64,000 bases of DNA from Christiangramia gaetbulicola. GTDB taxonomy: Bacteria > Bacteroidota > Bacteroidia > Flavobacteriales > Flavobacteriaceae. Location: assembly GCF_003054225.1 (NCBI RefSeq), contig NZ_QBKQ01000001.1:620001-684000 (forward strand). Direction: 5' to 3'. Below are positions 1 through 64,000 of this stretch, piece by piece. Every line of letters begins with the position of its first letter. The stretch's first letter is position 1. The position numbers and the translations under genes were made by a program. Below the pieces are notes generated by a model. It saw nothing but the letters and a program-made list of their open reading frames with translations, did no database searches and was not told the origin of the DNA.

Positions 1-618
1 ACCGGGAAAGCCCTGCTTTTCCAGAAAGGGACCAATTACCTGGTAAAGAACCTTATCATTTCCCTGGGGCTGGCCATCATTCTAATCGCCATTTTAATGG
101 CCTGGATGTTCAGGAGTTTTAGAATGATCATTATCTCTTTAGTACCAAACCTATTACCCTTACTGGTAACAGCAGGAGTCATGGGATTCCTTGGTGTACC
201 TATAAAACCATCCACTATACTGGTTTTTAGTATCGCCTTCGGTATTTCTGTGGATGATACCATACACTTCCTGGCAAAGTACCGACAGGAACTAAAGGCT
301 AATAACTGGAAGATAAAGCGTTCGGTTTATGCTGCCCTAAAAGAGACCGGGGTAAGTATGTTCTATACCTCTATCGTCCTGTTCTTTGGATTTTCAGTAT
401 TCATGATTAGTAGTTTTGGTGGAACGGTTGCCCTGGGTGGTCTCGTTTCAGCCACACTATTGTTCGCCATGCTGGCCAACCTGTTGTTGCTGCCTTCTTT
501 ACTTTTATCTCTGGAAAGAAGCATCGCCAACAAGAAGGTTTTAAAAGAACCGGCCATGAAGATCATCGAGACCGAAGAAGATGAAAAAGAGTACAGTATA
601 ACAGATCGTAAGAATTAA
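1..618 (+). CDS. RND/MMPL-family efflux transporter, C-terminal fragment (5' end outside window)
   Basis: The frame is open from base 1, so the gene starts upstream and only about 205 C-terminal residues are seen. They contain five or so hydrophobic segments and the RND signature GISVDDTIHFLAKYR in the middle, followed by a stretch of helices and a charged cytoplasmic tail rich in Glu. This matches the second half of the MMPL/SSD-type RND transporters, which use the proton motive force to move lipids or hydrophobic compounds across the inner membrane. The substrate cannot be told from this part. It ends 77 bp before asnS, which has its own promoter, so the two are probably separate transcription units. 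Confidence 0.8.
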   Translation, partial: TGKALLFQKGTNYLVKNLIISLGLAIILIAILMAWMFRSFRMIIISLVPNLLPLLVTAGVMGFLGVPIKPSTILVFSIAFGISVDDTIHFLAKYRQELKANNWKIKRSVYAALKETGVSMFYTSIVLFFGFSVFMISSFGGTVALGGLVSATLLFAMLANLLLLPSLLLSLERSIANKKVLKEPAMKIIETEEDEKEYSITDRKN

Positions 619-642
619 AAAATATTATTAAAAACAGCCTGC

Positions 643-673
643 TTGCTAAGCTTCAGGCGAAAAACTATCTTTG
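643..673 (+). promoter_or_regulatory. Bacteroidota-type promoter of asnS
   Basis: TTG at 643-645 and TATCTTTG at 666-673 are separated by 20 nt, which fits the Bacteroidota housekeeping consensus TTG-N17-23-TAnnTTTG. Transcription would start near 680, 16 nt before the asnS start codon. Confidence 0.7.
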
Positions 674-695
674 TTTTTTTCTAAATTTCAACTAA

Positions 696-2138
696 ATGAT
701 ACAAGCAAAAATCGCTGAAATACTGAAAAGCGATCAGTTTTTACAGGAATACCATGTTCAAGGTTGGGTACGCTCTTTCAGGAGCAATAGGTTTATCGCC
801 CTTAATGATGGTTCAACCCTAAAAAACCTACAATGTGTTATCGATTTTGAAAATACCGATGAGGAGATAATCAAAAGGATTAATGTAGGAGCAGCGATCT
901 CTGTGAAAGGGACCTTGAAAGAGAGTCAGGGTAGCCAGCAACGTGAAGAAATTGAAGTTTCAGAAATTGAAATTCTTGGCGACGCCAATCCCGAAGAAGT
1001 TAAGCTTACTATTCTTTCTCCTAAGAAGCATAGTATGGAAAAACTTCGTGAACAGGCACATTTGCGTGTTCGTACCAATACATTTGGCGCTGTGATGCGA
1101 GTAAGAAGCAGACTGTCTTTTGCGGTACATAAATATTTCCAGGACAGGAATTTCTTCTATGTAAACACTCCTATAATCACAGGAAGTGATGCCGAAGGTG
1201 CGGGTGAAATGTTCAAAGTAACCGCGATGGATCTTAAAAATCCTTCTAAGAACGAAGATGGCAGCATCAATTATAAAGAAGATTTCTTCGGAAAAGAGAC
1301 CAATCTTACCGTATCTGGCCAGCTGGAAGCTGAAACTTTCGCTTTAGGTTTAGGACAGGTTTATACCTTTGGACCTACCTTCAGAGCTGAAAATTCTAAT
1401 ACTTCCCGTCACCTGGCTGAATTCTGGATGATAGAACCTGAAGTTGCTTTTTGTGATCTTGATGGGAACATGGACCTTGCTGAAGACTTCATAAAATATG
1501 TATTAAAATACATTATCGAGAACTGTAAAGAAGATCTTGAATTCCTTGCCGAAAGACAGGAAAATGAAGACAAGCTTAAGCCAAAGGCAGATAGAAGCGA
1601 TATGAATCTTCTGGAAAAGCTAAACTTCGTACTGGAGAATAACTTTAAGCGAGTTAGTTATACCGAGGCTATCGAGATCCTTAAAAACTCGAAGCCAAAC
1701 AAGAAGAAAAAGTTCAATTATATCATTGAAGAATGGGGTGCTGACCTGCAAAGTGAGCACGAAAGATATTTAGTTGAAAAACACTTTAAATGTCCTGTAA
1801 TTCTTTTTGATTACCCAGCAAACATCAAGGCCTTCTACATGAGGCTTAATGAGGATGGTAAGACGGTTAGAGCTATGGATATCCTATTCCCTGGAATTGG
1901 TGAGATCGTTGGAGGAAGCCAGCGTGAAGAACGCCTGGACGTACTTAAGGAAAAGATGGCCGAACTGGACATTCCTGAGGAAGAACTTTGGTGGTATCTT
2001 GACACCCGCAAGTTTGGAACCTGTGTGCACAGTGGTTTTGGATTAGGTTTCGAAAGACTGGTACAATTCACTACCGGAATGGGTAACATTCGTGATGTAA
2101 TTCCTTTCCCAAGGACTCCACAGAACGCAGAATTTTAA
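696..2138 (+). CDS. asnS: Asparaginyl-tRNA synthetase
   Basis: A 480-residue class IIb aminoacyl-tRNA synthetase that charges tRNA-Asn with asparagine. The N-terminal OB-fold anticodon-binding domain covers about residues 15-110 ([19 protein letters not shown]). The catalytic domain follows, with motif 2 around [20 protein letters not shown] and motif 3 near the C-terminus ([15 protein letters not shown]), ending in the typical PRTPQNAEF tail. That tail and the presence of the insertion seen in bacterial AsnRS separate it from AspRS. The length is normal. The ATG at 696 lies just downstream of a good promoter. An RluA-type gene follows after 4 nt and is probably co-transcribed. Confidence 0.97.
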
Positions 2139-2142
2139 TTTT

Positions 2143-3012
2143 TTGAAAATACTAGAAACGCATATAGTTCCTGCAATCTCAGAAGAAATAAGGTTGCAGG
2201 AATATGCGGTTTCTGTTTTTACTACCATACAAACCCGCAGCGGACTTAAAAAAGCGATCAAAAAGGGTTTGCTCCTCATAGATGGTCAAAAAGCATCCAC
2301 TGCCGACTGGATTAAAGAAGGCCAGAAAATTGACCTTTTACAACCTGAATTTCCCATGAAGAAGATCTTTAAGCTTGACCTGGAGGTATTGTTTGAAGAT
2401 GAACATATCGCCGTGGTGCATAAACCCGCGGGATTTCCTACCAGCGGGAATTTTTTCAAGACCATAGAAAATGCCTTACCGCATAATCTTTCGAGATCTA
2501 AAGAAATCGATGCGCTACCCTATCCTCTACCCGCCCACAGATTAGACAACCCCACCGCCGGAATCCTCCTTTGCGCCAAAACCAGGAATTCCCTGATAAA
2601 GCTTCAGCAGGATTTTGCCGAAAAGAAAATCGCCAAGATCTATTTTGCCCTGGTGCATGGGAAACTGGAGAACGATCTAAATCTGGATTCAGAAATAGAA
2701 GAAAAACCGGCTACGACTTTGGTCAAACCACAGAAATTTTTCAAAATTTTCAATGATTCATATACGCTTGTCGAAGCAAAACCGTTAACAGGAAAGACAC
2801 ATCAAATAAGGATACATTTAAGCAGAAATGGGCATCCTATTGTTGGTGATAAAATTTACGGGATCAAAGAAAATGATTATTTCAAGAATAAGAATCTCTT
2901 TCTTTTTTCCGGAGGAATATACTTCTCTCACCCGGTAACCAAAATAGAAATGAACCTGAAACTGGAGTTACCGAAGAGATTCAGAAACCTGAGTAATTAC
3001 AGGGTGTATTAA
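2143..3012 (+). CDS. RluA-family RNA pseudouridine synthase
   Basis: This 289-residue protein isomerises uridine to pseudouridine in rRNA or tRNA. An S4-like RNA-binding segment occupies about residues 30-65 (TRSGLKKAIKKGLLLIDG). The catalytic motif HRLDNPTAG places the active-site aspartate at about residue 135, and the later GKTHQIRIHLS motif is also typical of RluA. The start is a TTG codon at 2143, four bases after asnS, and no better ATG keeps the S4 segment. The tight spacing implies translation coupled to asnS. The RNA target (RluA, C or D type) cannot be decided from sequence alone. Confidence 0.88.
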   Translation: MKILETHIVPAISEEIRLQEYAVSVFTTIQTRSGLKKAIKKGLLLIDGQKASTADWIKEGQKIDLLQPEFPMKKIFKLDLEVLFEDEHIAVVHKPAGFPTSGNFFKTIENALPHNLSRSKEIDALPYPLPAHRLDNPTAGILLCAKTRNSLIKLQQDFAEKKIAKIYFALVHGKLENDLNLDSEIEEKPATTLVKPQKFFKIFNDSYTLVEAKPLTGKTHQIRIHLSRNGHPIVGDKIYGIKENDYFKNKNLFLFSGGIYFSHPVTKIEMNLKLELPKRFRNLSNYRVY

Positions 3013-3068
3013 CAAAATTTTACCACTAACATTAGCTGTGCCAAAGATGAGTTGGCCTGTATTTTCCT

Positions 3069-3076
3069 TATTTTTG
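3069..3076 (+). promoter_or_regulatory. Candidate -7 element for rpoN
   Basis: TATTTTTG matches the Bacteroidota -7 consensus TAnnTTTG. A transcript starting about 7 nt downstream (near 3083) would exclude the upstream in-frame TTG at 3052 and favour the ATG at 3094 as the rpoN start. The -33 element is poor: the nearest TTG is only 14 nt upstream. Confidence 0.45.
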
Positions 3077-3093
3077 TTAGAGACGTAAAATTT

Positions 3094-4554
3094 ATGCTGA
3101 AGCAACAATTAAATTTCAAATTATCCCAAAAGCTATCTCCCCAGCAGATCCAGCTCATGAAACTTATTCAATTACCTACCCAGGCATTTGAACAAAGGAT
3201 CAAGCAGGAACTTGAGGAAAATCCGGCTTTAGAAGACGGTAAAGAGGAAAAAATTGATGAATATGAAGATCTGGGAAATGAGAATACTCCTGAAGATGAT
3301 TATGATAGCGAGACCATAGAAACAGATATCGATGTTGATGAATATCTAAGTGACGATGAGATCCCAAGTTATCGCCTAAATGCTAATAACTACAGTGCAG
3401 ACGACGAAGACAGACAGGTGCCTTATGCCGCCGGGACCTCTTTTACCCAGCACCTCAAAACACAGTTGAGCACGGTAAGACTTGAAGAAACCGAAGAGGA
3501 GATCGCAGAATTCCTGGTAGGAAGCGTTGATGAAAGCGGTTATATACGCCGTAGCGTTCAGGATATTGTAGACGACCTGGCTTTTACCCAGAACATATAT
3601 ACAGACGAAGAGACTGTAGAAAAGGTTCTTAAAAAGGTTCAGAAACTGGATCCTGCCGGTGTTGGAGCAAGAAGTCTGGAAGAATGTCTTATCATTCAGC
3701 TAAACCGAAAAGAGCCCACTAAACAGGTCGAACTCGCCAAGGATATTATGGAAAGGTCTTTTGACCATTTCAGCAAGAAACATTATACCAAATTACTTTC
3801 GAGACACGACATCACCGAGGATGAGCTTAGGGATGCCATTGAAGTGATCGAGCATTTGAATCCTAAACCGGGAGGTGCCTATTCTGGAAATACCAGGATG
3901 GTAGAACATGTGATCCCGGACTTTACCATAAAGATCGAAGACGGTGAATTGCAACTTACCCTAAACGGGCGAAATGCTCCCGAAATGCATATCTCCAGGG
4001 ACTACAATAATATGCTTAAAGGCTATAAGGAGTCCAAGGAAAAAACGAAAGCACAGAAGGATGCGGTAATGTTCATCAAGCAAAAACTGGATGCCGCTAA
4101 ATGGTTCATAGAAGCCATCAAACAACGCCAGCAAACCTTAATGGTGACGATGAGTTCTATCATGAACTATCAGAAAGAGTATTTTCTTACCGGGGATGAG
4201 CGAAACTTGCGACCAATGATCCTTAAGGATATTGCAGATGAGATCGAAATGGATGTCTCCACTGTTTCCAGGGTAGCGAATTCAAAATATGTAGACACCC
4301 CATACGGAACAAAACTCATAAAAGAGTTTTTCTCTGAATCCATGAAAAATGACCAGGGAGAAGATGTTTCTACGAGGGAGATCAAGAAGATTTTGGAAAT
4401 GTCTATCGAAGAAGAGGATAAGCGAAAACCATTAACAGACGAAAAGCTAGCGAAAGTTTTAAAGGATAAAGGATATCCTATTGCCAGAAGAACCGTTGCA
4501 AAATACAGGGAACAGTTAGACATTCCGGTTGCCAGATTACGCAAAGAAATTTAA
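3094..4554 (+). CDS. rpoN: RNA polymerase sigma-54 factor
   Basis: A 486-residue sigma-54, which directs polymerase to -24/-12 promoters and needs an AAA+ activator to open them. Region I is the Gln/Leu-rich N-terminus (KLSPQQIQLMKLIQLP), region II is a strongly acidic stretch at about residues 45-110, and the core-binding and DNA-binding parts follow. The RpoN box appears near the end as IARRTVAKYREQL, which is the hallmark of the family. The frame is open back to a TTG at 3052, but the conserved region I begins at the ATG at 3094 and the -7 element lies between them. A canonical sigma-54 promoter lies in this same window at 62203. The next gene begins within the stop codon (TAATG). Confidence 0.96.
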   Translation: MLKQQLNFKLSQKLSPQQIQLMKLIQLPTQAFEQRIKQELEENPALEDGKEEKIDEYEDLGNENTPEDDYDSETIETDIDVDEYLSDDEIPSYRLNANNYSADDEDRQVPYAAGTSFTQHLKTQLSTVRLEETEEEIAEFLVGSVDESGYIRRSVQDIVDDLAFTQNIYTDEETVEKVLKKVQKLDPAGVGARSLEECLIIQLNRKEPTKQVELAKDIMERSFDHFSKKHYTKLLSRHDITEDELRDAIEVIEHLNPKPGGAYSGNTRMVEHVIPDFTIKIEDGELQLTLNGRNAPEMHISRDYNNMLKGYKESKEKTKAQKDAVMFIKQKLDAAKWFIEAIKQRQQTLMVTMSSIMNYQKEYFLTGDERNLRPMILKDIADEIEMDVSTVSRVANSKYVDTPYGTKLIKEFFSESMKNDQGEDVSTREIKKILEMSIEEEDKRKPLTDEKLAKVLKDKGYPIARRTVAKYREQLDIPVARLRKEI

Positions 4555-5186
4555 TGAGAATACTACTTAAGCTTGCCTCTTTTTTATTTCACCCGCTATG
4601 GATGCCCTTTGCCGGAAGTCTTTTTTATTTTCTTTTTACCCCAAGATTCTTTCCACAGGAGATCATTAAAGCAAAGTTATTAGCCATTGCCATTATCACT
4701 ATATTCATTCCTGTGGTGTTTTATTTCCTGCTTAAAAACCTGGGTAAGGCAGAGAGTATTTTCCTGGATAAAGTTGAGGAAAGAAAATGGCCGCTTTTCT
4801 TCTTTATCATGTTAAGTTTGATGGTACTTAACCAGGTGCTTAACATCTATAATTATCCTGCCCTGTTCTACTACTTTGCGGGTATTCTTATTTCTACAGC
4901 CATAGCTTTTATCTTTACCTGGCTCAAGATCAAAATGAGCCTGCATATGGTTGGAATAGCAGGTCTCTTAATGTTCGTTATAGGCTTCTGTTTTTACTTT
5001 CACCTGTACTTTATATACACGATAAGCTTCCTGATCGTTGCGGCGGGACTAAGCGCTTCCTCACGCTTATACTACAAAGCGCATACTAAATGGGAATTAA
5101 TGTTAGGCTTTATTACCGGCCTGGTACCCCAGATACTTATGTTCAGTTTTTGGTTTACAGAATATAGAATGTCAGACCTATTTTAA
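4554..5186 (+). CDS. Conserved integral membrane protein, PAP2-like
   Basis: A 210-residue polytopic protein with about six hydrophobic helices and few charged residues. The late segments SLHMVGIAGL and SRLYYKAHTKWELMLGF recall the second and third motifs of the PAP2 phosphatase superfamily (S-G-H and S-R-x5-H-x3-D/E), but the first KxxxxxxRP motif is not clear, so activity is uncertain. The start codon overlaps the rpoN stop as TAATG, indicating translational coupling. The 3' end overlaps the convergent porT-like gene by 32 bp. Confidence 0.7.
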   Translation: MRILLKLASFLFHPLWMPFAGSLFYFLFTPRFFPQEIIKAKLLAIAIITIFIPVVFYFLLKNLGKAESIFLDKVEERKWPLFFFIMLSLMVLNQVLNIYNYPALFYYFAGILISTAIAFIFTWLKIKMSLHMVGIAGLLMFVIGFCFYFHLYFIYTISFLIVAAGLSASSRLYYKAHTKWELMLGFITGLVPQILMFSFWFTEYRMSDLF

Positions 5187-5874
5187 GGGTAGAAAGGTCG
5201 ATAGAGTTGCCATCTACTGCAACGTCCTTAAAAAATGGATTTAAGGCATAGTAGAATTGGAAATTAAAGGTGTTATACCCAAAGGTAAAAGTTGTTCCTA
5301 ATCTAAATCTATCTAATTCAGAAACATCATTCACAATGATCTCTTGATTGTCATCCAGGTAACGGCTTCTAAAATGATAAATATATCCTAAGCGAAATCC
5401 ACCGTAGATTCGCCAGAATTTATAGGTCTGAGGTGTAGAAGTACGCCACCTGAACTCTATTGGGGCTTCTACCAGTTGAGTGGTAAACCTGTTCGTGCTG
5501 TAATCTACTTCATCATCCAGGCTTTGGAAAACAGTAGAACCGTCCTCATTCTTACCAATGAACAGATTCTGCCCATAAGTATTGATCGACCAGCCTAAGC
5601 CAACCCCAATAGCCACATTTCTCCTATGGTTCAAAGGGAAATCTCTAATGAAGCCAAGATTTAAACCTCCAGAGAAGCTCTCCTGGGAAATGTTTGAGGG
5701 CCTATTAGTAATAAGATTAAAATGAAACCCAGCGTAGAACTGGTCTTCCCTGTACAAACTATCTATGGTAAAGGGAATGGTATCGGGAATTTTATACCGG
5801 TCTTCATCCTCCTGCGAATTTGATAGCAAAGGCAATACAAATAGAAGTATCAGGATTATTTTTTTACCGGTCAT
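5155..5874 (-). CDS. Outer-membrane beta-barrel protein, PorT-like
   Basis: This 239-residue protein has a cleavable signal peptide (MTGKKIILILLFVLPLLSNSQ), then alternating amphipathic strands with Gly and aromatic residues, and ends in a strand closing in Leu (LKIGLTFYIL), as outer-membrane barrels do. The EFRWRTSTPQTYKFWRIYGGF segment and the overall size resemble PorT, a component needed for the type IX secretion system of Bacteroidota, but that is recalled from family knowledge and other small barrels look alike. No other T9SS gene is nearby. Its 3' end overlaps the convergent membrane-protein gene by 32 bp. Confidence 0.6.
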   Translation of the reverse strand: MTGKKIILILLFVLPLLSNSQEDEDRYKIPDTIPFTIDSLYREDQFYAGFHFNLITNRPSNISQESFSGGLNLGFIRDFPLNHRRNVAIGVGLGWSINTYGQNLFIGKNEDGSTVFQSLDDEVDYSTNRFTTQLVEAPIEFRWRTSTPQTYKFWRIYGGFRLGYIYHFRSRYLDDNQEIIVNDVSELDRFRLGTTFTFGYNTFNFQFYYALNPFFKDVAVDGNSIDLSTLKIGLTFYIL

Positions 5875-5907
5875 TGTTTTTAAATCTGGAGTTTAAATAT
5901 AAAAAAA

Positions 5908-5937
5908 CATCCTGTCTGATTTTACCCAGACAGGATG
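5908..5937 (-). terminator. Rho-independent terminator of the exb operon
   Basis: A perfect 11-bp stem (CATCCTGTCTG and its complement) with an 8-nt loop is followed, on the minus strand, by a run of seven T. It lies 24 bp after the last exbD gene. Confidence 0.85.
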
Positions 5938-5961
5938 CTTTATATAATTAAATCGAAAAGA

Positions 5962-6444
5962 TTATTCAACGTTTTGCATCGCATCACCAACTACAGTAGT
6001 GTAGTTGATCTTAAGTGCTTCAGCTTTTCTCAATTCTTGTTTAATATCTGAAACAAGCCCCATATTAGTCTCTTCATCTACCTTTAAGGCAGTTGTTAGA
6101 TAAGGAACCAATTCCTCTCTTTTAGACTCTCTTTCAGAATAGATAAATTGCTGTACTTCTTCAACACTAGCAAATTTATCGTTTAACTGAATACGTGCTT
6201 CTGTTCCATATTGAGCCTGGTATCTCTTGCTTGGTTTCCCTGCATAGATATACATGATCAAATCTTTCTTATCAAGTTTCTCAACCTGGTCCGCAAACGG
6301 TAATTTGTTTTCGATCATCAGAGTGTTCTGACGCATTACTGTTGCAACCATAAAGAAAAATAAGAGCATAAAAACGATATCAGGTAAAGATGCCGTACTA
6401 ATCGCAGGCAAATCTCCAGACTTCTTCTTTTTAAATTTAGACAT
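5962..6444 (-). CDS. exbD: ExbD/TolR-family biopolymer transport protein
   Basis: A 160-residue protein with a short basic cytoplasmic N-terminus, one transmembrane helix at about residues 20-40 (LPDIVFMLLFFFMVATVM) carrying the proton-path aspartate, and a periplasmic C-terminal domain. ExbD works with ExbB to pass proton-motive energy to TonB for outer-membrane import. It is the last gene of the operon, 32 bp after another exbD, and is followed by a strong terminator. Two non-identical ExbD proteins with one ExbB is a common Bacteroidota arrangement. Confidence 0.9.
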   Translation of the reverse strand: MSKFKKKKSGDLPAISTASLPDIVFMLLFFFMVATVMRQNTLMIENKLPFADQVEKLDKKDLIMYIYAGKPSKRYQAQYGTEARIQLNDKFASVEEVQQFIYSERESKREELVPYLTTALKVDEETNMGLVSDIKQELRKAEALKINYTTVVGDAMQNVE

Positions 6445-6476
6445 AATTAAAGTCGTTTTCGTTTGTTAATAGCTCT

Positions 6477-7085
6477 CTAGCTTGTTGGTTCAGCTTCAGA
6501 TAATTTCTGTGGAATCATATCTGTGATCACATCGATCTTTTCTTTAAGGGCATCTTTGTTGCCGTTATAGTTTGGATCGTTGTAATTTTTCTCCATTTGA
6601 GTAAAAGACATTCCATACATTCTCTGAGCTTCACGATCTCTTAGCTGATTGTAGGCAGCTACAAGTTCGTTCTGTACAGCGATATATGTTCCGTACTCTG
6701 TACCACGGTTGTTAACCAGAGAAATAATAGCTTTCTGAGGATTCACCGAAGAGTTAGGATCTTTGGCGCCCTGACAAAAGCTACAAGCTTCATCACCGGT
6801 ACCACCACCGTTATCTAAGAACTCAACAGCTGCTTCACGCAATTCTGAAAGTTCCATGTCTTCATCTTCTACCAGCAACTGGTTGTTACTGTTCACCAGT
6901 ACGGTAAAGATGTTTCTTTGTTTAATAACCGGAGGCTCAACGTCTTCAGGTTGCCATGGCGGTAACTTCCTGCTTATCCCGCTATCTGTTTCAATGGTAG
7001 TAGTTACCAGGAAAAAGATTAGAAGTAAGAAGGCGATATCTGCCATAGACCCGGCGTTAACTTCCGGTGCTGATCTCTTTGCCAT
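6477..7085 (-). CDS. exbD: ExbD-family transporter subunit, long form with CxxC insert
   Basis: At 202 residues this is about 60 longer than standard ExbD. The N-terminal helix MADIAFLLLIFFLVTTTIE carries the conserved Asp. The periplasmic domain holds an insertion at about residues 95-115 with a CSFC motif, which is absent from the second ExbD, and a C-terminal helix-rich extension (YNQLRDREAQRMYGM). The insert could be a metal or disulfide site, but that is inference. It lies 1 bp after the small membrane protein gene and 32 bp before the next exbD, so all are one operon. Confidence 0.87.
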   Translation of the reverse strand: MAKRSAPEVNAGSMADIAFLLLIFFLVTTTIETDSGISRKLPPWQPEDVEPPVIKQRNIFTVLVNSNNQLLVEDEDMELSELREAAVEFLDNGGGTGDEACSFCQGAKDPNSSVNPQKAIISLVNNRGTEYGTYIAVQNELVAAYNQLRDREAQRMYGMSFTQMEKNYNDPNYNGNKDALKEKIDVITDMIPQKLSEAEPTS

Positions 7086-7086
7086 A

Positions 7087-7524
7087 TTATTTAGCCAATT
7101 TTTTAATTCCAGAGAATACCATCGCAGCGATAGCTATTCCGGCAAGGATGTAGAAAGTAATTAAACCTGCTCCAACCCAATGATCACCAGATGCTGAAAG
7201 CATGCTACCGTCCTTAAGTTCCTTTGCTGTACCATCACTTAACACATAAGCGATAACTACGATCACTAAAAATGATCCTATAGCAATGATTGTGTTCTTA
7301 ATATTACCTCTGAATAAACCTACGATCACAAATATTGCAACTAGTACAACGACTGCAGCTAGAACCAAATAAGCAATCCACATGTAAGGGTCTAAATGAC
7401 TCCCTTGCAGGTCTGCCGAGGCTTTAATGGCATCATCTCCGGTGGCGATAATCCTTCCCAGAAGGATCATACCTACCACACCAAGAGCTAGTGCCAGATA
7501 TTTTAATATTTTATGTAAGCTCAT
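7087..7524 (-). CDS. Small conserved membrane protein of the exbB-exbD operon
   Basis: A 145-residue protein with four predicted helices: about residues 8-26, 50-70, 78-95 and 118-138, the last ending in a basic tail. It has no recognised catalytic motif. It sits 13 bp after exbB and 1 bp before the long exbD, so it is likely co-expressed and may be an accessory subunit of the ExbBD motor in this phylum. Its function is unknown. Confidence 0.75.
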   Translation of the reverse strand: MSLHKILKYLALALGVVGMILLGRIIATGDDAIKASADLQGSHLDPYMWIAYLVLAAVVVLVAIFVIVGLFRGNIKNTIIAIGSFLVIVVIAYVLSDGTAKELKDGSMLSASGDHWVGAGLITFYILAGIAIAAMVFSGIKKLAK

Positions 7525-7537
7525 AATTTAGTTTGTC

Positions 7538-8341
7538 TTAGATTCTTTTTTTATTCTTGTAAGCTACTAACATATCGATAAGTAGAATAGACGCGTCTTC
7601 CATATCGTTAACGATACTGTCTATTTTAGCAATGATATAGTTGTAGAAAATCTGAAGAATAATCGCAACGATCAAACCAAATACTGTAGTAAGAAGTGCT
7701 ACTTTAATACCTCCTGCCACAAGTGACGGCTGCATATCTCCAGCTGCTTCAATACGGTCAAAGGCCTGAATCATCCCGATTACAGTACCCATGAATCCAA
7801 GCATAGGAGCCAATGCGATAAATAAAGAAACCCAAGATACGTTCTTTTCAAGTTGTCCCATTTGAACACCTCCGTAAGCAACAACCGCTTTTTCAGCAGC
7901 TTCAATACTTTCGTCAGCTCTGTCTAGACCTTGATAATAGATAGAAGCAACAGGTCCTTTTGTATTTCTACAAACTTCCTTAGCCGCTTCGATACCACCA
8001 CTGTTAAGAGCGTCCTCAACGTTCTGAGCAAGCTTCTTAGTGTTAGTTGTTGAAAGATTTAAAAAGATAATTCTCTCAATGGCGATAGCCAGACCAAGAA
8101 TTAAACACAATAGAACGATCCCCATAAAGGCAGGACCACCTTCGATGAAACGTTTTTTAAGTTCCTGGTGAAAACCAAGTTCTTCTTCTTCCAAATCATC
8201 ACCGGCTGCTGTTTCCTCGTCATCTTGTACAAAGGTCACAATCGTTCCTGGCAAAGTATTCGCGCTGTTAGCCGCCTGTAGATTGTAGGCCCCAAGAACC
8301 GTAATCGCGGCGATTACCAAAATAGAAAATAATCTTTTCAT
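7538..8341 (-). CDS. exbB: ExbB/TolQ/MotA-family proton channel protein
   Basis: This 267-residue protein has an N-terminal signal-like helix (residues 1-23), an acidic periplasmic segment (DDEETAAGDDLEEEE), then the three ExbB helices. The long last pair carries the family signature LAPMLGFMGTVIGMIQAFD. ExbB forms the pentameric channel around ExbD. It is longer at the N-terminus than E. coli ExbB, as is usual in Bacteroidota. It is the first gene of the four-gene minus-strand operon. A near-consensus -7 element (TATCTTTA) lies in the 67 bp between it and tRNA-Ser. Confidence 0.92.
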   Translation of the reverse strand: MKRLFSILVIAAITVLGAYNLQAANSANTLPGTIVTFVQDDEETAAGDDLEEEELGFHQELKKRFIEGGPAFMGIVLLCLILGLAIAIERIIFLNLSTTNTKKLAQNVEDALNSGGIEAAKEVCRNTKGPVASIYYQGLDRADESIEAAEKAVVAYGGVQMGQLEKNVSWVSLFIALAPMLGFMGTVIGMIQAFDRIEAAGDMQPSLVAGGIKVALLTTVFGLIVAIILQIFYNYIIAKIDSIVNDMEDASILLIDMLVAYKNKKRI

Positions 8342-8408
8342 TACTGTTTGTCTTAATTTAATTAGTTAAAGGGTTAAAGATATAAATTATTTTTAATAAA
8401 ACACTTAG

Positions 8409-8496
8409 CAGAGAGGAAGGGATTCGAACCCTCGATACGCTTGTGACGTATACACACTTTCCAGGCGTGCGCCTTCGACCACTCGGCCACCTCTCT
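8409..8496 (-). tRNA. tRNA-Ser (GGA)
   Basis: An 88-nt class II tRNA on the minus strand. The acceptor stem is AGAGAGG paired with CCTCTCT with discriminator G, as expected for serine. The anticodon loop is CTGGAAA (anticodon GGA, reading UCC/UCU), followed by a long variable arm and a GGTTCGAATCC T-arm. CCA is not encoded. Confidence 0.96.
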
Positions 8497-8514
8497 GTAT
8501 TTGTTTAGGGGCGG

Positions 8515-8544
8515 CAAATAACAAAAAAAAAACTTGCCCGTCAA
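8515..8544 (-). promoter_or_regulatory. Candidate promoter of tRNA-Ser
   Basis: On the minus strand TTG (8544-8542) is followed after 19 nt by GTTATTTG (8522-8515). This keeps the TTTG half of the -7 consensus but not the TA. The predicted start is about 12 nt upstream of the mature tRNA. Confidence 0.4.
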
Positions 8545-8560
8545 GTACATCCCGTTAATT

Positions 8561-9589
8561 TTAGGACATTTCCCCTCTTAAAGAAGTTTCATAGATCGTC
8601 TTGAACACCTTAGGAGATAAATCTTTCCCCAATAAATACATCAACTTTGATATTGCAGCCTCTGTAGTTATGTCCTTTCCAGACACTACTCCTACCTTCT
8701 TTAAGCCAACACTGGTCTCATATTGCCCCATGGTCACGCTACCTCCAATACACTGGGTTACATTCACTACTCTTAGCCCGTCCTGGATCTTCCTTTTCAA
8801 AATATTCAGGAACCAGGGTGCATTTGGCGCATTACCGCTACCATAGGTTTCAAGGATCACTCCTTTGAGGTTTTCCTTGGAAAGAATATGCTCCACCGTA
8901 CTTTCTGTTATACCGGGAAACATCTTCAAAACAAGCACCTCATTATCGAATCCAGTATGTAATTTAGTCTTTTGTTTTCGGTTTGGCTTCCATAAAGACT
9001 TATAATTTACAGATAAATATACTCCAGACTCCGCCAAAGCAGGATGATTCATGGAAGCAAACGCTTGAAAATGCTCCGCATTTACCTTGGTCGTTCTATT
9101 GGCCCGGTAGAGCTTATATTCAAAATATAAACCCACTTCCGTTATTACAGGCCTGCCATTCTTTTGAAGCCCGGCAATCTGTATACTGGTAATTAAATTT
9201 TCTTTTGCGTCTGTTCTAAGATCTCCAATTGGCAATTGTGAACCCGTAAAAATGATGGGTTTTGTAAGATTTTCGAACATAAAGCTCAAGGCAGATGCCG
9301 TGTAAGACATGGTATCACTTCCATGCAAAACCACAAATCCGTCATAAAGATCATAATGATCGTTGATGGTTTTGGCTATAAGCTCCCAGTAAGCGGGATT
9401 CATATTAGAAGAATCTATAGGATTCTCGAAACTCAAAGTTTCTATTTCATGTTCCAGGATCTTTAATTCCGGAATATTCTGCAAAAGCTCGTCGAAGTTG
9501 AAAGCTTTTAATGCTCCGGAATCATAATCCTTGATCATACCAATGGTACCACCGGTATAAATAAGCAGTATTCTGGAGTTATTCTTCAT
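8561..9589 (-). CDS. ansA: Type I L-asparaginase
   Basis: This 342-residue enzyme hydrolyses asparagine to aspartate and ammonia. The first catalytic threonine lies in YTGGTIGM near residue 12 and the second motif is LHGSDTMSYTASAL. A later GSVTMGQYETS segment is also typical. The N-terminus begins directly with the catalytic strand and there is no signal peptide, so it is the cytoplasmic type I form. It overlaps the end of the acyltransferase gene by 11 bp, indicating co-translation in the tatD-acyltransferase-ansA cluster. Confidence 0.94.
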   Translation of the reverse strand: MKNNSRILLIYTGGTIGMIKDYDSGALKAFNFDELLQNIPELKILEHEIETLSFENPIDSSNMNPAYWELIAKTINDHYDLYDGFVVLHGSDTMSYTASALSFMFENLTKPIIFTGSQLPIGDLRTDAKENLITSIQIAGLQKNGRPVITEVGLYFEYKLYRANRTTKVNAEHFQAFASMNHPALAESGVYLSVNYKSLWKPNRKQKTKLHTGFDNEVLVLKMFPGITESTVEHILSKENLKGVILETYGSGNAPNAPWFLNILKRKIQDGLRVVNVTQCIGGSVTMGQYETSVGLKKVGVVSGKDITTEAAISKLMYLLGKDLSPKVFKTIYETSLRGEMS

Positions 9590-10715
9590 TCAAAGACATT
9601 TTATTGATCACAGGATTCGCATACATTAACAAGTAGCTGTTCAGCGCCAAAGGATTCTTTACATCTACTCTCCTGGCTACACGGCGATCGAATTGTCTTT
9701 TTTCTTTTTCGGTATAGTTATCTTCAAACCTGGTATCGTTCTTTAATAAATCATAGGCGATATAGTTCGCAGGCCAAAGTTTATAATTTCTGTAAATGGC
9801 ATTATCTATTAAAGTAGCAACTTCTTTCAATTGCTCATTAATAGAAAGATCCTTTGCTCTTATAGCATCAAAATCCTCTGAAGTGAGCACCTGCCCTGCG
9901 TTGATCTGGATTCGACCTTTCTGGCCCATCGCGCCTTGCATGATACTATTAAAATCTTCGTTGGCTGTTTTCTTATACTCCTCTTTCATCCTCTTGGCGA
10001 GAACTTCAGGCATCTTCAGCATATCTGTAGGATCCAGCTCATACGAAATCGCAACCGGCACGATCTTCAGCTTGGCGAAATAATCGAGAATATCCATATC
10101 TCCTTTAGCCATTCCCAGCATCTTTAGAACACCTTGCTGAGTAAAGTCATTCCCATCTTTAGTTCTTCCTTCCCTCTGAGCCATCCATACTGAACGTTGT
10201 TCTTCCAGCAAAAGAGTCCTGATATATTCTGAAAGTTTCATAGAACTTTTCAGCATTTCCCGCGGACTCTGGTTACGAAGCACCAGAAAATTCCGGTTCA
10301 ATTTAGACAGAGCCATTAAAAAAGGCTTCTGCACCAGGTTATCACCGATCGCCGAAGCGGTCATTACCAGGTCGTGATTATAAAGATTGTAATTAATCAG
10401 GGAAGTATCGAGAATGATATCCCTGTGATTGGAAATATAAAAATAGGATTCTGAAGGATCCAGCTCATCAAAACCATTATCACTTAAACCTTCGCTTGTT
10501 TTTTCCAGTACCTTTTCAACACTCAGGTAGATCACTTTACTTTGAAAATCTTCAATGGAGTGACATTCCTCAACAATTGCCTGAATATCGCTGAACTTTA
10601 GTTCAGGAAAAGTGAACTGTAGCAAGGCTTTTACCATAGGATGATTCACATACTCCTTCAAGGCCGCATTAACCTCTTCATCCTTATAAAATCTTATATC
10701 ATCAAAATTTCGCAC
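9579..10715 (-). CDS. 1-acyl-glycerol-3-phosphate acyltransferase-like protein
   Basis: A 378-residue protein with the acyltransferase catalytic motif NHRDIILD (HxxxxD type) around residue 95 and a later substrate-binding motif WMAQREGRTKDG. These are block I and block III of the PlsC/GPAT superfamily, which transfer acyl groups to glycerol phosphates. It lacks clear membrane helices, so it may be peripheral. Translation starts at GTG (10715). It lies 49 bp after tatD and overlaps ansA. The acceptor molecule is not known. Confidence 0.8.
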   Translation of the reverse strand: MRNFDDIRFYKDEEVNAALKEYVNHPMVKALLQFTFPELKFSDIQAIVEECHSIEDFQSKVIYLSVEKVLEKTSEGLSDNGFDELDPSESYFYISNHRDIILDTSLINYNLYNHDLVMTASAIGDNLVQKPFLMALSKLNRNFLVLRNQSPREMLKSSMKLSEYIRTLLLEEQRSVWMAQREGRTKDGNDFTQQGVLKMLGMAKGDMDILDYFAKLKIVPVAISYELDPTDMLKMPEVLAKRMKEEYKKTANEDFNSIMQGAMGQKGRIQINAGQVLTSEDFDAIRAKDLSINEQLKEVATLIDNAIYRNYKLWPANYIAYDLLKNDTRFEDNYTEKEKRQFDRRVARRVDVKNPLALNSYLLMYANPVINKMSLNEE

Positions 10716-10764
10716 CTATTCCAAAATTATTTTGACAAATGAACAAAAAATCTCTTTAACAGCT

Positions 10765-11532
10765 TTAAATTCCGAAAACTTCCTTTGAGTTTTTTGTAGT
10801 TATCTCAGCTACTTCTTCAATTGGTAAATCATATAAGGCGGCCAGCTTTTCAACAACTTTTAGAATATATACGGGATCATTTCTTTTTCCGCGGAAAGGC
10901 GCCGGTGCCAGGTAAGGTGAATCTGTTTCCAGAACGATCTCCTCCAATGGGATCTCGCTAATAAATTTATCTACTCCGCCATTCTTAAAAGTAACCACTC
11001 CACCGATTCCCAGTTTCATATTATAAGAAAGCGCTTGTTTGGCCTGTTCCAGGTTTCCGGTGAAACAATGAAAAATACCGAAGAGCTTGTCGTCTTTCAC
11101 CTCTTCCAGCACTTCAAAGATCTCATCAAAGGCATCACGACAATGGATGACTATAGGCAAATCCCTGTCTTTTGCCATCTGGATCTGTCTTTTAAAAGCT
11201 TCCTTCTGAATATCCAGGGTAGATTTATCCCAGTAAAGATCTATCCCGATCTCCCCAACGGCGTAGAATTTTCTTTTATCCAGCTCCTCCTCTACATGTT
11301 TAAGTTCTTCTTCAAAATTCTCCTTTACATGCGTTGGGTGAAGCCCCATCATTAAAAAGACATTATCTGGAAAAGCCTTTTCCAGCTCATACATACTCTG
11401 AGTGGTTTCAGAATCTATGGCCGGGATAAAAAATCTTTTGATATTATTATCTATAGCTTTCTGGATAGCTGCTTTGCGATCCTCATCGAAGGCATCGCTA
11501 TATAAATGTGTATGGGTATCTGTAATTATCAT
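10765..11532 (-). CDS. TatD-family metal-dependent hydrolase (DNase)
   Basis: This 255-residue TIM-barrel protein has the TatD metal ligands: TDTHTHL at the N-terminus, GEIGIDLYWD, VIHCRDA, HCFTG, and the late ETDSPYLAP. TatD proteins are Mg-dependent 3'-5' exonucleases, with roles in DNA repair or tRNA quality control. The length and all motifs are complete. It follows the Rieske gene by 111 bp and precedes the acyltransferase. Confidence 0.93.
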   Translation of the reverse strand: MIITDTHTHLYSDAFDEDRKAAIQKAIDNNIKRFFIPAIDSETTQSMYELEKAFPDNVFLMMGLHPTHVKENFEEELKHVEEELDKRKFYAVGEIGIDLYWDKSTLDIQKEAFKRQIQMAKDRDLPIVIHCRDAFDEIFEVLEEVKDDKLFGIFHCFTGNLEQAKQALSYNMKLGIGGVVTFKNGGVDKFISEIPLEEIVLETDSPYLAPAPFRGKRNDPVYILKVVEKLAALYDLPIEEVAEITTKNSKEVFGI

Positions 11533-11643
11533 AGCTGCAAAAGTAATAGAAGAAAGCAGAATGATAAAACTACCAGGTCCTAAAAACCAATAAGTTCTTT
11601 GCCGGAGATACTCCGGAAAAATCCAACTGGATATTAACCTCTT

Positions 11644-12090
11644 CTAACTTACCGTTGCAGTAATGCTTCCACCACTTATGGAGGTTGAATACACCCTTAA
11701 ACTCCTGGTGGTTCCAGATTCACCCTGAGGACCACGAATTACATCTCCGTCTTCCTCATAACGGGAAAAGTGCAGCTGGCACTCAATATACCCCTCATCT
11801 TCTACCCAAACTAATTGACCACCCTGATGCGGACAAACAGCTTCTGTAGCAACGAAATCGGCCGAAGTATTACCTTCACCAATACGAAAGAACAAAACTC
11901 CGCTGCTAGTAACCTGATCACCTATATCTGCCAGGCTTGATAAGTTCACCGATACCGTGGTTGGCCCACCTCCATTTCCCGGAGGATTGGTAGTTCCACC
12001 ACCATCATCGCTGGAACTACATGCAGATAAGGCACATGCCCCGGAACAGGCTAACAAGACTCCTTTAACCAAAAATTCACCTCTTTTCAT
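11644..12090 (-). CDS. Rieske-type [2Fe-2S] lipoprotein
   Basis: This 148-residue protein starts with a lipoprotein signal (basic MKRGEFLVKG, hydrophobic core, lipobox LSAC), then a Gly/Pro-rich linker, then a Rieske fold. The cluster ligands are visible as CPH at about residue 90 and CQLH about 18 residues later, the CxH...CxxH pattern. It should be a membrane-anchored periplasmic electron carrier. It comes 25 bp after the DUF5777 gene and belongs to one operon with YceI and DUF5777, which suggests a shared redox function in the envelope. Confidence 0.88.
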   Translation of the reverse strand: MKRGEFLVKGVLLACSGACALSACSSSDDGGGTTNPPGNGGGPTTVSVNLSSLADIGDQVTSSGVLFFRIGEGNTSADFVATEAVCPHQGGQLVWVEDEGYIECQLHFSRYEEDGDVIRGPQGESGTTRSLRVYSTSISGGSITATVS

Positions 12091-12115
12091 AATTACGCCT
12101 TTATTAAATCAAAAT

Positions 12116-13024
12116 TCAGTTACTTATTTTCTTTGGACCCAGATTGAAATTTCTCGATATCATAAATCCAAACCTTACTCCACCGTCAGACCAGCTTTTT
12201 GTGGTATTCTGTATGAAATTATTAGCTATTATAGCCTGGGAATTCTGGAAGTTTAACGCAAAAACATGGCCGCCGGTCTCTATTTCCACGCCTACTCCAA
12301 ACGGATTGTAATAATCTGTTTGCAGATCATCTGGCCTGCTTAAACCGTTTACTATGGTATAATCTGCTATAATCGAAATTCTTTTAAAGATCTTTACCCT
12401 TGCACCAAATCCAAGCGCAAAAAGATTTTCTGAATCTTCAAAATCCTGAATTTGAGCTTCAGGCCGTATCAAAAAACCAGGGTTAAGCATCAAAGAAACT
12501 CCCGGACTAAATTTTCTTGCCAGAATCACCTGAAAAAAATGTGAGATCCTATCAGATTCCTTATCAAATTCATTTCTGGAGAAAGGCTCGCGGGTAATCC
12601 AACTGCTCTGGCCGAATAAAGTAACAGAAAGCGGCAACCCATTTTCTTCCTGCCAAAGCAACCTGTACTTCACAAGTCCGCTATAGGATTCATTATACTT
12701 GCTTCGGCCTATTCCAACCGTTAAAGCATCGGTAATTCCATAATCAAACCCCAGATAAAGATCGGTTGCGATATCCAGACCGAATAAAGTATTCGAACCT
12801 CCAAACTCACCGCCAATATCTCCAAACCTATGCCCTACCCAAAAAGCGAGATTCTTCGCCTTTTGAGTCTCATTGGTCTGCAATAGAACAAGTCGCGGAC
12901 TTTTGAATGTAGCCTGAACTTTATAGTCTTTTTCTTCAGAAATATCTGCCATGATACTATCTACATCCTGAGCCTGAATTATAGCGCAGATCAAAAAAAC
13001 CGGAATCAGTAAAATTCTTTTCAT
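12116..13024 (-). CDS. DUF5777-like outer-membrane beta-barrel protein
   Basis: A 302-residue protein with a signal peptide (MKRILLIPVFLICAIIQAQ) and a long series of amphipathic beta strands, consistent with a DUF5777-type barrel. An in-frame extension exists to 13087 but lacks a signal, and the ATG at 13024 overlaps the YceI stop as ATGA, so 13024 is the start. Barrels of this family often sit next to YceI and electron-carrier genes. The substrate is unknown. Confidence 0.78.
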   Translation of the reverse strand: MKRILLIPVFLICAIIQAQDVDSIMADISEEKDYKVQATFKSPRLVLLQTNETQKAKNLAFWVGHRFGDIGGEFGGSNTLFGLDIATDLYLGFDYGITDALTVGIGRSKYNESYSGLVKYRLLWQEENGLPLSVTLFGQSSWITREPFSRNEFDKESDRISHFFQVILARKFSPGVSLMLNPGFLIRPEAQIQDFEDSENLFALGFGARVKIFKRISIIADYTIVNGLSRPDDLQTDYYNPFGVGVEIETGGHVFALNFQNSQAIIANNFIQNTTKSWSDGGVRFGFMISRNFNLGPKKISN

Positions 13025-13578
13025 TGTGTAATAATTTGATAATTGGCATTTACAGTTACCTCTATAACTTCGGCAATATTCTCCCACAGTATCTTGGGGA
13101 TCTTAATATCATGATCTTTACAGGCCACCTCAAATCGGGATTCCAGTGTCAAGGTTTTACCATTATTCTGCATCGTAATGGTCGCGGGAAGTTCCCTTTT
13201 CCTGGAAACGCCATGCACGGTAAAATCTCCTTTGAAAACGATGTTTTGAGGAACTGTCGATTCCAGATCAATGGAACTACTGCTTTCACCTTTAAAACTC
13301 GCTTCCGGAAATTTTTCACTTTCCACATAATTTTCATTAAAATGCTCCTGCATTAAGGACTTTTCAAATTCAAAAGACCTCATCTTTACCTTAAAAGAAA
13401 TAGCTGCATTTTTAGAATTGATAACCGAAATACCTTCTGTAGATACCGCCTCAATATCCTCTACAGGTGCAGATGAAAAAAAACTAATTTTTGCTGAAGT
13501 TGTTTGATAGAATTGGGCATTGATCGAATTAAAATTCGAACATAGAATCGTCAATATTAGAAACAGGGTAAGACGCAT
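13021..13578 (-). CDS. YceI-family secreted lipid-binding protein
   Basis: This 185-residue protein has a signal peptide ending near NSINAQ and a lipocalin-like YceI domain, with the typical segments SFKGE, FKGDFTVHGVSRKRELPATI and HDIKIPKILWENIAEVIEV. YceI proteins bind isoprenoid quinones or amphiphiles in the periplasm. It is first in the YceI-DUF5777-Rieske operon and shares 4 bp (ATGA) with the barrel gene. Confidence 0.9.
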   Translation of the reverse strand: MRLTLFLILTILCSNFNSINAQFYQTTSAKISFFSSAPVEDIEAVSTEGISVINSKNAAISFKVKMRSFEFEKSLMQEHFNENYVESEKFPEASFKGESSSSIDLESTVPQNIVFKGDFTVHGVSRKRELPATITMQNNGKTLTLESRFEVACKDHDIKIPKILWENIAEVIEVTVNANYQIITQ

Positions 13579-13600
13579 ATCAAATATTTACGAAAAAAAT

Positions 13601-13627
13601 AAGGGTATAGTTTTAACCTATACCCTT
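13601..13627 (-). terminator. Rho-independent terminator after the monooxygenase gene
   Basis: A perfect 10-bp stem (AAGGGTATAG with its complement, 7-nt loop) is followed on the minus strand by TATTTTTTT. It ends transcription from 13680-14726 before the YceI operon. Confidence 0.85.
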
Positions 13628-13679
13628 ATAAATTTACACAATATTTGTTAAAATACAGAATTAAACCACACTTATATTA

Positions 13680-14726
13680 TTAATTGCTTCCGTTTTTAAT
13701 AATGTATTCTGAAAGATATTTTGCATCCTTTTTTATTCCGCCTAAAGTAGCAGAGCCCCTGGTATGTAGCCACGGCAATCCAATAAAATAAAGCCCTTCA
13801 ATATTACTAACACCCCGGTAATGCTCGGGATAACCATTCTTGGCCAGCTCCAAACCTTCAATCCAGCTGAAATTGGGCCTGTAACCAGTTGCCCAGATGA
13901 TATTCCTCAGATCCTTGATCTTTTTCTTTTCGGTTACTATTAACTCTCCTTCGGCATTCTTTGTTTTTCCTACCGGCTCCACATTGTCTCTTTCCAGAAT
14001 TTCTTTTACCGGAGTTCCAATCACCGGCTGCCTGGATTTAGAGATCTTTCTCCCCAGCCAGGTATCCCTGCTAAAGCTCAAGAATCCAGATTTTGTGAAC
14101 CACCACCATAAGGTCTTCCCTAATATTTCCTGCGGAAGCACTTTTACATCTGTGGTACCCGAAAAATAAACACCGCGGTCATCCTGAGAAACCTCATCAA
14201 GGATCTGGAATCCGCTATCTCCAGCACCAACTACCATCGCCTTACCTTCCTGAAGTTGATTCGGATTCTTGTAATAATTACTATGTATCTGGAAAATATC
14301 CTCGTCTATCTTTTTAGAAAATGGAGGTGTATAAGGAATATGAAAAGGTCCGGTGGCGATAACCACGTTCCTGGCTTCAAGATCACCCTGCGGACTCTTC
14401 AGAATAAAATGACCGGACTCTTTTGATATATTTTCAATAAGGGTGTTCAGCTGAATTGGAAAATCAAATTCTTCAACGTAATCTTTAAAATATTTTGCAA
14501 CCTCGGTCTTGGAAGGATAATGACCTTTTTCTGCCGGAAACTCCATCCCGGGCATATTATTGAATTCTGAAGGAGTAAACAAAGTTAGCGAATCCCATCT
14601 ATTAAGCCAGGATGCACCAATCTCTGACTCCTTATCCACGACCAGGAAATCTTTCCCCTGCTCTTTAAGATAGTAAGCCATGGCCAAACCGGCCTGTGCA
14701 GCACCTACAATAATAAAATCCAGCAT
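13680..14726 (-). CDS. Flavin-containing monooxygenase-like NAD(P)/FAD oxidoreductase
   Basis: A 348-residue protein with two dinucleotide-binding motifs: an N-terminal FAD site (VGAAQAGLAMAYYL) and a central NADPH site (VGAGDSGFQILDE). ATGYRPNFSW near the end is the conserved ATG motif of the FMO/Baeyer-Villiger superfamily (CzcO-like). It probably oxygenates a small organic or sulfur compound; the substrate is unknown. GTG and ATG codons are adjacent at the start, and the ATG at 14726 is preferred. It lies 59 bp after the DUF456 gene on the same strand. Confidence 0.85.
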   Translation of the reverse strand: MLDFIIVGAAQAGLAMAYYLKEQGKDFLVVDKESEIGASWLNRWDSLTLFTPSEFNNMPGMEFPAEKGHYPSKTEVAKYFKDYVEEFDFPIQLNTLIENISKESGHFILKSPQGDLEARNVVIATGPFHIPYTPPFSKKIDEDIFQIHSNYYKNPNQLQEGKAMVVGAGDSGFQILDEVSQDDRGVYFSGTTDVKVLPQEILGKTLWWWFTKSGFLSFSRDTWLGRKISKSRQPVIGTPVKEILERDNVEPVGKTKNAEGELIVTEKKKIKDLRNIIWATGYRPNFSWIEGLELAKNGYPEHYRGVSNIEGLYFIGLPWLHTRGSATLGGIKKDAKYLSEYIIKNGSN

Positions 14727-14785
14727 CACTTTGATATTTTTCGCAAAAGTAAGGCTAATTAAAGGTTTCTGAAAATTAACAGTCT

Positions 14786-15283
14786 CTAGAAAATGAGTGC
14801 TTTATAGGTCCAGAATTGATAAAGGAAAAGAATAAGAAAGGCGAAGGTCACGATAAACTCCATAAAACTGGAGGCCAGCAAACCCACGAAAGATCCAAAA
14901 GCTGCTTTTCCGGCAGTTCTGGAATCACTTTTATTTATAATCTCACCAATAAATGCTCCAACAAAAGGACCAATTAAAATAGCGAAAGGAATCGGCGCGA
15001 ATATCCCCACGATCAAACCTATAGTGGCTCCTATCATCCCCTTCCTGCTACCACCAAATCTTTTGGTGCCCAGTGCCGGGATTACCAGGTCTAAAACATA
15101 AATTATTATAGTCACGGCCAAAGTTATCGCCAGAAAAAGATAATTCATTTCTATACCGGGGATCAGGTAAAATATTAGCAAACCTATCCAACTTAAAGGC
15201 ACACCGGGAAGTACCGGTAAAAAACTTCCTAATACTCCCAGGATCATAAATGCGCCGGCAACAACTAATAAGATTATTTCCAT
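14786..15283 (-). CDS. DUF456 membrane protein
   Basis: This 165-residue protein has four to five hydrophobic helices and Gly/Pro-rich turns (GSFLPVLPGVPLSWIGLL, GIFAPIPFAILIGPFVGAFIGE) typical of DUF456. The repeated glycine-zipper stretches suggest tight helix packing in the inner membrane. No function is established for the family. It diverges from the blaI-like gene; 107 bp lie between them, including that gene's operators. Confidence 0.85.
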   Translation of the reverse strand: MEIILLVVAGAFMILGVLGSFLPVLPGVPLSWIGLLIFYLIPGIEMNYLFLAITLAVTIIIYVLDLVIPALGTKRFGGSRKGMIGATIGLIVGIFAPIPFAILIGPFVGAFIGEIINKSDSRTAGKAAFGSFVGLLASSFMEFIVTFAFLILFLYQFWTYKALIF

Positions 15284-15329
15284 TTTTCAATTTTGATTAA
15301 CGAATATAATCAACTTCAGAACATTTTTA

Positions 15330-15364
15330 AACTAAAAGATTAGTTCAAACTAAATAATTAGTTT
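15330..15364 (+). promoter_or_regulatory. Double operator for the BlaI-type repressor
   Basis: Two perfect dyads lie 18 bp apart centre to centre: AACTAA-N4-TTAGTT (15330-15345) and AAACTAA-N4-TTAGTTT (15347-15364). The second abuts a near-consensus -7 element (TATATTAG, 15364-15371), 20 nt before the repressor start codon. Paired dyads overlapping the promoter fit autorepression by the downstream BlaI-like protein. The assignment is by position and symmetry. Confidence 0.7.
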
Positions 15365-15390
15365 ATATTAGCAGAAACAAATTCATAAAA

Positions 15391-15756
15391 ATGAAACAAC
15401 TCACCAAAGCAGAAGAAGAGATCATGCAGATCTTATGGGAGCTTAAAGAAGCGAATGTTGCGGGAATTATAGAACATATGCCCGAGCCAAAACCTGCTTA
15501 CAACACGGTTTCTACCATTGTGAGGATACTGGAGAGCAAGGGATTTGTAGATCATCGCCAGAAGGGAAAGGGATATATCTATTTCCCTAAACTTGAAAAA
15601 GAGACCTACAGCAACCAAAGCATCAATCAATTGATGAACAACTACTTCAATGGTTCGTTTAAAAGTATGGTTTCATTTTTTATGAAGAAGAACGATCTAA
15701 GTACGCAGGAGCTGGAAAAGATCTTAAAGGAGATCGATAAAGAAAAAGATAAGTGA
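15391..15756 (+). CDS. BlaI/MecI/CopY-family transcriptional repressor
   Basis: This 121-residue winged-helix protein begins LTKAEEEIMQILWELKEANV, the standard BlaI N-terminus, with a recognition-helix region PAYNTVSTIVRILESKGFVDH and a C-terminal dimerisation helix pair. Repressors of this family are inactivated when a partner M56 membrane peptidase cleaves them. The partner gene starts within its stop codon (TGATG). No beta-lactamase gene is nearby, so the controlled signal is probably not antibiotic resistance. Confidence 0.92.
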   Translation: MKQLTKAEEEIMQILWELKEANVAGIIEHMPEPKPAYNTVSTIVRILESKGFVDHRQKGKGYIYFPKLEKETYSNQSINQLMNNYFNGSFKSMVSFFMKKNDLSTQELEKILKEIDKEKDK

Positions 15757-17324
15757 TGTATACATATATAATAGAAGTCATATTATTTCAGCTGGGATTT
15801 TTACTCGTTTTCGAGATTTTCCTGAAAAATGAAACTTTTTTCAATTACAACCGGCTTTATTTACTGGCTACTCCAGTTCTGGCATTTCTCATCCCCTTTT
15901 TGAAACTGGAATTTCTGGTAGAAGCCGTACCCCAGAACACCGGCATCTTGTTGCCTGAAGTATTTATAGGTAATAAACCTGCTACTGAAATTGGCACTGA
16001 GACCGCTGCGAAAGCAAACTCCGGAATGGAGATAAACTGGTGGCTTCTTAGCTACCTGGTTGGATTCGCAGTGAGCTTCTTCCTTTTCCTGAAAAAATAT
16101 CATAGCCTGAACCGGCTTTTCCGATTCAGAAAAATTACCGAAGAGAAGGATTTTAAGATCATCGAAGTACCAAATTCTAATATCGCCTGTACGTTTTTCT
16201 ATACCATTTTCCTAGGAGATCAGCTTTCTGAAAATGAGAAAAACCAGATCCTTTCTCATGAACTGGTACATGTAAAACACAAACACAGCCTGGATCTCAT
16301 CTTTTTTGAGATCATGAAGATCATCTTCTGGTTTAACCCGCTTGTCTATATCTACCAGTCACGCATCGCCGGGCTGCACGAGTTCATCGCAGATGATGAA
16401 GTGGTGAAGACCACCGACAAGCAATCATATTATCAGCAGTTGCTGAATACCGTTTTCAGCACTCAGAATATTTCATTTATCAATCAATTTTTTAATCATT
16501 CATTAATCAAAAAACGAATACTCATGTTACAGAAAAACAAATCATCAAAACTATCGAAATTCAAGTTCCTTCTAATTGTTCCGTTAATGCTGAGCATGCT
16601 TACTTATGTGGCCTGTTCAGATGAACTGAAAAATGATGATTTAGATTCTTCATTATCTCAATACAGTTACACCCTGGATAAAGGGGAAGAAATGTCCCCG
16701 TCTAAACAACGAGTTCATGAGAAATATGAAGATTTCCTTTTTAAAAATCCCGATTATGTGAGTTGGGCAACTATTGACTATGAAGGAGATAAAATTAATT
16801 ACTCGGTTCATTCAAGATCTGAAGAAGTTCCGGAAGGATATGAAAAAATGGAAGTATCTAAAAAGAATGGCCAGGAATATACTATGTATATGAACCTATA
16901 TGCTCCTGAAAAAAACAATATTCAGCAAGAAGGAAAACCTGACAATAGCATGTATGACGGTAAATCTGAAGTGCCTTTTGCTGTAATAGACGAAGTACCG
17001 GCATTTCAAGAATGTGACCAATGGGTTGACGATGCGAGAAGAAATTGTACTTCTAAAGAAATCTCCCTTTTTGTCAATAAAAATTTCGATACCTCTCTTG
17101 GAGAAAAATTAGGTCTTACCGGAGTTAACCGGGTGATTGTAATGTTCAGAATAGATGAAACCGGAAAAATCGTAGATATAAAAGCAAGAGCTGACCATCC
17201 TGAACTAGAAGAAGAAGCTAAACGGGTTATCGCCAAAATCCCCGATATGATTCCGGGAAAACAAAACGGTAGACCGGTTAGTGTGATGTATACTTTACCA
17301 ATTGCCTTTCAGGTAGCTGAATAA
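15756..17324 (+). CDS. M56 (BlaR1-type) membrane metallopeptidase fused to a TonB-C-like domain
   Basis: A 522-residue membrane protein. Helices lie near residues 3-20, 35-50 and 90-110; the zinc site HELVHVKHKH begins at about residue 168, and another helix (FKFLLIVPLMLSMLTYV) at about 270-287. After an acidic linker, residues about 407-522 form a TonB C-terminal-like domain (VIMFRIDETGKIVDIKAR type), placed in the periplasm instead of the penicillin-binding sensor of BlaR1. It should sense an envelope signal and cleave the repressor. A GTG lies 3 bp upstream; the ATG overlapping the blaI stop is preferred. A cysteine pair (C-x10-C) precedes the TonB fold and recurs in two neighbours. Confidence 0.88.
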   Translation: MYTYIIEVILFQLGFLLVFEIFLKNETFFNYNRLYLLATPVLAFLIPFLKLEFLVEAVPQNTGILLPEVFIGNKPATEIGTETAAKANSGMEINWWLLSYLVGFAVSFFLFLKKYHSLNRLFRFRKITEEKDFKIIEVPNSNIACTFFYTIFLGDQLSENEKNQILSHELVHVKHKHSLDLIFFEIMKIIFWFNPLVYIYQSRIAGLHEFIADDEVVKTTDKQSYYQQLLNTVFSTQNISFINQFFNHSLIKKRILMLQKNKSSKLSKFKFLLIVPLMLSMLTYVACSDELKNDDLDSSLSQYSYTLDKGEEMSPSKQRVHEKYEDFLFKNPDYVSWATIDYEGDKINYSVHSRSEEVPEGYEKMEVSKKNGQEYTMYMNLYAPEKNNIQQEGKPDNSMYDGKSEVPFAVIDEVPAFQECDQWVDDARRNCTSKEISLFVNKNFDTSLGEKLGLTGVNRVIVMFRIDETGKIVDIKARADHPELEEEAKRVIAKIPDMIPGKQNGRPVSVMYTLPIAFQVAE

Positions 17325-17341
17325 TCTTAAAAAATCTTATT

Positions 17342-17833
17342 ATGAAAAATTTAAATACAAGTCTCATTCTTTCATTTTGTCTCTCCCTGTTAAGTCTTTC
17401 CGGATTCTGCCAGGAAAAAGAAGGATCCTTCGAAGAGGATGCCATTCCCTTCGCGGTAGTAGATGAGGCTCCGGCTTACCCGGGATGTGAAAATCTTAAG
17501 GGAGATCAATTAAAAGATTGTACGGTGGAAAAGATCACCAATCATGTAAATACAAATTTCAACACTGGCCTGGGGAAAAAACTGAATATTGAAGGAAGGA
17601 CACGAATCATTGTCCAGTTCAAAATTGATGAAAACGGAGAGGTTCATAAAGTACGGTCCAGATCTTTAGCAGATGATTCCGAAAAAAGAGAAGCCTTGCA
17701 AAACGAAGCGAACCGGGTAATAAAAAATCTCCCTAAAATGAAACCAGCGCAAATGAAAGGCAAAAATGTTGCGATCATGTATTCTTCACCTATCGAATTT
17801 GCAGTGCCGGAAAAAGAAAGCAAAAAAGGCTAA
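17342..17833 (+). CDS. Secreted TonB-C-like protein with Cys pair
   Basis: This 163-residue protein has a signal peptide (to about SLSGFCQ) followed almost directly by a stand-alone TonB C-terminal-like domain. It is closely similar to the end of the M56 protein just upstream: IPFAVVDEAPAYPGC against VPFAVIDEVPAFQEC, and a second Cys after 10 residues in both. It lacks the N-terminal membrane anchor and Pro-rich spacer of a true TonB, so it is unlikely to energise transport alone. It lies 17 bp after the M56 gene and is followed by a terminator. Confidence 0.83.
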   Translation: MKNLNTSLILSFCLSLLSLSGFCQEKEGSFEEDAIPFAVVDEAPAYPGCENLKGDQLKDCTVEKITNHVNTNFNTGLGKKLNIEGRTRIIVQFKIDENGEVHKVRSRSLADDSEKREALQNEANRVIKNLPKMKPAQMKGKNVAIMYSSPIEFAVPEKESKKG

Positions 17834-17937
17834 GTTTTAAAAATAAACATAAGATCTACCAGGATGATGTTTTCCATGCGAATGGCCATTAAAACCAATG
17901 AAAAGATTTTAAACCCTTATATTCATCAAAATTTTAT

Positions 17938-17962
17938 AGCCGGAGCTCCCGTTCCGGCTTTT
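17938..17962 (+). terminator. Rho-independent terminator after the BlaI/M56/TonB-like operon
   Basis: A 7-bp stem AGCCGGA/TCCGGCT with an 8-nt loop runs into TTTT. The tlpA-like gene begins only 15 bp later, so it must use a promoter upstream of, or overlapping, this hairpin, or depend on read-through. Confidence 0.7.
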
Positions 17963-17976
17963 AAATAAATCATTTT

Positions 17977-19344
17977 ATGCGCTCTCTTTTCGTAATTGCC
18001 ATTCTTGGCTTGCTGACTTCCTGTGGAAATTCTGAAAATTCTGTCCAATCAAATAAAGATGGGATCATTCTAAAGGTTACTCACGATAAACCAGTAGATA
18101 CGGTCGTTTTAAAAACAGATCCACGCTACAAATTATATGATCAACCTGATACCATTATCACCTATACTGGCGAAAATTCAATCCTCCTAGACACAATTAA
18201 CATCCCTAAGGGTTATTATGAGTTAAGTTCAAACAATAAAGTAAACAAGATCTACCTGCAAGCTAATAGTCGGCTGGAAATAAATAATCTGGATACCGCG
18301 ACAACTTTTAAAGGAGACCTGGCAGATATCAACCGCTATATTGCCGTGAGGGAAGGTAAGAATAGGGAGTTAAGGCCATATTTCTCTCCTTTCTCTTACG
18401 GAAAGCTAACGGAGAAGGAATTTCTTAGGTTGAACGATTCCATATATTCTGTGTTTTCTGAGCTTGTCAAAAATTTAAAGAACCTGCCGGAGGCTTTCAG
18501 ATCTAACGAATTAAATATCGCTAAAATTGAGAAAGCAAATCAATTACTCACCTATACTTTCGTGAGACCAAGAAATGAAAAGGATTATGAACCGTCTGAA
18601 AACTATCCTGCTCCACTTTCGGAGATTGACCTGAACAACGAGGAGCTTTTAAACATAGACAGATTCCGGGTATTACTATGGAGCTATGCTAATGTGAAGG
18701 CAAGTAAAACGGATATGGAAACCTGGGAATATATACTTTCGGAAGATTTTCCATCAAAAAACCCGAAAGTAAAGCAAGAGGTATTTTATACTGCAGGAAT
18801 CTTCGATCTGCCGCGTATGCGGGACCCAGACGGCTATTACGAGAAGTCCCAGCAGTTTTTGGAAGCTGGAACAAAGCGAAATGAGCTTACCGAGAAATAT
18901 TATGAACTCAAGAAAATTGGAAAGGGCTTTCCCGCCCCTGAATTTCAGTTAACCAATCTTGAAGGAGAACCCGTTGCTCTTAAAGACTTCAAGGGAAGCG
19001 TGGTTTACCTGGATTTCTGGAGCAACTCCTGTAAGCCATGTATCGAAGACATGCCTGAGTTTAAAAAATTACAAAAGGATTTTGAAAATAAGGATGTGAA
19101 ATTTATTTCTATTGCGATCACCAGTAATAGAGAAAGAGTTGAATCTATTCTGGAAAAGAATAAAATGACCGGAATTCAGCTTTTTCAACCTGGGAAAGAC
19201 AAAGAGCTAATGAAAGATTATGCCGTAACCTCCATTCCAAGATATGTATTAGTAGACCGGGATGGAAATATCTGGAACCATATTGCTCCCAGGCCTACAG
19301 ACCCGGAATTAAAAGAACAACTTAATAAGTTATTAGGATCATGA
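17977..19344 (+). CDS. TlpA-like thioredoxin-fold lipoprotein
   Basis: A 455-residue protein with a lipoprotein signal (LLTSC). The N-terminal ~300 residues contain a beta-rich DUF4369-like region then helices, and the C-terminal ~140 residues form a TlpA/AhpC thioredoxin fold (GKGFPAPEFQLTNLEG start). The redox motif is CKPC at about residues 352-355, and the cis-proline segment is AVTSIPRYVLVD. It should reduce or isomerise disulfides in the periplasm. It overlaps the TPR gene by 4 bp (ATGA). Its neighbours carry conserved Cys pairs, which are possible substrates. Confidence 0.9.
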   Translation: MRSLFVIAILGLLTSCGNSENSVQSNKDGIILKVTHDKPVDTVVLKTDPRYKLYDQPDTIITYTGENSILLDTINIPKGYYELSSNNKVNKIYLQANSRLEINNLDTATTFKGDLADINRYIAVREGKNRELRPYFSPFSYGKLTEKEFLRLNDSIYSVFSELVKNLKNLPEAFRSNELNIAKIEKANQLLTYTFVRPRNEKDYEPSENYPAPLSEIDLNNEELLNIDRFRVLLWSYANVKASKTDMETWEYILSEDFPSKNPKVKQEVFYTAGIFDLPRMRDPDGYYEKSQQFLEAGTKRNELTEKYYELKKIGKGFPAPEFQLTNLEGEPVALKDFKGSVVYLDFWSNSCKPCIEDMPEFKKLQKDFENKDVKFISIAITSNRERVESILEKNKMTGIQLFQPGKDKELMKDYAVTSIPRYVLVDRDGNIWNHIAPRPTDPELKEQLNKLLGS

Positions 19345-20486
19345 TCACCAGAATTATTTTCAGCCTTTGCTTTTTTAGCACATTCACCCTCTTTCCACAG
19401 AAGGGTAATTTTCAGGTAGCCGACAGCCTTGCTACCGTAGGAAAAAACACTGAAGCAATTGAGCTACTAAAACAAACCGACCCTAAGACCGGAAAGATAT
19501 ACCTCCGGCTTGCCCAGATTCAGAAAAGTATAGATCAGAATGATCAGGCCCTCGAGAACTATCAAAAAGTTCTGGAACTAAATCCTGCCCTCGTCTTGGC
19601 TGCGCAGGAATATGGGGAACTTTTACTGGAATCTGGAAAACTGGATAAGGCCGATAGCCTTTTCAGCAGTTTAAGTGAAAAATATCCTGACAATGCTGGT
19701 TTTCTTTACCGAATTGGATTGGCCAAAGAGAAAAAAAAAGACAGCTCGGCCATGGATTACTTTTTTAAAACGGTGGGTTTAGACTCCACGCACCAGGCAG
19801 CTTTATATAAGACCGCCAAATATGAACTAAAACACAGAAAACCTCATAACGCAATCCACCTTAGCAGTACCGGATTAGAATCAAGGCCTAATAATGCTTC
19901 GTTGCTTTCCATCCTTGGGCAGGCCTACCTGGCCACCCTTCAGTTTGAAGAAGCTGCCAAACCATTTGAAAGACTACTTGAACTTGGGGAAGGTTCAGAA
20001 TTCATACTGGAACGACTGGCTTCGGCCTATCGAAGATCGGGGCAGACAGATAAGGCTATCCAGATCTATAACAAAATGCTGGAGATAGATAATATGAACG
20101 GCATGGTACATACCAATCTTGGGGTTCTTCACCTGAAAAAAGACAATACCAAAAAAGCACAGGAGCATTTTATGATGGCTTTATTCATTAAGAACAGACC
20201 ATCAGATACTGAATTTTTAAACCTGGGACTGGTTTATAAACGCAAGGAAGATTTCAGAAGTGCTTATATAAGCTTTCAAAAGGCGCTGGAAGAGAATCCT
20301 GAAAATGAACGTGCCATGATCGAACTTGCCCTTACCGCCGATGGACATTTCGAGGATAAACAAGCTGTCCTGGAACTTTACCAGGATTTCGTGGTAAAGT
20401 ATGCCGAATATGGTCGCAAAGACATGCTATCCATAGCAGAATATAGAATTAGTGAATTAAAAAAAGAGATCCATCTTTCTAAATAG
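19341..20486 (+). CDS. Secreted tetratricopeptide-repeat protein
   Basis: This 381-residue protein has an N-terminal signal-like segment (IIFSLCFFSTFTLF) and about nine consecutive TPR units, seen as repeated A/L-x-Y-x-K-A-L-E-L-x-P patterns (for example QALENYQKVLELNPALVLAA and AYISFQKALEENPENERAM). TPR arrays act as protein-binding scaffolds; here probably in the periplasm. Its start overlaps the tlpA-like stop and it lies 11 bp before the ExbD-like gene. Confidence 0.88.
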   Translation: MITRIIFSLCFFSTFTLFPQKGNFQVADSLATVGKNTEAIELLKQTDPKTGKIYLRLAQIQKSIDQNDQALENYQKVLELNPALVLAAQEYGELLLESGKLDKADSLFSSLSEKYPDNAGFLYRIGLAKEKKKDSSAMDYFFKTVGLDSTHQAALYKTAKYELKHRKPHNAIHLSSTGLESRPNNASLLSILGQAYLATLQFEEAAKPFERLLELGEGSEFILERLASAYRRSGQTDKAIQIYNKMLEIDNMNGMVHTNLGVLHLKKDNTKKAQEHFMMALFIKNRPSDTEFLNLGLVYKRKEDFRSAYISFQKALEENPENERAMIELALTADGHFEDKQAVLELYQDFVVKYAEYGRKDMLSIAEYRISELKKEIHLSK

Positions 20487-20497
20487 CTGTTTTAATT

Positions 20498-20896
20498 ATG
20501 AATTATATCCTAATCCTACTTTCGTTTTTCGTTTCGAATTCACCTTTTCAACAGGAACCTGAAGAAATTTTTACAGTAGACGTTTATATTAATGCAGATC
20601 GCCAGGTCTATCTGGAAGACAAACTCATTAAAGCGAACGAGGTCAAGAAAGAAATGAGCGACTATGCCTCCAGAAAGAAAGCCTTCCTAGAAGACAGTGT
20701 TCTCTATAGAATCTATGCCGACCAGAATCTGGAAATGGGTTTTATCATGGATATCAACAATCAATTGATCAGCGCTTTTCATCCCGCAAATACCAGAACC
20801 AAGCGCTTTTTGCTATATTCTGAAGAGCTCGACGTAAATTCTACCAACTGGCAGCATCAAATTCAAAAAATGGATCTAAAGGCTATAGAAAACTAA
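20498..20896 (+). CDS. Small secreted protein resembling an ExbD periplasmic domain
   Basis: A 132-residue protein with a short hydrophobic N-terminus (MNYILILLSFFVSNSPFQ) that lacks the conserved Asp of ExbD, then a segment (FTVDVYINADRQVYLEDKLIKANEV) like the first strands of the ExbD periplasmic domain. The C-terminal half is not recognised. It could be an unanchored relative of ExbD. It is 11 bp after the TPR gene, so same operon. Confidence 0.6.
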   Translation: MNYILILLSFFVSNSPFQQEPEEIFTVDVYINADRQVYLEDKLIKANEVKKEMSDYASRKKAFLEDSVLYRIYADQNLEMGFIMDINNQLISAFHPANTRTKRFLLYSEELDVNSTNWQHQIQKMDLKAIEN

Positions 20897-20973
20897 TTGT
20901 TAATTTTTAATCTGTTCAATTTTTACTAACCTGCTATAATTCACTATTTTTGGAATCCGAAAGTGGATTGCCA

Positions 20974-21447
20974 ATGAAAAAAGTTTTACTTTTTGTATTT
21001 ACTTTAATACTAACTTCCTGCAATTTTGAAACTAAGAAGATCTCTTCTGAAGAGGTTTTGGAGCAGGAATCCCGTTCCCTTAACTGGAAGGAAGTAGATG
21101 AGTATCCCGCTTTCGAAAATTGCAAGAATGCCAACGGACTTGCTGCCGCCAAAAATTGTTTTGAAAGACAGGTGGCCACAACTATCTATTCCTTTTTGTC
21201 CAGTCAGCAACCCGTAGTTACCGAAAGCATTAATGACACTCTTTTCATATATCTCGAGATCACCAAGGAAGGAAAGCCGCAAATAGATTCCATAAAAGTT
21301 GATACCACGGTAACTAATCAGTTACCCGAAATTGAACAATGGCTAAGACAAAGCATAGATTCCCTTCCCAAGATCTATCCTGCCAGCAAACGAGGAATCC
21401 CGGTTTCCACGGTCTTCAAAATGCCTGTAGTGGTTAAAGCAGAATAA
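20974..21447 (+). CDS. TonB-C-like lipoprotein with Cys pair
   Basis: A 157-residue protein with lipobox ILTSC and a TonB-C-like domain related to the M56 tail and the gene at 17342 (VDEYPAFENC, then a second Cys after 11 residues, and a final strand KMPVVVKAE). The frame is open to 20950, but the signal peptide MKKVLLFVFTLILTSC begins at 20974. It is more diverged than the other two. It closes the locus that began with the BlaI repressor and is 77 bp after the previous gene. Confidence 0.78.
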   Translation: MKKVLLFVFTLILTSCNFETKKISSEEVLEQESRSLNWKEVDEYPAFENCKNANGLAAAKNCFERQVATTIYSFLSSQQPVVTESINDTLFIYLEITKEGKPQIDSIKVDTTVTNQLPEIEQWLRQSIDSLPKIYPASKRGIPVSTVFKMPVVVKAE

Positions 21448-21515
21448 ATTAAAGTACGAAATCAGAAGGACGAAGTTAGAATATAAAGAGATTTTAGTAT
21501 AGTCGATTTTGGAAA

Positions 21516-21585
21516 CGTCACCCTGAACTTGTTTCAGGGTCTCAAAAAGATGCTGAAACTCCCGAAGAATCGGGACAGCATGACG
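21516..21585 (+). repeat. Two-hairpin GTCA/TGACG repeat element
   Basis: A 70-bp element begins CGTCA and ends TGACG. Hairpin 1 is CCCTGAA-N5-TTCAGGG; hairpin 2 is ATGCTG...CAGCAT with a nested CCCGA-N4-TCGGG. Its left 28 nt are identical to the left end of the GIY-YIG element at 29563. Confidence 0.9.
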
Positions 21586-21606
21586 AAGTCTCAACTATTG
21601 TATTAT

Positions 21607-21720
21607 GTCATTCCGAGGCACAGTCGAAGGAATCTCATAATCGTGAACTTGAGACTGCTTCGGTCGTTACACTTCCTCGCAGAGAGGTCTTTCTTGTAAT
21701 TTCAAAAAAGTGAGAAATCT
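21607..21720 (+). repeat. GTCATTCCGA-type repeat, degraded
   Basis: Starts GTCATTCCGAGG...CGAAGGAATCTC, an imperfect hairpin, and reaches GAGAAATCTC-like sequence at 21713 onward. It is a second subfamily of the same general architecture, with an irregular middle. The exact boundaries are uncertain. Confidence 0.5.
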
Positions 21721-21725
21721 CATTC

Positions 21726-22016
21726 TCAACTTTCAATTTTACTCCCTACCACAGCATTCCATTTTCTAACTTTCCATTCCTTGATAAGTCCGTTTTTTAC
21801 ATAAGGATCATTCTCGGCGAAATTAGTTGCTACTTCATCATTTTCACTACGAAAGATCAGGTATGCCTCATCTGCCGGTTCATCAAGTGCTCCACCCAGG
21901 ACAAGTGCACCTTTTTCGGCAGCTTCCTTGGCCATCCCAAGATGTTCTGCCCTATACTGGCCTCGGTCCTGAAGATAATTATCGGCTAGTTTGTAATTGA
22001 GTATATAATAGTTCAT
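21726..22016 (-). CDS. YciI-family protein
   Basis: A 96-residue protein of the YciI/YCII-related ferredoxin-like fold, with the conserved His in RAEHLGMAKEAAEKGALVLGGAL and Asp in ENDPYVKNGLI. YciI proteins are small putative enzymes or stand-alone domains with poorly known roles. The gene is isolated between two repeat-rich spacers. Confidence 0.88.
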   Translation of the reverse strand: MNYYILNYKLADNYLQDRGQYRAEHLGMAKEAAEKGALVLGGALDEPADEAYLIFRSENDEVATNFAENDPYVKNGLIKEWKVRKWNAVVGSKIES

Positions 22017-22049
22017 AATTAAAAATTTAAGTTTCTTCTCTTAAGCTGA

Positions 22050-22121
22050 CGTCACCCTGAACTTGTTTCAGGCTCTTTGGTTGAGATGCTGAAACTCCCG
22101 AAGCATCGGGACAGCATGACG
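22050..22121 (+). repeat. Two-hairpin GTCA/TGACG repeat element
   Basis: A 72-bp copy, CGTCACCCTGAACTTGTTTC at the left and CCCGAAGCATCGGGACAGCA then TGACG at the right. It is close to the copy at 21516, with the YciI gene between the two. Confidence 0.9.
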
Positions 22122-22206
22122 AAGTACTATTCATTTAATTTTGATATTTCTAACGTAGTGTTGGAATTCCATTCTCAATTATCCATTATCAATCATCAAT
22201 TTTCAA

Positions 22207-23346
22207 TTACCGTTTAAACCTTCTCCCCTTCCATTCATAACCTTTAAAAAGCGAAAGACTTGCAACATACACGCTGAAAAACGGATAAGCGATACTGCAC
22301 CAGAAATAATGACGCATTAAGCTCTCCCGGTTCATAAATTTCGCTGCTTTAAAAATGAGCATAAAATCGGCATTGAATTTCAAGAGGAAGATCAGCATTA
22401 AATACTGAAAAGAAAACAGATCCATAAAAGCCAATACGGTAAAAACTATCAGGGACAGGTTCATCAGAAAAACAATAAACCCGGTAAATTTTGCAAATAA
22501 GCTTGTATAGGCAGATGTTTTAGCTGCCCATCTAATCCGTTGTTGAATAAGACCATGAAGACTCTTTTGATAATTGGTAAAAACCGCCGCTTTTTCAGAT
22601 TTTATAAAGGATACTTTTTTACCCTTTTTTCGAAAATCCTGTAACAGGAACACATCATCTCCGCTGGCCAGATTTTCATTCCCTGAGAAACCTGATCCTT
22701 CTTTAAATAGGGCTTTCTTATAGCAAAGATTTGCCCCATTGCACATAAAGGCCTTTTCGATCCCGAAAGCTCCAATAGTGGAAGCCTGAAGACTCATAAA
22801 ATCCATTTCTTCAAAATTCTGAAAATATGGTTTCTTTATTGTCCTTTGAATAAATCCAACCGGCCCTGCGATCATTTCAGAATTATTTTCTCTGATCATC
22901 TCATCAAAAAAATACAGCCAATTAGCGGGGATCACACAATCGGCATCGGTAGTAGCGATATAGTCAAAGCCTGAACTTTCTATCGCGGTTCTTATCGCAT
23001 CCTTTTTAGGAGAATTGGTCTGCCTATTATTTTCAAGCAAACGAATATTGAACGAAGGAAAATCCTTCAAAAAAGTTTCGCAGATCTCCCTGGAATTATC
23101 TTTGGAAGCATCATTTATAAGAATGATCTCAAATTTTTCGGTAGGATACTTAATTCCGGACAACGATCTTAAAAGTGCCGGTAAATTCCCGGCTTCATTG
23201 CGGTAAGGAATGACTATAGAAAAAGTATTTTCCGCGGAAAGACCTTTCAACTGAAAATCGGGCATTCGCTTCCATCCGTAAAGAAAGGAAATAATGAGCC
23301 CCAGGTAGGCTGCTGTTATGAGTCCGAATAAGATCAGCAAAAGCAT
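22207..23346 (-). CDS. Family 2 glycosyltransferase with membrane helices
   Basis: This 379-residue protein has an N-terminal helix (residues 1-24), a GT2 catalytic domain (FSIVIPYRNEAGNLPALLRS, ILINDASKDNS, the DxD motif as TTDADCVIP) and a QQRIRW motif before two to three C-terminal helices. It is a processive-type or polyprenyl-linked inner-membrane glycosyltransferase; the sugar and acceptor are unknown. It diverges from ruvC with only 70 bp between starts. Confidence 0.9.
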   Translation of the reverse strand: MLLLILFGLITAAYLGLIISFLYGWKRMPDFQLKGLSAENTFSIVIPYRNEAGNLPALLRSLSGIKYPTEKFEIILINDASKDNSREICETFLKDFPSFNIRLLENNRQTNSPKKDAIRTAIESSGFDYIATTDADCVIPANWLYFFDEMIRENNSEMIAGPVGFIQRTIKKPYFQNFEEMDFMSLQASTIGAFGIEKAFMCNGANLCYKKALFKEGSGFSGNENLASGDDVFLLQDFRKKGKKVSFIKSEKAAVFTNYQKSLHGLIQQRIRWAAKTSAYTSLFAKFTGFIVFLMNLSLIVFTVLAFMDLFSFQYLMLIFLLKFNADFMLIFKAAKFMNRESLMRHYFWCSIAYPFFSVYVASLSLFKGYEWKGRRFKR

Positions 23347-23357
23347 AACCGATAAGT

Positions 23358-23390
23358 TTGATGCTGGCAGTGCAGAATTGTTTAGCTTTG
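23358..23390 (+). promoter_or_regulatory. Bacteroidota-type promoter of ruvC
   Basis: TTG at 23358-23360, 22-nt spacer, TAGCTTTG at 23383-23390. The predicted start is near 23397, 20 nt before the GTG start codon. Confidence 0.65.
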
Positions 23391-23416
23391 TGAAAGTCCC
23401 AAATTAGGTAATTTTT

Positions 23417-23995
23417 GTGAGCAAATCTTTGGAAAAATCAGTTTTGAAAGGCGAAAGGATCATTCTTGGCATCGACCCGGGAACTACTATTATGGGTTTC
23501 GGCCTCATCAAAGTGGAAAATAAAAAGATGAGTTTTATCCAGATGAATGAACTTCAACTGAGCAAATACAGTGATCACTATAAAAAGCTGAAACTGATCT
23601 TTGAACGCACTATTGAACTTATCGACACTTACCATCCTGATGAGATCGCCATTGAAGCTCCTTTCTTCGGAAAGAACGTTCAGTCTATGCTCAAACTGGG
23701 ACGTGCGCAGGGGGTGGCTATGGCCGCCGGACTTTCAAGAGAAATTCCTATTACCGAATACCTACCTAAAAAGATCAAAATGGCCATTACCGGAAACGGG
23801 AATGCCAGTAAAGAACAGGTTGCAAAAATGTTGCAGAGTCAGCTGAATATTGGGAAGCTTCCCAAAAACCTGGATGCCACCGATGGCCTAGCTGCCGCGG
23901 TTTGTCATTTTTATAATTCCGGCAAGACCGAAATTGGAAAAAGCTATACAGGCTGGGATGCTTTTATCAAACAAAACCCTGATAAAGTCAAATAA
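23417..23995 (+). CDS. ruvC: Holliday junction resolvase RuvC
   Basis: This 192-residue endonuclease cuts Holliday junctions during recombination, working with RuvAB. The four acidic catalytic residues are seen in LGIDPGTTIMGFG, IAIEAPFFG and DATDGLAAAVCHF. It starts with GTG at 23417; the extra ~16 residues before the fold are usual in Bacteroidota. Its TAA overlaps the hemW ATG (TAATG), so the two are coupled. Confidence 0.95.
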   Translation: MSKSLEKSVLKGERIILGIDPGTTIMGFGLIKVENKKMSFIQMNELQLSKYSDHYKKLKLIFERTIELIDTYHPDEIAIEAPFFGKNVQSMLKLGRAQGVAMAAGLSREIPITEYLPKKIKMAITGNGNASKEQVAKMLQSQLNIGKLPKNLDATDGLAAAVCHFYNSGKTEIGKSYTGWDAFIKQNPDKVK

Positions 23996-25119
23996 TGGCT
24001 GGGATATACATACATATTCCTTTTTGTAAGCAGGCGTGCCACTATTGTGATTTTCATTTTTCAACCTCAACAAAGAAGAAAACCGAGTTGGTGGAAATGC
24101 TCTGCAGGGAATTGGAACTTAGGAAGGACGAGATAGGACAGCAAATTAAAACCATCTATTTTGGTGGTGGAACCCCTTCCCTTTTAAATTCAGAAGAATT
24201 AGAACTTATCTTCAAAACGATATTTAAACATTTCAATGTTTCAGAAAATGCCGAGATCACGCTGGAGGCAAATCCCGATGATCTTTCAGAAGAAGTGATC
24301 AAAATGCTTGATGCATCTCCTGTGAATCGATTAAGTATTGGAGTTCAGTCATTTTTTGAAGCGGATCTTAAATTGATGAACCGGGCTCATAATTCTGAGG
24401 AAGCATTGAGTTCCCTGAAAATAGCGAAGCAGTATTTTGATAATATAAGCATCGACCTTATTTACGGGATTCCCGGGCAATCCAATGAACAATGGATAGA
24501 GAATTTAGACAAAGCCCTTGAGCTTGATATTCCACATATTTCAAGTTACGCGCTCACCGTAGAACCAAAAACCGCTCTTGAAAAATTCATAGAAAAAGGA
24601 AAAGTAAAACCGGTTGAAGATGAAACCTACCGGGAGCAATTCGATATTCTGGTAAACAAGCTCACCAAAAACGGGTTTGAGCATTATGAATTCTCGAATT
24701 ACGGAAAACCGGGTTATCATTCTCAAAACAACATGGCTTACTGGCTGGGAAAACCTTACCTGGGAATTGGCCCATCAGCACATTCTTATGATGGCACTTC
24801 CAGAAGATGGAACATCAGTAATAATATGCTGTATACAAAAGCCATTGAATCCGGAAATCTACCTCAGCAAACCGAAAAGCTTTCTATCACCGATTCCTAT
24901 AACGAATATGTAATGACCAGGCTGCGAACCAAATTTGGTGTTTCCACAGATGATATTCAGCAGAAATTTGGAGAAAAATACCGTAATCATTTTTTAAAGG
25001 AGACCGGTAAATTTCTGGATGACGGACTCATGGAAAAGATCGAAAACACTTTTCATATTACCGCCAAAGGAAAATTCCTTAGTGACGGGATCGCCGCCGA
25101 TCTTTTCTATATAGATTAA
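23995..25119 (+). CDS. hemW: Radical SAM heme chaperone HemW
   Basis: A 374-residue protein that binds and delivers heme and was formerly called a coproporphyrinogen III oxidase homologue. The [4Fe-4S] cysteines occur in PFCKQACHYCDF (CxxxCxxC), followed by GGGTPSLL, the SAM-binding glycine motif, and a C-terminal HemN domain. The CHYCDF form with no fourth upstream cysteine fits HemW rather than HemN. It is coupled to ruvC by TAATG. It is followed by repeats. Confidence 0.92.
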   Translation: MAGIYIHIPFCKQACHYCDFHFSTSTKKKTELVEMLCRELELRKDEIGQQIKTIYFGGGTPSLLNSEELELIFKTIFKHFNVSENAEITLEANPDDLSEEVIKMLDASPVNRLSIGVQSFFEADLKLMNRAHNSEEALSSLKIAKQYFDNISIDLIYGIPGQSNEQWIENLDKALELDIPHISSYALTVEPKTALEKFIEKGKVKPVEDETYREQFDILVNKLTKNGFEHYEFSNYGKPGYHSQNNMAYWLGKPYLGIGPSAHSYDGTSRRWNISNNMLYTKAIESGNLPQQTEKLSITDSYNEYVMTRLRTKFGVSTDDIQQKFGEKYRNHFLKETGKFLDDGLMEKIENTFHITAKGKFLSDGIAADLFYID

Positions 25120-25171
25120 TGACTTATCCAGTCGCAAAGCAAAAATTCAGTCCTTATTACACCGTCATATC

Positions 25172-25229
25172 CGTCACCCTGAATTTATTTCAGGGTCTCC
25201 TGAGATGCTGAAACAAGTTCAGCATGACG
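25172..25229 (+). repeat. Two-hairpin element, gene-less copy of the GIY-YIG element
   Basis: A 58-bp element, CGTCACCCTGAA to CATGACG. Its last 29 nt, starting TGAGATGCTG, are identical to the right end of the element at 29563-29912, including the TGA that is the nuclease stop codon there. The left 28 nt differ from that element by two bases. Confidence 0.92.
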
Positions 25230-25262
25230 CACTGCTGTATACCAGTCATTACTATCAAGATA

Positions 25263-25324
25263 TATCGGGAGTCTCAGGGCCTCATAAGATGCTGAAAATC
25301 CCGAAGCTTCGGGACAGCATGACG
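25263..25324 (+). repeat. Truncated two-hairpin repeat
   Basis: Retains the right hairpin (GATGCTG...CCCGAAGCTTCGGG...CAGCATGACG) but its left part is altered (TATCGGGAGTCTCAGGGCCT) and lacks the GTCA end. Confidence 0.75.
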
Positions 25325-25359
25325 ATTTTATCAAAATCGAGATAAATCTCAATTGTCCA

Positions 25360-25391
25360 TTGTCAATTATCAACTAACAATACTACATTTG
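25360..25391 (+). promoter_or_regulatory. Bacteroidota-type promoter of the cyclase-family gene
   Basis: TTG at 25360-25362, 21-nt spacer, TACATTTG at 25384-25391. The predicted start lies about 12 nt before the ATG at 25411. Confidence 0.65.
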
Positions 25392-25410
25392 TTAGGACCA
25401 ATCAAACAAT

Positions 25411-26160
25411 ATGTTAGCGAACATAAGCCATCAAGGAAATTCATATAAAATAGATTTCTCTCATCCACTGGATATTTCCATAAGTCTTCGCGGGGATAAT
25501 AAGAATCCAATGGCCTGGTATTTAAAGCACCCGGAGATCGAACCTGTAATTGATGGTGATTTTATCGGGAAGGTAAGTAAGGGGTCTTCTGTGAATTTCA
25601 ATAATATCTGGTTTAATCCACATGCTCATGCTACGCACACCGAATGTGTGGGCCACATTAGCAGCGAAACACATACTATTCAACAGCATCTGAAAACCTT
25701 CTTTTTCAAAGCTAAACTTATTTCGATTGAACCTCAGAAAAAAGGAACTGATCTCGTTTTCACTAAAGATCAGCTGCAAAAGAAACTAAAAGATTTTAAT
25801 GCTGAAGCGCTTGTAGTGAGAACACTTCCGAATTATATCGGGAAGATCTCCAAAAATCACTCGCATACCAACTGGCCATATATTGAGGAAGATGCCATGA
25901 CTTATATTCGTGAATTAGGTATTAAACATTTTTTGACCGATCAGCCTTCAGTCGACCGAGAAAAAGATGAAGGGAAGCTACTTGCTCATCGGGCCTTCTG
26001 GGATTATCCTAAGAACACCAGGTTTGATGCGACAATTACAGAATTGATCTATGTTCCGAATAAGATCGAAGACGGAGATTACTTCTTAAATCTTCAACCC
26101 GCTTCTTTTGAAAATGATGCCGCTCCCTGCAAGCCGGTATTGTATAAAATTATTGAGTGA
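25411..26160 (+). CDS. Cyclase-family (kynurenine formamidase-like) metal hydrolase
   Basis: This 249-residue protein has the cyclase-fold metal motif in the form NPHAHATHTECVGH, where the usual HxGTHxDxP is altered (Glu-Cys instead of Asp-x-Pro), and a later FLTDQPSVDRE segment. The family hydrolyses amides or lactones such as N-formylkynurenine; the altered motif makes the substrate unsure. It is first in a cluster with DUF4260 and DUF4230 genes (1-bp overlap, then 1 bp apart). Confidence 0.82.
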   Translation: MLANISHQGNSYKIDFSHPLDISISLRGDNKNPMAWYLKHPEIEPVIDGDFIGKVSKGSSVNFNNIWFNPHAHATHTECVGHISSETHTIQQHLKTFFFKAKLISIEPQKKGTDLVFTKDQLQKKLKDFNAEALVVRTLPNYIGKISKNHSHTNWPYIEEDAMTYIRELGIKHFLTDQPSVDREKDEGKLLAHRAFWDYPKNTRFDATITELIYVPNKIEDGDYFLNLQPASFENDAAPCKPVLYKIIE

Positions 26161-26510
26161 TGAAAACTACCTTAAAACTGGAAGAACTTGCCATGCTCCT
26201 TCTGGCAACCTGGGCGTTTGGCCTTCAGGACCTCAGCTGGTGGTGGTTCATTGGCCTGTTCTTCGTGCCAGATGTTGGAATGCTGGGCTACCTTTTTAAT
26301 AATAAATGGGGCGCTTTTTTCTATAATATCTTTCACCATAAAGGCCTGGCGATTGTTATTGGCTTAACTGGATATTATCCTAAATTGCAGGAACTGGAAG
26401 TTGCCGGCATTATTCTGTTCGCGCATTCCAGCTTTGACCGCTTGCTTGGATACGGATTAAAGTTCGAAAAAGGCTTTAAATTTACACATCTGGGAGAAAT
26501 AGGAAAATAA
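26160..26510 (+). CDS. DUF4260 membrane protein
   Basis: This 116-residue protein has three to four helices with characteristic Trp and Asp residues (LSWWWFIGLFFVPDVGMLGY) and ends in LGEIGK, as DUF4260 does. The function is unknown. A GTG three bases upstream is in frame; the ATG at 26160 overlaps the stop of the preceding gene (TGATG) and is preferred. Confidence 0.85.
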   Translation: MKTTLKLEELAMLLLATWAFGLQDLSWWWFIGLFFVPDVGMLGYLFNNKWGAFFYNIFHHKGLAIVIGLTGYYPKLQELEVAGIILFAHSSFDRLLGYGLKFEKGFKFTHLGEIGK

Positions 26511-26511
26511 T

Positions 26512-27129
26512 ATGGAATTACTATTTATAGGACTGGCCGTTGGTGCCGTGGCAGCTTACTTCATTTTTGCAGCTTTTAATAAGGAACGCTCAAAATCAAA
26601 GACCAGTGAGCAATCTGTTGTTTTAATGGATAAGATCAAAAGTGTATGCAAATTCATTACCGTGGAAGGTGATTTTTCTGAGATCTATCATTATGAAAAT
26701 CTGAAAGAAAAATATCTTAGTCTTATCCTTGGAAAGAAAAAAGCCATTGTCCTGGTAACCGCTAAAGCGCATGTAGGTTTCGACCTGAGTAAGATCAGGA
26801 TGGATAGTGACAATGAGAATAAAAAGATCATCCTTACCAATTTTCCACAGCCAGAACTGTTAACTATTGAAACAGATTTCAAATATTACGACAAACGTGA
26901 AGGATGGGCAAACCCGTTTACAACTTCAGATCTAACCGATATTAACCGTGACGCGAAAAAGACCATTGTAGATAAGATCCCTCAAAGCGGACTGCTGGAC
27001 AAAGCGAAAGCTGAAGCTTTGGATACTATTCTTCTCATGGAAAAGATCGTAGAAACCATTGGCTGGAAACTGGATTATACAGCTTTGACCATTGAAAATA
27101 ACGAAAATAAAAAGATTGAAAACCAATAG
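26512..27129 (+). CDS. DUF4230 membrane-anchored protein
   Basis: A 205-residue protein with one N-terminal helix (LLFIGLAVGAVAAYFIFAAF) and a soluble domain with the DUF4230 pattern (VEGDFSEIYHYEN, AKAHVGFDLSKI, LTNFPQPELLTIE). No function is known. It begins 1 bp after the DUF4260 stop. Confidence 0.85.
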   Translation: MELLFIGLAVGAVAAYFIFAAFNKERSKSKTSEQSVVLMDKIKSVCKFITVEGDFSEIYHYENLKEKYLSLILGKKKAIVLVTAKAHVGFDLSKIRMDSDNENKKIILTNFPQPELLTIETDFKYYDKREGWANPFTTSDLTDINRDAKKTIVDKIPQSGLLDKAKAEALDTILLMEKIVETIGWKLDYTALTIENNENKKIENQ

Positions 27130-27130
27130 A

Positions 27131-27206
27131 GATCCCTCGCCCGATTTCATCGGAATCGGAATGACAAAATTTTCCAATGTCATTTCGAACGCAGTGAGAA
27201 ATCTCC
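27131..27206 (+). repeat. GTCATTTCGA-type repeats
   Basis: Two parts: an end fragment (GATTTCATCGGAATCGGAATGAC, 27143-27164) and a starting fragment (GTCATTTCGAACGCAGTGAGAAATCTC, 27179-27205), separated by 14 nt. They are partial copies of the second subfamily. Confidence 0.65.
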
Positions 27207-27222
27207 TTGCAATAACGGGCCC

Positions 27223-27582
27223 ATGAACATCGACACATTCAGAGATTATTGCCTGGCAAAAAAAGGAGTTACTGAGGGCCTTCCCTTTGGTCCAGATAAT
27301 CTCGTTTTAAAGGTGATGGGCAAGATGTTTTCTATCGTTTCCCTGGACGAGGTGCCGCTTAGGGCAAATTTGAAATGTGATCCTGAACGGGCCATAGAGC
27401 TTCGGGAAGAATATGAAGACAATATTCTGCCGGGTTATCATATGAATAAGCAACACTGGAATACCTTGGTTCTGGACGGTCGGCTGGATCCAAAACTGGT
27501 TTTTGAATTGATCGACCATTCTTACGAACTTGTAGTTAACGGCCTCACCGCAAAGCTGAAAAAGGAACTTGAAGATTTATAA
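27223..27582 (+). CDS. MmcQ/YjbR-family DNA-binding protein
   Basis: A 119-residue protein of the MmcQ/YjbR fold, recognised by LPFGPDNLVLKVMGKMFSIV and the C-terminal GYHMNKQHWNTLVLDG. Members resemble a DNA-binding domain, but their role is not well known. It overlaps the MutS-like gene by one base (TAATG). Confidence 0.9.
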   Translation: MNIDTFRDYCLAKKGVTEGLPFGPDNLVLKVMGKMFSIVSLDEVPLRANLKCDPERAIELREEYEDNILPGYHMNKQHWNTLVLDGRLDPKLVFELIDHSYELVVNGLTAKLKKELEDL

Positions 27583-29360
27583 TGACAAAAGCTGAAGAAT
27601 TTTACTCCTCGCGACAGGCGAAATACTCCGAATTAAAAAAACAGATCTCCAGGAAATTAGCTTTTTCAAGCACCTTAAGGTTAATAGTCTTTCTGGCAAT
27701 TTGCGCCTCAGTTTATTTTTTCTTTGGTAACATTAATATCCTATTGCCTCTTGTAATAGCTCTTATAGCTGTTTTCATATTTCTAATTTCCAGACATACA
27801 GATCTGAAAAAAGAAAGGGACAAGCTGGCGGCTTTGATCGATATTAATAAACTGGAACTTAGGATCCTTAAAACAAGAGATTTCTCTGACCTGCCTGACG
27901 GAAAGAAGTTTGAACCTGAGGATCACGAGTATGCCCGGGACATCGACCTTTTTGGCAGAAAATCATTCTTCCAGTTTCTAAATAGAACCGCTTTAAAAGA
28001 AGGAAAGGCCAGGCTCGCTAAAATTCTACTCGCGAATAAAACCGAGGATATTCTAAAGAAACAGGAAGCAATAAAAGAATTGGCTTCAAAAGCCGACTGG
28101 AGACAGAATTATTCTGCCACTGCTACCCTGGTAAAGACCGAAACCGATTCTAAATTCATCCTTAACTGGATACAGAATTACAAGAGTTTTGTGCCGAAAT
28201 ATATAAAATGGTTTCCGGCGGTATTTTCAATATTATCCATTGCCGTTCTGGCGCTATTCTATTTCGATATCATTGGCGGCTCTCAGGTGCTATTATGGTT
28301 TATCATTGGGATACTTATTTCCGGAGTTTTTCTGAAAAAAATCAATGACCTGTCTGGAACTGTAAGCAAGGTGCAGGATACTTTTCAGCAATATCACCAG
28401 TTACTCGATTTCTTAGAAACTGAAGAATTCGAATCAGGATTAATGCAAGAAGTAAAGAATTCTATTACTTCAGAATCTAAAAAAGCTTCCGTCATTCTAA
28501 AGGAATTTTCCCGGGCCATAGATGCGTTGGACCAACGAAACAATTTCCTTTTCGGGATCTTCGCTAACGGATTCTTCCTCTGGGATCTTAGGCAGTGCTA
28601 TAGATTGGAAAAATGGATTCAGCATCATCATACCGCCGTGGAACATTGGTTTGAAGCTGTAGAAAGGACCGATGCTTACAACAGCCTGGGGAATTTCAGT
28701 TTTAACCACGAGTCATATCATTTTCCTGAAATTCTGAAAAAAGGAGAAGGTATTACCGCCAGAAATTTAGGCCATCCATTATTACATCCACAAAAGCGCG
28801 TTAATAATGATTTCAGGATCGATGGTGAACAGTTCTTTATTATTACCGGTGCGAATATGGCCGGGAAAAGTACATTCCTGCGAACGGTCGCCCTGCAGAT
28901 CTTGATGGCAAATATCGGTCTTCCGGTTTGTGCGGAATCCTGCAGCTATGCTCCTACCAAACTTATCACCAGTATGCGTACCAGCGATTCCCTGGGCGAT
29001 GACGAATCTTATTTCTTTTCAGAATTAAAAAGGCTGAAATTTATCGTGGATAAGATACATACCGAAGATTATTTCATCATTCTGGATGAGATCCTGAAAG
29101 GAACCAACAGTACCGATAAAGCGATAGGGTCAAGGAAATTTGTGCAGCGCCTGGTAGGCACTAATTCCACCGGGATCATTGCGACGCATGATCTGAGCTT
29201 ATGTGAGATAAGCCAGGAATTAGAGCAGGTGAAGAACTTCTATTTTGATGCTGAAATTGTGAATAATGAACTTCACTTTGATTATCATTTAAAAGATGGT
29301 GTTTGCCAGAATATGAATGCTTCCTTTTTACTGAGGAAGATGAAGATCGTGGAAGATTAA
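27582..29360 (+). CDS. MutS-family ATPase with N-terminal membrane helices
   Basis: A 592-residue protein with the MutS core ATPase in the last 200 residues: Walker A GANMAGKST, the Q-loop/linker, Walker B FIILDEILKGTNSTDK, and ATHDLSLCE. Unlike MutS1 it has no mismatch-recognition domain. Two hydrophobic segments near residues 35-50 and 52-68, and another pair near 210-250, suggest membrane anchoring. It is therefore a MutS relative rather than the canonical repair protein. It is coupled to the YjbR gene. Confidence 0.87.
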   Translation: MTKAEEFYSSRQAKYSELKKQISRKLAFSSTLRLIVFLAICASVYFFFGNINILLPLVIALIAVFIFLISRHTDLKKERDKLAALIDINKLELRILKTRDFSDLPDGKKFEPEDHEYARDIDLFGRKSFFQFLNRTALKEGKARLAKILLANKTEDILKKQEAIKELASKADWRQNYSATATLVKTETDSKFILNWIQNYKSFVPKYIKWFPAVFSILSIAVLALFYFDIIGGSQVLLWFIIGILISGVFLKKINDLSGTVSKVQDTFQQYHQLLDFLETEEFESGLMQEVKNSITSESKKASVILKEFSRAIDALDQRNNFLFGIFANGFFLWDLRQCYRLEKWIQHHHTAVEHWFEAVERTDAYNSLGNFSFNHESYHFPEILKKGEGITARNLGHPLLHPQKRVNNDFRIDGEQFFIITGANMAGKSTFLRTVALQILMANIGLPVCAESCSYAPTKLITSMRTSDSLGDDESYFFSELKRLKFIVDKIHTEDYFIILDEILKGTNSTDKAIGSRKFVQRLVGTNSTGIIATHDLSLCEISQELEQVKNFYFDAEIVNNELHFDYHLKDGVCQNMNASFLLRKMKIVED

Positions 29361-29369
29361 GTTAATTAA

Positions 29370-29398
29370 ACCTCACAGGTTTTTAAAACCAGTGAGGT
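29370..29398 (+). terminator. Hairpin after the MutS-like gene
   Basis: ACCTCAC...GTGAGGT (7 bp) with an additional inner GGTTTT/AAAACC pairing. It has no U-run on the plus strand, so it may be a repeat-type hairpin and not a strong terminator. Confidence 0.45.
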
Positions 29399-29469
29399 CT
29401 GTTCGAAGATATAATGCGGTTAGAGTAGTCTCAACCTGAGATCGCTTCATTACATTCGCGATGACTTAT

Positions 29470-29533
29470 GTCACATTGAGCGCAGTCGAAATGTGATATC
29501 ATGATTAATGCTTCGACTCCGCTCAGCATGACG
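29470..29533 (+). repeat. Two-hairpin repeat, third sequence type
   Basis: Begins GTCACATT...AATGTGA (first hairpin) and ends ATGCT...AGCATGACG (second). The overall plan matches the CCCTGAA type but the stems differ. Confidence 0.75.
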
Positions 29534-29562
29534 GTTTTTATTATTTTTCTTCTGAACCTAAA

Positions 29563-29912
29563 CGTCACCCTGAACTTGTTTCAGGGTCTCTATCTTAATA
29601 AATGAAAACTAGTTATATCTACATACTATCAAACAAAAACCGATCTGTACTTTACATCGGAATAGCTAGTGAACTAATCAAAAGAATGACTGAGCATAAG
29701 AATAAAATAGGTTCAGACTTTTGCCGAAAATACAATCTTGAAGATTTACTCTATTTTGAAGAATTCACAGATATTAATAAAGCCATTGCTAGAGAAAAGC
29801 AATTAAAAAATTGGCATAAGGAATGGAAGTGGAATTTGATTAAAGAATCCAATCCAGACTTAAGAGATCTGTTTCCTGAATTATGAGATGCTGAAACAAG
29901 TTCAGCATGACG
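29563..29912 (+). mobile_element. Candidate mobile element: GIY-YIG nuclease gene inside a two-hairpin repeat
   Basis: 350 bp bounded by CGTCA (29563-29567) and TGACG (29908-29912). The left hairpin CCCTGAA-N5-TTCAGGG spans 29568-29586 and the right palindrome ATGCTGAA-N5-TTCAGCAT spans 29888-29908. Between them lies one complete GIY-YIG gene whose stop codon is the first base triplet of the right end. A copy without the gene is at 25172. Mobility is inferred from this comparison only. Confidence 0.65.
29602..29886 (+). CDS. Single-domain GIY-YIG nuclease
   Basis: This 94-residue protein has only the GIY-YIG fold. The GIY position reads as YIYIL (residues 5-9), the YIG motif is LYIGIA (about residues 18-23), the catalytic Arg lies in ELIKRMTEHKN and the Glu in LLYFEEFTDINKAIAREKQL. 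Members cut DNA with Mg2+. It resembles the UPF0213/YhbQ group. The gene has no partners except the repeat hairpins on each side, 15 nt after the left hairpin and 1 nt before the right one. A role in moving the repeat is possible. Confidence 0.88.
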   Translation: MKTSYIYILSNKNRSVLYIGIASELIKRMTEHKNKIGSDFCRKYNLEDLLYFEEFTDINKAIAREKQLKNWHKEWKWNLIKESNPDLRDLFPEL

Positions 29913-29928
29913 GTTTTTATTATTTAAA

Positions 29929-29957
29929 CGTCATCCTGAAATAGTTTCAGGGCCTTA
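29929..29957 (+). repeat. Left half of a two-hairpin repeat
   Basis: CGTCATCCTGAAATAGTTTCAGGG followed by CCTTATC, then the next gene. The right half is missing; the sequence runs into the promoter region of the metal-hydrolase gene. Confidence 0.7.
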
Positions 29958-29969
29958 TCTTTACCAAAT

Positions 29970-30974
29970 ATGGATTCAGTAACCCAGATCGTTTTAGGAG
30001 CAGCCGTTGGAGAAGCAGTGCTTGGCAAGAAAGTCGGTAAAAAAGCAATACTCTACGGAGCAATTGCCGGAACCATTCCAGATCTCGATACGCTGGTCGG
30101 TAACTTTTTTGATACCATCACGGCAATTGAAATTCATCGTGGCTTTTCCCATTCCATAGTTTTCGCGGTACTCTTTGCGCCCATTTTTGGCTGGATCATT
30201 TCAAAAATCGAATCTAATTCTGATGCTACCTGGAAGAACTGGTCATGGTTTATGTTCTGGGGCTTGCTCACGCATCCCTTACTTGATGCGCATACTACCT
30301 GGGGAACCCAGCTTTTCTGGCCTTTCGACCTGAGGCTTGCCTACAAGAATATCTTTGTAATAGATCCGCTTTACACCCTTCCGTTTCTGTTCTTTCTTAT
30401 CATGGCCATGAGATTTAACCGGACAGATCCTAAAAGAAGAAAATATAACCGGCTTGGGCTCATTGTGAGCAGTATTTATTTGCTTGTGATCACTCCGGCG
30501 TTAAAACTCTATACCTTTCAGAAGTTTGAAGCCGCCCTGGAAGAGCAAAATATCACCTACGAAAGAATAGACACCAGGCCAACACCTCTAAATTCAATTT
30601 TATGGACGGCGAATATTGAAACTGAAGATGCTTTTCTTATCGGCAATTATTCAGTTTTTGATACGCAGCCAATAGATTTTTATAGCGTCCCAAAAAACTA
30701 TGACCTGGCCGGCGAACTGGCTGATGATCCCAACCTGAACAGATTGATCCAGATAAGTGATGGCTGGTATACGTTTTCAGAAAATGATGGCGATCTCTAT
30801 TTCAATGATCTCAGGTTTGGCAACATGGATATCGAAGACCCTGATTCCGACTTTATTTTCAGCTACAAATTAGCCAAAGAGCACGGAGAACTAACTGCCA
30901 CCGAAACTGAAAAGGAAATGACCGATGCCAAAAACCTTCTTCCTAGACTTTGGGCACGCATTCTGGGAAATTGA
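29970..30974 (+). CDS. YdjM-type membrane-bound metal-dependent hydrolase
   Basis: This 334-residue protein begins MDSVTQIVLGAAVGEAVLG, with the family's ligands in AGTIPDLDTLVG, HRGFSHSIVF and HPLLDAHTTWGTQLFWPF, and helices around each. The C-terminal ~130 residues form a soluble domain. The group includes LexA-regulated YdjM and DUF457; the substrate is unknown. A near-consensus -7 element TATCTTTA lies at the end of a repeat half just upstream. Confidence 0.88.
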   Translation: MDSVTQIVLGAAVGEAVLGKKVGKKAILYGAIAGTIPDLDTLVGNFFDTITAIEIHRGFSHSIVFAVLFAPIFGWIISKIESNSDATWKNWSWFMFWGLLTHPLLDAHTTWGTQLFWPFDLRLAYKNIFVIDPLYTLPFLFFLIMAMRFNRTDPKRRKYNRLGLIVSSIYLLVITPALKLYTFQKFEAALEEQNITYERIDTRPTPLNSILWTANIETEDAFLIGNYSVFDTQPIDFYSVPKNYDLAGELADDPNLNRLIQISDGWYTFSENDGDLYFNDLRFGNMDIEDPDSDFIFSYKLAKEHGELTATETEKEMTDAKNLLPRLWARILGN

Positions 30975-31006
30975 TCTATAAAAAGTTGCATTATCAATTT
31001 CGAGGA

Positions 31007-31097
31007 CGTCATTCTGTCCCGAAGTTTCGGGAGTTTCAGAATCTCCGATTTCTGCCTATAACCGAAATTGAGACCCTGAAATAAATTCAGGGTGACG
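31007..31097 (+). repeat. Two-hairpin GTCA/TGACG repeat element, longer form
   Basis: A 91-bp copy: CGTCATTCTGTCCCGAAGTT...TCAGAATC as the left hairpin (reversed order of the usual right one) and ACCCTGAAATAAATTCAGGG then TGACG at the right. The two hairpin types are swapped, so this is the inverted orientation. Confidence 0.82.
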
Positions 31098-31158
31098 AAA
31101 TAATAAGAATAAGAATCCAAAGAATTTACAATTCTTATATTTAGGGAAAATTCTATTT

Positions 31159-32868
31159 ATGCGATTGCTTCCGGCACTTCTAGCCATTTTCATATTTTCT
31201 TCCACCTCTCTTTACGCTCAGAAAGATTCTTTAGCCCTAGAAAAGATCATTAATAAATTTCAGAAACACGAGCCTTTTAAACGCTCTGAATATCCACTTG
31301 GGCTCTATACTGAAGAGCATTACAAAAAAGAAGCTGAATTTGCTGAAAAACTACTGAAAGAAATAAAGGAACTGGATTATTCTCAACTTTCAGAATCTCA
31401 AAAAATATCTGCTGATCTCTTAAAATATGATCTGAAGAACACGGTAAAAACTTATGAATTCAAAGCTTATCTGAATCCGCTTTTGTCTGATTCCGGATTT
31501 CACCTCAGCCTGAATTATCAAATTCGTGACCTAAACAATTATGCGCAGGTCAGGGCCTATCTGAATAAACTAAATGCAATACCAGAGTATGTAGATCAGC
31601 ATTTTAAATTATTGCGAGAAGGTTTGAAGGAAGGAATTACCCAGCCACTAATTATATTCGAAGGTTACGAGAATACCTATAATTCTCAGATCGTTGATAA
31701 TTATAAGGACAGCTATTTCTATAAACCTTTTGAAAACCTGCCTTCCACTTTATCTGAAAAACAAAAAGATTCAGTTTTAAATGCTGCTGAACAAGCGATC
31801 AACAAAAATGTGATTCCTGAATTCAAACGCATCAAAAAATTCTTTGAAACCGAATATTATCCAAAAACAAAGACTGCTTTAGGAGTTTCAGAAATCCCGA
31901 ACGGAGAAGAATATTATGATTACCTGCTGGAATATTATACCACTTTAGACCTCAGTGCCGATGAAGTTCATAATATCGGACTAGACGAGGTTCAAAGGAT
32001 AAATACCGAAATGAAAAAGGTGATGGCCGAAACCGGTTTTAAAGGTTCTTTTTCTGAATTCTTTGACTTCCTGAGAACAGATGAACAATTCTATGCTGAA
32101 ACCCCTGAGGAACTGCTCATGTTCGCCAGGGATATCGCTAAACGTATCGATGCGAAGTTACCGGCATATTTCACCAAACTTCCACGGAAACCTTACGGAG
32201 TCGAGGAAGTTCCTTCGGCAATCGCTCCTAAGTATACCACCGGAAGATATATTGGAGCTTCAGATGACACTCAGCCGGGATATTACTGGGTAAACACCTA
32301 CGACCTGCCGAGCAGGCCAAAATATGTTTTACCCTCATTGACAGCGCACGAAGCCGTGCCGGGACATCATCTGCAGATCTCCTTAAACAATGAACTCGGA
32401 GAAGAGATCCCTGAATTCAGGAGGAGGTTTTATATCTCCGCTTTTGGTGAAGGCTGGGGATTATATTCGGAATTTCTGGCGGAAGAAATGGGAATTTATC
32501 GCAATCCTTACGAGGTCTTCGGAAAGCTGACTTACGAACAGTGGCGTGCCTGCCGACTGGTTGTTGATACCGGAATTCATGCAAAGGGTTGGACAAGAGA
32601 CCAGGCTGTCGATTTTATGAAAAAGAATACTGCGCTTTCCATTCACGAGATCAATACCGAAGTAGACCGTTATATTTCCTGGCCGGGACAGGCTGTTTCA
32701 TACAAGATCGGGGAGCTAAAGATCCGTGAACTGCGAAAGAAAGCGGAAGAGGCTTTAGGAGCTGATTTCGATATCAGGAAATTTCATGAAGTCATCCTGG
32801 AAGAAGGGGTTGTGACCTTACCAATTCTCGAAAAAAGGGTGATGGAGTATATTCATTCCAAAAGCTAG
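31159..32868 (+). CDS. DUF885-family secreted metallopeptidase-like protein
   Basis: A 569-residue protein with signal peptide MRLLPALLAIFIFSSTSLYAQ and the DUF885 zinc-site motif HEAVPGHH near residue 396, plus a GEGWGLYSE motif about 30 residues later that supplies the Glu ligand. Members are putative gluzincin-type carboxypeptidases of unknown substrate. The gene stands alone between repeats, and a long palindrome follows it. Confidence 0.88.
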   Translation: MRLLPALLAIFIFSSTSLYAQKDSLALEKIINKFQKHEPFKRSEYPLGLYTEEHYKKEAEFAEKLLKEIKELDYSQLSESQKISADLLKYDLKNTVKTYEFKAYLNPLLSDSGFHLSLNYQIRDLNNYAQVRAYLNKLNAIPEYVDQHFKLLREGLKEGITQPLIIFEGYENTYNSQIVDNYKDSYFYKPFENLPSTLSEKQKDSVLNAAEQAINKNVIPEFKRIKKFFETEYYPKTKTALGVSEIPNGEEYYDYLLEYYTTLDLSADEVHNIGLDEVQRINTEMKKVMAETGFKGSFSEFFDFLRTDEQFYAETPEELLMFARDIAKRIDAKLPAYFTKLPRKPYGVEEVPSAIAPKYTTGRYIGASDDTQPGYYWVNTYDLPSRPKYVLPSLTAHEAVPGHHLQISLNNELGEEIPEFRRRFYISAFGEGWGLYSEFLAEEMGIYRNPYEVFGKLTYEQWRACRLVVDTGIHAKGWTRDQAVDFMKKNTALSIHEINTEVDRYISWPGQAVSYKIGELKIRELRKKAEEALGADFDIRKFHEVILEEGVVTLPILEKRVMEYIHSKS

Positions 32869-32912
32869 TTTCAACTGAACGGATTTATAATTCCTTTTTC
32901 GGAGAATAGGTC

Positions 32913-33057
32913 CTGAAATTTTCGAGATCCAGGATGGACGATTTTTTTATCGTCTATCCGCGAAAATTTCAGAACGGTTTTTGGCATTTCTGCCAAAAAA
33001 TTCCTTGAAAAAGGCGTCCTTTTCTTTGCTTCGTTTCTTTTGGACGAGCAAAAGAAA
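32913..33057 (+). repeat. Long palindromic repeat cluster
   Basis: CTGAAATTTTCG (32913-32924) pairs with CGAAAATTTCAG (32961-32972), continuing through GGACGAT/ATCGTCT with a small bulge. It is followed by TTTTTGGCA-N4-TGCCAAAAA (32978-32999) and TTTCTTTTG-N6-CAAAAGAAA (33034-33057). The last part (GCTTCGTTTCTTTTGGACGA) recurs in many Bacteroidota genomes, from memory. It fills the spacer before the PhnA gene. Confidence 0.75.
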
Positions 33058-33148
33058 TGAAGGGGAGATAAAACAAATCTTATTCCTTGAGACTATCTCA
33101 AACCAATATAAATTAATGATTTGGACCACTTGAACTTTGAGTTTAAAC

Positions 33149-33156
33149 TATCTTTG
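33149..33156 (+). promoter_or_regulatory. Candidate -7 element of the PhnA-like gene
   Basis: TATCTTTG matches the Bacteroidota -7 consensus; a TTG lies 16 nt upstream at 33130. The start of transcription would fall near 33163, excluding an upstream TTG at 33121 and supporting the ATG at 33175. Confidence 0.55.
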
Positions 33157-33174
33157 CAGCCAAATTCAGAAAAA

Positions 33175-33753
33175 ATGACCTTAGAACAAAGCCTAAAACA
33201 GCGCAGTGATTCATCCTGTGAACTCTGCGGAAACAAAGAAACCCTTAAAGTTTACGAGATACCGAATTCTCCTGAACAGGTACTTCTAAAGGAAATTCTT
33301 ATTTGTGATATCTGCCACACCCAGGTAGAAGATCCAGAAAAAACCGAACCTAACCATTGGCGTTGTTTAAATGATTCTATGTGGAGCACTGTGCCCGCGG
33401 TGCAGGTGATGGCCTGGAGAATGCTCAATAGATTGAGATCTGAAGGCTGGCCGCAAGACCTTCTGGATATGATGTATATGGAAGAGGAGGTAAAGGAATG
33501 GGCAAAAGCTGGAATTCAGAAAGGAGATGCTGAAAATTCAATTATTCATAAAGACAGCAACGGGGCGATCATAGAAGCCGGAGATACCGTTGTTCTAACC
33601 AAGGACCTTAATGTAAAAGGTTCTAGTTTAACCGCAAAAAGGGGAACTGCAGTAAGAAGGGTATCACTGGTTCATGATAATGCCGAACAGATCGAAGGCA
33701 AGGTAGAAGGACAGCAGATCGTTATCCTTACCAAATTTGTCAAAAAAGTATAG
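33175..33753 (+). CDS. PhnA-domain protein
   Basis: A 192-residue protein with an N-terminal zinc ribbon (CELCG and CDICH, four cysteines) and a C-terminal SH3-like PhnA domain (KDSNGAIIEAGDTVVLTKDL). PhnA proteins are small metal-binding proteins with an unclear role; despite the name, a link to phosphonates is not established. The longer frame to 33121 adds 18 unrelated residues upstream of the promoter and is not used. Confidence 0.88.
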   Translation: MTLEQSLKQRSDSSCELCGNKETLKVYEIPNSPEQVLLKEILICDICHTQVEDPEKTEPNHWRCLNDSMWSTVPAVQVMAWRMLNRLRSEGWPQDLLDMMYMEEEVKEWAKAGIQKGDAENSIIHKDSNGAIIEAGDTVVLTKDLNVKGSSLTAKRGTAVRRVSLVHDNAEQIEGKVEGQQIVILTKFVKKV

Positions 33754-33821
33754 TTTCAATAGAGAATTTAAAATGGTTAATTGACAATTTTCTATCTCTA
33801 AACCAACAGAGACTTTTTTAT

Positions 33822-33891
33822 GTCATTTCGAAGAATTGAAACGACTGAGAAATCTAACTTCAAAGAGATTTATCTCTTTGATCGAAATGAC
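33822..33891 (+). repeat. GTCATTTCGA-type repeat element
   Basis: A 70-bp copy running GTCATTTCGAAG...GAGAAATC...GATCGAAATGAC, with an outer dyad GTCATTTCGA/TCGAAATGAC at the two ends and an inner CAAAGAGAT-TTATCTCTTTG hairpin. Confidence 0.8.
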
Positions 33892-33899
33892 AATTAAAA

Positions 33900-33978
33900 C
33901 GTCACTACGATGGATTGAATAGACCGAAGCATTCTCAAATACCAAGATGAGATTCCTTCGGCTTTGCCTCGGAATGAC
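33900..33978 (+). repeat. GTCA...TGAC repeat, degraded
   Basis: Starts CGTCACTACGATGGATTG and ends TTCGGCTTTGCCTCGGAATGAC; the end is the complement of the GTCATTCCGAGGCA type at 21607. It runs right up to the VF530 gene start. Confidence 0.6.
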
Positions 33979-33990
33979 AAAAAAGAAAAT

Positions 33991-34206
33991 ATGGAAAAAC
34001 AACCAAACAATCCGCTTCACGGAGTAAAGCTGGCTACTATCATGGAAAAGCTGCATGCTCATTATGGATGGGATGGCCTTGCCGATCGCATCAATATCAA
34101 TTGCTTTAAAAGTAATCCTACGATAAAATCCAGCCTGAAATTCTTAAGAAGAACACCCTGGGCGAGGGAAAAAGTGGAAAGACTTTATTTGAAAACTAAT
34201 TTTTAA
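33991..34206 (+). CDS. VF530-family DNA-binding protein
   Basis: A 71-residue protein (VF530/DUF2132), recognised by [28 protein letters not shown] and [13 protein letters not shown]. The family binds DNA with a compact helical fold. The frame is open upstream to 33964, but that part is repeat sequence; the conserved start is at 33991. Confidence 0.92.
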
Positions 34207-34212
34207 GATAGT

Positions 34213-34323
34213 GTCATTTCGAAGAAGCGAAGCGAATGAGAAATCTCTTTTGAACAAATTTCTCACGTTGGTCGAAATGACAAACTGATACTGAAACTTC
34301 CAAAGCTTCAGGACGGAATGACG
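34213..34323 (+). repeat. GTCATTTCGA-type repeat followed by a half-element of the other type
   Basis: 34213-34281 is a full copy with outer dyad GTCATTTCGA/TCGAAATGAC. After 6 nt, ATACTGAAACTTCCAAAGCT...GGAATGACG is a damaged right half of the CCCTGAA type. The two subfamilies are thus joined here. Confidence 0.72.
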
Positions 34324-34410
34324 AAATCTTTAAATTAAATTATTCCAGCAGAAACAACATTGAGTATTCAATTTAAAATTCACCTTAAAGAAATGAGACT
34401 TTAATCACAA

Positions 34411-34443
34411 TTGCTTAATTTACAGTAATTTATCGTATTTTTG
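34411..34443 (+). promoter_or_regulatory. Bacteroidota-type promoter upstream of the 34621 lipoprotein
   Basis: TTG at 34411-34413, 22-nt spacer, TATTTTTG at 34436-34443. It would give a leader of about 170 nt before the ATG at 34621. No other gene is seen in that leader. Confidence 0.55.
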
Positions 34444-34620
34444 TGTAGAAATAAAATTTACAATAAAACTGGGATCTTAATAACTCAAGGACTTCATTAA
34501 TAAATGCATTTTACAAGGTAACTGCTCTTAGTTTTTAGAAAATTATATCTTATTCTTGCTTTTTGAATCCCATTATCCTGACCTGCCTGTGGTAAACCTT
34601 TAACCATTAAAACAGGAGTC

Positions 34621-35322
34621 ATGAAATCAAACAAAATTTTAATTTTCATCGCTATGATTCTATTCATAGGATGCGAAAATCCGGAACCCTTGGAAGAAAT
34701 CGAAGTTCTAGGGATCAAAGACGCCGATAACAGAGAGCTATCTATTGCCATGAATGAGTTTCTAAAAAGTCCAATATTTTTAGAGGGCCTTGAAAGCAAT
34801 CGTAAAAGCAATAAAATGTCGGAAAATAGTAAGGGCGCATTCTTCGTACAACAAGGAGTTTTCGGATTCTTCCCACATTATTTCGAAACCGGGGTGGTTG
34901 TAGTCGCCGTATTCTTTAGACCCGGAGATTACAAGATCATGCCCAACGGGCTTGCCGAATTCAACCTGTATACTGAAAATCCATTTGTAATTTATATAGA
35001 TGATGCAGAAGGAATAAGCTTAACTGCCAACGAATGTATAGAAAGAAATAGTAGCTACAGCGTTAAATATAAAGGTCAGGTTCTAATTGAGGAAACCCCA
35101 TTTGGAATAAACTATCGCGCTGTACTTCCCTTAAAAACAGCTTATTTGGCCAAAGGAAGAAATATGCTGGTAAATGATGCGGAAGAATACGATGAGGAAA
35201 ATGACCTGGTAACCTGCCGCGAAGAAAATGTAACCGAAAGGAATTTTGATTTTACCTATATCGAAAGATTAAACAACGAAGGTAACGCGACTGAAACTTC
35301 TTTAAATATCCGCTTCAAATAA
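34621..35322 (+). CDS. Uncharacterised lipoprotein
   Basis: This 233-residue protein has an SPII signal (lipobox LFIGC) and no known domain. The middle (GVFGFFPHYFETGVVVVAVFF) is aromatic and beta-rich; the rest alternates acidic loops with strands. It contains only three cysteines, two of them late (ANECIER and DLVTCREE). It is followed by a strong terminator. Confidence 0.75.
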   Translation: MKSNKILIFIAMILFIGCENPEPLEEIEVLGIKDADNRELSIAMNEFLKSPIFLEGLESNRKSNKMSENSKGAFFVQQGVFGFFPHYFETGVVVVAVFFRPGDYKIMPNGLAEFNLYTENPFVIYIDDAEGISLTANECIERNSSYSVKYKGQVLIEETPFGINYRAVLPLKTAYLAKGRNMLVNDAEEYDEENDLVTCREENVTERNFDFTYIERLNNEGNATETSLNIRFK

Positions 35323-35338
35323 AAGGCCAATCCAAAAA

Positions 35339-35362
35339 AAAGCCCGGCAATGGCCGGGCTTT
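35339..35362. terminator. Bidirectional terminator
   Basis: AAAGCCCGGC-AATG-GCCGGGCTTT is a perfect 10-bp stem, flanked by A-tract and T-tract. It sits between two convergent genes (lipoprotein and peptidase) and can serve both. Confidence 0.9.
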
Positions 35363-35384
35363 ATAATTTCAGAAGAACGAAATA

Positions 35385-37463
35385 TTACATTTCAGCTGCC
35401 TCAACAGCTTCTTCTTTTTTCGCTTCTTTCTTTTCAGTTAAGAAGCTATGATTTTTGGAATAATCCATCATTTGCTTTTCAAAAGATTCCGGCTGAGTCA
35501 CTTTAATTGCAGTGATCTCACCGTTCTCATCCATTTCAGGAACCAGTACCGGATTGATGAATCCGCTGTATGGAGCCGACTTGAATTTCGTGTTTCTGTC
35601 AAGCACTTCTTTATGAAGGTCCTGATCTACTTTCACTCCGTAGTTCTCTACAAGATTTTTGGCAGCTTCGTAATCACCTTCAGATTTAATTCTCTGAGTC
35701 TCTCTTAACAACTCTCCAAAAAGCTCACGAAGTTTAGCGTAATCTTTAATGTCGTAATATGTCTTTCCGTCTTTTTCAACTTTTTCGATCACACCTTCTT
35801 CTTTACCCTTTTCGAAAACCCAGGCACTCACCCACTGGCGGTTTCTCATATGAGCTTCTTCAACATCGTCTCCAAGCTCCAGTCTCACCAACTGAGTTAC
35901 CAGTCCGTTACGGATATAATCGTTATAAGCGGCTTTTCCAAGCTCTTCATAGTTATCTGTAAGGCCAAGCTCCTGAAGTTTAGGATCCATCAAATAGTAA
36001 AGCCCTACAAGATCTGCACGACCTTCTTCCAGCGTTGAAGCATAGCTCTTCAATGTTTCCTTGGTTTCACCTACTCCAGGATTCATTTGTCCTGAAGCAT
36101 GACCAACTACCTCATGAAGGGCTGTATGCAATTTATCTGCCTGGTTGCCATATTTTTCAGAAAGAGCGATCTCTTCTTCATCATATGCAAATTCCTTCAG
36201 CTTATCTGTTCCGCCTGCACTTTCGTAAGCATGGATAATATTTCCAAGGGAAACAGACTTACTACCGTGAGCTTTTCTAATCCAGCTTGAGTTTGGAAGG
36301 TTCACCCCGATTGGTGTACTTGGAGAAGCATCTCCTGCCTCACCGGCAACGATCACCGTCTTATAAGTTACACCTACTACAGAATCCTTCTTATGCTCAT
36401 CCATGATTGGTGAGTTATCCTCGAACCACTGGACGTTCTTTTCTACCACGCTCATTTTCTCAGACATATCAAAATCCTTGATCTGGATAATGCTCTCGTA
36501 AGAACCCGTATATCCTTTTGGATCATTATAAACCTCAATAAATGAGTTGATATAATCGATATTTCCTTCGGTAGCTTCAACCCAGGCCACGTTATAATCG
36601 TCCCAGGTTTGAAGATCACCGGTCTTATAATATTCGATCAACAGACCTAAAGCATTTGCCTGCTTTTCATTTTCGGCTACTCCTTTAGCTTTCTCCAGCC
36701 AGTTTACGATCTCATCGATAGCATCTCCATATAGTCCGCCGCTTTTATAAACTTTCTCAACCAGTTTTCCGTTTTCCTTAACCAGCTTAGTATTGATCCC
36801 GAAAGCAAGTGGTTTTTCCGGATTTGGAGATTTCTTGTTAGCATAATAGGCATCTACCTCAGCAGCAGTTATCCCCTCACCATACATGTTCACGGCAGAA
36901 CCTTCAATAAGGCCATCTGCTTCATTCAGGTTTACTTTCTTAGCATCCTTATCGTTGAAGATCACTTCATAAGCTTCACCCGTAAGATCGGTATTTGTTT
37001 CTTTCAGTAGAGTATCAAAATATTCTTTGCTGAAACCCGGTTTCAATTTAGCATTTGAATAGTGATGGTGAATACCATTGCTGAACCAAACTCTTTTCAG
37101 GTAAGTTTCGAAAGCTTTCCAATCTTCAGAAGATGTATCGCCTTCATAATTCGCATAAATACTCTCTAAAGCCTCACGGATCTTCAGGTTATGACGATAG
37201 TTCTGATCCCAGATAATATCACGCCCGGCAAGTCCTGCCTGAGTTAAATAATAAACAAGTTTTTGCTCTTTTAAGCTTAGGTTTTCCCATCCCGGGATCT
37301 GATAACGCAGGATCTTAAGATCTGCAAATTCATCGGCTTTAAAATTGAAATCTTCCTGTGAAGTTTTTTCTGTCTGAGCCAGGTCTGAATCTTTCTTATC
37401 CTCTTTACAGGATACAAAAGTCAGCGCGGTTGCCAACAAACAGGTACTTAATATTTTGTTCAT
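35385..37463 (-). CDS. M49-like metallopeptidase lipoprotein (dipeptidyl peptidase III family)
   Basis: A 692-residue protein with an SPII signal (TALTFVSC) and the M49 zinc site HEVVGHASGQ at about residue 450, followed by EEGRADLVGLYYL carrying the third ligand. The true family motif is HExxGH as here. Dipeptidyl peptidase III removes dipeptides from the N-terminus of oligopeptides. The Bacteroidota form is secreted and lipid-anchored, which fits a peptide-degrading marine lifestyle. Confidence 0.88.
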   Translation of the reverse strand: MNKILSTCLLATALTFVSCKEDKKDSDLAQTEKTSQEDFNFKADEFADLKILRYQIPGWENLSLKEQKLVYYLTQAGLAGRDIIWDQNYRHNLKIREALESIYANYEGDTSSEDWKAFETYLKRVWFSNGIHHHYSNAKLKPGFSKEYFDTLLKETNTDLTGEAYEVIFNDKDAKKVNLNEADGLIEGSAVNMYGEGITAAEVDAYYANKKSPNPEKPLAFGINTKLVKENGKLVEKVYKSGGLYGDAIDEIVNWLEKAKGVAENEKQANALGLLIEYYKTGDLQTWDDYNVAWVEATEGNIDYINSFIEVYNDPKGYTGSYESIIQIKDFDMSEKMSVVEKNVQWFEDNSPIMDEHKKDSVVGVTYKTVIVAGEAGDASPSTPIGVNLPNSSWIRKAHGSKSVSLGNIIHAYESAGGTDKLKEFAYDEEEIALSEKYGNQADKLHTALHEVVGHASGQMNPGVGETKETLKSYASTLEEGRADLVGLYYLMDPKLQELGLTDNYEELGKAAYNDYIRNGLVTQLVRLELGDDVEEAHMRNRQWVSAWVFEKGKEEGVIEKVEKDGKTYYDIKDYAKLRELFGELLRETQRIKSEGDYEAAKNLVENYGVKVDQDLHKEVLDRNTKFKSAPYSGFINPVLVPEMDENGEITAIKVTQPESFEKQMMDYSKNHSFLTEKKEAKKEEAVEAAEM

Positions 37464-37498
37464 GTTGTTAAAAAATTTGAGGCGCTAAGATAACAAAA

Positions 37499-37532
37499 CG
37501 GGGAATCAAATTTTAAAAAATCTGATTCCCCG
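37499..37532 (-). terminator. Terminator hairpin between two minus-strand peptidase genes
   Basis: CGGGGAATCA/TGATTCCCCG (10 bp, 14-nt loop) is followed on the minus strand by TTTTG. It would end transcripts from the M20 gene before the M49 gene. Confidence 0.75.
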
Positions 37533-37558
37533 GTATTTATAAAAAAAATCCTTTTAGT

Positions 37559-37677
37559 AGATCCTGAAACTCCCGAGGCTTAGGGACAGGGTGACGCGCT
37601 GCATTTTTAGTTTATCGTCAAGCTGAACTAGTTTCAGCTTCTCAATTTAAAGACCCTGAAACAAGTTCAGGGTGACG
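37559..37677 (+). repeat. Two adjacent GTCA/TGACG repeats
   Basis: 37559-37596 is a right half ending GGTGACG; 37616-37677 is a full 62-bp copy (CGTCAAGCTGAA... to ...CAGGGTGACG). In the second, the hairpin contents are AGCTGAAC-TAG-TTTCAGCT and CCCTGAAACAAGTTCAGGG. Confidence 0.82.
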
Positions 37678-37692
37678 CCTCCACAGGTAAAA

Positions 37693-39084
37693 CTATTTTT
37701 TACTCATTTCAGTAAAATGCTTGTAAAACCATGGAATGGTTTCTATTCCCTTCAAATAATTCCAGATCCCAAAGTGTTCATTTGGTGAATGTATAGCATC
37801 TGTATCCAAACCAAAGCCCATTAAAATGATCTTACTATCAAGTTCTTTTTCAAAAAGCGAAACAATTGGGATACTTCCTCCACTTCTTTGAGGAATTGGT
37901 GTTTTTCCAAAAGTTTCCTCGTAAGCCGCACTCGCCGCCTGATATCCTACGGTATCAATTGGAGTCACATACGGGTAACCTCCGTGATGAGGCTTAACTT
38001 CAACTTTTACTGAATCTGGCGCAAGACTTTCAAAATGCTTTTTGAATAATTCTGTGATCTCTTTCCAGTCCTGATCTGGCACCAGTCGCATGGAGATCTT
38101 TGCATAAGCCTTAGATGGAAGCACTGTTTTGGCACCTTCGCCAATATATCCACCCCACATACCATTTACATCCAGGGTTGGTCTAATAGAACCTCTTTCC
38201 AGGGTAGAATAGCCTTTTTCCCCATGGACATCTTTAATGTCCAGCTTCTCTTTATACTCTTCTAAACTGAAAGGTGCTTCCGCCATTTTTGATCTTTCCT
38301 CATCGCTTAGATTTTGGACTTTATCATAAAATCCAGGAATAGTGATGTGGTTATTCTCATCGGTAAGGGAAGCGATCATCTGACTTAAAATATTCAAAGG
38401 ATTGGCCACGGCGCCACCATATAATCCTGAATGCAGATCACGGTTTGCCCCGGTAACTTCAACTTCCACATAAGATAACCCACGGAGGCCGGTGGTAATA
38501 GACGGAGTATCTTTAGAGATCATTCCGGTATCTGAGATAAGAATAACATCATTCTGAAGCTTATCTTTATTCTCCTTGATCCACCAGTCCAGGTGTTCAC
38601 TACCAACTTCCTCCTCACCCTCGATCATGAACTTCACGTTACAAGGCAGTTCATTATTCTGGGTCATATATTCCATAGCCTTCACATGCATATACATCTG
38701 GCCCTTGTCGTCACAGGAGCCTCTGGCAAAAATAGCACCCTCGGGATGTATCTTGGTTTCCTTGATCACCGGTTCAAAAGGCGGCGAATCCCAAAGATCT
38801 AATGGATCTGGCGGCTGAACATCATAATGTCCATAGACCAGCACCGTTGGTAAATTCTTATCGATAATTTTTTCAGCATAAACTACAGGGTGACCCGGAG
38901 TGGGAGAAACCTCGGCAAGATCACAACCGGCTTCCAAAAGTCTCACTTTTACCGCATCGGCTGCTTTTAGCATATCCCCTTTATAAGCGGGATCGGCTGA
39001 AATTGAAGGTATCTTCAACAACTCCTTTAATTCCTCTATAAACCTGTCTTTATTCTTTTCTAAATAATCCTTTATTGAATCCAT
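37693..39084 (-). CDS. M20-family dipeptidase
   Basis: A 463-residue cytoplasmic M20 peptidase with metal ligands in YGHYDVQPPDP, the catalytic Glu-Glu in IEGEEEVGSEH, and late residues HSPNEHFG. The size and the second dimerisation domain fit the carnosine dipeptidase-like subgroup (CNDP). It breaks dipeptides; exact specificity is unknown. It starts at 39084. Confidence 0.92.
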   Translation of the reverse strand: MDSIKDYLEKNKDRFIEELKELLKIPSISADPAYKGDMLKAADAVKVRLLEAGCDLAEVSPTPGHPVVYAEKIIDKNLPTVLVYGHYDVQPPDPLDLWDSPPFEPVIKETKIHPEGAIFARGSCDDKGQMYMHVKAMEYMTQNNELPCNVKFMIEGEEEVGSEHLDWWIKENKDKLQNDVILISDTGMISKDTPSITTGLRGLSYVEVEVTGANRDLHSGLYGGAVANPLNILSQMIASLTDENNHITIPGFYDKVQNLSDEERSKMAEAPFSLEEYKEKLDIKDVHGEKGYSTLERGSIRPTLDVNGMWGGYIGEGAKTVLPSKAYAKISMRLVPDQDWKEITELFKKHFESLAPDSVKVEVKPHHGGYPYVTPIDTVGYQAASAAYEETFGKTPIPQRSGGSIPIVSLFEKELDSKIILMGFGLDTDAIHSPNEHFGIWNYLKGIETIPWFYKHFTEMSKK

Positions 39085-39297
39085 TTATATTTTTTCAAGT
39101 TTGCGTAAAGTTAATAAGAACCTTTCGGAAATCTATAGCCGGTAACACTCCTCTTTTCTTAAGACTGCTATAAAATTTAAAATTTTTTCAGAAAAAACTC
39201 ATAAAGACTAATTTCTGAAAATCAGCAACTTAAAATAAGCCAGCAGGAGCGCACAAAAATTTGGTCAAAATTTTTTCAATATTTTCTTCCAACACTA
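39085..39297. other. Non-coding spacer before tRNA-Leu
   Basis: An AT-rich spacer with no supported gene. Near the M20 start it holds a near-consensus -7 element on the minus strand (TAACTTTA). Confidence 0.6.
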
Positions 39298-39327
39298 TTT
39301 GAAATTTAAAAAGTATAATTATATTTG
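39298..39327 (+). promoter_or_regulatory. Promoter of tRNA-Leu
   Basis: TTTG at 39298-39301 and TATATTTG at 39320-39327, spacer 18 nt: a full match to the Bacteroidota consensus. The ~55-nt leader contains a hairpin ACACAAC...GTTGTG that may be removed during tRNA maturation. Confidence 0.78.
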
Positions 39328-39388
39328 CACCCGCTTAGGTAATTAAGCAGGTAACACAACGAGTCCTAAGTGTTGTGAAACTTAAAAT

Positions 39389-39470
39389 GCGGGCGTGGTG
39401 GAATTGGTAGACACGCTAGACTTAGGATCTAGTGCCGCGAGGTGTGAAGGTTCGAGTCCTTTCGCCCGCA
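39389..39470 (+). tRNA. tRNA-Leu (UAG)
   Basis: An 82-nt class II tRNA. The acceptor stem is GCGGGCG with CGCCCGC and discriminator A. The anticodon stem-loop is CTAGA-CTTAGGA-TCTAG, anticodon TAG (CUN codons). The D-arm, long variable arm and T-arm (GGTTCGAGTCC) are complete. CCA is not encoded: CCG follows. Confidence 0.96.
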
Positions 39471-39733
39471 CCGAGAAAAAGCTTCAGAGAAATCTGGAGC
39501 TTTTTTTATTTACGCTATTCTCAAAATTAAAAATCAAACAGGTGTGGAAGTTCCCCCGAAGCGTCGGGGCTATCGCCCGCACCGAGAAAAAGCTTCAGAG
39601 AAATCTGGAGCTTTTTTTATTTACGCTATTCTCAAAATTAAAAATCAAACAGGTGTGGAAGTTCCCCCGAAGCGTCGGGGCTATCGCCCGCACCGAGAAA
39701 AAGCTTCAGAGAAATCTGGAGCTTTTTTTATTT
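39462..39733 (+). repeat. 111-bp tandem repeat of tRNA-Leu tail plus terminator
   Basis: The segment beginning TCGCCCGCACCGAG recurs at 39462, 39573 and 39684, a period of 111 bp, with about 2.4 copies nearly identical. Each has the tRNA 3' acceptor sequence, the terminator hairpin and a spacer. The first copy is the real tRNA end; the others carry a damaged T-arm with CCCCGA-N4-TCGGGG. Confidence 0.92.
39476..39507 (+). terminator. Terminator of tRNA-Leu (first of three copies)
   Basis: AGCTTCAGA-GAAA-TCTGGAGCT, a 9-bp stem with one G-T pair and a GNRA-type tetraloop, then TTTTTT. It recurs at about 39587 and 39698 in the tandem copies. Confidence 0.88.
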
Positions 39734-39887
39734 TAAATCATTTTGATCTCTGATAGTCCTCTCTTCCTTTTCCGGGAAATATTTAAAATCATGCATCAAT
39801 TTTAGAAGGAAATACACTCACCGGAATTCGCCTATATGGATTTATAGAATAAGGGAGAAATATTCCTAGTAAATTCCCCAATCTATT

Positions 39888-39895
39888 TATTTTTG
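39888..39895 (+). promoter_or_regulatory. Candidate -7 element for the PagL-like gene
   Basis: TATTTTTG matches the -7 consensus; the predicted transcript start (near 39902) is only ~6 nt before the TTG at 39908, giving an almost leaderless message. A second in-frame TTG lies at 39923. Confidence 0.4.
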
Positions 39896-39907
39896 AGCTA
39901 AAACCCT

Positions 39908-40549
39908 TTGAAAACCCCAGTATTGAATTACCCTAAGCTCTTACGAACAAAACCACAGAGTAGGAAATGGCACATTTTCATATTGATTCAATATATTTTC
40001 TTGTCTATTATATATTCCCAGGAAAATGAAAAGACCAATAAAATTTCTGTAGGTTTTAATTACGGGCAGGCGTCTCAAAACATGCCTCCATTCGATAATC
40101 CTAAATATCTCTACGATAATGAGTTTTATAAAATTCAGGTAAATTATTTGTTATCGAAAAAGAAAAAGTTCAGCTATGAACTTGATTTCGAATCCGGGAT
40201 ATTTTATTCAGACTTTCAATATTTAAACACCCAAAAAACACCGGTAGAATTATCCTTCCAGGAATATGTGGTAAATGTTGGAGGCAGAATCAGGTATGAG
40301 ATAGTAAACAATTTCAGCTCCTATATCATTGGCTTTACCGGCCCAATGTATTCTGAACAACTTACCAACAGGCTAAAAGACGGGTTTGCATTTTCCAATG
40401 TAGTTGGTCTTGGGTTTTCCTATAGAATAACCAATGTGTCCTTCGATATGCGCTCTACCATAAGACATAATTCCAACGCAAATATTTCTATACCTAACAG
40501 TGGCCATAACAGTACTGGTATCGAAGCCGGTTTCATGATCCATTTATAA
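39908..40549 (+). CDS. PagL-like lipid A 3-O-deacylase / acyloxyacyl hydrolase
   Basis: A 213-residue outer-membrane barrel with a signal segment (FILIQYIFLSIIYSQ). The end contains IRHNSNANISIPNSGHNSTG, which matches the His-Ser motif of PagL enzymes (H-x-S-N then P-N-x-G-x-N). PagL removes an acyl chain from lipid A in the outer membrane. Only the C-terminal motif is strong. The start is uncertain: TTG at 39908 is the first candidate, 39923 the next. Confidence 0.72.
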   Translation: MKTPVLNYPKLLRTKPQSRKWHIFILIQYIFLSIIYSQENEKTNKISVGFNYGQASQNMPPFDNPKYLYDNEFYKIQVNYLLSKKKKFSYELDFESGIFYSDFQYLNTQKTPVELSFQEYVVNVGGRIRYEIVNNFSSYIIGFTGPMYSEQLTNRLKDGFAFSNVVGLGFSYRITNVSFDMRSTIRHNSNANISIPNSGHNSTGIEAGFMIHL

Positions 40550-40722
40550 TCCTGATTCTAATCTAAAAGACATAAAACCAATTAAAAAATCAGGGTTTTC
40601 ACCTAGTTCTAATCAGATATCTAAACTCTAATTTTAGACTTAGCTACTTGTGCTTAAGTTTTTACGATCCCCCGATCTTCCAGGAAGCAGAAACAACCAT
40701 TCTATTATAAAACCAATAAACA

Positions 40723-42345
40723 ATGAAAAATTTCCAATCAGTGCTGATGTGGGTATTCCTCTCTGCCACATTATTTTCGGCCTGCAGTAAAGATGAAAAC
40801 GAAGCACCAGAACTAAGCCAAAGCAAGGAATTAATTGATCTTTCCCTAAACATTAATGTCCTTGGCCTGGAAAACAATCCTACCTCAAGACAACAGGAAA
40901 ATGAATTACCAGATTGCGTAGAAACCACTCCGTATTATATCGAAATCGTAATCAAGCAGGGAGACAGAGATGTTGTTGGTTCTGCAGATTTACCTTTTCG
41001 TATAGATCTGGCTCCCGGGCAAATGTTCACTAAATATGTACCTGAAATGGCCATGCCGGCAGGATTGTATTTTCTTGATCATTGTGCGGTATATGATGAG
41101 GCTGGGACTTTAATGTGTCTTGCCCCTAAAGCAGGTAGCCCTCTAGGCGCCATGTCTGATGCTCCCATGCCTATGAGCATAAACCTCAGGGCCGGCAGCA
41201 AACCTTTTCCAGACGTTCCCGTTCTATGTTTTGATAATCGCGAGGTGAACGAATATGGCTATGTATTCTTTGATATCGAACCAACTGTCATCAGGAACTT
41301 CTGCTTTTTTGCCAACTATTGCGATGAGAATGGAAGGCATTTTCCTGCCAGGTATTCTGTAGATATCTCTATAGAGGGCAATACCATATATAGTGATATT
41401 ATAAGCAACAATGGCGAATATGAAACTGATAAATATTTCGCCGATCCCGTTTGTGTGGACCTTCCTGATTTATCTGAATATGATGACGATGAAGAATACA
41501 TAGACTACACCATTACTTTACTGGAGTGGGAAGGTGTATATGAGCTCGATGAAGAAATGGTGATCACCGGAAGTTTGAGCCGGGATGATATCGAAGACCA
41601 TTTTGATGGAGACGATAATATTGAATACGAACATATTTTCTTCAATTGTGATGAGGAAGGCGATGGAGAAATTCCTGATGAGCTCCCTGATGTAAACGAA
41701 GCTGAATTTTCGAATCCAACCAATATCACCAATCCATATTACGGACCTCCGGCAGGTTATATTTATGAATACCAGGGATATGAACTTGAGGATGGAGAAC
41801 TACCAGATGAAGCGTCTGAAGTTATCTATATTGAAAGACGTGCAGAGACCAGGGTCGTAATGGGAATTAACAGTATAATTCAACGTGATTATGTCATGGA
41901 AGATGGCGTGATCCTGGAAGATACCGATGACTGGCTGGCTCAGGATGACGATGGAAATCTCTGGTATATGGGTGAATTATCAAAAAACTATGATGAAGAT
42001 GGTAATTTTATTGGCACTGAAGGTTCCTGGGAAGCCGGAGTAGACGGAGCTTTACCCGGTTACTGGCTGCCTGCAGATCCTTTCGTAGGACAGGTTTATT
42101 ACCAGGAATGGTATGAAGGGGAAGCTGAAGATTATGCTGAAGTGATCGCTATTAATGAAACGGTAGAAACCGATCTGGGAATCTTTGAAAATGTTTTGGT
42201 GACCAAAGACATTAATCCTTTTGAAGAGGATGTTTACGAATTGAAATATTACGCTCCCGGAACCGGTTTTATTAAAGAAGAAAAATATGAAAATGGAGAG
42301 CTGGTCGAGGTTGTTTTCCTAACCGGGATCATAGTGATCGATTAA
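40723..42345 (+). CDS. Large acidic lipoprotein of unknown function
   Basis: A 540-residue lipoprotein (lipobox FSAC). The N-terminal ~300 residues resemble a secreted beta-sandwich region with a Cys-containing CFFANYCDENGRHFPARY segment, then a highly acidic linker (about 300-330). The C-terminal ~200 residues resemble a widespread unnamed secreted domain (WLAQDDDGNLWYMGE, EGSWEAGVDGALPGYWLPA, YYAPGTGFIKEE), from memory. Very high Asp/Glu content fits a marine secreted protein and possible Ca binding. Confidence 0.8.
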   Translation: MKNFQSVLMWVFLSATLFSACSKDENEAPELSQSKELIDLSLNINVLGLENNPTSRQQENELPDCVETTPYYIEIVIKQGDRDVVGSADLPFRIDLAPGQMFTKYVPEMAMPAGLYFLDHCAVYDEAGTLMCLAPKAGSPLGAMSDAPMPMSINLRAGSKPFPDVPVLCFDNREVNEYGYVFFDIEPTVIRNFCFFANYCDENGRHFPARYSVDISIEGNTIYSDIISNNGEYETDKYFADPVCVDLPDLSEYDDDEEYIDYTITLLEWEGVYELDEEMVITGSLSRDDIEDHFDGDDNIEYEHIFFNCDEEGDGEIPDELPDVNEAEFSNPTNITNPYYGPPAGYIYEYQGYELEDGELPDEASEVIYIERRAETRVVMGINSIIQRDYVMEDGVILEDTDDWLAQDDDGNLWYMGELSKNYDEDGNFIGTEGSWEAGVDGALPGYWLPADPFVGQVYYQEWYEGEAEDYAEVIAINETVETDLGIFENVLVTKDINPFEEDVYELKYYAPGTGFIKEEKYENGELVEVVFLTGIIVID

Positions 42346-42392
42346 AGAATTTCAGGTTCATTTCAATAAATGAAAGTTATAAACAGGAATAT

Positions 42393-42418
42393 AAAAGCCG
42401 GCCAAATGGCCGGCTTTT
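42393..42418. terminator. Strong bidirectional terminator
   Basis: AAAAGCCGGCC-AAAT-GGCCGGCTTTT is a perfect 11-bp stem between the acidic lipoprotein gene and the convergent Old Yellow Enzyme gene. Confidence 0.9.
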
Positions 42419-42471
42419 ACTAATAAACTTACCTGAAAACTTGAAATTCTCAAGCGTCCTGGCAAATTCTA

Positions 42472-43572
42472 TTATATAGTCTTGGCTACTGTTTCCTCTT
42501 TTTCAATAAAAGGATAATCGGTGTAACCTTTTTCTCCCGGAGTATAGAATGTATCATAATCTGGCTCATTCAGCTCCAGATCATTTTCAAACCTATAAAC
42601 CAGATCTGGATTAGCTATAAATGACCTTCCGAAGGAAATCAGGTCGGCAGAGTCTTCCTGTATAGTATTCTCTGCTTTTTCCTTAGTGAAACCACCATTC
42701 AGCATTAAAGTGCCATCAAATCTCTCCCTGATCTTTTTAGGCAGATCGGTTTGAACTTCTGGAGATCCCAGGGTAGAATTATCTACCAAATGAATATAGG
42801 TTAGTCCCAGGTCGTTCAATTTATCGGTCAGGTAAAGGAATTGCTCTTCCATTTCTTCAAAGACTTCAGTGCCATTGAAAGTGCTGAAAGGTGATAATCT
42901 TATCCCTGTTCTTTCCTTTCCAATTTCGGCAGAGATCATTTCGGCAAGTTCCAGGGTGAAGCGGCTTCGGTTTTCAATACTTCCACCGTATTCGTCATCA
43001 CGTTTATTTGTGGCCGTATTCAGGAACTGGTCTGCAAGATAGCCGTTTGCGGAATGTATCTCTACCCCATCAAAACCAACCTTCATCGCATTCTTAGCGG
43101 CAGTTAAGAACTCCTGCTGGGCCTGCTTAATATCTTCAAGATTCATAACTTCTGGTACTGGATAAGGTTGCGGACCATGTTGATCTGTATACATTTCTCC
43201 ATCCAGGGCTACCGCCGAAGGAGCGATGATCCTGGCATCCTTTTCCATATTATATTCATGAGAAACCCGGCCGGTATGCATGATCTGTAGAAAGATCCTT
43301 GATCCATTATCGTGAACCGCATCAACGATCTTTTTCCAGCCTTCAAGTTGTTCTTCAGAAAAAATACCAGGAATCCTGGCGTATCCAAGTCCGTTGGCCG
43401 AGGGTGCGGTTCCTTCAGAAATGATCAATCCGGCTCCAGACCGCTGCACGTAATACTCGAGCATAAGATCATTGGGAATATTATCCGTAGCTCTGGCGCG
43501 GGTTAGCGGAGCCATTACCATTCGGTTTTCCAGTTCTAATTCTCCTAATTTATAGGTATCTAATAATTTCAT
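42472..43572 (-). CDS. Old Yellow Enzyme-family ene reductase
   Basis: A 366-residue FMN enzyme that reduces alkene double bonds conjugated to carbonyls with NAD(P)H. Motifs are MAPLTRARA near the start, the active-site region VGFDGVEIHSANGYLADQFL, the GGSIENRSRF motif and a late LISFGRSFIANPDL. The frame is open 27 bp further upstream, but the true start is the ATG at 43572 (MKLLDTYKLGELEL). It lies 127 bp after the peroxidase-like gene, on the same strand. Confidence 0.92.
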   Translation of the reverse strand: MKLLDTYKLGELELENRMVMAPLTRARATDNIPNDLMLEYYVQRSGAGLIISEGTAPSANGLGYARIPGIFSEEQLEGWKKIVDAVHDNGSRIFLQIMHTGRVSHEYNMEKDARIIAPSAVALDGEMYTDQHGPQPYPVPEVMNLEDIKQAQQEFLTAAKNAMKVGFDGVEIHSANGYLADQFLNTATNKRDDEYGGSIENRSRFTLELAEMISAEIGKERTGIRLSPFSTFNGTEVFEEMEEQFLYLTDKLNDLGLTYIHLVDNSTLGSPEVQTDLPKKIRERFDGTLMLNGGFTKEKAENTIQEDSADLISFGRSFIANPDLVYRFENDLELNEPDYDTFYTPGEKGYTDYPFIEKEETVAKTI

Positions 43573-43699
43573 AAATGATTCTTTTTTGATTCTGACCAAT
43601 AATGAGCTGGATTTTCAAAAATCAACCCATCTTAGTCAAATTTGATTATTGGGCCGGAATAGTTCTATTCCAGCCTTTCGTTGTTGATTCCAAAAATTT

Positions 43700-44275
43700 C
43701 TATGCTTTTTCCAGTTTTCTTCCTGCAAAAGCATCATCAATTTCGGTATGAAAAATATGGTTTGAATAATTACTGATAGTCTTTACAGACTGTGCCAGGA
43801 TGATCCCGAGAATGTGAACCTCTTCGTATCCAGCATCAAGGAATCTTTTCGCCTGCTCGGGAGTTGGATTCCCCCTGCTTTCATTCAATATTTTAGTAAA
43901 CTCAGAAAGCGCTTTCATTTTAGCGTCTGGTATTTCTTTGCCTTCTCTAATAGCATTAGTAACCTCTTCAGGGGTTTTAGACATATTATCTGCAATAAAA
44001 CTATGCGCGGCCGTACAATAGCCACAGCCATTATCTATGCTAAGAGTTAGAAATACGACCTCCTGCTCTGCCGGAGAAAAACCACTTTGCTGCCGGAAAT
44101 GTTTGTAACCAAGATCATAAGTATCCTGAAGTCCCGGGAGATTCACCATGTTCTTATACATATTCGGGATCATCCCATTGGCTTTCTTCGCTCTTTCCAG
44201 GATCTGTTTCTGTTCCTCATTTGCATTATCCAGTTCTACGGGCTTAAGGCCTATTTCATAAGTTCTATCAGACAT
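43700..44275 (-). CDS. Carboxymuconolactone decarboxylase/AhpD-like protein
   Basis: A 191-residue helical protein with the active motif GCGYCTAAHSFIA (CxxC with His) around residue 85, as in AhpD-like peroxidase-related proteins. It may reduce peroxides or act on small organics. It precedes the Old Yellow Enzyme gene on the same strand, which suggests a joint oxidative-stress or detoxification role. Confidence 0.88.
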   Translation of the reverse strand: MSDRTYEIGLKPVELDNANEEQKQILERAKKANGMIPNMYKNMVNLPGLQDTYDLGYKHFRQQSGFSPAEQEVVFLTLSIDNGCGYCTAAHSFIADNMSKTPEEVTNAIREGKEIPDAKMKALSEFTKILNESRGNPTPEQAKRFLDAGYEEVHILGIILAQSVKTISNYSNHIFHTEIDDAFAGRKLEKA

Positions 44276-44435
44276 AAATCAATATTTTTTTAAGTGACTG
44301 GAGGTTTAGACGACCGCAGATGGGATGAATTACTCACTTAACAAAAGTTTATCTATTGTAGAACCTCATCAAACAGCTGAAAAAGGTTTCCCACAAATTA
44401 AGAACCATTCAAATTTTCGAATAGGCTATTGTTGA

Positions 44436-45641
44436 TTAAGCCACTTTAAGATTTCGTATTCTTTGCGCATTCAGGATAATAAGTCCGAGGATAATCGCGG
44501 TGACCAGCAAAATAGACTCAAAATCTATCCCTGCATCCATAAAAGTTCCAAAGACAAGTGGCCCCAGGGCGGTACTTAAAACCATGAACATGGTAAAAAC
44601 ACTTCTAATGGTTCCCAGTTTTTCGGTTCCGAAGACTTCAGCAAGAACTGCCGACTTCACTGTACCGGCCATTCCCACGCTTATTCCTGCTAGGATGAGA
44701 AAGGCCAACGCACCAAAGATACTATCAAAAAAAGCGAAAAGAAGAAGTCCCAGGGTAAATGGGATCAGGTAAAATCTGAATATCTTTTTCCCGGAGTATT
44801 TATCAACCAGTACTCCTCCATAAATTGAAAATACCACCCTCGTTAAGGCGTAGACGGTAAAAAAGCTGGCATATAGAGAAACTGACCAGCCTTTATCTTC
44901 CACCACCACATACTGGTAGAAAAAGACCGCGGTAATGGTAAAACTAAGCGCGAAGCTTACGGGCATCAGGATAAAAAAGGCTTTGGTCTTAAGGAGGTTC
45001 TTATATTCCTTCATGAGGGAAAGAGCTGAAGGCTTGGTCGCTAGTTCCAGGTCCTTATCAAAATGGGTGAGATCTGAAAAATACAACCTGAAAAGGTATA
45101 ACAGCAAAAAAGCTGCACTTGCCAGTGCCGCCACTTCATAGTCATACCAGAGTATTAGAGAAGAGATGCAAATAGGAAATATCGCTTCCCCAATCGCATA
45201 GCCCAGGGAGGCAATACTTAAAGCTTTCCCGCGGTTCAGCTCATAATGTCTGGACATCACCGTAAGGCTGATGTGACTCATCAAACCCTGCCCGGTAAGC
45301 CTTAAACCAATAAGAGCCAGGATGAGAATCGCGATGCTTAAATGAGATATTCCCAGAAGAAAGGATGAAAATGCGAGACCGGCTACAGTGAGCGCGGTGA
45401 TCTTTTTCACCGGTTTATGATCTACCAGGTGCCCTACAGACAGCATGATGACCGATGAAGTCACGGTCGCGATGGCGTAGATACTTCCGAAGAGACCATT
45501 GGAAATCGAGAAGCTTTCAAGGATTTCGGGAACATAGATAGAAATTAGAAAGGTCTGTCCAAAACTGGAAAGAAAGGTTAGCATCCAGCCAAATCCTACT
45601 TCCTTTGTATTCTTTCTGAAAAATTTTATGAGTCCGGCCAA
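44436..45641 (-). CDS. Major facilitator superfamily transporter
   Basis: A 401-residue protein with 12 predicted helices and the MFS loop signature after helix 2 (SVGHLVDHKPVKK) and its repeat after helix 8 (YGGVLVDKYSGKKIFRFY). It is likely a proton-coupled exporter or importer of a small molecule. The start is TTG at 45641, with no nearby ATG that keeps the first helix. The substrate is unknown. Confidence 0.87.
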   Translation of the reverse strand: MAGLIKFFRKNTKEVGFGWMLTFLSSFGQTFLISIYVPEILESFSISNGLFGSIYAIATVTSSVIMLSVGHLVDHKPVKKITALTVAGLAFSSFLLGISHLSIAILILALIGLRLTGQGLMSHISLTVMSRHYELNRGKALSIASLGYAIGEAIFPICISSLILWYDYEVAALASAAFLLLYLFRLYFSDLTHFDKDLELATKPSALSLMKEYKNLLKTKAFFILMPVSFALSFTITAVFFYQYVVVEDKGWSVSLYASFFTVYALTRVVFSIYGGVLVDKYSGKKIFRFYLIPFTLGLLLFAFFDSIFGALAFLILAGISVGMAGTVKSAVLAEVFGTEKLGTIRSVFTMFMVLSTALGPLVFGTFMDAGIDFESILLVTAIILGLIILNAQRIRNLKVA

Positions 45642-45731
45642 AAAGCGATCTTTTAAAGGTTATCTAATATCCAACTTGCAAAAGTATAAATACAAACGAG
45701 ATAAAGCCCGGGAGATAGCTTTATCTATTAG

Positions 45732-46139
45732 TTATTGGATCTCAAAAACCTTCTCCTTACTGAAAAGAGTTTTCCTGAATTCATCAGGCCTATTCTCATT
45801 TAATAGTTCGAGGCCACCTTTGATCTTCATCACTTCAGAAAAGTGTTCTTCACGGTTTTCATATTGTTCCTTATTGGCATAAGTGGTAATAAGAATAAAA
45901 CTGAATGGATACTGCTCATCGGCCTCGGTTTCAAGTAATTTGAAGGAATCTATATAATCTTTTTCCTGTGCGATCTCTCTTAACTTCTTCCAGTTGTTCT
46001 TATAGAAATACAGGGCTTCTTCATGATTATTGTTCAGGACCTCAACAAAGTCCATGGTGGAGATCTTCAGATCATTCTGAGCATTCGATGAGGAAGCGAA
46101 ACTCATGCTTAAAACTAAAACTAGGAAAATCTGCTTCAT
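45732..46139 (-). CDS. Small secreted protein of unknown function
   Basis: A 135-residue protein with signal peptide (MKQIFLVLVLSMSFASSSNAQ) and a mainly helical remainder rich in Glu, Tyr and Lys. No family was recognised. The frame extends 12 codons upstream but without a signal. It follows the methyltransferase gene by 10 bp, so may be co-transcribed. Confidence 0.75.
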   Translation of the reverse strand: MKQIFLVLVLSMSFASSSNAQNDLKISTMDFVEVLNNNHEEALYFYKNNWKKLREIAQEKDYIDSFKLLETEADEQYPFSFILITTYANKEQYENREEHFSEVMKIKGGLELLNENRPDEFRKTLFSKEKVFEIQ

Positions 46140-46149
46140 ATTATAAAAT

Positions 46150-46785
46150 TTAAATTTTGTTAGCGATGATAACAAGATCGTTTATACCCTCTGCATTATT
46201 AGGATTCTTCAGATAAAATTGATGCTGAATTTTAAAATGATACTTCTCCAGGGTTTGTTGAAGAAAGTCGATACTGTGATAATAAGTAAATAAAACATCT
46301 TCCCCATCTGAAGATGAAACCTCATGACCTGCATCTTTGCCTCCGGCGTCCATGCCGCTTAGATAAAGTGATCCTTCGTACTTCAGAAGTCCGGCGGTAT
46401 TTTTTATGAAATCTGAAAGCTCTTTTTGATTTAAGTATGAAGAAATAAATCCCGCGATAACGGCATCATAAATTTCAGACAAACCATCTATTTTACGGCA
46501 ATCCATGATCTTGAATTGAGCTTCAGGATTATTATTTCGAGCCAGAGCTATCATATTTTCTGAAATATCAATTCCCAGTATTTTCAATCTGGGACATCTA
46601 TCTAAAAGATATTTCGAGATATTCCCCGGGCCACAGCCTGCATCGAGAATTTTCGCGTCATCCTTTTTCAAAATATCGATAAATGTATCCAATGTATCAG
46701 CGTACAACTCCAGGTTCATATACTTGTCCTGATAATTGCTGGCGTATTTATTGAAAATGAAACCTGGGTTGCTTTTCTTTTCCAT
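46150..46785 (-). CDS. Class I SAM-dependent methyltransferase
   Basis: A 211-residue protein with the SAM-binding motif ILDAGCGPGNISKYLL near residue 45, a following acidic residue in ILGIDISENM, and a later LLKYEGSLYLSG. It is of the UbiE/small-molecule methyltransferase group. The substrate is unknown. It lies upstream of the small secreted protein gene. Confidence 0.9.
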   Translation of the reverse strand: MEKKSNPGFIFNKYASNYQDKYMNLELYADTLDTFIDILKKDDAKILDAGCGPGNISKYLLDRCPRLKILGIDISENMIALARNNNPEAQFKIMDCRKIDGLSEIYDAVIAGFISSYLNQKELSDFIKNTAGLLKYEGSLYLSGMDAGGKDAGHEVSSSDGEDVLFTYYHSIDFLQQTLEKYHFKIQHQFYLKNPNNAEGINDLVIIANKI

Positions 46786-46999
46786 TTCAGGTGGAAATTT
46801 TCAAGATTTTAAATTGAACACTTAGTTTACTGAAATTCAATTATTTAAATTAATTTTCTATCTTTAAGATCAAATATGACTTATACAGTAAATTTAATTT
46901 TTTTCGGGTGTAAGTCTAACAAACCCCCACTTCACTTTTCTGATTTACAGAATAATCACCAGAACCCTGCTTTTAACAACTAACTAAAACCAATTAATC

Positions 47000-47470
47000 A
47001 TGAAATTAAAAGTTACATTTTTGATGCTGATCTTCAGCCTGGTCTTTACCAATTCAGATCTTATTGCGCAAAGAACCAATATTATTACCCTGGAAGTAGA
47101 TACAGATAATGTTACTCAGGACAACATCGAAGAGACCTGCACATTCGGGGAACCCGCAAGTATGAGCATAAAGGATTTTACCTATGAGGTACAAAGAGGT
47201 GATGTTATTATTTGGCAAGGTAGACCTGCACAGCCAGGGAACGGACTGGTAAGAATCACCGAATTCAGGCATGATGGCGGAGTCGAACTACTTGGGAAAA
47301 GAAGGATTAGAGATACAGACAATACCGGGGTAGTTGTGGGAAGAGTCGTAGACGGACAAACCGGTGATGAAGAGATTTATTTTATCAAATTCGAAGTCAG
47401 GAAAAAGGGAAGCCAGGATTGGAACGAATACATCATAGATCCTAAACTCAAACTAATGCCCCAGGAATAA
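47000..47470 (+). CDS. Secreted protein of unknown function paired with adenylate cyclase
   Basis: A 156-residue protein with signal (to about SDLIAQ) and a beta-rich domain (VQRGDVIIWQGRP, VEVRKKGSQDWNEYI) that may fold as an Ig-like or cupredoxin-like sandwich, though no copper ligands are clear. It lies 8 bp before the cyclase gene, so is probably co-transcribed with it. Confidence 0.75.
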   Translation: MKLKVTFLMLIFSLVFTNSDLIAQRTNIITLEVDTDNVTQDNIEETCTFGEPASMSIKDFTYEVQRGDVIIWQGRPAQPGNGLVRITEFRHDGGVELLGKRRIRDTDNTGVVVGRVVDGQTGDEEIYFIKFEVRKKGSQDWNEYIIDPKLKLMPQE

Positions 47471-47478
47471 TATTATAT

Positions 47479-49326
47479 ATGCGCAGCAGCTTTTTGCATA
47501 AATACCCTATAAATTACAGGATTTGTTTTTTCCTGCTGATTGCTCTTATGCAATACTCCTATGTTTGCAAGGCGCAGGATCAATCTATAGCAGACAGCCT
47601 GGAAATTATTTATAATTCCAGCCGTGAAGCAAGGAAAGATCTGGAAATTCTTAAAGGTCTTGCTAATAATTCCCTGGACCCCATTAAAAGGCTGAAGTTT
47701 TCTAATGAACTCATCGAGATCGCTAAAAACAAAGATTCGAAGAAATATTACTTCAATGGTTTACTGCAGAGAGGACATGCGCTTACCGCAAGAGGAGATT
47801 ATAGCAAGGCTTTAGAAAGTTTTTTTAAGGCCGCTTCTTTAGCTGATTCAGACAAAGAACTTGGCCTCATAAAGGTTACCCTCGGGGATGTTTATTCTCT
47901 CACAAAAAATCATAACAGGGCCATTCAGTATTACAATGAAGGTATAGAGATCATAAGAAAGACTGGGGATGAAATCTCCCTGGGTTCTGCGCTTCTTAAT
48001 ACTGCAGACGAATATCTCAAGAACGATCAGGTGGAAAAGGCTATCTCCTATCTCAAGGAGGCTGAGGAGATATTCCTTGAAGAAGGATACGATTATGGAC
48101 GGGCATATGTGGTGGGCACCCTGGGGCTGGCTTATGCAAAATTAGGCAGAAATGAGGAAGCAGAAGAAAATATTCAGTTTGCCATACAATACCTGGAAAA
48201 ATATGAGGATTATTCTCCCATTTGTGAATTTCTCTCAGGTATGTCTGATATCTATGCGGAAAAAGGCAGGGATTCCACTGCGATCGAATTCGCTCTTTTA
48301 AGCCGTGACCTGGCCAAGGCTTATGGGTTTAAAAATGAGATAAGAGAGGCAAATTTAAGATTATCACAGATCTATGAGGACAGGGGAGATCTACCGGAGT
48401 CCTATAAATATTATAAAGAGTATATAGTCTATAAGGATAGTGTAATGAATGTTTCTACCGCCCAAAGTATGGCGGGCCTTAGAGCCGACTATGAAGTTGC
48501 ACAGAAACAGGCCGAGGTAGACCTGCTTAATATACAACGTGAGAATCAAAAACTTGTAGTGATATCTATTGCGGTGGCTTCCTTCTTTATATGTTTGATC
48601 GCCTTTGGACTTTATCGTAGGAACAAGTTCATTAAGAGGACCAGTAATATTATCGAAAAAGAGAGAAATAGATCAGATAGGTTGCTATTGAACATTCTAC
48701 CTGAAGAAACAGCAAAAGAGCTTAAAAAGAACGGTCGTGTAAAAGCGAAGAAATTTGAATCGGTAACTGTACTCTTCGCAGATTTTAAAAGGTTTACCCT
48801 GGTGGCAGAAAGATTACCCCCGGAAAGGCTTATCAAAACCATCGATTACTATTTTTCACAGTTCGACAGGATCATGGAAAAATATGGCATCGAAAAGATC
48901 AAAACCATTGGTGACAGCTATATGGCGGCCAGCGGCTTGCCTTTCCCCACAAAAGATCATGCTACCAAGATGCTGTTGGCTGCTTTCGAAATGACCCAGT
49001 TTGTAAAAGATACCAAGGAAAAATCACTATTTGATGACGCAGATTTTGAGGTTCGTATTGGTATCAATTCGGGGCCTGTCGTAGCCGGAGTGGTTGGGAT
49101 CAAAAAGTTCGCTTATGATATCTGGGGTGATACGGTTAACATTGCCGCACGTATGGAATCACATTCTGAAATTAGAAAGATCAATATTTCTGAAAATACC
49201 TATGAGCTGGTAAAAGACGAATTTCAATGTGAATATCGCGGAGAAGTAGAAGTTAAAAACCAGAGGATCCTGAAAATGTATTTCGTGAATAATGTAAAAG
49301 AAGAACTCAACAAAAGAGCGGGCTAA
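47479..49326 (+). CDS. TPR-sensor adenylate cyclase, class III
   Basis: A 615-residue membrane protein. A signal-like N-terminus is followed by six or so TPR units (about residues 75-325) in the periplasm, a coiled region, one transmembrane helix (about 357-379), and a class III cyclase domain. Metal aspartates lie in FADFKRFT (about D435) and IGDSYM (about D479); Lys in EKIKTIGD and Asp in DIWGDTVN select adenine, so it should make cAMP. The TPR region may sense a periplasmic protein; the upstream gene product is a candidate. Confidence 0.92.
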   Translation: MRSSFLHKYPINYRICFFLLIALMQYSYVCKAQDQSIADSLEIIYNSSREARKDLEILKGLANNSLDPIKRLKFSNELIEIAKNKDSKKYYFNGLLQRGHALTARGDYSKALESFFKAASLADSDKELGLIKVTLGDVYSLTKNHNRAIQYYNEGIEIIRKTGDEISLGSALLNTADEYLKNDQVEKAISYLKEAEEIFLEEGYDYGRAYVVGTLGLAYAKLGRNEEAEENIQFAIQYLEKYEDYSPICEFLSGMSDIYAEKGRDSTAIEFALLSRDLAKAYGFKNEIREANLRLSQIYEDRGDLPESYKYYKEYIVYKDSVMNVSTAQSMAGLRADYEVAQKQAEVDLLNIQRENQKLVVISIAVASFFICLIAFGLYRRNKFIKRTSNIIEKERNRSDRLLLNILPEETAKELKKNGRVKAKKFESVTVLFADFKRFTLVAERLPPERLIKTIDYYFSQFDRIMEKYGIEKIKTIGDSYMAASGLPFPTKDHATKMLLAAFEMTQFVKDTKEKSLFDDADFEVRIGINSGPVVAGVVGIKKFAYDIWGDTVNIAARMESHSEIRKINISENTYELVKDEFQCEYRGEVEVKNQRILKMYFVNNVKEELNKRAG

Positions 49327-49514
49327 TAAAATCCCATACATATTACAGGTTCATCTATGTGATATTTTAATTTTCACAGCAATTAATAGCCGTTTCAATC
49401 ATCCTGTATTCCAAATTAAATACTGTGACTACAAAGCTAAAGCCTGATCTAAAAGGACAAATAATTCTCCTTTGGATAAAAATTTAGCATATGATTAGAT
49501 TTGAGGGATTGACC

Positions 49515-49700
49515 TTATTCAGATCTTACCGTGGTCTTTTTATTTCCGGTATTCACAATGAACCTTCCCGTAATAAGCCAGCCAATACCAAGGCCAATAA
49601 GCATTCCAGATAATAGATGTATATCTATCCTGTTGAAATAATATCCAATTAAAATTCCGGTGATTATCAGCCCTAGTCCACCGATCCTTACTTTATTCAT
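49515..49700 (-). CDS. Small two-helix membrane protein
   Basis: A 61-residue protein with two hydrophobic helices (GGLGLIITGILIGYYF and LLSGMLIGLGIGWLI) joined by a short loop and a charged tail. No family was recognised. The hydrophobic pattern and lack of a competing frame support it as real. Confidence 0.6.
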   Translation of the reverse strand: MNKVRIGGLGLIITGILIGYYFNRIDIHLLSGMLIGLGIGWLITGRFIVNTGNKKTTVRSE

Positions 49701-49987
49701 GATTTCTCATTTAAGGTCTATGCATTAAAAATGCGTGGTAGGGACTGCATAAGGTTGGCTAAGACCTGATTTGGATGCTAAACTTAAGTATTTTTCTCAA
49801 AATTTTTAAGCCTAATGGTTACTTTTCGATGAACGACCGGTTTTTTAAATTCTAAGTTGAAGGCTTGAAACTATCTCTTAAACAAGAATGCAGATTAGAA
49901 ACTACAGTTAACGAATTAGATTTGTATCTAAGTGTGTCTAAAATTGAAAAACTCTTAATCTTTATTTCTTTTATTGATCTATCCTTT

Positions 49988-50455
49988 TTATTCTGAAGAC
50001 CATTTTATCTTGATAGCTCTGATCTTATCGGTTTCCAGTTTTACATCATTATAGATCTCAAAACCATTCTTTTTATAAAACTCCAGCGGTGACCGGTAAG
50101 GCGATCCATTACACTTCACGTAATCGGCTGATGGGATAACCCAACCATTCAGTTCTTTTCTTTGCTTTCTGGCGAGGTTCAGTAAATTGGTCCCAAGTCC
50201 TTTCCCCTGAAATTCTGAATCAATTATAGCCGCAAACCAGCGTTCCTCTTCCCGGATAAAGTCAAAATACCAGCCTATGATATTTTCATTATCATCAACA
50301 ATCAAAATGTGATATTGATCTTTAAGTCCGTTTAAATAAGCTTCGAATTGCTCCGGCTTTTCATACCGGAGATTTTGTGGATATTCCCTGTTCCACAACC
50401 CAATTATCTGCTCTTTTTCTATCTGGGATAGAGTATTTCTTTCCAGGAATTTCAA
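49988..50455 (-). CDS. GNAT-family N-acetyltransferase
   Basis: A 155-residue protein with the acetyl-CoA loop in the form SEFQGKGLGTNLLNLARK and a C-terminal FYKKNGFEIY. It transfers an acetyl group from acetyl-CoA to an unknown amine. It starts with TTG at 50455 and no ATG is close. It follows the M20 peptidase gene by 34 bp. Confidence 0.85.
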   Translation of the reverse strand: MKFLERNTLSQIEKEQIIGLWNREYPQNLRYEKPEQFEAYLNGLKDQYHILIVDDNENIIGWYFDFIREEERWFAAIIDSEFQGKGLGTNLLNLARKQRKELNGWVIPSADYVKCNGSPYRSPLEFYKKNGFEIYNDVKLETDKIRAIKIKWSSE

Positions 50456-50489
50456 AACTTATCCATTTAATCAAACCGGGTTCTTGCTC

Positions 50490-51803
50490 CTACTCTCTGA
50501 ACTCTTTCATTTTTGAGAGTCGGTACATCAATATAGCCGCTCTTTTAGCCTGCACTCCTAATTTATTAATATTACCCGTTTCATTAATGGTATGATCATT
50601 TGCACCACTAAGCCCAAGGCCATCTACCGCCATTTCCACATGGCCCGCGGTAAAAGATATATCTGCCGCACCAGCATTTCTTGGGTTTACAGGATACACT
50701 TTTCCAAAACCAAGCTCCTGACTGATCTTATCATAATATTCCAGCAGTTTTAAGTTCCCATTTGTTTTAGCAAGCGGCGGATACCCTCCTGCATCAAAGC
50801 TAAGATTGGCTTTGGTCTGAGGATAATTTTCAGAAACAATTTTTTGCATGGTTTCCTTAGCTCTCTCCAATTGCTCCAGCGAAACTGCTCTTATATCTCC
50901 TTTAACGATGGTCTTTTGAGCAACTACATTGGTCTTTCCTAATGCAGAACCTCCAGTTTCATCTTCTTTTAGATCAACTGAAGTTCCTCCCAGAATAAAT
51001 CCGGGATTAAAAGTAAGGTTCTCTTCTTTTGAAAGCTGCTGATAGAATTCGTTCAGGATCCTTGAAGTTTCATATATAGCGCCTGTTCCAACTTTTTCAG
51101 TAAATACCTGTGATGAATGCGCTGCATTACCAGTGACTTCAAGTTTCCAGCCTGCAGATCCTCTCCTGGCTACTACAATGGTTTCCGGATTACCATCCCC
51201 ATTCTCAAAACCAAGGGCGACATCTGCCCATTTTGCTGCGTCTGTAAGCTCCTTTTTGGAAAGTTCCAGCGGACTTCCGCTTTTTTCTTCATCGCCGGTC
51301 ATCACGATCTCGATTGACATTTCATCTAATAAACCAGCATCTTTTAATGCCTGCATGGCCAGGATTATGATCACATCCCCACCTTTCATATCTGCCACTC
51401 CCGGCGCCTTCATTACCGAATCGTTGACCTTAGTGGAACTTTGGAACGGACTATCAAGTTCAAAAACAGTATCAAGATGGCCTATTAATAGTAATTTCAA
51501 TCCTGGTTTACCTTTATGTGCAGCCACAAGGTGCCCGGCCCTTCCAAAGGCTTCGCCAGAAGTTAGCCTAGTTTCAAATCCCAGTTTATCCAGTTCATAT
51601 TTGAATAACTTTCCAACTTCGCGAACGCCCTCGAAATTCATCGTCCCGCTATTTATATTTACCGCTTTAGTCAATAACTCCAGAGCTTCTGCCTCGTGTT
51701 TATCAACAGATTTTACGATCTTTTTTTCTTTTCCATCTAATTGTGAAAATGAAAAAATTGGTGAAAGGCATACCAGTAGAAAGACTATAGATCTGAGATT
51801 CAT
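50490..51803 (-). CDS. Secreted M20-family zinc peptidase
   Basis: A 437-residue protein with an N-terminal signal (LRSIVFLLVCLSPIFSFS) and M20 metal ligands: GHLDTVFE, MKGGDVI, the catalytic Glu in TGDEEKSGSP, and a late GLSGANDHTINE. It resembles glutamate carboxypeptidase/CPG2 rather than the cytoplasmic dipeptidase at 37693. It is likely periplasmic. Confidence 0.9.
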   Translation of the reverse strand: MNLRSIVFLLVCLSPIFSFSQLDGKEKKIVKSVDKHEAEALELLTKAVNINSGTMNFEGVREVGKLFKYELDKLGFETRLTSGEAFGRAGHLVAAHKGKPGLKLLLIGHLDTVFELDSPFQSSTKVNDSVMKAPGVADMKGGDVIIILAMQALKDAGLLDEMSIEIVMTGDEEKSGSPLELSKKELTDAAKWADVALGFENGDGNPETIVVARRGSAGWKLEVTGNAAHSSQVFTEKVGTGAIYETSRILNEFYQQLSKEENLTFNPGFILGGTSVDLKEDETGGSALGKTNVVAQKTIVKGDIRAVSLEQLERAKETMQKIVSENYPQTKANLSFDAGGYPPLAKTNGNLKLLEYYDKISQELGFGKVYPVNPRNAGAADISFTAGHVEMAVDGLGLSGANDHTINETGNINKLGVQAKRAAILMYRLSKMKEFRE

Positions 51804-51929
51804 GTAAATTGATTTTTTTTTTTGGAAATTCTTAATTGATTTCTAAAGTACAAAAAGAAAAGTTCAAGTAGTTAAGACCTGAAATCAGGATTCTAAAACC
51901 CGTGATTATAATAAGGAAAGTGAGAGTTA

Positions 51930-52952
51930 TTAGTCAGCCTTAAAGTTTGCAGACGCTTCAATTTGCTCCTTAAATCTATGTTTATCATCAATATGCAGAA
52001 CGAGCGTCTTGAAGGTGCTTTTCCTACCGTAAAGTCCGGTTAAAGTATTGTGTTTCTTCATACGAAGGATCAGGTTATGACTTTCAAGAGAACCAAGAAA
52101 CGAAAGTTTCTTCGTATCAGAATTCAGTTCAATATCTTTAGATGAAATTTCTATGGCTTCTATATCCTTTATCTCCACAACTGCTTCATTCATGATCCCA
52201 TATCGCAGATACAGCTTGTCATACCCAATAACAACAGGCCTCCCAGACATAGAACGCATAAAACCAAATATCTGAAATAATGAATAAGCACTGAGCAAGG
52301 AAAGTATCCAAGCGACAGTATTACTCCACATAGCCAAAAGAATATGAAGTACGATCGTTTCGATAATGATCAGGAAGATCAATACAGCCAGTAAGGATAC
52401 CGAGCCACTCTCTTTATGATATTGAAACTCATTTGTTCTGAACGGTCTTTTTTTCCAACTCAAAAATCCATAGTAAAAAACAGCAATCTCAGTAACTACG
52501 GGAATCACAAATGGTTTTGGAAAAAGCTCATTACAGGTCTTTTTTAAAATGCTATAAAAATCTGTATCATCTTCTTTATTCAATTGAAATTTCCTGATCG
52601 CCTGGTGAACCTTAAAAATAACGAAGCCTAAAACGGAAATCTCTAATACCGGAAGTCCCCAGGTCTCGAAAAGATCCAGATAATAATGCTGCTCACCCGG
52701 GATAATATATTTACCGACGATTAGAGCAAAAACCAGTAAAGGAACAAGCGTAGTTTTCGGGATCTTGGTTTTCCTGATCAGAATAAAATATACCAGCGGA
52801 ATGGTTATTAATAAGTCAAAGCTAATGCCTAAAGAAAATACCTCAATATTCTCCTTAAAAACTGCGGTTGTTGAAAGAACAACCATGGTAGCCATCATTA
52901 ACAGGGGAAGCCCAAAAACCAGATAGTTATGCGGAAGTCTTAATCGAAACAT
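51930..52952 (-). CDS. Membrane protein with PH-like C-terminal domain
   Basis: A 340-residue protein with about seven predicted helices in the first 240 residues and a soluble C-terminal ~100 residues (VVIGYDKLYLRYG onward) that resemble a bacterial PH-like domain. The family is restricted to Bacteroidota as far as I recall; the function is unknown. Confidence 0.7.
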   Translation of the reverse strand: MFRLRLPHNYLVFGLPLLMMATMVVLSTTAVFKENIEVFSLGISFDLLITIPLVYFILIRKTKIPKTTLVPLLVFALIVGKYIIPGEQHYYLDLFETWGLPVLEISVLGFVIFKVHQAIRKFQLNKEDDTDFYSILKKTCNELFPKPFVIPVVTEIAVFYYGFLSWKKRPFRTNEFQYHKESGSVSLLAVLIFLIIIETIVLHILLAMWSNTVAWILSLLSAYSLFQIFGFMRSMSGRPVVIGYDKLYLRYGIMNEAVVEIKDIEAIEISSKDIELNSDTKKLSFLGSLESHNLILRMKKHNTLTGLYGRKSTFKTLVLHIDDKHRFKEQIEASANFKAD

Positions 52953-53005
52953 ATTCTATGATCTTCTATTTATATGACGAACATATTTGAGAATGTTACA
53001 TAAAA

Positions 53006-53899
53006 TCAAGAATCAGATTCTAATTTTTCTCCTTTCATAAACCTATCTATATAACCGGCTATCTCCTCTCCTTTTTCCTCCTGCAAAAAATGTCCGGCGC
53101 CTTTTATGATGATTGGTTTTTTACCAATACTTCCTGGAATTAGCTTATGAAAGAAGTTTTCTAAACCGCTAAAAACAGGATCCTTATCTGAAAACATGAT
53201 CAATGCCGGTTTATTCCATTCTGAAAGGACTTTTCTGGCCTTTATCATCCTATCTACTCCTTCATCATCTGGGCTTGAAGGAACCAGTTGAGGAAAAGCT
53301 TTGGCTCCATCTTTATATTTTTTTGAAGGGAAGGGACTATCATAAGCTTTTCTCACCTCTTTGGAGATCTTACCAAAACTGGCAAATTTCACGATCCTAC
53401 CGGCAGATAATGCAGGATGATACCGGGCATATAATTGCCATAACCTGAAATACCACGGGAGCTTTTTTCCCTTGGGCAGGAAGGTATTCAAAATCACCAC
53501 TCTTTTAAATCTTTCCGGATATTCACCAAGCAGGCTCAAACCTAGAAGACCTCCCCAATCCTGAACGATAAGGGTGATATCATTCAGCTCAAGTTTATCT
53601 ATAAAGTTTTTAAGGGATCTAAAATGAAGATCGAAGGTATAGTTCTTCCAGCCTACTGGTTTATCAGACTTTCCAAAACCCAGCATATCTGGAGCTATAA
53701 AGCGGTAATCTTTTAAGACCGGAATAAATTTCCTGTACAGGTAAGACCAGGTAGGCTCCCCGTGCAAAGCGAGAATCACCTCTCCCTCACCCTCGTCTAT
53801 ATAGTGCATGTCACAGGTACCAAAATTCACATAATTCTCCTGGTATGGAAAATCTGGAATAGATTTGAATCTTTCGGGATCTGTTTTGAGTACCTCCAT
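53006..53899 (-). CDS. Haloalkane dehalogenase-like alpha/beta hydrolase
   Basis: A 297-residue alpha/beta hydrolase. The N-terminal LALHGEPTWSYLYRKFIP and the nucleophile elbow VQDWGGLLG with Asp as nucleophile are typical of haloalkane dehalogenases, which turn haloalkanes into alcohols and halide. The catalytic His is in GAGHFLQEEKG, and the second acid could be in SDKDPVF. The second halide-binding residue cannot be proven from sequence alone, so an epoxide-hydrolase-like role is possible. Confidence 0.85.
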   Translation of the reverse strand: MEVLKTDPERFKSIPDFPYQENYVNFGTCDMHYIDEGEGEVILALHGEPTWSYLYRKFIPVLKDYRFIAPDMLGFGKSDKPVGWKNYTFDLHFRSLKNFIDKLELNDITLIVQDWGGLLGLSLLGEYPERFKRVVILNTFLPKGKKLPWYFRLWQLYARYHPALSAGRIVKFASFGKISKEVRKAYDSPFPSKKYKDGAKAFPQLVPSSPDDEGVDRMIKARKVLSEWNKPALIMFSDKDPVFSGLENFFHKLIPGSIGKKPIIIKGAGHFLQEEKGEEIAGYIDRFMKGEKLESDS

Positions 53900-54002
53900 T
53901 TTATATTCAGTTTAACTGGCATCCATATCAAAGACCGGATAGAATTAGGGAATACTAAAGCATTTTATTCAAGTTAGATAAATTAATTCAAAAGGGGCTT
54001 TA

Positions 54003-55418
54003 TCAGAACTGAAAGTAAATAAATTGTTGCCCACTACCCTGTGAGATCACAATCAGAAAAAGCATAACAGCCCATCCTATACCTAATAACCACGCCGGAG
54101 TTTTTACAGACAATTCTTTCAGAGAAGAATTCCGCATTAGGTAATGGCAAATGAATAACAGGCTTATTAAAACCATCACTTTTATTATATCAAAATTCTG
54201 TAAAAGCTTCACTCCTTCTCTATTTACAAAGAACATGGAGCCAATCATATTTTTAGCTGTTTCAAATTCACGAGCCCTGAAGAATACCCAGGTAATATTT
54301 ACGCAGGTATAAGTAAGCAAGGCCAGAAAGATCCCGTTTATTGGGGTAACCTTAATCCTGACTTTATTTTTCAAAACCCTTTCTACGACCAGATAGGCTC
54401 CGTGTAGCGCGCCCCAGATTACAAAGGTCCAGGCTGCCCCGTGCCATAGTCCGCCCAATAACATTGTTAGCATAAGAGCTACGTACATCTGGGTGATACC
54501 GTGCCTGTTTCCACCCAGGGGGATATAAAGATAATCTCTTAACCAGGTTGAAAGCGATATGTGCCACCTGCGCCAGAGATCTGAAAATCCTACTGCCGCA
54601 TAGGGATACCTGAAGTTATCTGGCAAGATTATTCCCAGCATTAAGGCTATTCCGATCGCGCAGGTAGAGTATCCGGCAAAATCAAAGAATATCTGACCGG
54701 AAAAAGCCAAAGTTCCGGTCCAGGCATCCAGACTGTTCAATATATCCTTAGACCCAAAAACCGTATCTGAAGTTCCCGACAGTAAAGTATCTGCCAGAAC
54801 CACTTTTTGAAACAAACCGATAGTTAGTAAAAACAGTCCCCATAAAAACTGATTTGAAGAAGCCTTTTTTTCTTCGTAAAATTGACCGATCAGATCTCCT
54901 GCCCTCACAATTGGTCCCGCTACTAACTGCGGAAAGAAGGTGACATATAAGGCGAAATCAAGGAAGGTTCTGGCCGGTTTAATTCTTTGGTAATACATGT
55001 CTATGGTGTAAGACATGGTTTGAAAAGTGTAAAATGAGATTCCCATAGGCAGAATAATATCCATGGGTTGTGGCTCATAGGTCATTCCCACTGCATTCAT
55101 TCCGGCAGTAAAATTTTCAAGGAGGAAATTCCCATATTTAAAGAATGCCAGGAAGCCAAGATTAGTGAACATACTTAAGAGTAACCACATCTTTTTTTTC
55201 CGGTCATCCTCTTCTACTGCAAGTTTATTTCCAGCGGTCCAGTCGACAACGGTGGAGATCCATAAAAGAATTACCAGTGGTGGATTCCATAAACCATAGA
55301 AAATATAACTAGCCAGCAAAAGCATACGTTTGCGGTTAGACCAGCTTAGAATATTTGAATAATAAAGCGCCAGAACAATACCGAGAAATAAAATAAAGCC
55401 CAATGAGTTAAAAAGCAT
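54003..55418 (-). CDS. MBOAT-family membrane O-acyltransferase
   Basis: A 471-residue polytopic protein of the MBOAT superfamily (AlgI/PatA/DltB type). Key parts are RDYLYIPLGGNRHG and the catalytic His region LGGLWHGAAWTFVIWGALHG. It carries acyl groups, usually acetyl, across the inner membrane to a polysaccharide or cell wall polymer. It starts 7 bp after the SGNH-like gene and with it forms a two-gene O-acylation unit. Confidence 0.92.
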   Translation of the reverse strand: MLFNSLGFILFLGIVLALYYSNILSWSNRKRMLLLASYIFYGLWNPPLVILLWISTVVDWTAGNKLAVEEDDRKKKMWLLLSMFTNLGFLAFFKYGNFLLENFTAGMNAVGMTYEPQPMDIILPMGISFYTFQTMSYTIDMYYQRIKPARTFLDFALYVTFFPQLVAGPIVRAGDLIGQFYEEKKASSNQFLWGLFLLTIGLFQKVVLADTLLSGTSDTVFGSKDILNSLDAWTGTLAFSGQIFFDFAGYSTCAIGIALMLGIILPDNFRYPYAAVGFSDLWRRWHISLSTWLRDYLYIPLGGNRHGITQMYVALMLTMLLGGLWHGAAWTFVIWGALHGAYLVVERVLKNKVRIKVTPINGIFLALLTYTCVNITWVFFRAREFETAKNMIGSMFFVNREGVKLLQNFDIIKVMVLISLLFICHYLMRNSSLKELSVKTPAWLLGIGWAVMLFLIVISQGSGQQFIYFQF

Positions 55419-55425
55419 ATCCTTA

Positions 55426-56478
55426 CTAATTATTGGTTAGCTGATCTATTCGATCAGATTTAGAAATATGTCCATCCCTGAATAATAAGTCTACAAAAGC
55501 TTCTGTAAAGTTATCGGCATCTTCTGCTGAAAGGTGCGACCATTCCGGGCAGTCATAATCTTTCAACTTCTGATAATCTTCAAAATGATATGCAGGAACA
55601 TCAGACTTTTCTACCAATTGATCCCAGTATTCTTTCCGTGGAAAAACCTTTTTTTCAAAGCCTCTTACATCGCCGGTTGAGGGGCATCTTATCAATACCA
55701 CCTTACCGCCACGATCCCTGAATTTCTTTACATTCTCTACGAAAAACTCGGTAGTTGCTTCCTTCTCAGGTTCAAAATCGCCACCGGCGTTTCTAAAGAA
55801 CATCCATACTTTTTTGATGGTTCCGGCGAAAGCAGTATCAGTCGCAGTACGCTCTGTCATTCTCAGATTCCGGCTCTCATCTACACTTGAAAAAACATGG
55901 AATGGAGGCATGGGATCGGGAACTCTTTCGCCAATTTTTATCTCGTCGAGAAGAGATTTCAGCTTGATGCCATCAACGCCCGAAACATCACTAACGAAAG
56001 CAAATGAATTCTGAATTGGAATAGACAACGAATTATTTAGCCTATCTGCATAGGTGCGATCCTTATAATATTTTATTCTTTTATTGATCTTTTCATTTGG
56101 AGGAGCTTCAGGAAATACCGTGGAAAAGAATAAACTTTCAGTAACTCCTACCACAATAGTTCCTTTAAAATCTGAATTATTAACCAGGTCGTCGAAAGCA
56201 TATAAAGGCGAAGTTCCTTCTATGGCAAGCTGTATAGGTCGCTTCCCGGTTTCCTGTTCCCACTCATCTAATTGAAGATCAAAATAAACCCGGGAAGAGC
56301 CAATGAGGATAACATCATCTTCAGTTGCTTCTTCTACCCTAGCTCTATGGATGGCCCACAGGTTGTCATCATCATCCAGGTCTGCTGTAAATCCCTGGCT
56401 ACGCCAATATAGTTCCCAGGCAGTTAACCCTAAAAGGCAACCTACCACACCGATTATCAATGACTTTTTTAGATTCAT
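55426..56478 (-). CDS. SGNH-like acyl-transfer partner of the MBOAT protein
   Basis: A 350-residue protein with an N-terminal membrane anchor (LIIGVVGCLLGLTAWELYW) and a periplasmic domain of SGNH/AlgJ type: the Ser in VILIGSSRVYFD and the His in CPEWSHLS near the end are likely catalytic. Such proteins receive the acyl group from the MBOAT channel and attach it to the polymer. The target polymer is unknown. Confidence 0.78.
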   Translation of the reverse strand: MNLKKSLIIGVVGCLLGLTAWELYWRSQGFTADLDDDDNLWAIHRARVEEATEDDVILIGSSRVYFDLQLDEWEQETGKRPIQLAIEGTSPLYAFDDLVNNSDFKGTIVVGVTESLFFSTVFPEAPPNEKINKRIKYYKDRTYADRLNNSLSIPIQNSFAFVSDVSGVDGIKLKSLLDEIKIGERVPDPMPPFHVFSSVDESRNLRMTERTATDTAFAGTIKKVWMFFRNAGGDFEPEKEATTEFFVENVKKFRDRGGKVVLIRCPSTGDVRGFEKKVFPRKEYWDQLVEKSDVPAYHFEDYQKLKDYDCPEWSHLSAEDADNFTEAFVDLLFRDGHISKSDRIDQLTNN

Positions 56479-56894
56479 TATGCTTGGAATAAGAATTTAA
56501 ATTGTTGGGCAGTAGGTAAGAGTAATATGGAATGAATGCTGAAAAATTAAGGCTGTCTTTAAAAAATAAAATTTCAGGATTTTTCAAGGAATTAAGGCTT
56601 AAATGTAATTGGTGATTTCAGCTAAATCTTTTCAACATATCTCAACCAATATATTGTAAATATATGATTTTAAATTAATTACGATTTAATTGAAATGAAA
56701 ATTGTTGATATAGACTAGACCTTTTTAGAAAATCTCAATATTTCGAAGAATTGGAATATTTTCAGCAAAAAACAGCTTTGGATTTTTCATTATGTATAAT
56801 AATTGAATCCAGAGATAAGGTAACAGGCCATAGATCTGAAGATATCCAGATCAGGAAAAAAGTCAGAAAGCCAATAAGCTTATAATTTTACCGG
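56479..56894. other. Non-coding, AT-rich spacer
   Basis: No gene is supported in this 416-bp spacer. It contains imperfect AT dyads around 56640-56675 (AATATATTG/TAAATATATG) and no consensus promoter or repeat from the families above. Confidence 0.6.
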
Positions 56895-57527
56895 TTATTC
56901 ACCTAGGCCATTCAATAGTTGCTGAAATTTATTTACAAACAATCCAACATGATAACCATCCATCAGGGCATGATGTACATGTATGGAAACCGGCATTATT
57001 CTTTTCCCGTTCTCTAAACTTAATTTCCCAAAAGAGATCTTGGGACAACTATCTTCACTGGAGAAACTTCGGGAATGGGATAAAGAAGTGAATTTCATCC
57101 ACGGCAAAGCCGAATAATGAACCTCGTTACTTCTAATTTCCTCTAACATAAGTCCGCTACCAGATCTAATTCGAGCTATTTCCTGTTCAGCATTTTCAAG
57201 GAAGATATTGAGATCTTCATTATAGATAATATTCGAAAAACCAAAAGTATTGTCGTCTCTGCTTATTGTGGCCGAAGCATTGATCCTGTCATGAATATAA
57301 ACCCGCTCTCCTTCGATCCTGTATTTAAATGCTTCGATAGAATTTACCGCCTTGCAGGACAGATACAGATAATACAAGAAAAAAGAGATATTTTCATTTT
57401 TACATTTTTCATAAGCTATGCTGCAATCCAGGTCTACAGTGATCCCGAAAAAAGGTTCTTCAAATTTTGAGAAGAATTGAAAATGTTCCTTTCTATTCCA
57501 GGTAGAGATATCTAGTTCGGTCTTCAT
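56895..57527 (-). CDS. Chloramphenicol acetyltransferase-like protein
   Basis: A 210-residue trimer-type acetyltransferase with the active site HVHHALMDGYHVG near residues 183-195, identical in form to CAT, and the substrate region SALPWMKFTS. Chromosomal CATs in Bacteroidota are not always resistance enzymes, so the acceptor is uncertain. The full length fits the family. Confidence 0.88.
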   Translation of the reverse strand: MKTELDISTWNRKEHFQFFSKFEEPFFGITVDLDCSIAYEKCKNENISFFLYYLYLSCKAVNSIEAFKYRIEGERVYIHDRINASATISRDDNTFGFSNIIYNEDLNIFLENAEQEIARIRSGSGLMLEEIRSNEVHYSALPWMKFTSLSHSRSFSSEDSCPKISFGKLSLENGKRIMPVSIHVHHALMDGYHVGLFVNKFQQLLNGLGE

Positions 57528-57628
57528 AATGCCCTTAAATTTCCGGTTTTACAGAGAACCGCAAAACTAAAGTTTTCAAGAACAAAATTTAGGCGATGAA
57601 GAGATTTAGTTTTTAGTTTGAGGCTGTA

Positions 57629-58516
57629 TTAAATGCGAAGAAAGGTTCTTACCATCTCTTTACCTTCACCATGAGAAACAGATTTTTTCAGCAGGATCTC
57701 ACCTTCAGGTTTAAGTTCAAAATATAGTTTTTCATACATTCCCTCGGGCAGACCACCATATTCGAATTCATTCTTGCCCAGGTAGGTATATACTTTTCCA
57801 AAAACTTCATTTTTAACCCATAGATCTCCATCCCTGGTAAAAAACTCGCTTACTTCTCCGTTTTCAACATTCTTATATTTCCCTACGAGACTGTTCAGGG
57901 CGGCATCGGTCGGTTTCAATTTATCGTTCATATTACAATCAAAAACGATCTTATGAGTGTCTCCTTCTTTTTCTAATTTCAGTATCCTGTTCTTCGCCCT
58001 GGGATTACTGGATGATGGATCATTATCCAGGTATTTATCTCCTTCAAAATAGATCTGGGTGATGAGACTCTGATATCCGGGTGCCGAGATCATCATATGA
58101 AAATGCGCGGGCCTTATCTCTCCTCCACCGGCATCATAAGGAACCGGCATTTGTGTGATAAACCGGTAATCCCCATTCTCATCACTATACGTAGTTCCCC
58201 TGTACCTGAATTCTTCACTTTCATTATCATAAACCTCATCATTGGAGCAATGCCACAACTCTACTTTGGCTTTCGCATAAGGGGTGCTGCAATCCTTGTG
58301 TCTCACTTTACCTGAAAGTTCAACTAACTCTCCGGGCATGCCTTTAATTACAAGGTTCTCCCTAACCGGGCTATCAGGGCGATAAAATGGCCCCAGGATA
58401 TCTGATGTAGTTTCGCAGTCCCCCACGTAATTTTCACCATTAAAACTGATGAAACCCGTAGTTGAGATTGCAATAATGCTTAGGCCGGTAAGTTTTGTAA
58501 ATTCTCTACGTTTCAT
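57629..58516 (-). CDS. Tat-exported intradiol ring-cleavage dioxygenase-like protein
   Basis: This 295-residue protein has a twin-arginine-like N-terminus (MKRREFTKLTGLSIIAI) and a protocatechuate 3,4-dioxygenase-type fold: GDCETTSDILGPFYRPDSP, ELWHCSNDEVYDN, RYRGTTYSDENGDYRF and EIRPAHFHMMI give two Tyr and two His as likely Fe(III) ligands. The C-terminal ~95 residues (after KLKPTDAALNS) are an extra domain not in the classic enzyme. The substrate, if any, is unknown. Confidence 0.88.
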   Translation of the reverse strand: MKRREFTKLTGLSIIAISTTGFISFNGENYVGDCETTSDILGPFYRPDSPVRENLVIKGMPGELVELSGKVRHKDCSTPYAKAKVELWHCSNDEVYDNESEEFRYRGTTYSDENGDYRFITQMPVPYDAGGGEIRPAHFHMMISAPGYQSLITQIYFEGDKYLDNDPSSSNPRAKNRILKLEKEGDTHKIVFDCNMNDKLKPTDAALNSLVGKYKNVENGEVSEFFTRDGDLWVKNEVFGKVYTYLGKNEFEYGGLPEGMYEKLYFELKPEGEILLKKSVSHGEGKEMVRTFLRI

Positions 58517-58747
58517 TTTCCAGGATATTTAATTAATAAAATCACTAGCTAATAAGTAGAGAAATGTAGCTGGACGGGAGGAAATATGGAGTTCCTTAAA
58601 TTTACGACAAAATTTATTAGCAGAACAGGGAACTCACCAGACTCCAAAGACCTTAAGCTTAAAATTTCAGGATGGTAATTTCTATTTGATCTTTAGTTTA
58701 TTTTAATCTGAATATTAATAAGTATTTTGCGTATTAAATTCATCACT

Positions 58748-60220
58748 ATGAGATCTCTACTTTTCATGTTTATAGGTTTTTGCTGCATCAACCTTTTTGC
58801 GCAGGAATCGAAACCACAGGATTATCTATCATCTGAATTTCACAAAAGCAGGCGCGAAGCTTTAAGAGCCAAAATGCCCGAAAACTCTGTAGCTTTTTTC
58901 TTCGCGAATCCTGTTAGGAACAGGGCAAACGATGTGGATTACGTTTATCATCAGGATCCCGATTTTTATTATCTCACTGGTTATAAAGAACCACATGCGG
59001 TGCTGGTTATTTTTTCTGAAAAACAGACAGATGATAAAGGAAATAAATTTGATGAGGTCCTTTATGTGCAGGAGAAAAATCCGCGTGCCGAAATGTGGAC
59101 GGGATACAGGCTTGGTGTGGAAGGCGCAAAAGAAGAACTAGGCTTTGAAACTGTATTCAATGGGAAGGATTTTTTAAATGATGATCTCTCTTTTTCTGAA
59201 TTTGAAACAGTATTACATAAACCATTTACGAACGATTACCGGGACACCAGAAACGAAGCAGACCTGGCAGATCTCATAAAGTCTTTTAAAACGAAGGTCT
59301 ACGAGGAAAAGGTTCCACAATTAAGCAATGGCTCTTTGAATGTTGAACTAAAACAGGAGGTAACCACAGAACCAAAAATGAATGTGGATACCCAATCTCT
59401 GAGAACTTATATGGGCTCCCTGAGACAGATCAAGACCCCAGAAGAAATGAAACTGCTTAAAAAAGCGGTGAGAATCTCGGCTATGGGACAGGTTGAAGTG
59501 ATGAAGGCTATGCACCCCGGCATGTCTGAGACCGAGATACAGGGATTGCATGAGTATGTTTACAAAAAATATGGCAGCGAATATGAAGGATATCCTTCTA
59601 TCGTTGGAGCGGGGAACAATGGATGTGTTTTACATTACGTGGAAAATTCCAAGACCAAAGTAGATAATGATCTGGTGTTAATGGACCTGGGTGCAGAATA
59701 TCATGGTTATACGGCAGATGTTACCAGAACTATTCCCGCAAATGGAAAATTCAGCAAGGAGCAAAAAGCAATCTATGAGCTGGTATATGAAGCACAGGAA
59801 GCAGGAATTGCGCAGGCGGTGGTAGGTAATAATCCTTCAGACACGCATATAGCAGGGCAAAAGATCATTAACCAGGGTTTATATGAATTAGGCATCATAA
59901 GCTCTCCAGATGCAAGGCACCTGTATTTCCCTCACGGCACTTCTCATCATATAGGTCTCGACGTTCACGATCTGAACACAGGTGGAAATTTTGAACCGAA
60001 CATGGTCATCACTGTGGAGCCGGGAATTTATATTCCTGAAGGCAGCGATTGTGATGAAAAATGGTGGGGCATCGCGGTAAGGATCGAAGACGATATTCTT
60101 ATCACGGAAAACGGACCTATAAATCTCTCTGCTGAAGCTCCGCGTAAGGTTGAGGAAATAGAAAAAATGATGGAGCAACCATCGGTTTTTGATAAATTTC
60201 ACCTACCTCAATTAGATTAG
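58748..60220 (+). CDS. Secreted Xaa-Pro aminopeptidase (M24)
   Basis: A 490-residue protein with a signal peptide (MRSLLFMFIGFCCINLFAQ), an N-terminal creatinase-like domain and an M24 metal site: MDLGAEYHGYTADVTRTI, GTSHHIGLDVHD, VEPGIYIPEG and AVRIEDD. It cuts an N-terminal residue preceding proline. The frame begins at 58727 but the signal starts at 58748. Confidence 0.9.
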   Translation: MRSLLFMFIGFCCINLFAQESKPQDYLSSEFHKSRREALRAKMPENSVAFFFANPVRNRANDVDYVYHQDPDFYYLTGYKEPHAVLVIFSEKQTDDKGNKFDEVLYVQEKNPRAEMWTGYRLGVEGAKEELGFETVFNGKDFLNDDLSFSEFETVLHKPFTNDYRDTRNEADLADLIKSFKTKVYEEKVPQLSNGSLNVELKQEVTTEPKMNVDTQSLRTYMGSLRQIKTPEEMKLLKKAVRISAMGQVEVMKAMHPGMSETEIQGLHEYVYKKYGSEYEGYPSIVGAGNNGCVLHYVENSKTKVDNDLVLMDLGAEYHGYTADVTRTIPANGKFSKEQKAIYELVYEAQEAGIAQAVVGNNPSDTHIAGQKIINQGLYELGIISSPDARHLYFPHGTSHHIGLDVHDLNTGGNFEPNMVITVEPGIYIPEGSDCDEKWWGIAVRIEDDILITENGPINLSAEAPRKVEEIEKMMEQPSVFDKFHLPQLD

Positions 60221-60246
60221 AAGAAAGACCATTTTAAAATAAGATA

Positions 60247-61116
60247 TTATTTATCTGGCCGGGCATTAAGACCAAAATCCTGTTCGACCTTGGCATACCA
60301 TTCGTCATCTGAGAGGGCGTTCCAGTCTATCCAGTCTTCATCGCTCATAGATGCTCTCCACTGTAAAAATGGCTCTGCGTCTGGTCCCACGGGATGCCTT
60401 AATTTCCAGGAATCACTTTCGGCGATTTCCAGGATCTTATCTGCCACCAGACTGGCATGAGTTGGATGCTTCAGGGACTCTTTGAATAAATTAGAGAACC
60501 GCTCGGTTATGGGAGATCTGGATGCAGTATAATCTTTAGTCGAAATATCCCGGGCCATATCGGTATCAATAATTCCAGGTTTTACAATTCCAACCCGAAT
60601 ATTATAAGGTTTTACTTCCTGGGCAAGAGCCTCACTTAAAGCTTCCACGGCAAATTTGGATGCGCTGTATGAGGATAATGGTGAATTGGAGATATGTCCA
60701 GAAACAGAAGAAACATTAATTATACAACCCGAGCCATGCTTACGCATAGCACTTAAAACCGCCTTTACGCAGCGAATGATCCCAAAATAATTGGTCTCCA
60801 TCACCTCTTTAAAATGTGATATATCCAATTCTTCAATTGTGCCATGCCTTTCTATACCGGCATTATTTACCAGCACATCTATGGGCCCGTTTTCTTTTAA
60901 AATAGTTCCAATGGTAGTTTGTACAGATTCATCTGAATCTACATCCATTTTATGACAGGAAATATTGAGATTATCCTTTTCAATATGTTCTTTTAGTTCT
61001 GTGGCCTTATCAGGATCTCGCATGGTGGCAAAAACCTTATAACCTTTTTTCGCGAAGGCAAGACTGGTTTCTAATCCTATTCCCCTGTTGGCGCCAGTAA
61101 TAATTACCGATTTCAT
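60247..61116 (-). CDS. Short-chain dehydrogenase/reductase
   Basis: A 289-residue SDR with the cofactor motif TGANRGIGLETSLAF, NNAG as VNNAGIERHG, the catalytic Ser in NVSSVSGH and YSASKFAVE. It is likely an NADP-dependent oxidoreductase on an unknown alcohol or ketone. It converges with the M24 gene, 26 bp apart. Confidence 0.9.
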   Translation of the reverse strand: MKSVIITGANRGIGLETSLAFAKKGYKVFATMRDPDKATELKEHIEKDNLNISCHKMDVDSDESVQTTIGTILKENGPIDVLVNNAGIERHGTIEELDISHFKEVMETNYFGIIRCVKAVLSAMRKHGSGCIINVSSVSGHISNSPLSSYSASKFAVEALSEALAQEVKPYNIRVGIVKPGIIDTDMARDISTKDYTASRSPITERFSNLFKESLKHPTHASLVADKILEIAESDSWKLRHPVGPDAEPFLQWRASMSDEDWIDWNALSDDEWYAKVEQDFGLNARPDK

Positions 61117-61528
61117 GATGATATAATTTTAAAAGCAGGCAAGAGGGAGAGAAAGGACTAAAAATCTGTTATACAGAAGTTTAATTTACAATATTCTAAT
61201 TATCCTGGAAAAAATAAATAAAAAATTATTCAGGTTCAATTCCTTCGCAGGGCTGCAGAAGTTGCCTGACAACTCTTTCCTGCTCTATTAATTACTAATT
61301 ATAATTTGAACTAATATTTATTTGACAAGACATCTTCAAAATTAAAATTTCGGGATTCGACTGCTCAATTTTCCTTTTCAGTGATCGATAGAAACATGGA
61401 ATTAAAAAGAAAACTCACTGAACTTGACCTGATAATACTCTTTGATCAAAATTTGTGAATATTTATTTCAAAGTAAGCTTCGGCAGATTTTTTTAAAATC
61501 TATATTTGGCGTCCCAAAAAAAGAAGAT
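61117..61528. other. Spacer upstream of the DUF4494 gene
   Basis: 412 bp with no supported gene. It holds a -7 element for the DUF4494 gene (61501-61508) and AT-rich sequence. A 20-codon open frame at 61396-61458 has no other support. Confidence 0.55.
61501..61508 (+). promoter_or_regulatory. -7 element of the DUF4494 gene
   Basis: TATATTTG, a full -7 match, 21 nt before the ATG at 61529. It lies inside the frame that would be open from 61442, and so supports the later start. The -33 region is weak. Confidence 0.55.
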
Positions 61529-62056
61529 ATGAGCGTAATATGGTATGAGTGCAAAGTTAAATACAGAAAAACTCATGAAACCGGAGAAAGTAAGATAACC
61601 ACTGAAAATTACTTGCTGGATGCCGTTTCTTATACAGAGGCAGAAAGCCGTATCACTGAAGAAATGGCGGCGTATACCAGTGAGGAATTCAAGATCACCA
61701 ATATTAAGGTGGCGAATTTCTCTGAGGTACATCCTTTTGAAAATTCAGACAGATGGTTCAAATCAAAGGTTTCTTTAATTTCCTATGATGATGAGAGTGG
61801 GAAAGAGAGAAAGTCTAATCTATATATGCTGGTGCAGGCTAACGATGTAAAGGAAGCCTATGAAAATACCGAGCAGGCGATGCAGGGAACTACCGGAGAT
61901 TATACCATCCCCGCAATTACCGAGTCTCCTATTCTTGACGTTTTCCCTTACTTCACCGGTGATGAAGAGGAAGCTGAAAAATTCGCGACGATCAAGAATT
62001 CTGAACCTTCTGAGGAAGAAGAAAAAGAAGTATTGGAAGAAAGTGAAGCTGTTTAA
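61529..62056 (+). CDS. DUF4494 family protein
   Basis: This 175-residue protein has the DUF4494 pattern (VIWYECKVKYRKTHETG, FSEVHPFENSDRWFKSKVS, TIPAITESPILDVFPYF) and a long acidic C-terminal tail. The family is found in Bacteroidota and has no known role. It is followed by a strong terminator. Confidence 0.88.
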   Translation: MSVIWYECKVKYRKTHETGESKITTENYLLDAVSYTEAESRITEEMAAYTSEEFKITNIKVANFSEVHPFENSDRWFKSKVSLISYDDESGKERKSNLYMLVQANDVKEAYENTEQAMQGTTGDYTIPAITESPILDVFPYFTGDEEEAEKFATIKNSEPSEEEEKEVLEESEAV

Positions 62057-62066
62057 ACTATTAACA

Positions 62067-62095
62067 GGTTGTCCCAAGGTGTTGGGACAACCTTT
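62067..62095 (+). terminator. Terminator after the DUF4494 gene
   Basis: GGTTGTCCCA-N6-TGGGACAACC is a perfect 10-bp stem followed by TTT. It isolates the DUF4494 gene from the glycosyltransferase downstream. Confidence 0.85.
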
Positions 62096-62178
62096 CCCAT
62101 TACTGTGTATATCCCTCTTCCAAAGTTCATATATGCAGAATAAATACACACCCCTACCGGAATACCCCCTTACAAAAG

Positions 62179-62191
62179 CTTGATAATCAAG
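62179..62191 (+). promoter_or_regulatory. Palindrome CTTGAT-A-ATCAAG
   Basis: A perfect 13-bp dyad located 12 bp upstream of the sigma-54 promoter. It is too close for a classical enhancer site (usually about 100 bp away) but could be bound by a repressor or a nearby activator. Confidence 0.4.
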
Positions 62192-62202
62192 ACTACACAC
62201 AC

Positions 62203-62218
62203 TGGCACGAGACTTGCT
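62203..62218 (+). promoter_or_regulatory. Sigma-54 (-24/-12) promoter of the glycosyltransferase gene
   Basis: TGGCACG-N4-TTGCT is a full match to the sigma-54 consensus. GG at 62204-62205 and GC at 62216-62217 are 10 bp apart as required. The transcript would start near 62229, 28 nt before the ATG at 62257. The rpoN gene lies in this window at 3094. No sigma-70-type element is seen in front of the same gene. Confidence 0.82.
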
Positions 62219-62256
62219 AGTGACCAATCCTATATGATTTAATACAATCAAGTAAT

Positions 62257-63666
62257 ATGAATACAGGCAATAAAAATTTTGCAAGTAACACAACGAAAAA
62301 ATCTAGCGAAACCTTAGCTATGCCGGTAGAAAAAACTACCAATAAATGGGGTATCGTGGTGCTGGTAAGTACTTTTATCTTAATGATAGGAGCTGCCTTT
62401 CTGGTATACAATCTACAAAGTGATTTTTCAGATTATAATACTGAAAGAATGACCACTACCTGGGGATTGATCTTCTCTGTCATTGCCGGGGCTTTGTTCC
62501 TGTATCGTGGAGGATTTTTTATCTATAACCTTTACCTTTATTTCAGGTATAAAGTAATTAAATCGGTAACAGATGAGGAACTACCAACCTGTACCGTGAT
62601 CGTCCCTGCTTACAACGAGGGTAAACAGGTTTACGCCACTTTAATGAGTCTGGCAGCAAGTGATTTTCCAAAAGAAAAATTACAATTATTAGCCATCGAT
62701 GATGGCAGCAAGGACGATACCTGGTACTGGATGCAGGAAGCAAAAAATATCCTTGGAGACAGGGTAACCATTTTTCAGCAACCGGAGAATAAAGGTAAGC
62801 GTCACGCCCTTTACCGTGGTTTCAACCTGGGTACAGGTGAGGTTTTTGTTACAGTAGACAGTGACTCTGTGGTAAATACAGATACACTGAGAAACCTGGT
62901 AAGCCCGTTCGTGGTAAATGAGAAATGTGGTGCTGTAGCAGGAAATATCAGGGTTTTAAACAATGAAAAAGCCTTGCTACCTAAAATGCTTAATGTGAAC
63001 TTCGTACTTAGTTTCGAATTCATGCGTTCTGCGGAAAGTACACTGGAATCTGTTCTATGTACTCCGGGAGCATTAGCGGCCTATAGAAGTTCAGCGGTTT
63101 TTGAATGTCTACCAGAATGGATCAACCAGACCTTTATGGGAAGACCTTCAGATATTGGAGAAGATAGAGCGATGACCAACATGATCCTTAAACGTGGTAA
63201 TCATGTGTTGTTCCAGAGAAATGCTTATGCCTACACCAATGTTCCTGAAAGATACAGCGGACTGTATAAAATGTTCATTAGATGGGGACGAAGCAACGTA
63301 CGTGAGAATATCGCCATGTCTAAATATGTGTTCACGAATTTTAGAGAAGGTTCAAAGATTGGTTCAAGACTTTTGTTCATCAATCAGTTCCTGAAGATCA
63401 TTATGAGCTATCCGCTTATTCTTATCATGTTCTATTTCGTGGCATCTCATCCAATACTTTTCTTAAGTTCCACACTATTGAGTATTCTTATATACTCGAG
63501 TTTCCCGGCATTCTTTTACGCAAAAAGATATACGTTAGCTGAATCGTTCTGGGCGTATTCCTACAGCATCCTGTATACATTCGGGTTGTTCTGGATCACT
63601 CCTTACGCAATCGCTACCGCAAGTAAAAGTGGTTGGTTAACCAGAGAACTTAGTACTAAAAAATAA
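62257..63666 (+). CDS. Processive membrane glycosyltransferase, family 2 (cellulose synthase/NodC-like)
   Basis: A 469-residue protein with two N-terminal helices, a GT2 domain (TVIVPAYNEGKQVYATLMSL, LLAIDDGSKDDT, DxD as VDSDS, GEDRAMT and RWGRSNVRE) and several C-terminal helices. The layout is that of processive synthases such as NodC or hyaluronan synthase that make and export a polysaccharide. It is alone after a sigma-54 promoter, so its product may be made under a specific signal. Confidence 0.9.
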   Translation: MNTGNKNFASNTTKKSSETLAMPVEKTTNKWGIVVLVSTFILMIGAAFLVYNLQSDFSDYNTERMTTTWGLIFSVIAGALFLYRGGFFIYNLYLYFRYKVIKSVTDEELPTCTVIVPAYNEGKQVYATLMSLAASDFPKEKLQLLAIDDGSKDDTWYWMQEAKNILGDRVTIFQQPENKGKRHALYRGFNLGTGEVFVTVDSDSVVNTDTLRNLVSPFVVNEKCGAVAGNIRVLNNEKALLPKMLNVNFVLSFEFMRSAESTLESVLCTPGALAAYRSSAVFECLPEWINQTFMGRPSDIGEDRAMTNMILKRGNHVLFQRNAYAYTNVPERYSGLYKMFIRWGRSNVRENIAMSKYVFTNFREGSKIGSRLLFINQFLKIIMSYPLILIMFYFVASHPILFLSSTLLSILIYSSFPAFFYAKRYTLAESFWAYSYSILYTFGLFWITPYAIATASKSGWLTRELSTKK

Positions 63667-63689
63667 TTGAAACTTGACCTATGTTAGGG

Positions 63690-63724
63690 AAGGCCTGAGA
63701 TCTTTAAGATCGCAGGCCTTTTTT
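63690..63724 (+). terminator. Terminator after the glycosyltransferase gene
   Basis: AAGGCCTG/CAGGCCTT (8 bp) with an inner GATC/GATC pairing, then TTTTTT. A strong rho-independent terminator. Confidence 0.88.
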
Positions 63725-63926
63725 CATTGTAAGAATCTCAAGCTTAAAACCTGATAAGAAATTACCAATCAGGCTTTTAAAACATAATAAGTCTAATAAG
63801 AAAGGTATTTGAGTTATTATTTGACTACCTTATATAGGATTTATTGGATCTAAGTTCTTTCAGATCCTAATTCATCATTCCCCCTGAAAATGGATAACTC
63901 TATCCTAACTAATAAACAGGACGATT

Positions 63927-64000
63927 ATGAAAATTTCAAAAGACAGTATCGAAGTAAAAATGGAAATACCCGGAGTGGTGATCCGTCAGAGGAGAGATTT
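63927..64000 (+). CDS. Start of an unidentified protein (3' truncated by window edge)
   Basis: The first 24 residues (MKISKDSIEVKMEIPGVVIR then QRRD) are seen; the rest lies beyond the window. The opening resembles small cupin-type proteins, from memory, but this is too short to assign. Confidence 0.5.
   Translation, partial: MKISKDSIEVKMEIPGVVIRQRRD

Follow-up and report, generated by a model that had tools for sequence, protein, structure and literature searches.

If a large family of palindromic repeats is moved around genomes by an enzyme, then which enzyme is it? The available text of Di Nocera et al. (2013, PMC3733652) describes the CGTC-REP superfamily as repeats with a CGTC or TGTC tag, an 8-9 bp stem, and a 4-5 nt loop, whose pairs mostly have the tags outside ('HH') and whose short tail is mostly CCA. 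These repeats are found there in five phyla, with Bacteroidetes and alpha-Proteobacteria among the hosts and G. forsetii CGTC-positive; they are apparently without a dedicated transposase, and the mobilising enzyme, if any, is left open. In contrast to this absence of a dedicated transposase in the available text of PMC3733652, a GIY-YIG nuclease gene lies inside a pair of such repeats in the 64,000-nucleotide stretch of Christiangramia gaetbulicola DNA analysed here (the window). The term 'GIY-YIG' has 0 occurrences in PMC3733652.

A GIY-YIG gene inside a pair of CGTC hairpins

The gene-bearing element occupies 350 bp (29563..29912, + strand) and consists of a CGTC arm, the GIY-YIG gene, and a GACG arm, a tag-to-tag unit that is also found in relatives. 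Its left arm, CGTCACCCTGAACTTGTTTCAGGGTCTC (29563..29590, + strand), has a CGTC tag, the stem ACCCTGAA/TTCAGGGT, the loop CTTGT, and the tail CTC. The gene (29602..29886, + strand) runs from ATG to TGA and encodes 94 aa, and its stop codon TGA forms the first three bases of the right arm, TGAGATGCTGAAACAAGTTCAGCATGACG (29884..29912, - strand, on which it reads CGTCATGCTGAACTTGTTTCAGCATCTCA). Folding of both arms gives an unpaired CGTC tag, an 8-bp stem, and a 5-nt loop, with z = -3.8 and -4.4 (200 shuffles per arm). The arrangement described in the first-pass annotation, a nuclease gene enclosed by two CGTC-tagged hairpins with the tags outward, is thereby confirmed to the single-base level.

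The window repeats fit the CGTC-REP superfamily, the arms having the tag, stem, and loop described for it. The listed window pairs are outward, but outward pairs may or may not predominate over the genome as a whole. The tail differs, being CTC in the window arms and mostly CCA in the available text of PMC3733652; at the 80 contig loci discussed below, the majority of the listed arms have CCA or CTA.

Gene-less pairs, to which no strand is assigned, are also present. An outward pair of 58 bp (25172..25229), identified by sequence and fold, has the same 29-nt right arm as the element, starting with the bases that serve there as the stop TGA, and a left arm with 2 differences; a 70-bp pair (21516..21585), likewise identified by sequence and fold, has a left arm whose 28 nt are identical to those of the element and a right arm whose hairpin is longer. 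Both of these identities had been noted before and hold. Beyond the copies noted before, sequence searches revealed pairs at 22050..22121 (72 bp), 31007..31097, and 37616..37677, and a lone CGTC arm just outside the gene-bearing element (29929..29956, + strand). In the relatives, a pair is present at the place of 31007..31097 in G199 and none in G216, and the pair at 37616..37677 is present in G212, with a single arm there in G199 and G216; these are differences of presence and absence, but at these sites in the three genomes no clean junction or target duplication was found. Since its tags are complementary, the 58-nt gene-less pair could also close as a clover (centroid structure).

In the whole 3.64-Mb genome, CGTCAYSCTGAA has 51 occurrences, compared to 1 for the reversed control, and repeats are clustered in this portion of the window. 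Genome-wide, close neighbours of one motif are 4 outward, 3 inward, and 2 same-way, a count in which partners with other stems are invisible to the motif.

Directly upstream of the element is a hairpin-like repeat (29505-29546) that ends CTCAGCATGACG and has 24 nt (TCAGCATGACGGTTTTTATTATTT, at 29523 and 29902) in common with the right arm and outer flank of the element. A weak match to the Rfam sRNA family RF02901 over the upstream repeats (29367-29539; 28.3 bits vs a cut-off of 97) is probably due to chance, and no match to an intron or other RNA family around the nuclease gene scored as high as the Rfam gathering cut-off. Membership of a phage family was rejected, there being no PHROG match. 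The window also has palindromic repeats of a second family (GTCATTTCGAA...GAGAAATCTC type), at 27178-27202, 33821-33893, and 34212-34283.

The nuclease and the arms around its relatives

The window nuclease belongs to the GIY-YIG superfamily by its domain (Pfam GIY-YIG PF01541, E 2.9e-16), which is the only one in its 94 aa, and by its conserved positions, with Y7, Y18, G20, R28, E65, and N84 invariant in an alignment of 26 sequences. In GIY-YIG enzymes, such Tyr, Arg, Glu, and Asn residues are catalytic. No NCBIfam family scores above its cut-off for this protein. The nearest solved structures by profile are UPF0213 / prokaryotic Slx1-like proteins (PDB 1zg2, E 4.9e-5, and 1ywl, E 0.0017). 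A structure model of the nuclease (pLDDT 93.5) retrieves 1zg2 first (E 1.1e-3; 23% identity), then the structure-specific nuclease Slx1 and UvrC, with no match at E <= 0.001, and the Slx1-like fold, taken alone, suggests a possible tie to hairpin or branched DNA. In the available text of PMC1564403, Slx1 is without the C-terminal Asn, whereas N84, near the C terminus, is invariant here, although the two may not be the same Asn.

Five matches to the nuclease at E <= 0.001 are present in the window genome, of which that in the window alone is strong; for the other four, identity across the matched region is 33-35%. These other GIY-YIG genes were rejected as members, with arms at 0/4. A further small GIY-YIG subfamily, from the host's family, was rejected as well, with arms at 0/9, a set in which one gene has only 94 nt of left flank and two are window-genome genes counted in the 0/4. 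Two small GIY-YIG genes of a different subfamily without CGTC arms (L003 and L005, G000:C3:21189-21837) are 95% identical and 400 bp apart, and a tRNA-like 3' end (GGTTCGAATCCCTTCGCGCCCAC, by eye) shortly precedes each of them.

Under a relaxed rule applied to three samples, relatives of the window nuclease have a flanking hairpin on at least one side in 118/133 cases and on both sides in 75/133, compared to 86/1128 and 11/1128, respectively, for control ORFs of the same loci. The samples are the best-scoring matches of their searches, none picked by flanks, and comprise 75 contig, 29 family, and 29 Sphingomonadales loci; one gene (L113 = L183) belongs to two of the samples. Both arms and any arm, respectively, were found at 40/75 and 68/75 contig loci, at 15/29 and 22/29 family loci, and at 20/29 and 28/29 Sphingomonadales loci (1/30 left out, short flank). 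Under a strict rule, both sides of 37/75 contig loci and at least one side of 66/75 (5/80 left out, short flanks) have arms, compared to 5 and 85, respectively, of 1126 control ORFs of the same loci. Swapping the tags under the strict rule gave hits on any side at 3/75 loci for GTAG (upstream only), 0/75 for CTGC, and 2/75 for GCAG. When the strict misses were read by eye, arm-like repeats were apparent in L067, L070, L095, L106, L110, L175, L176, and L182, and the strict counts are therefore low. Among 219 unique genes (232 loci, further copies included), 127 have both arms, 51 have an arm on one side, 35 have none, and 6 lie at a contig edge, such that 35/213 unique genes with full flanks are without an arm by the relaxed rule. 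That the gene and the repeats form one association is supported by the frequency of both arms relative to the control ORFs, and by the absence of arms in the other subfamily.

The contig sample consists of the best 80 of 565 confirmed relatives among the matches listed (named genome contigs). By record title, the hosts of these 80 belong to Pseudomonadota, Planctomycetota, Chloroflexota, Nitrospirota, Myxococcota, Thermodesulfobacteriota, Rifleibacteriota, and CPR groups, and at least one arm was found in every phylum or group listed, for CPR in Moranbacteria and Nomurabacteria. The gene and its arms occur together in hosts of at least nine phyla named in record titles.

A protein search gave 33 matches in plasmid records, some from species or genera that PMC3733652 mentions as well (Sinorhizobium meliloti, Azospirillum lipoferum, Novosphingobium aromaticivorans, and Neisseria). 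The flanks of 12 of the 33 were read by eye; outward CGTC arms are plain in L037, L038, L039, L041, L042, and L046. Repeats of this kind surround L040, and the remaining five loci have nothing plain. In a thirteenth plasmid locus, the N. gonorrhoeae homologue lies within CGTCATTCCCGC arrays, and repeats of this type are equated with dRS3 in the available text of PMC3733652. The L040 gene, on plasmid p3 of Azospirillum lipoferum 4B, is located between sufB and sufC in an iron-sulfur gene cluster. A homologue on a Planktothrix agardhii plasmid (L035) lies between an MmeI-type restriction enzyme gene and DISARM drmA, with TGTCATTCTGAG-type repeats around it.

The two arms of an element match each other. 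For 82 two-arm loci, the identity of left and right stems is 0.877, versus 0.592 for shuffled partners (2000 shuffles, highest 0.668), and loop length is equal on both sides in 77/82. Multi-nuclease genomes provided 80 loci in 19 genomes (52 with both arms and 63 with any), of which 49 elements of 14 genomes were tested; within one genome, arm identity inside an element is 0.929 versus 0.702 shuffled, with 0/5000 shuffles as high, and loop-length agreement is 0.939 versus 0.670. For instance, G378 has seven nucleases, with six arm types around six of them and none around the seventh. In a tree of 152 nuclease proteins, loop length (118 labelled rows) undergoes 11 changes versus 38.8 when shuffled, with 0/500 as low; because this tree has few columns, many open forks, and near-copies that cluster with themselves, clustering alone is claimed. 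The arms follow the nuclease lineage. The arm ATGCTGAACTTGTTTCAGCAT is common to the Sphingomonadales clade and the window's family, though the tree places their nucleases in separate regions.

Genome-level numbers were compared in two samples, in both of which shared ancestry is uncorrected. Among 199 genomes of the host's family, the 93 with the gene at E <= 1e-10 hold 585 repeat copies and the 106 without it hold 59 (mean 6.3 vs 0.6), and the repeat pattern is present in 63/93 and 17/106, respectively. None of the searched pattern was found in 30/93 family genomes with the gene, one of which (G002) has arms of another type, and the family genomes that have repeats without a recognised gene include G164 with 17, G132 with 10, G198 with 9, and three with 3-4. 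Among 147 Sphingomonadales genomes, 67 of which have a strong gene (E < 1e-25), the median is 7 copies with the gene versus 1 without it, and the mean is 17.9 versus 4.4; at least 5 copies are present in 39/67 and 19/80, respectively, and 7/67 with the gene have none. Repeat-rich exceptions without the gene include G245 (64), G320 (41), and G354 (23). A general pattern scan of 14 genomes with the gene placed 13 clearly above the control, but not G223 (8 vs 5). Equal abundance of the repeats in genomes without the gene, which the first-pass annotation had named as evidence against its reading, was not seen; they are much rarer there, some genomes excepted.

Unit boundaries, dispersed copies, and residence

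From 113 unique two-arm loci, 143 pairs (77 loci) were obtained in which the gene lies within a similar stretch no longer than 500 nt. On the left and on the right alike, the median distance between the end of the similarity and the tag is 0 nt. Both ends lie within 5 nt of the tags in 62/143 pairs and within 15 nt in 79/143; the similarity runs past the tag by more than 15 nt in 9/143 pairs on the left and 8/143 on the right, and the rest fall short on at least one side. For example, L103, L093, L084, and L086, from different hosts, have 77-90% DNA identity over 320-376 columns, and, where flanks of 700 nt were available, no match was found in them beyond the unit in either direction. Tag to tag is typically the unit shared between different hosts, and similarity rarely extends further. 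Another 21 pairs have more than 500 nt in common, flanks included, a sign either of one inherited site or of larger repeats common to both loci.

In the 3.3-Mb genome G345, whose matches are on one contig, 18 same-type arms with at most 2 mismatches were found, compared to 0 for the control. Fourteen of the 18 make up four full elements (~370 bp) and three shorter pairs, and four arms are alone. The shorter pairs (141, 270, and 254 bp at 1007828, 1060687, and 3022076, respectively) have kept both ends and parts of the gene, with the middle gone, and in one full element (499003) the gene is broken by an internal stop and by a frame shift early on. The full copies are at separate places and their flanks mostly differ, with the left flank of F1 and F2 common over at least 60 nt. 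Thus both dispersed copies with differing flanks and same-ended, internally deleted copies are found in one genome. Similarity between these copies continues past the left tag for ~20-25 nt and past the right tag for ~8 nt, or for ~30 nt in some pairs, and the moved unit in G345 may extend slightly beyond the tags. The proposal that the unit is exactly 'CGTCA...TGACG' is therefore not valid in every genome.

A single site beside fnrL in Sphingobium has both forms. Among the 7 of 11 listed Tom strains that were read, the arm-flanked gene is present in TomTYG46, TomMM7A, and TomTYG73; its place is taken by one palindrome carrying both tags in TomTYG64 and TomTYG74; and TomTYG72 and TomTYG65 lack gene and palindrome alike. 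Together with the full and deleted elements of G345, this site bears out the earlier suggestion that gene-bearing and gene-less forms are related; the first-pass interpretation as a whole is supported in part. Shinella relatives were rejected as empty sites, the intergenic DNA being too diverged for placing a junction. In another genome (L185 / G261:C5:159050 and 159628), two nuclease genes of equal score lie 578 bp apart, probably because the unit was duplicated in tandem.

In the window's genus, 24 genomes were considered and 19 loci were read. The gene with its arms is at the same site in G000, G199, G221, G203, G208, and G201 (6/19 loci, the window's included); G203 has two units in tandem there, one with a stop (by eye). 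At this site G212 and G219 have repeats only and G216 has nothing. G221 differs from G219 by one spacer-arm-gene-arm unit between two right-arm copies, as their recombination would give (by eye). Fresh movement within the genus, from the presence of the unit at one site in G000 and at another ~2.4 kb away in G212, was rejected; differential loss of two old copies is likelier, because G201 and G208 have two matches ~2.4 kb apart. No target-site duplication and no clean insertion junction were found in the own-genus comparisons, and the units look mostly inherited and lost, not freshly moved. Similarly, in family relatives from several genera (L013, L020, L022, L023, and L024), the unit is at one conserved place with similar sequence on both sides, as read by eye and, for four of the five, as found in the pairwise comparison, and is therefore of long residence. 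A gene at the same place without arms, which had been proposed as an argument against the unit, was not seen in the relatives read (own-genus loci; L013, L020, L022, and L023). Most copies now look old and resident, as RAYTs are.

A candidate partner for CGTC REPs and the alternatives

We consider it probable that the element is a CGTC-type 'REPtron', in which a small GIY-YIG gene lies inside an outward CGTC hairpin pair and the gene-less CGTC repeats are non-autonomous derivatives. The nuclease would recognise its own hairpin in single-stranded DNA (lagging strand, repair, or DNA uptake) and nick near the tag, after which host repair or replication would link the released or copied strand to a new site. 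GIY-YIG enzymes hydrolyse DNA and keep no covalent link to it, and the strand joining would therefore have to fall to host functions. In favour of this reading are the frequency of flanking hairpins relative to control ORFs and swapped tags, the matched arms, the clustering of loop type on the nuclease tree, the unit boundaries at the tags, the full and deleted elements of G345, the two forms at the Sphingobium site, the higher repeat numbers in genomes with the gene, the lack of a Y1_Tnp match in the window genome, and the fold matches to UPF0213 and Slx1. Against it count the 35/213 genes without an arm, the genomes with the gene but none of the searched pattern (30/93 and 7/67), the repeat-rich genomes without a recognised gene, the own-genus comparisons in which no target-site duplication or clean junction was found, and the long residence indicated by the 21 shared-flank pairs. 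To our knowledge, a hydrolytic nuclease alone is no known transposase type, which also counts against this reading. From the sequence comparisons, the nuclease is likely to be the partner of a large repeat family that seemingly has none. Given a matched nuclease inside the repeat pair, the question of which enzyme mobilises CGTC REPs becomes directly testable, the many enzyme-hairpin pairs would form a natural series on hairpin reading by a 94-aa nuclease, and the REP/RAYT problem would gain a second, independent solution.

A broader proposition, to which we give even chances, is that CGTC REPs are not orphans. Autonomous parents of ~350 bp, with a GIY-YIG hairpin nuclease as the sole enzyme, would be alive in many phyla as minimal mobile elements that move through single-stranded DNA, with host repair and a hydrolytic nuclease taking the place of a transposase, and with diversified enzyme-hairpin specificities, often several per genome.

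In comparison to the REPIN/RAYT systems and REPtrons described in the available text of PMC3116915 and PMC8266576, the present system likewise has one small enzyme gene beside inverted hairpin pairs, matched enzyme-repeat sets, several distinctive enzymes per genome, and gene-less derivatives. However, in the same text, RAYTs are HUH transposases akin to IS200/IS605 whose repeats carry GTAG tags, and each kind has one copy per genome, whereas here the enzyme is an unrelated GIY-YIG nuclease, the tags are CGTC, and the gene form can be multi-copy (G345). In the whole window genome there is no match to the HUH Y1 transposase family PF01797, and the tags of the element are CGTC, not GTAG.

By titles and term counts, no paper joining GIY-YIG with REP-type repeats was found among the open-access papers listed. 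The 'Ssn' GIY-YIG nucleases of Chenal et al. in Nat Commun in 2025 are reportedly site-specific for single-stranded DNA and act on Neisseria NTS repeats, and that paper is said to report cleavage and transformation in Neisseria and many homologues with their own target sequences. By resemblance, and as a lead only, these probably belong to the same enzyme family as the window nuclease; the Neisseria homologue here lies within CGTCATTCCCGC arrays. The Ssn paper lowers the novelty of the enzyme-repeat link, and if it reports repeats around the genes, then the association has been published before; even so, the identity with CGTC REPs and the evidence for parents and derivatives may be new.

A first alternative, which we regard as unlikely, is that the system is resident and serves genome dynamics without being mobile. 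The nuclease would process repeats in single-stranded DNA (e.g. during natural transformation or repair), and the arms would be its targets or regulatory sites. The role in transformation that 'Ssn' reportedly has in Neisseria would agree with this. Many copies are indeed old and vertically kept, as the 21 shared-flank pairs and the 6/19 own-genus loci indicate, and the N. gonorrhoeae homologue lies within arrays of the dRS3 type (following the available text of PMC3733652). However, a resident system is at odds with the dispersed full and internally deleted copies of G345, and with the similarity of units from different hosts, which stops at the tags or close to them.

It is quite improbable that the gene spreads by homing-like conversion, in which the nuclease would cut gene-less pairs and the gene would be copied in by break repair between the arms. 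Like GIY-YIG homing endonucleases, this nuclease is encoded by a gene that may help its own spread, the arms supply homology on both sides, and gene-bearing and gene-less forms occur at one Sphingobium site. Unlike those enzymes, the window nuclease has a single domain, no intron family scores up to its Rfam cut-off around the gene, and its target is uninterrupted: if, as we infer, the arm is the recognition site, then the gene does not interrupt it, and with both arms complete in the gene-bearing form the site is not destroyed. The full copies of G345 at separate places, with flanks that mostly differ apart from the shared left flank of F1 and F2, also argue against conversion.

Very improbable is the view that the nuclease gene is a passenger and that the repeats are spread by another enzyme (RAYT or an IS transposase) or by recombination. 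Some genomes without a recognised nuclease are repeat-rich, and the own-genus gains and losses of units between arm copies resemble recombination. However, arms and nuclease are matched, even where one genome has several nucleases, and in the window's 99.99% complete genome no match to Y1_Tnp was found in a search limited to PF01797 among transposase families; RAYT or IS200 was rejected as the mover on this basis, and a RAYT is therefore unlikely to be moving the repeats here now.

Lastly, it is scarcely credible that repeats common in intergenic DNA, or a hot-spot, merely received the gene by chance, since although the repeats are clustered in this portion of the window, this reading is already contradicted by the control ORFs with both arms (11/1128), the other small GIY-YIG subfamily (0/9), and the matching of arms across loci (0.877 vs 0.592) and within the same genome (0.929 vs 0.702).
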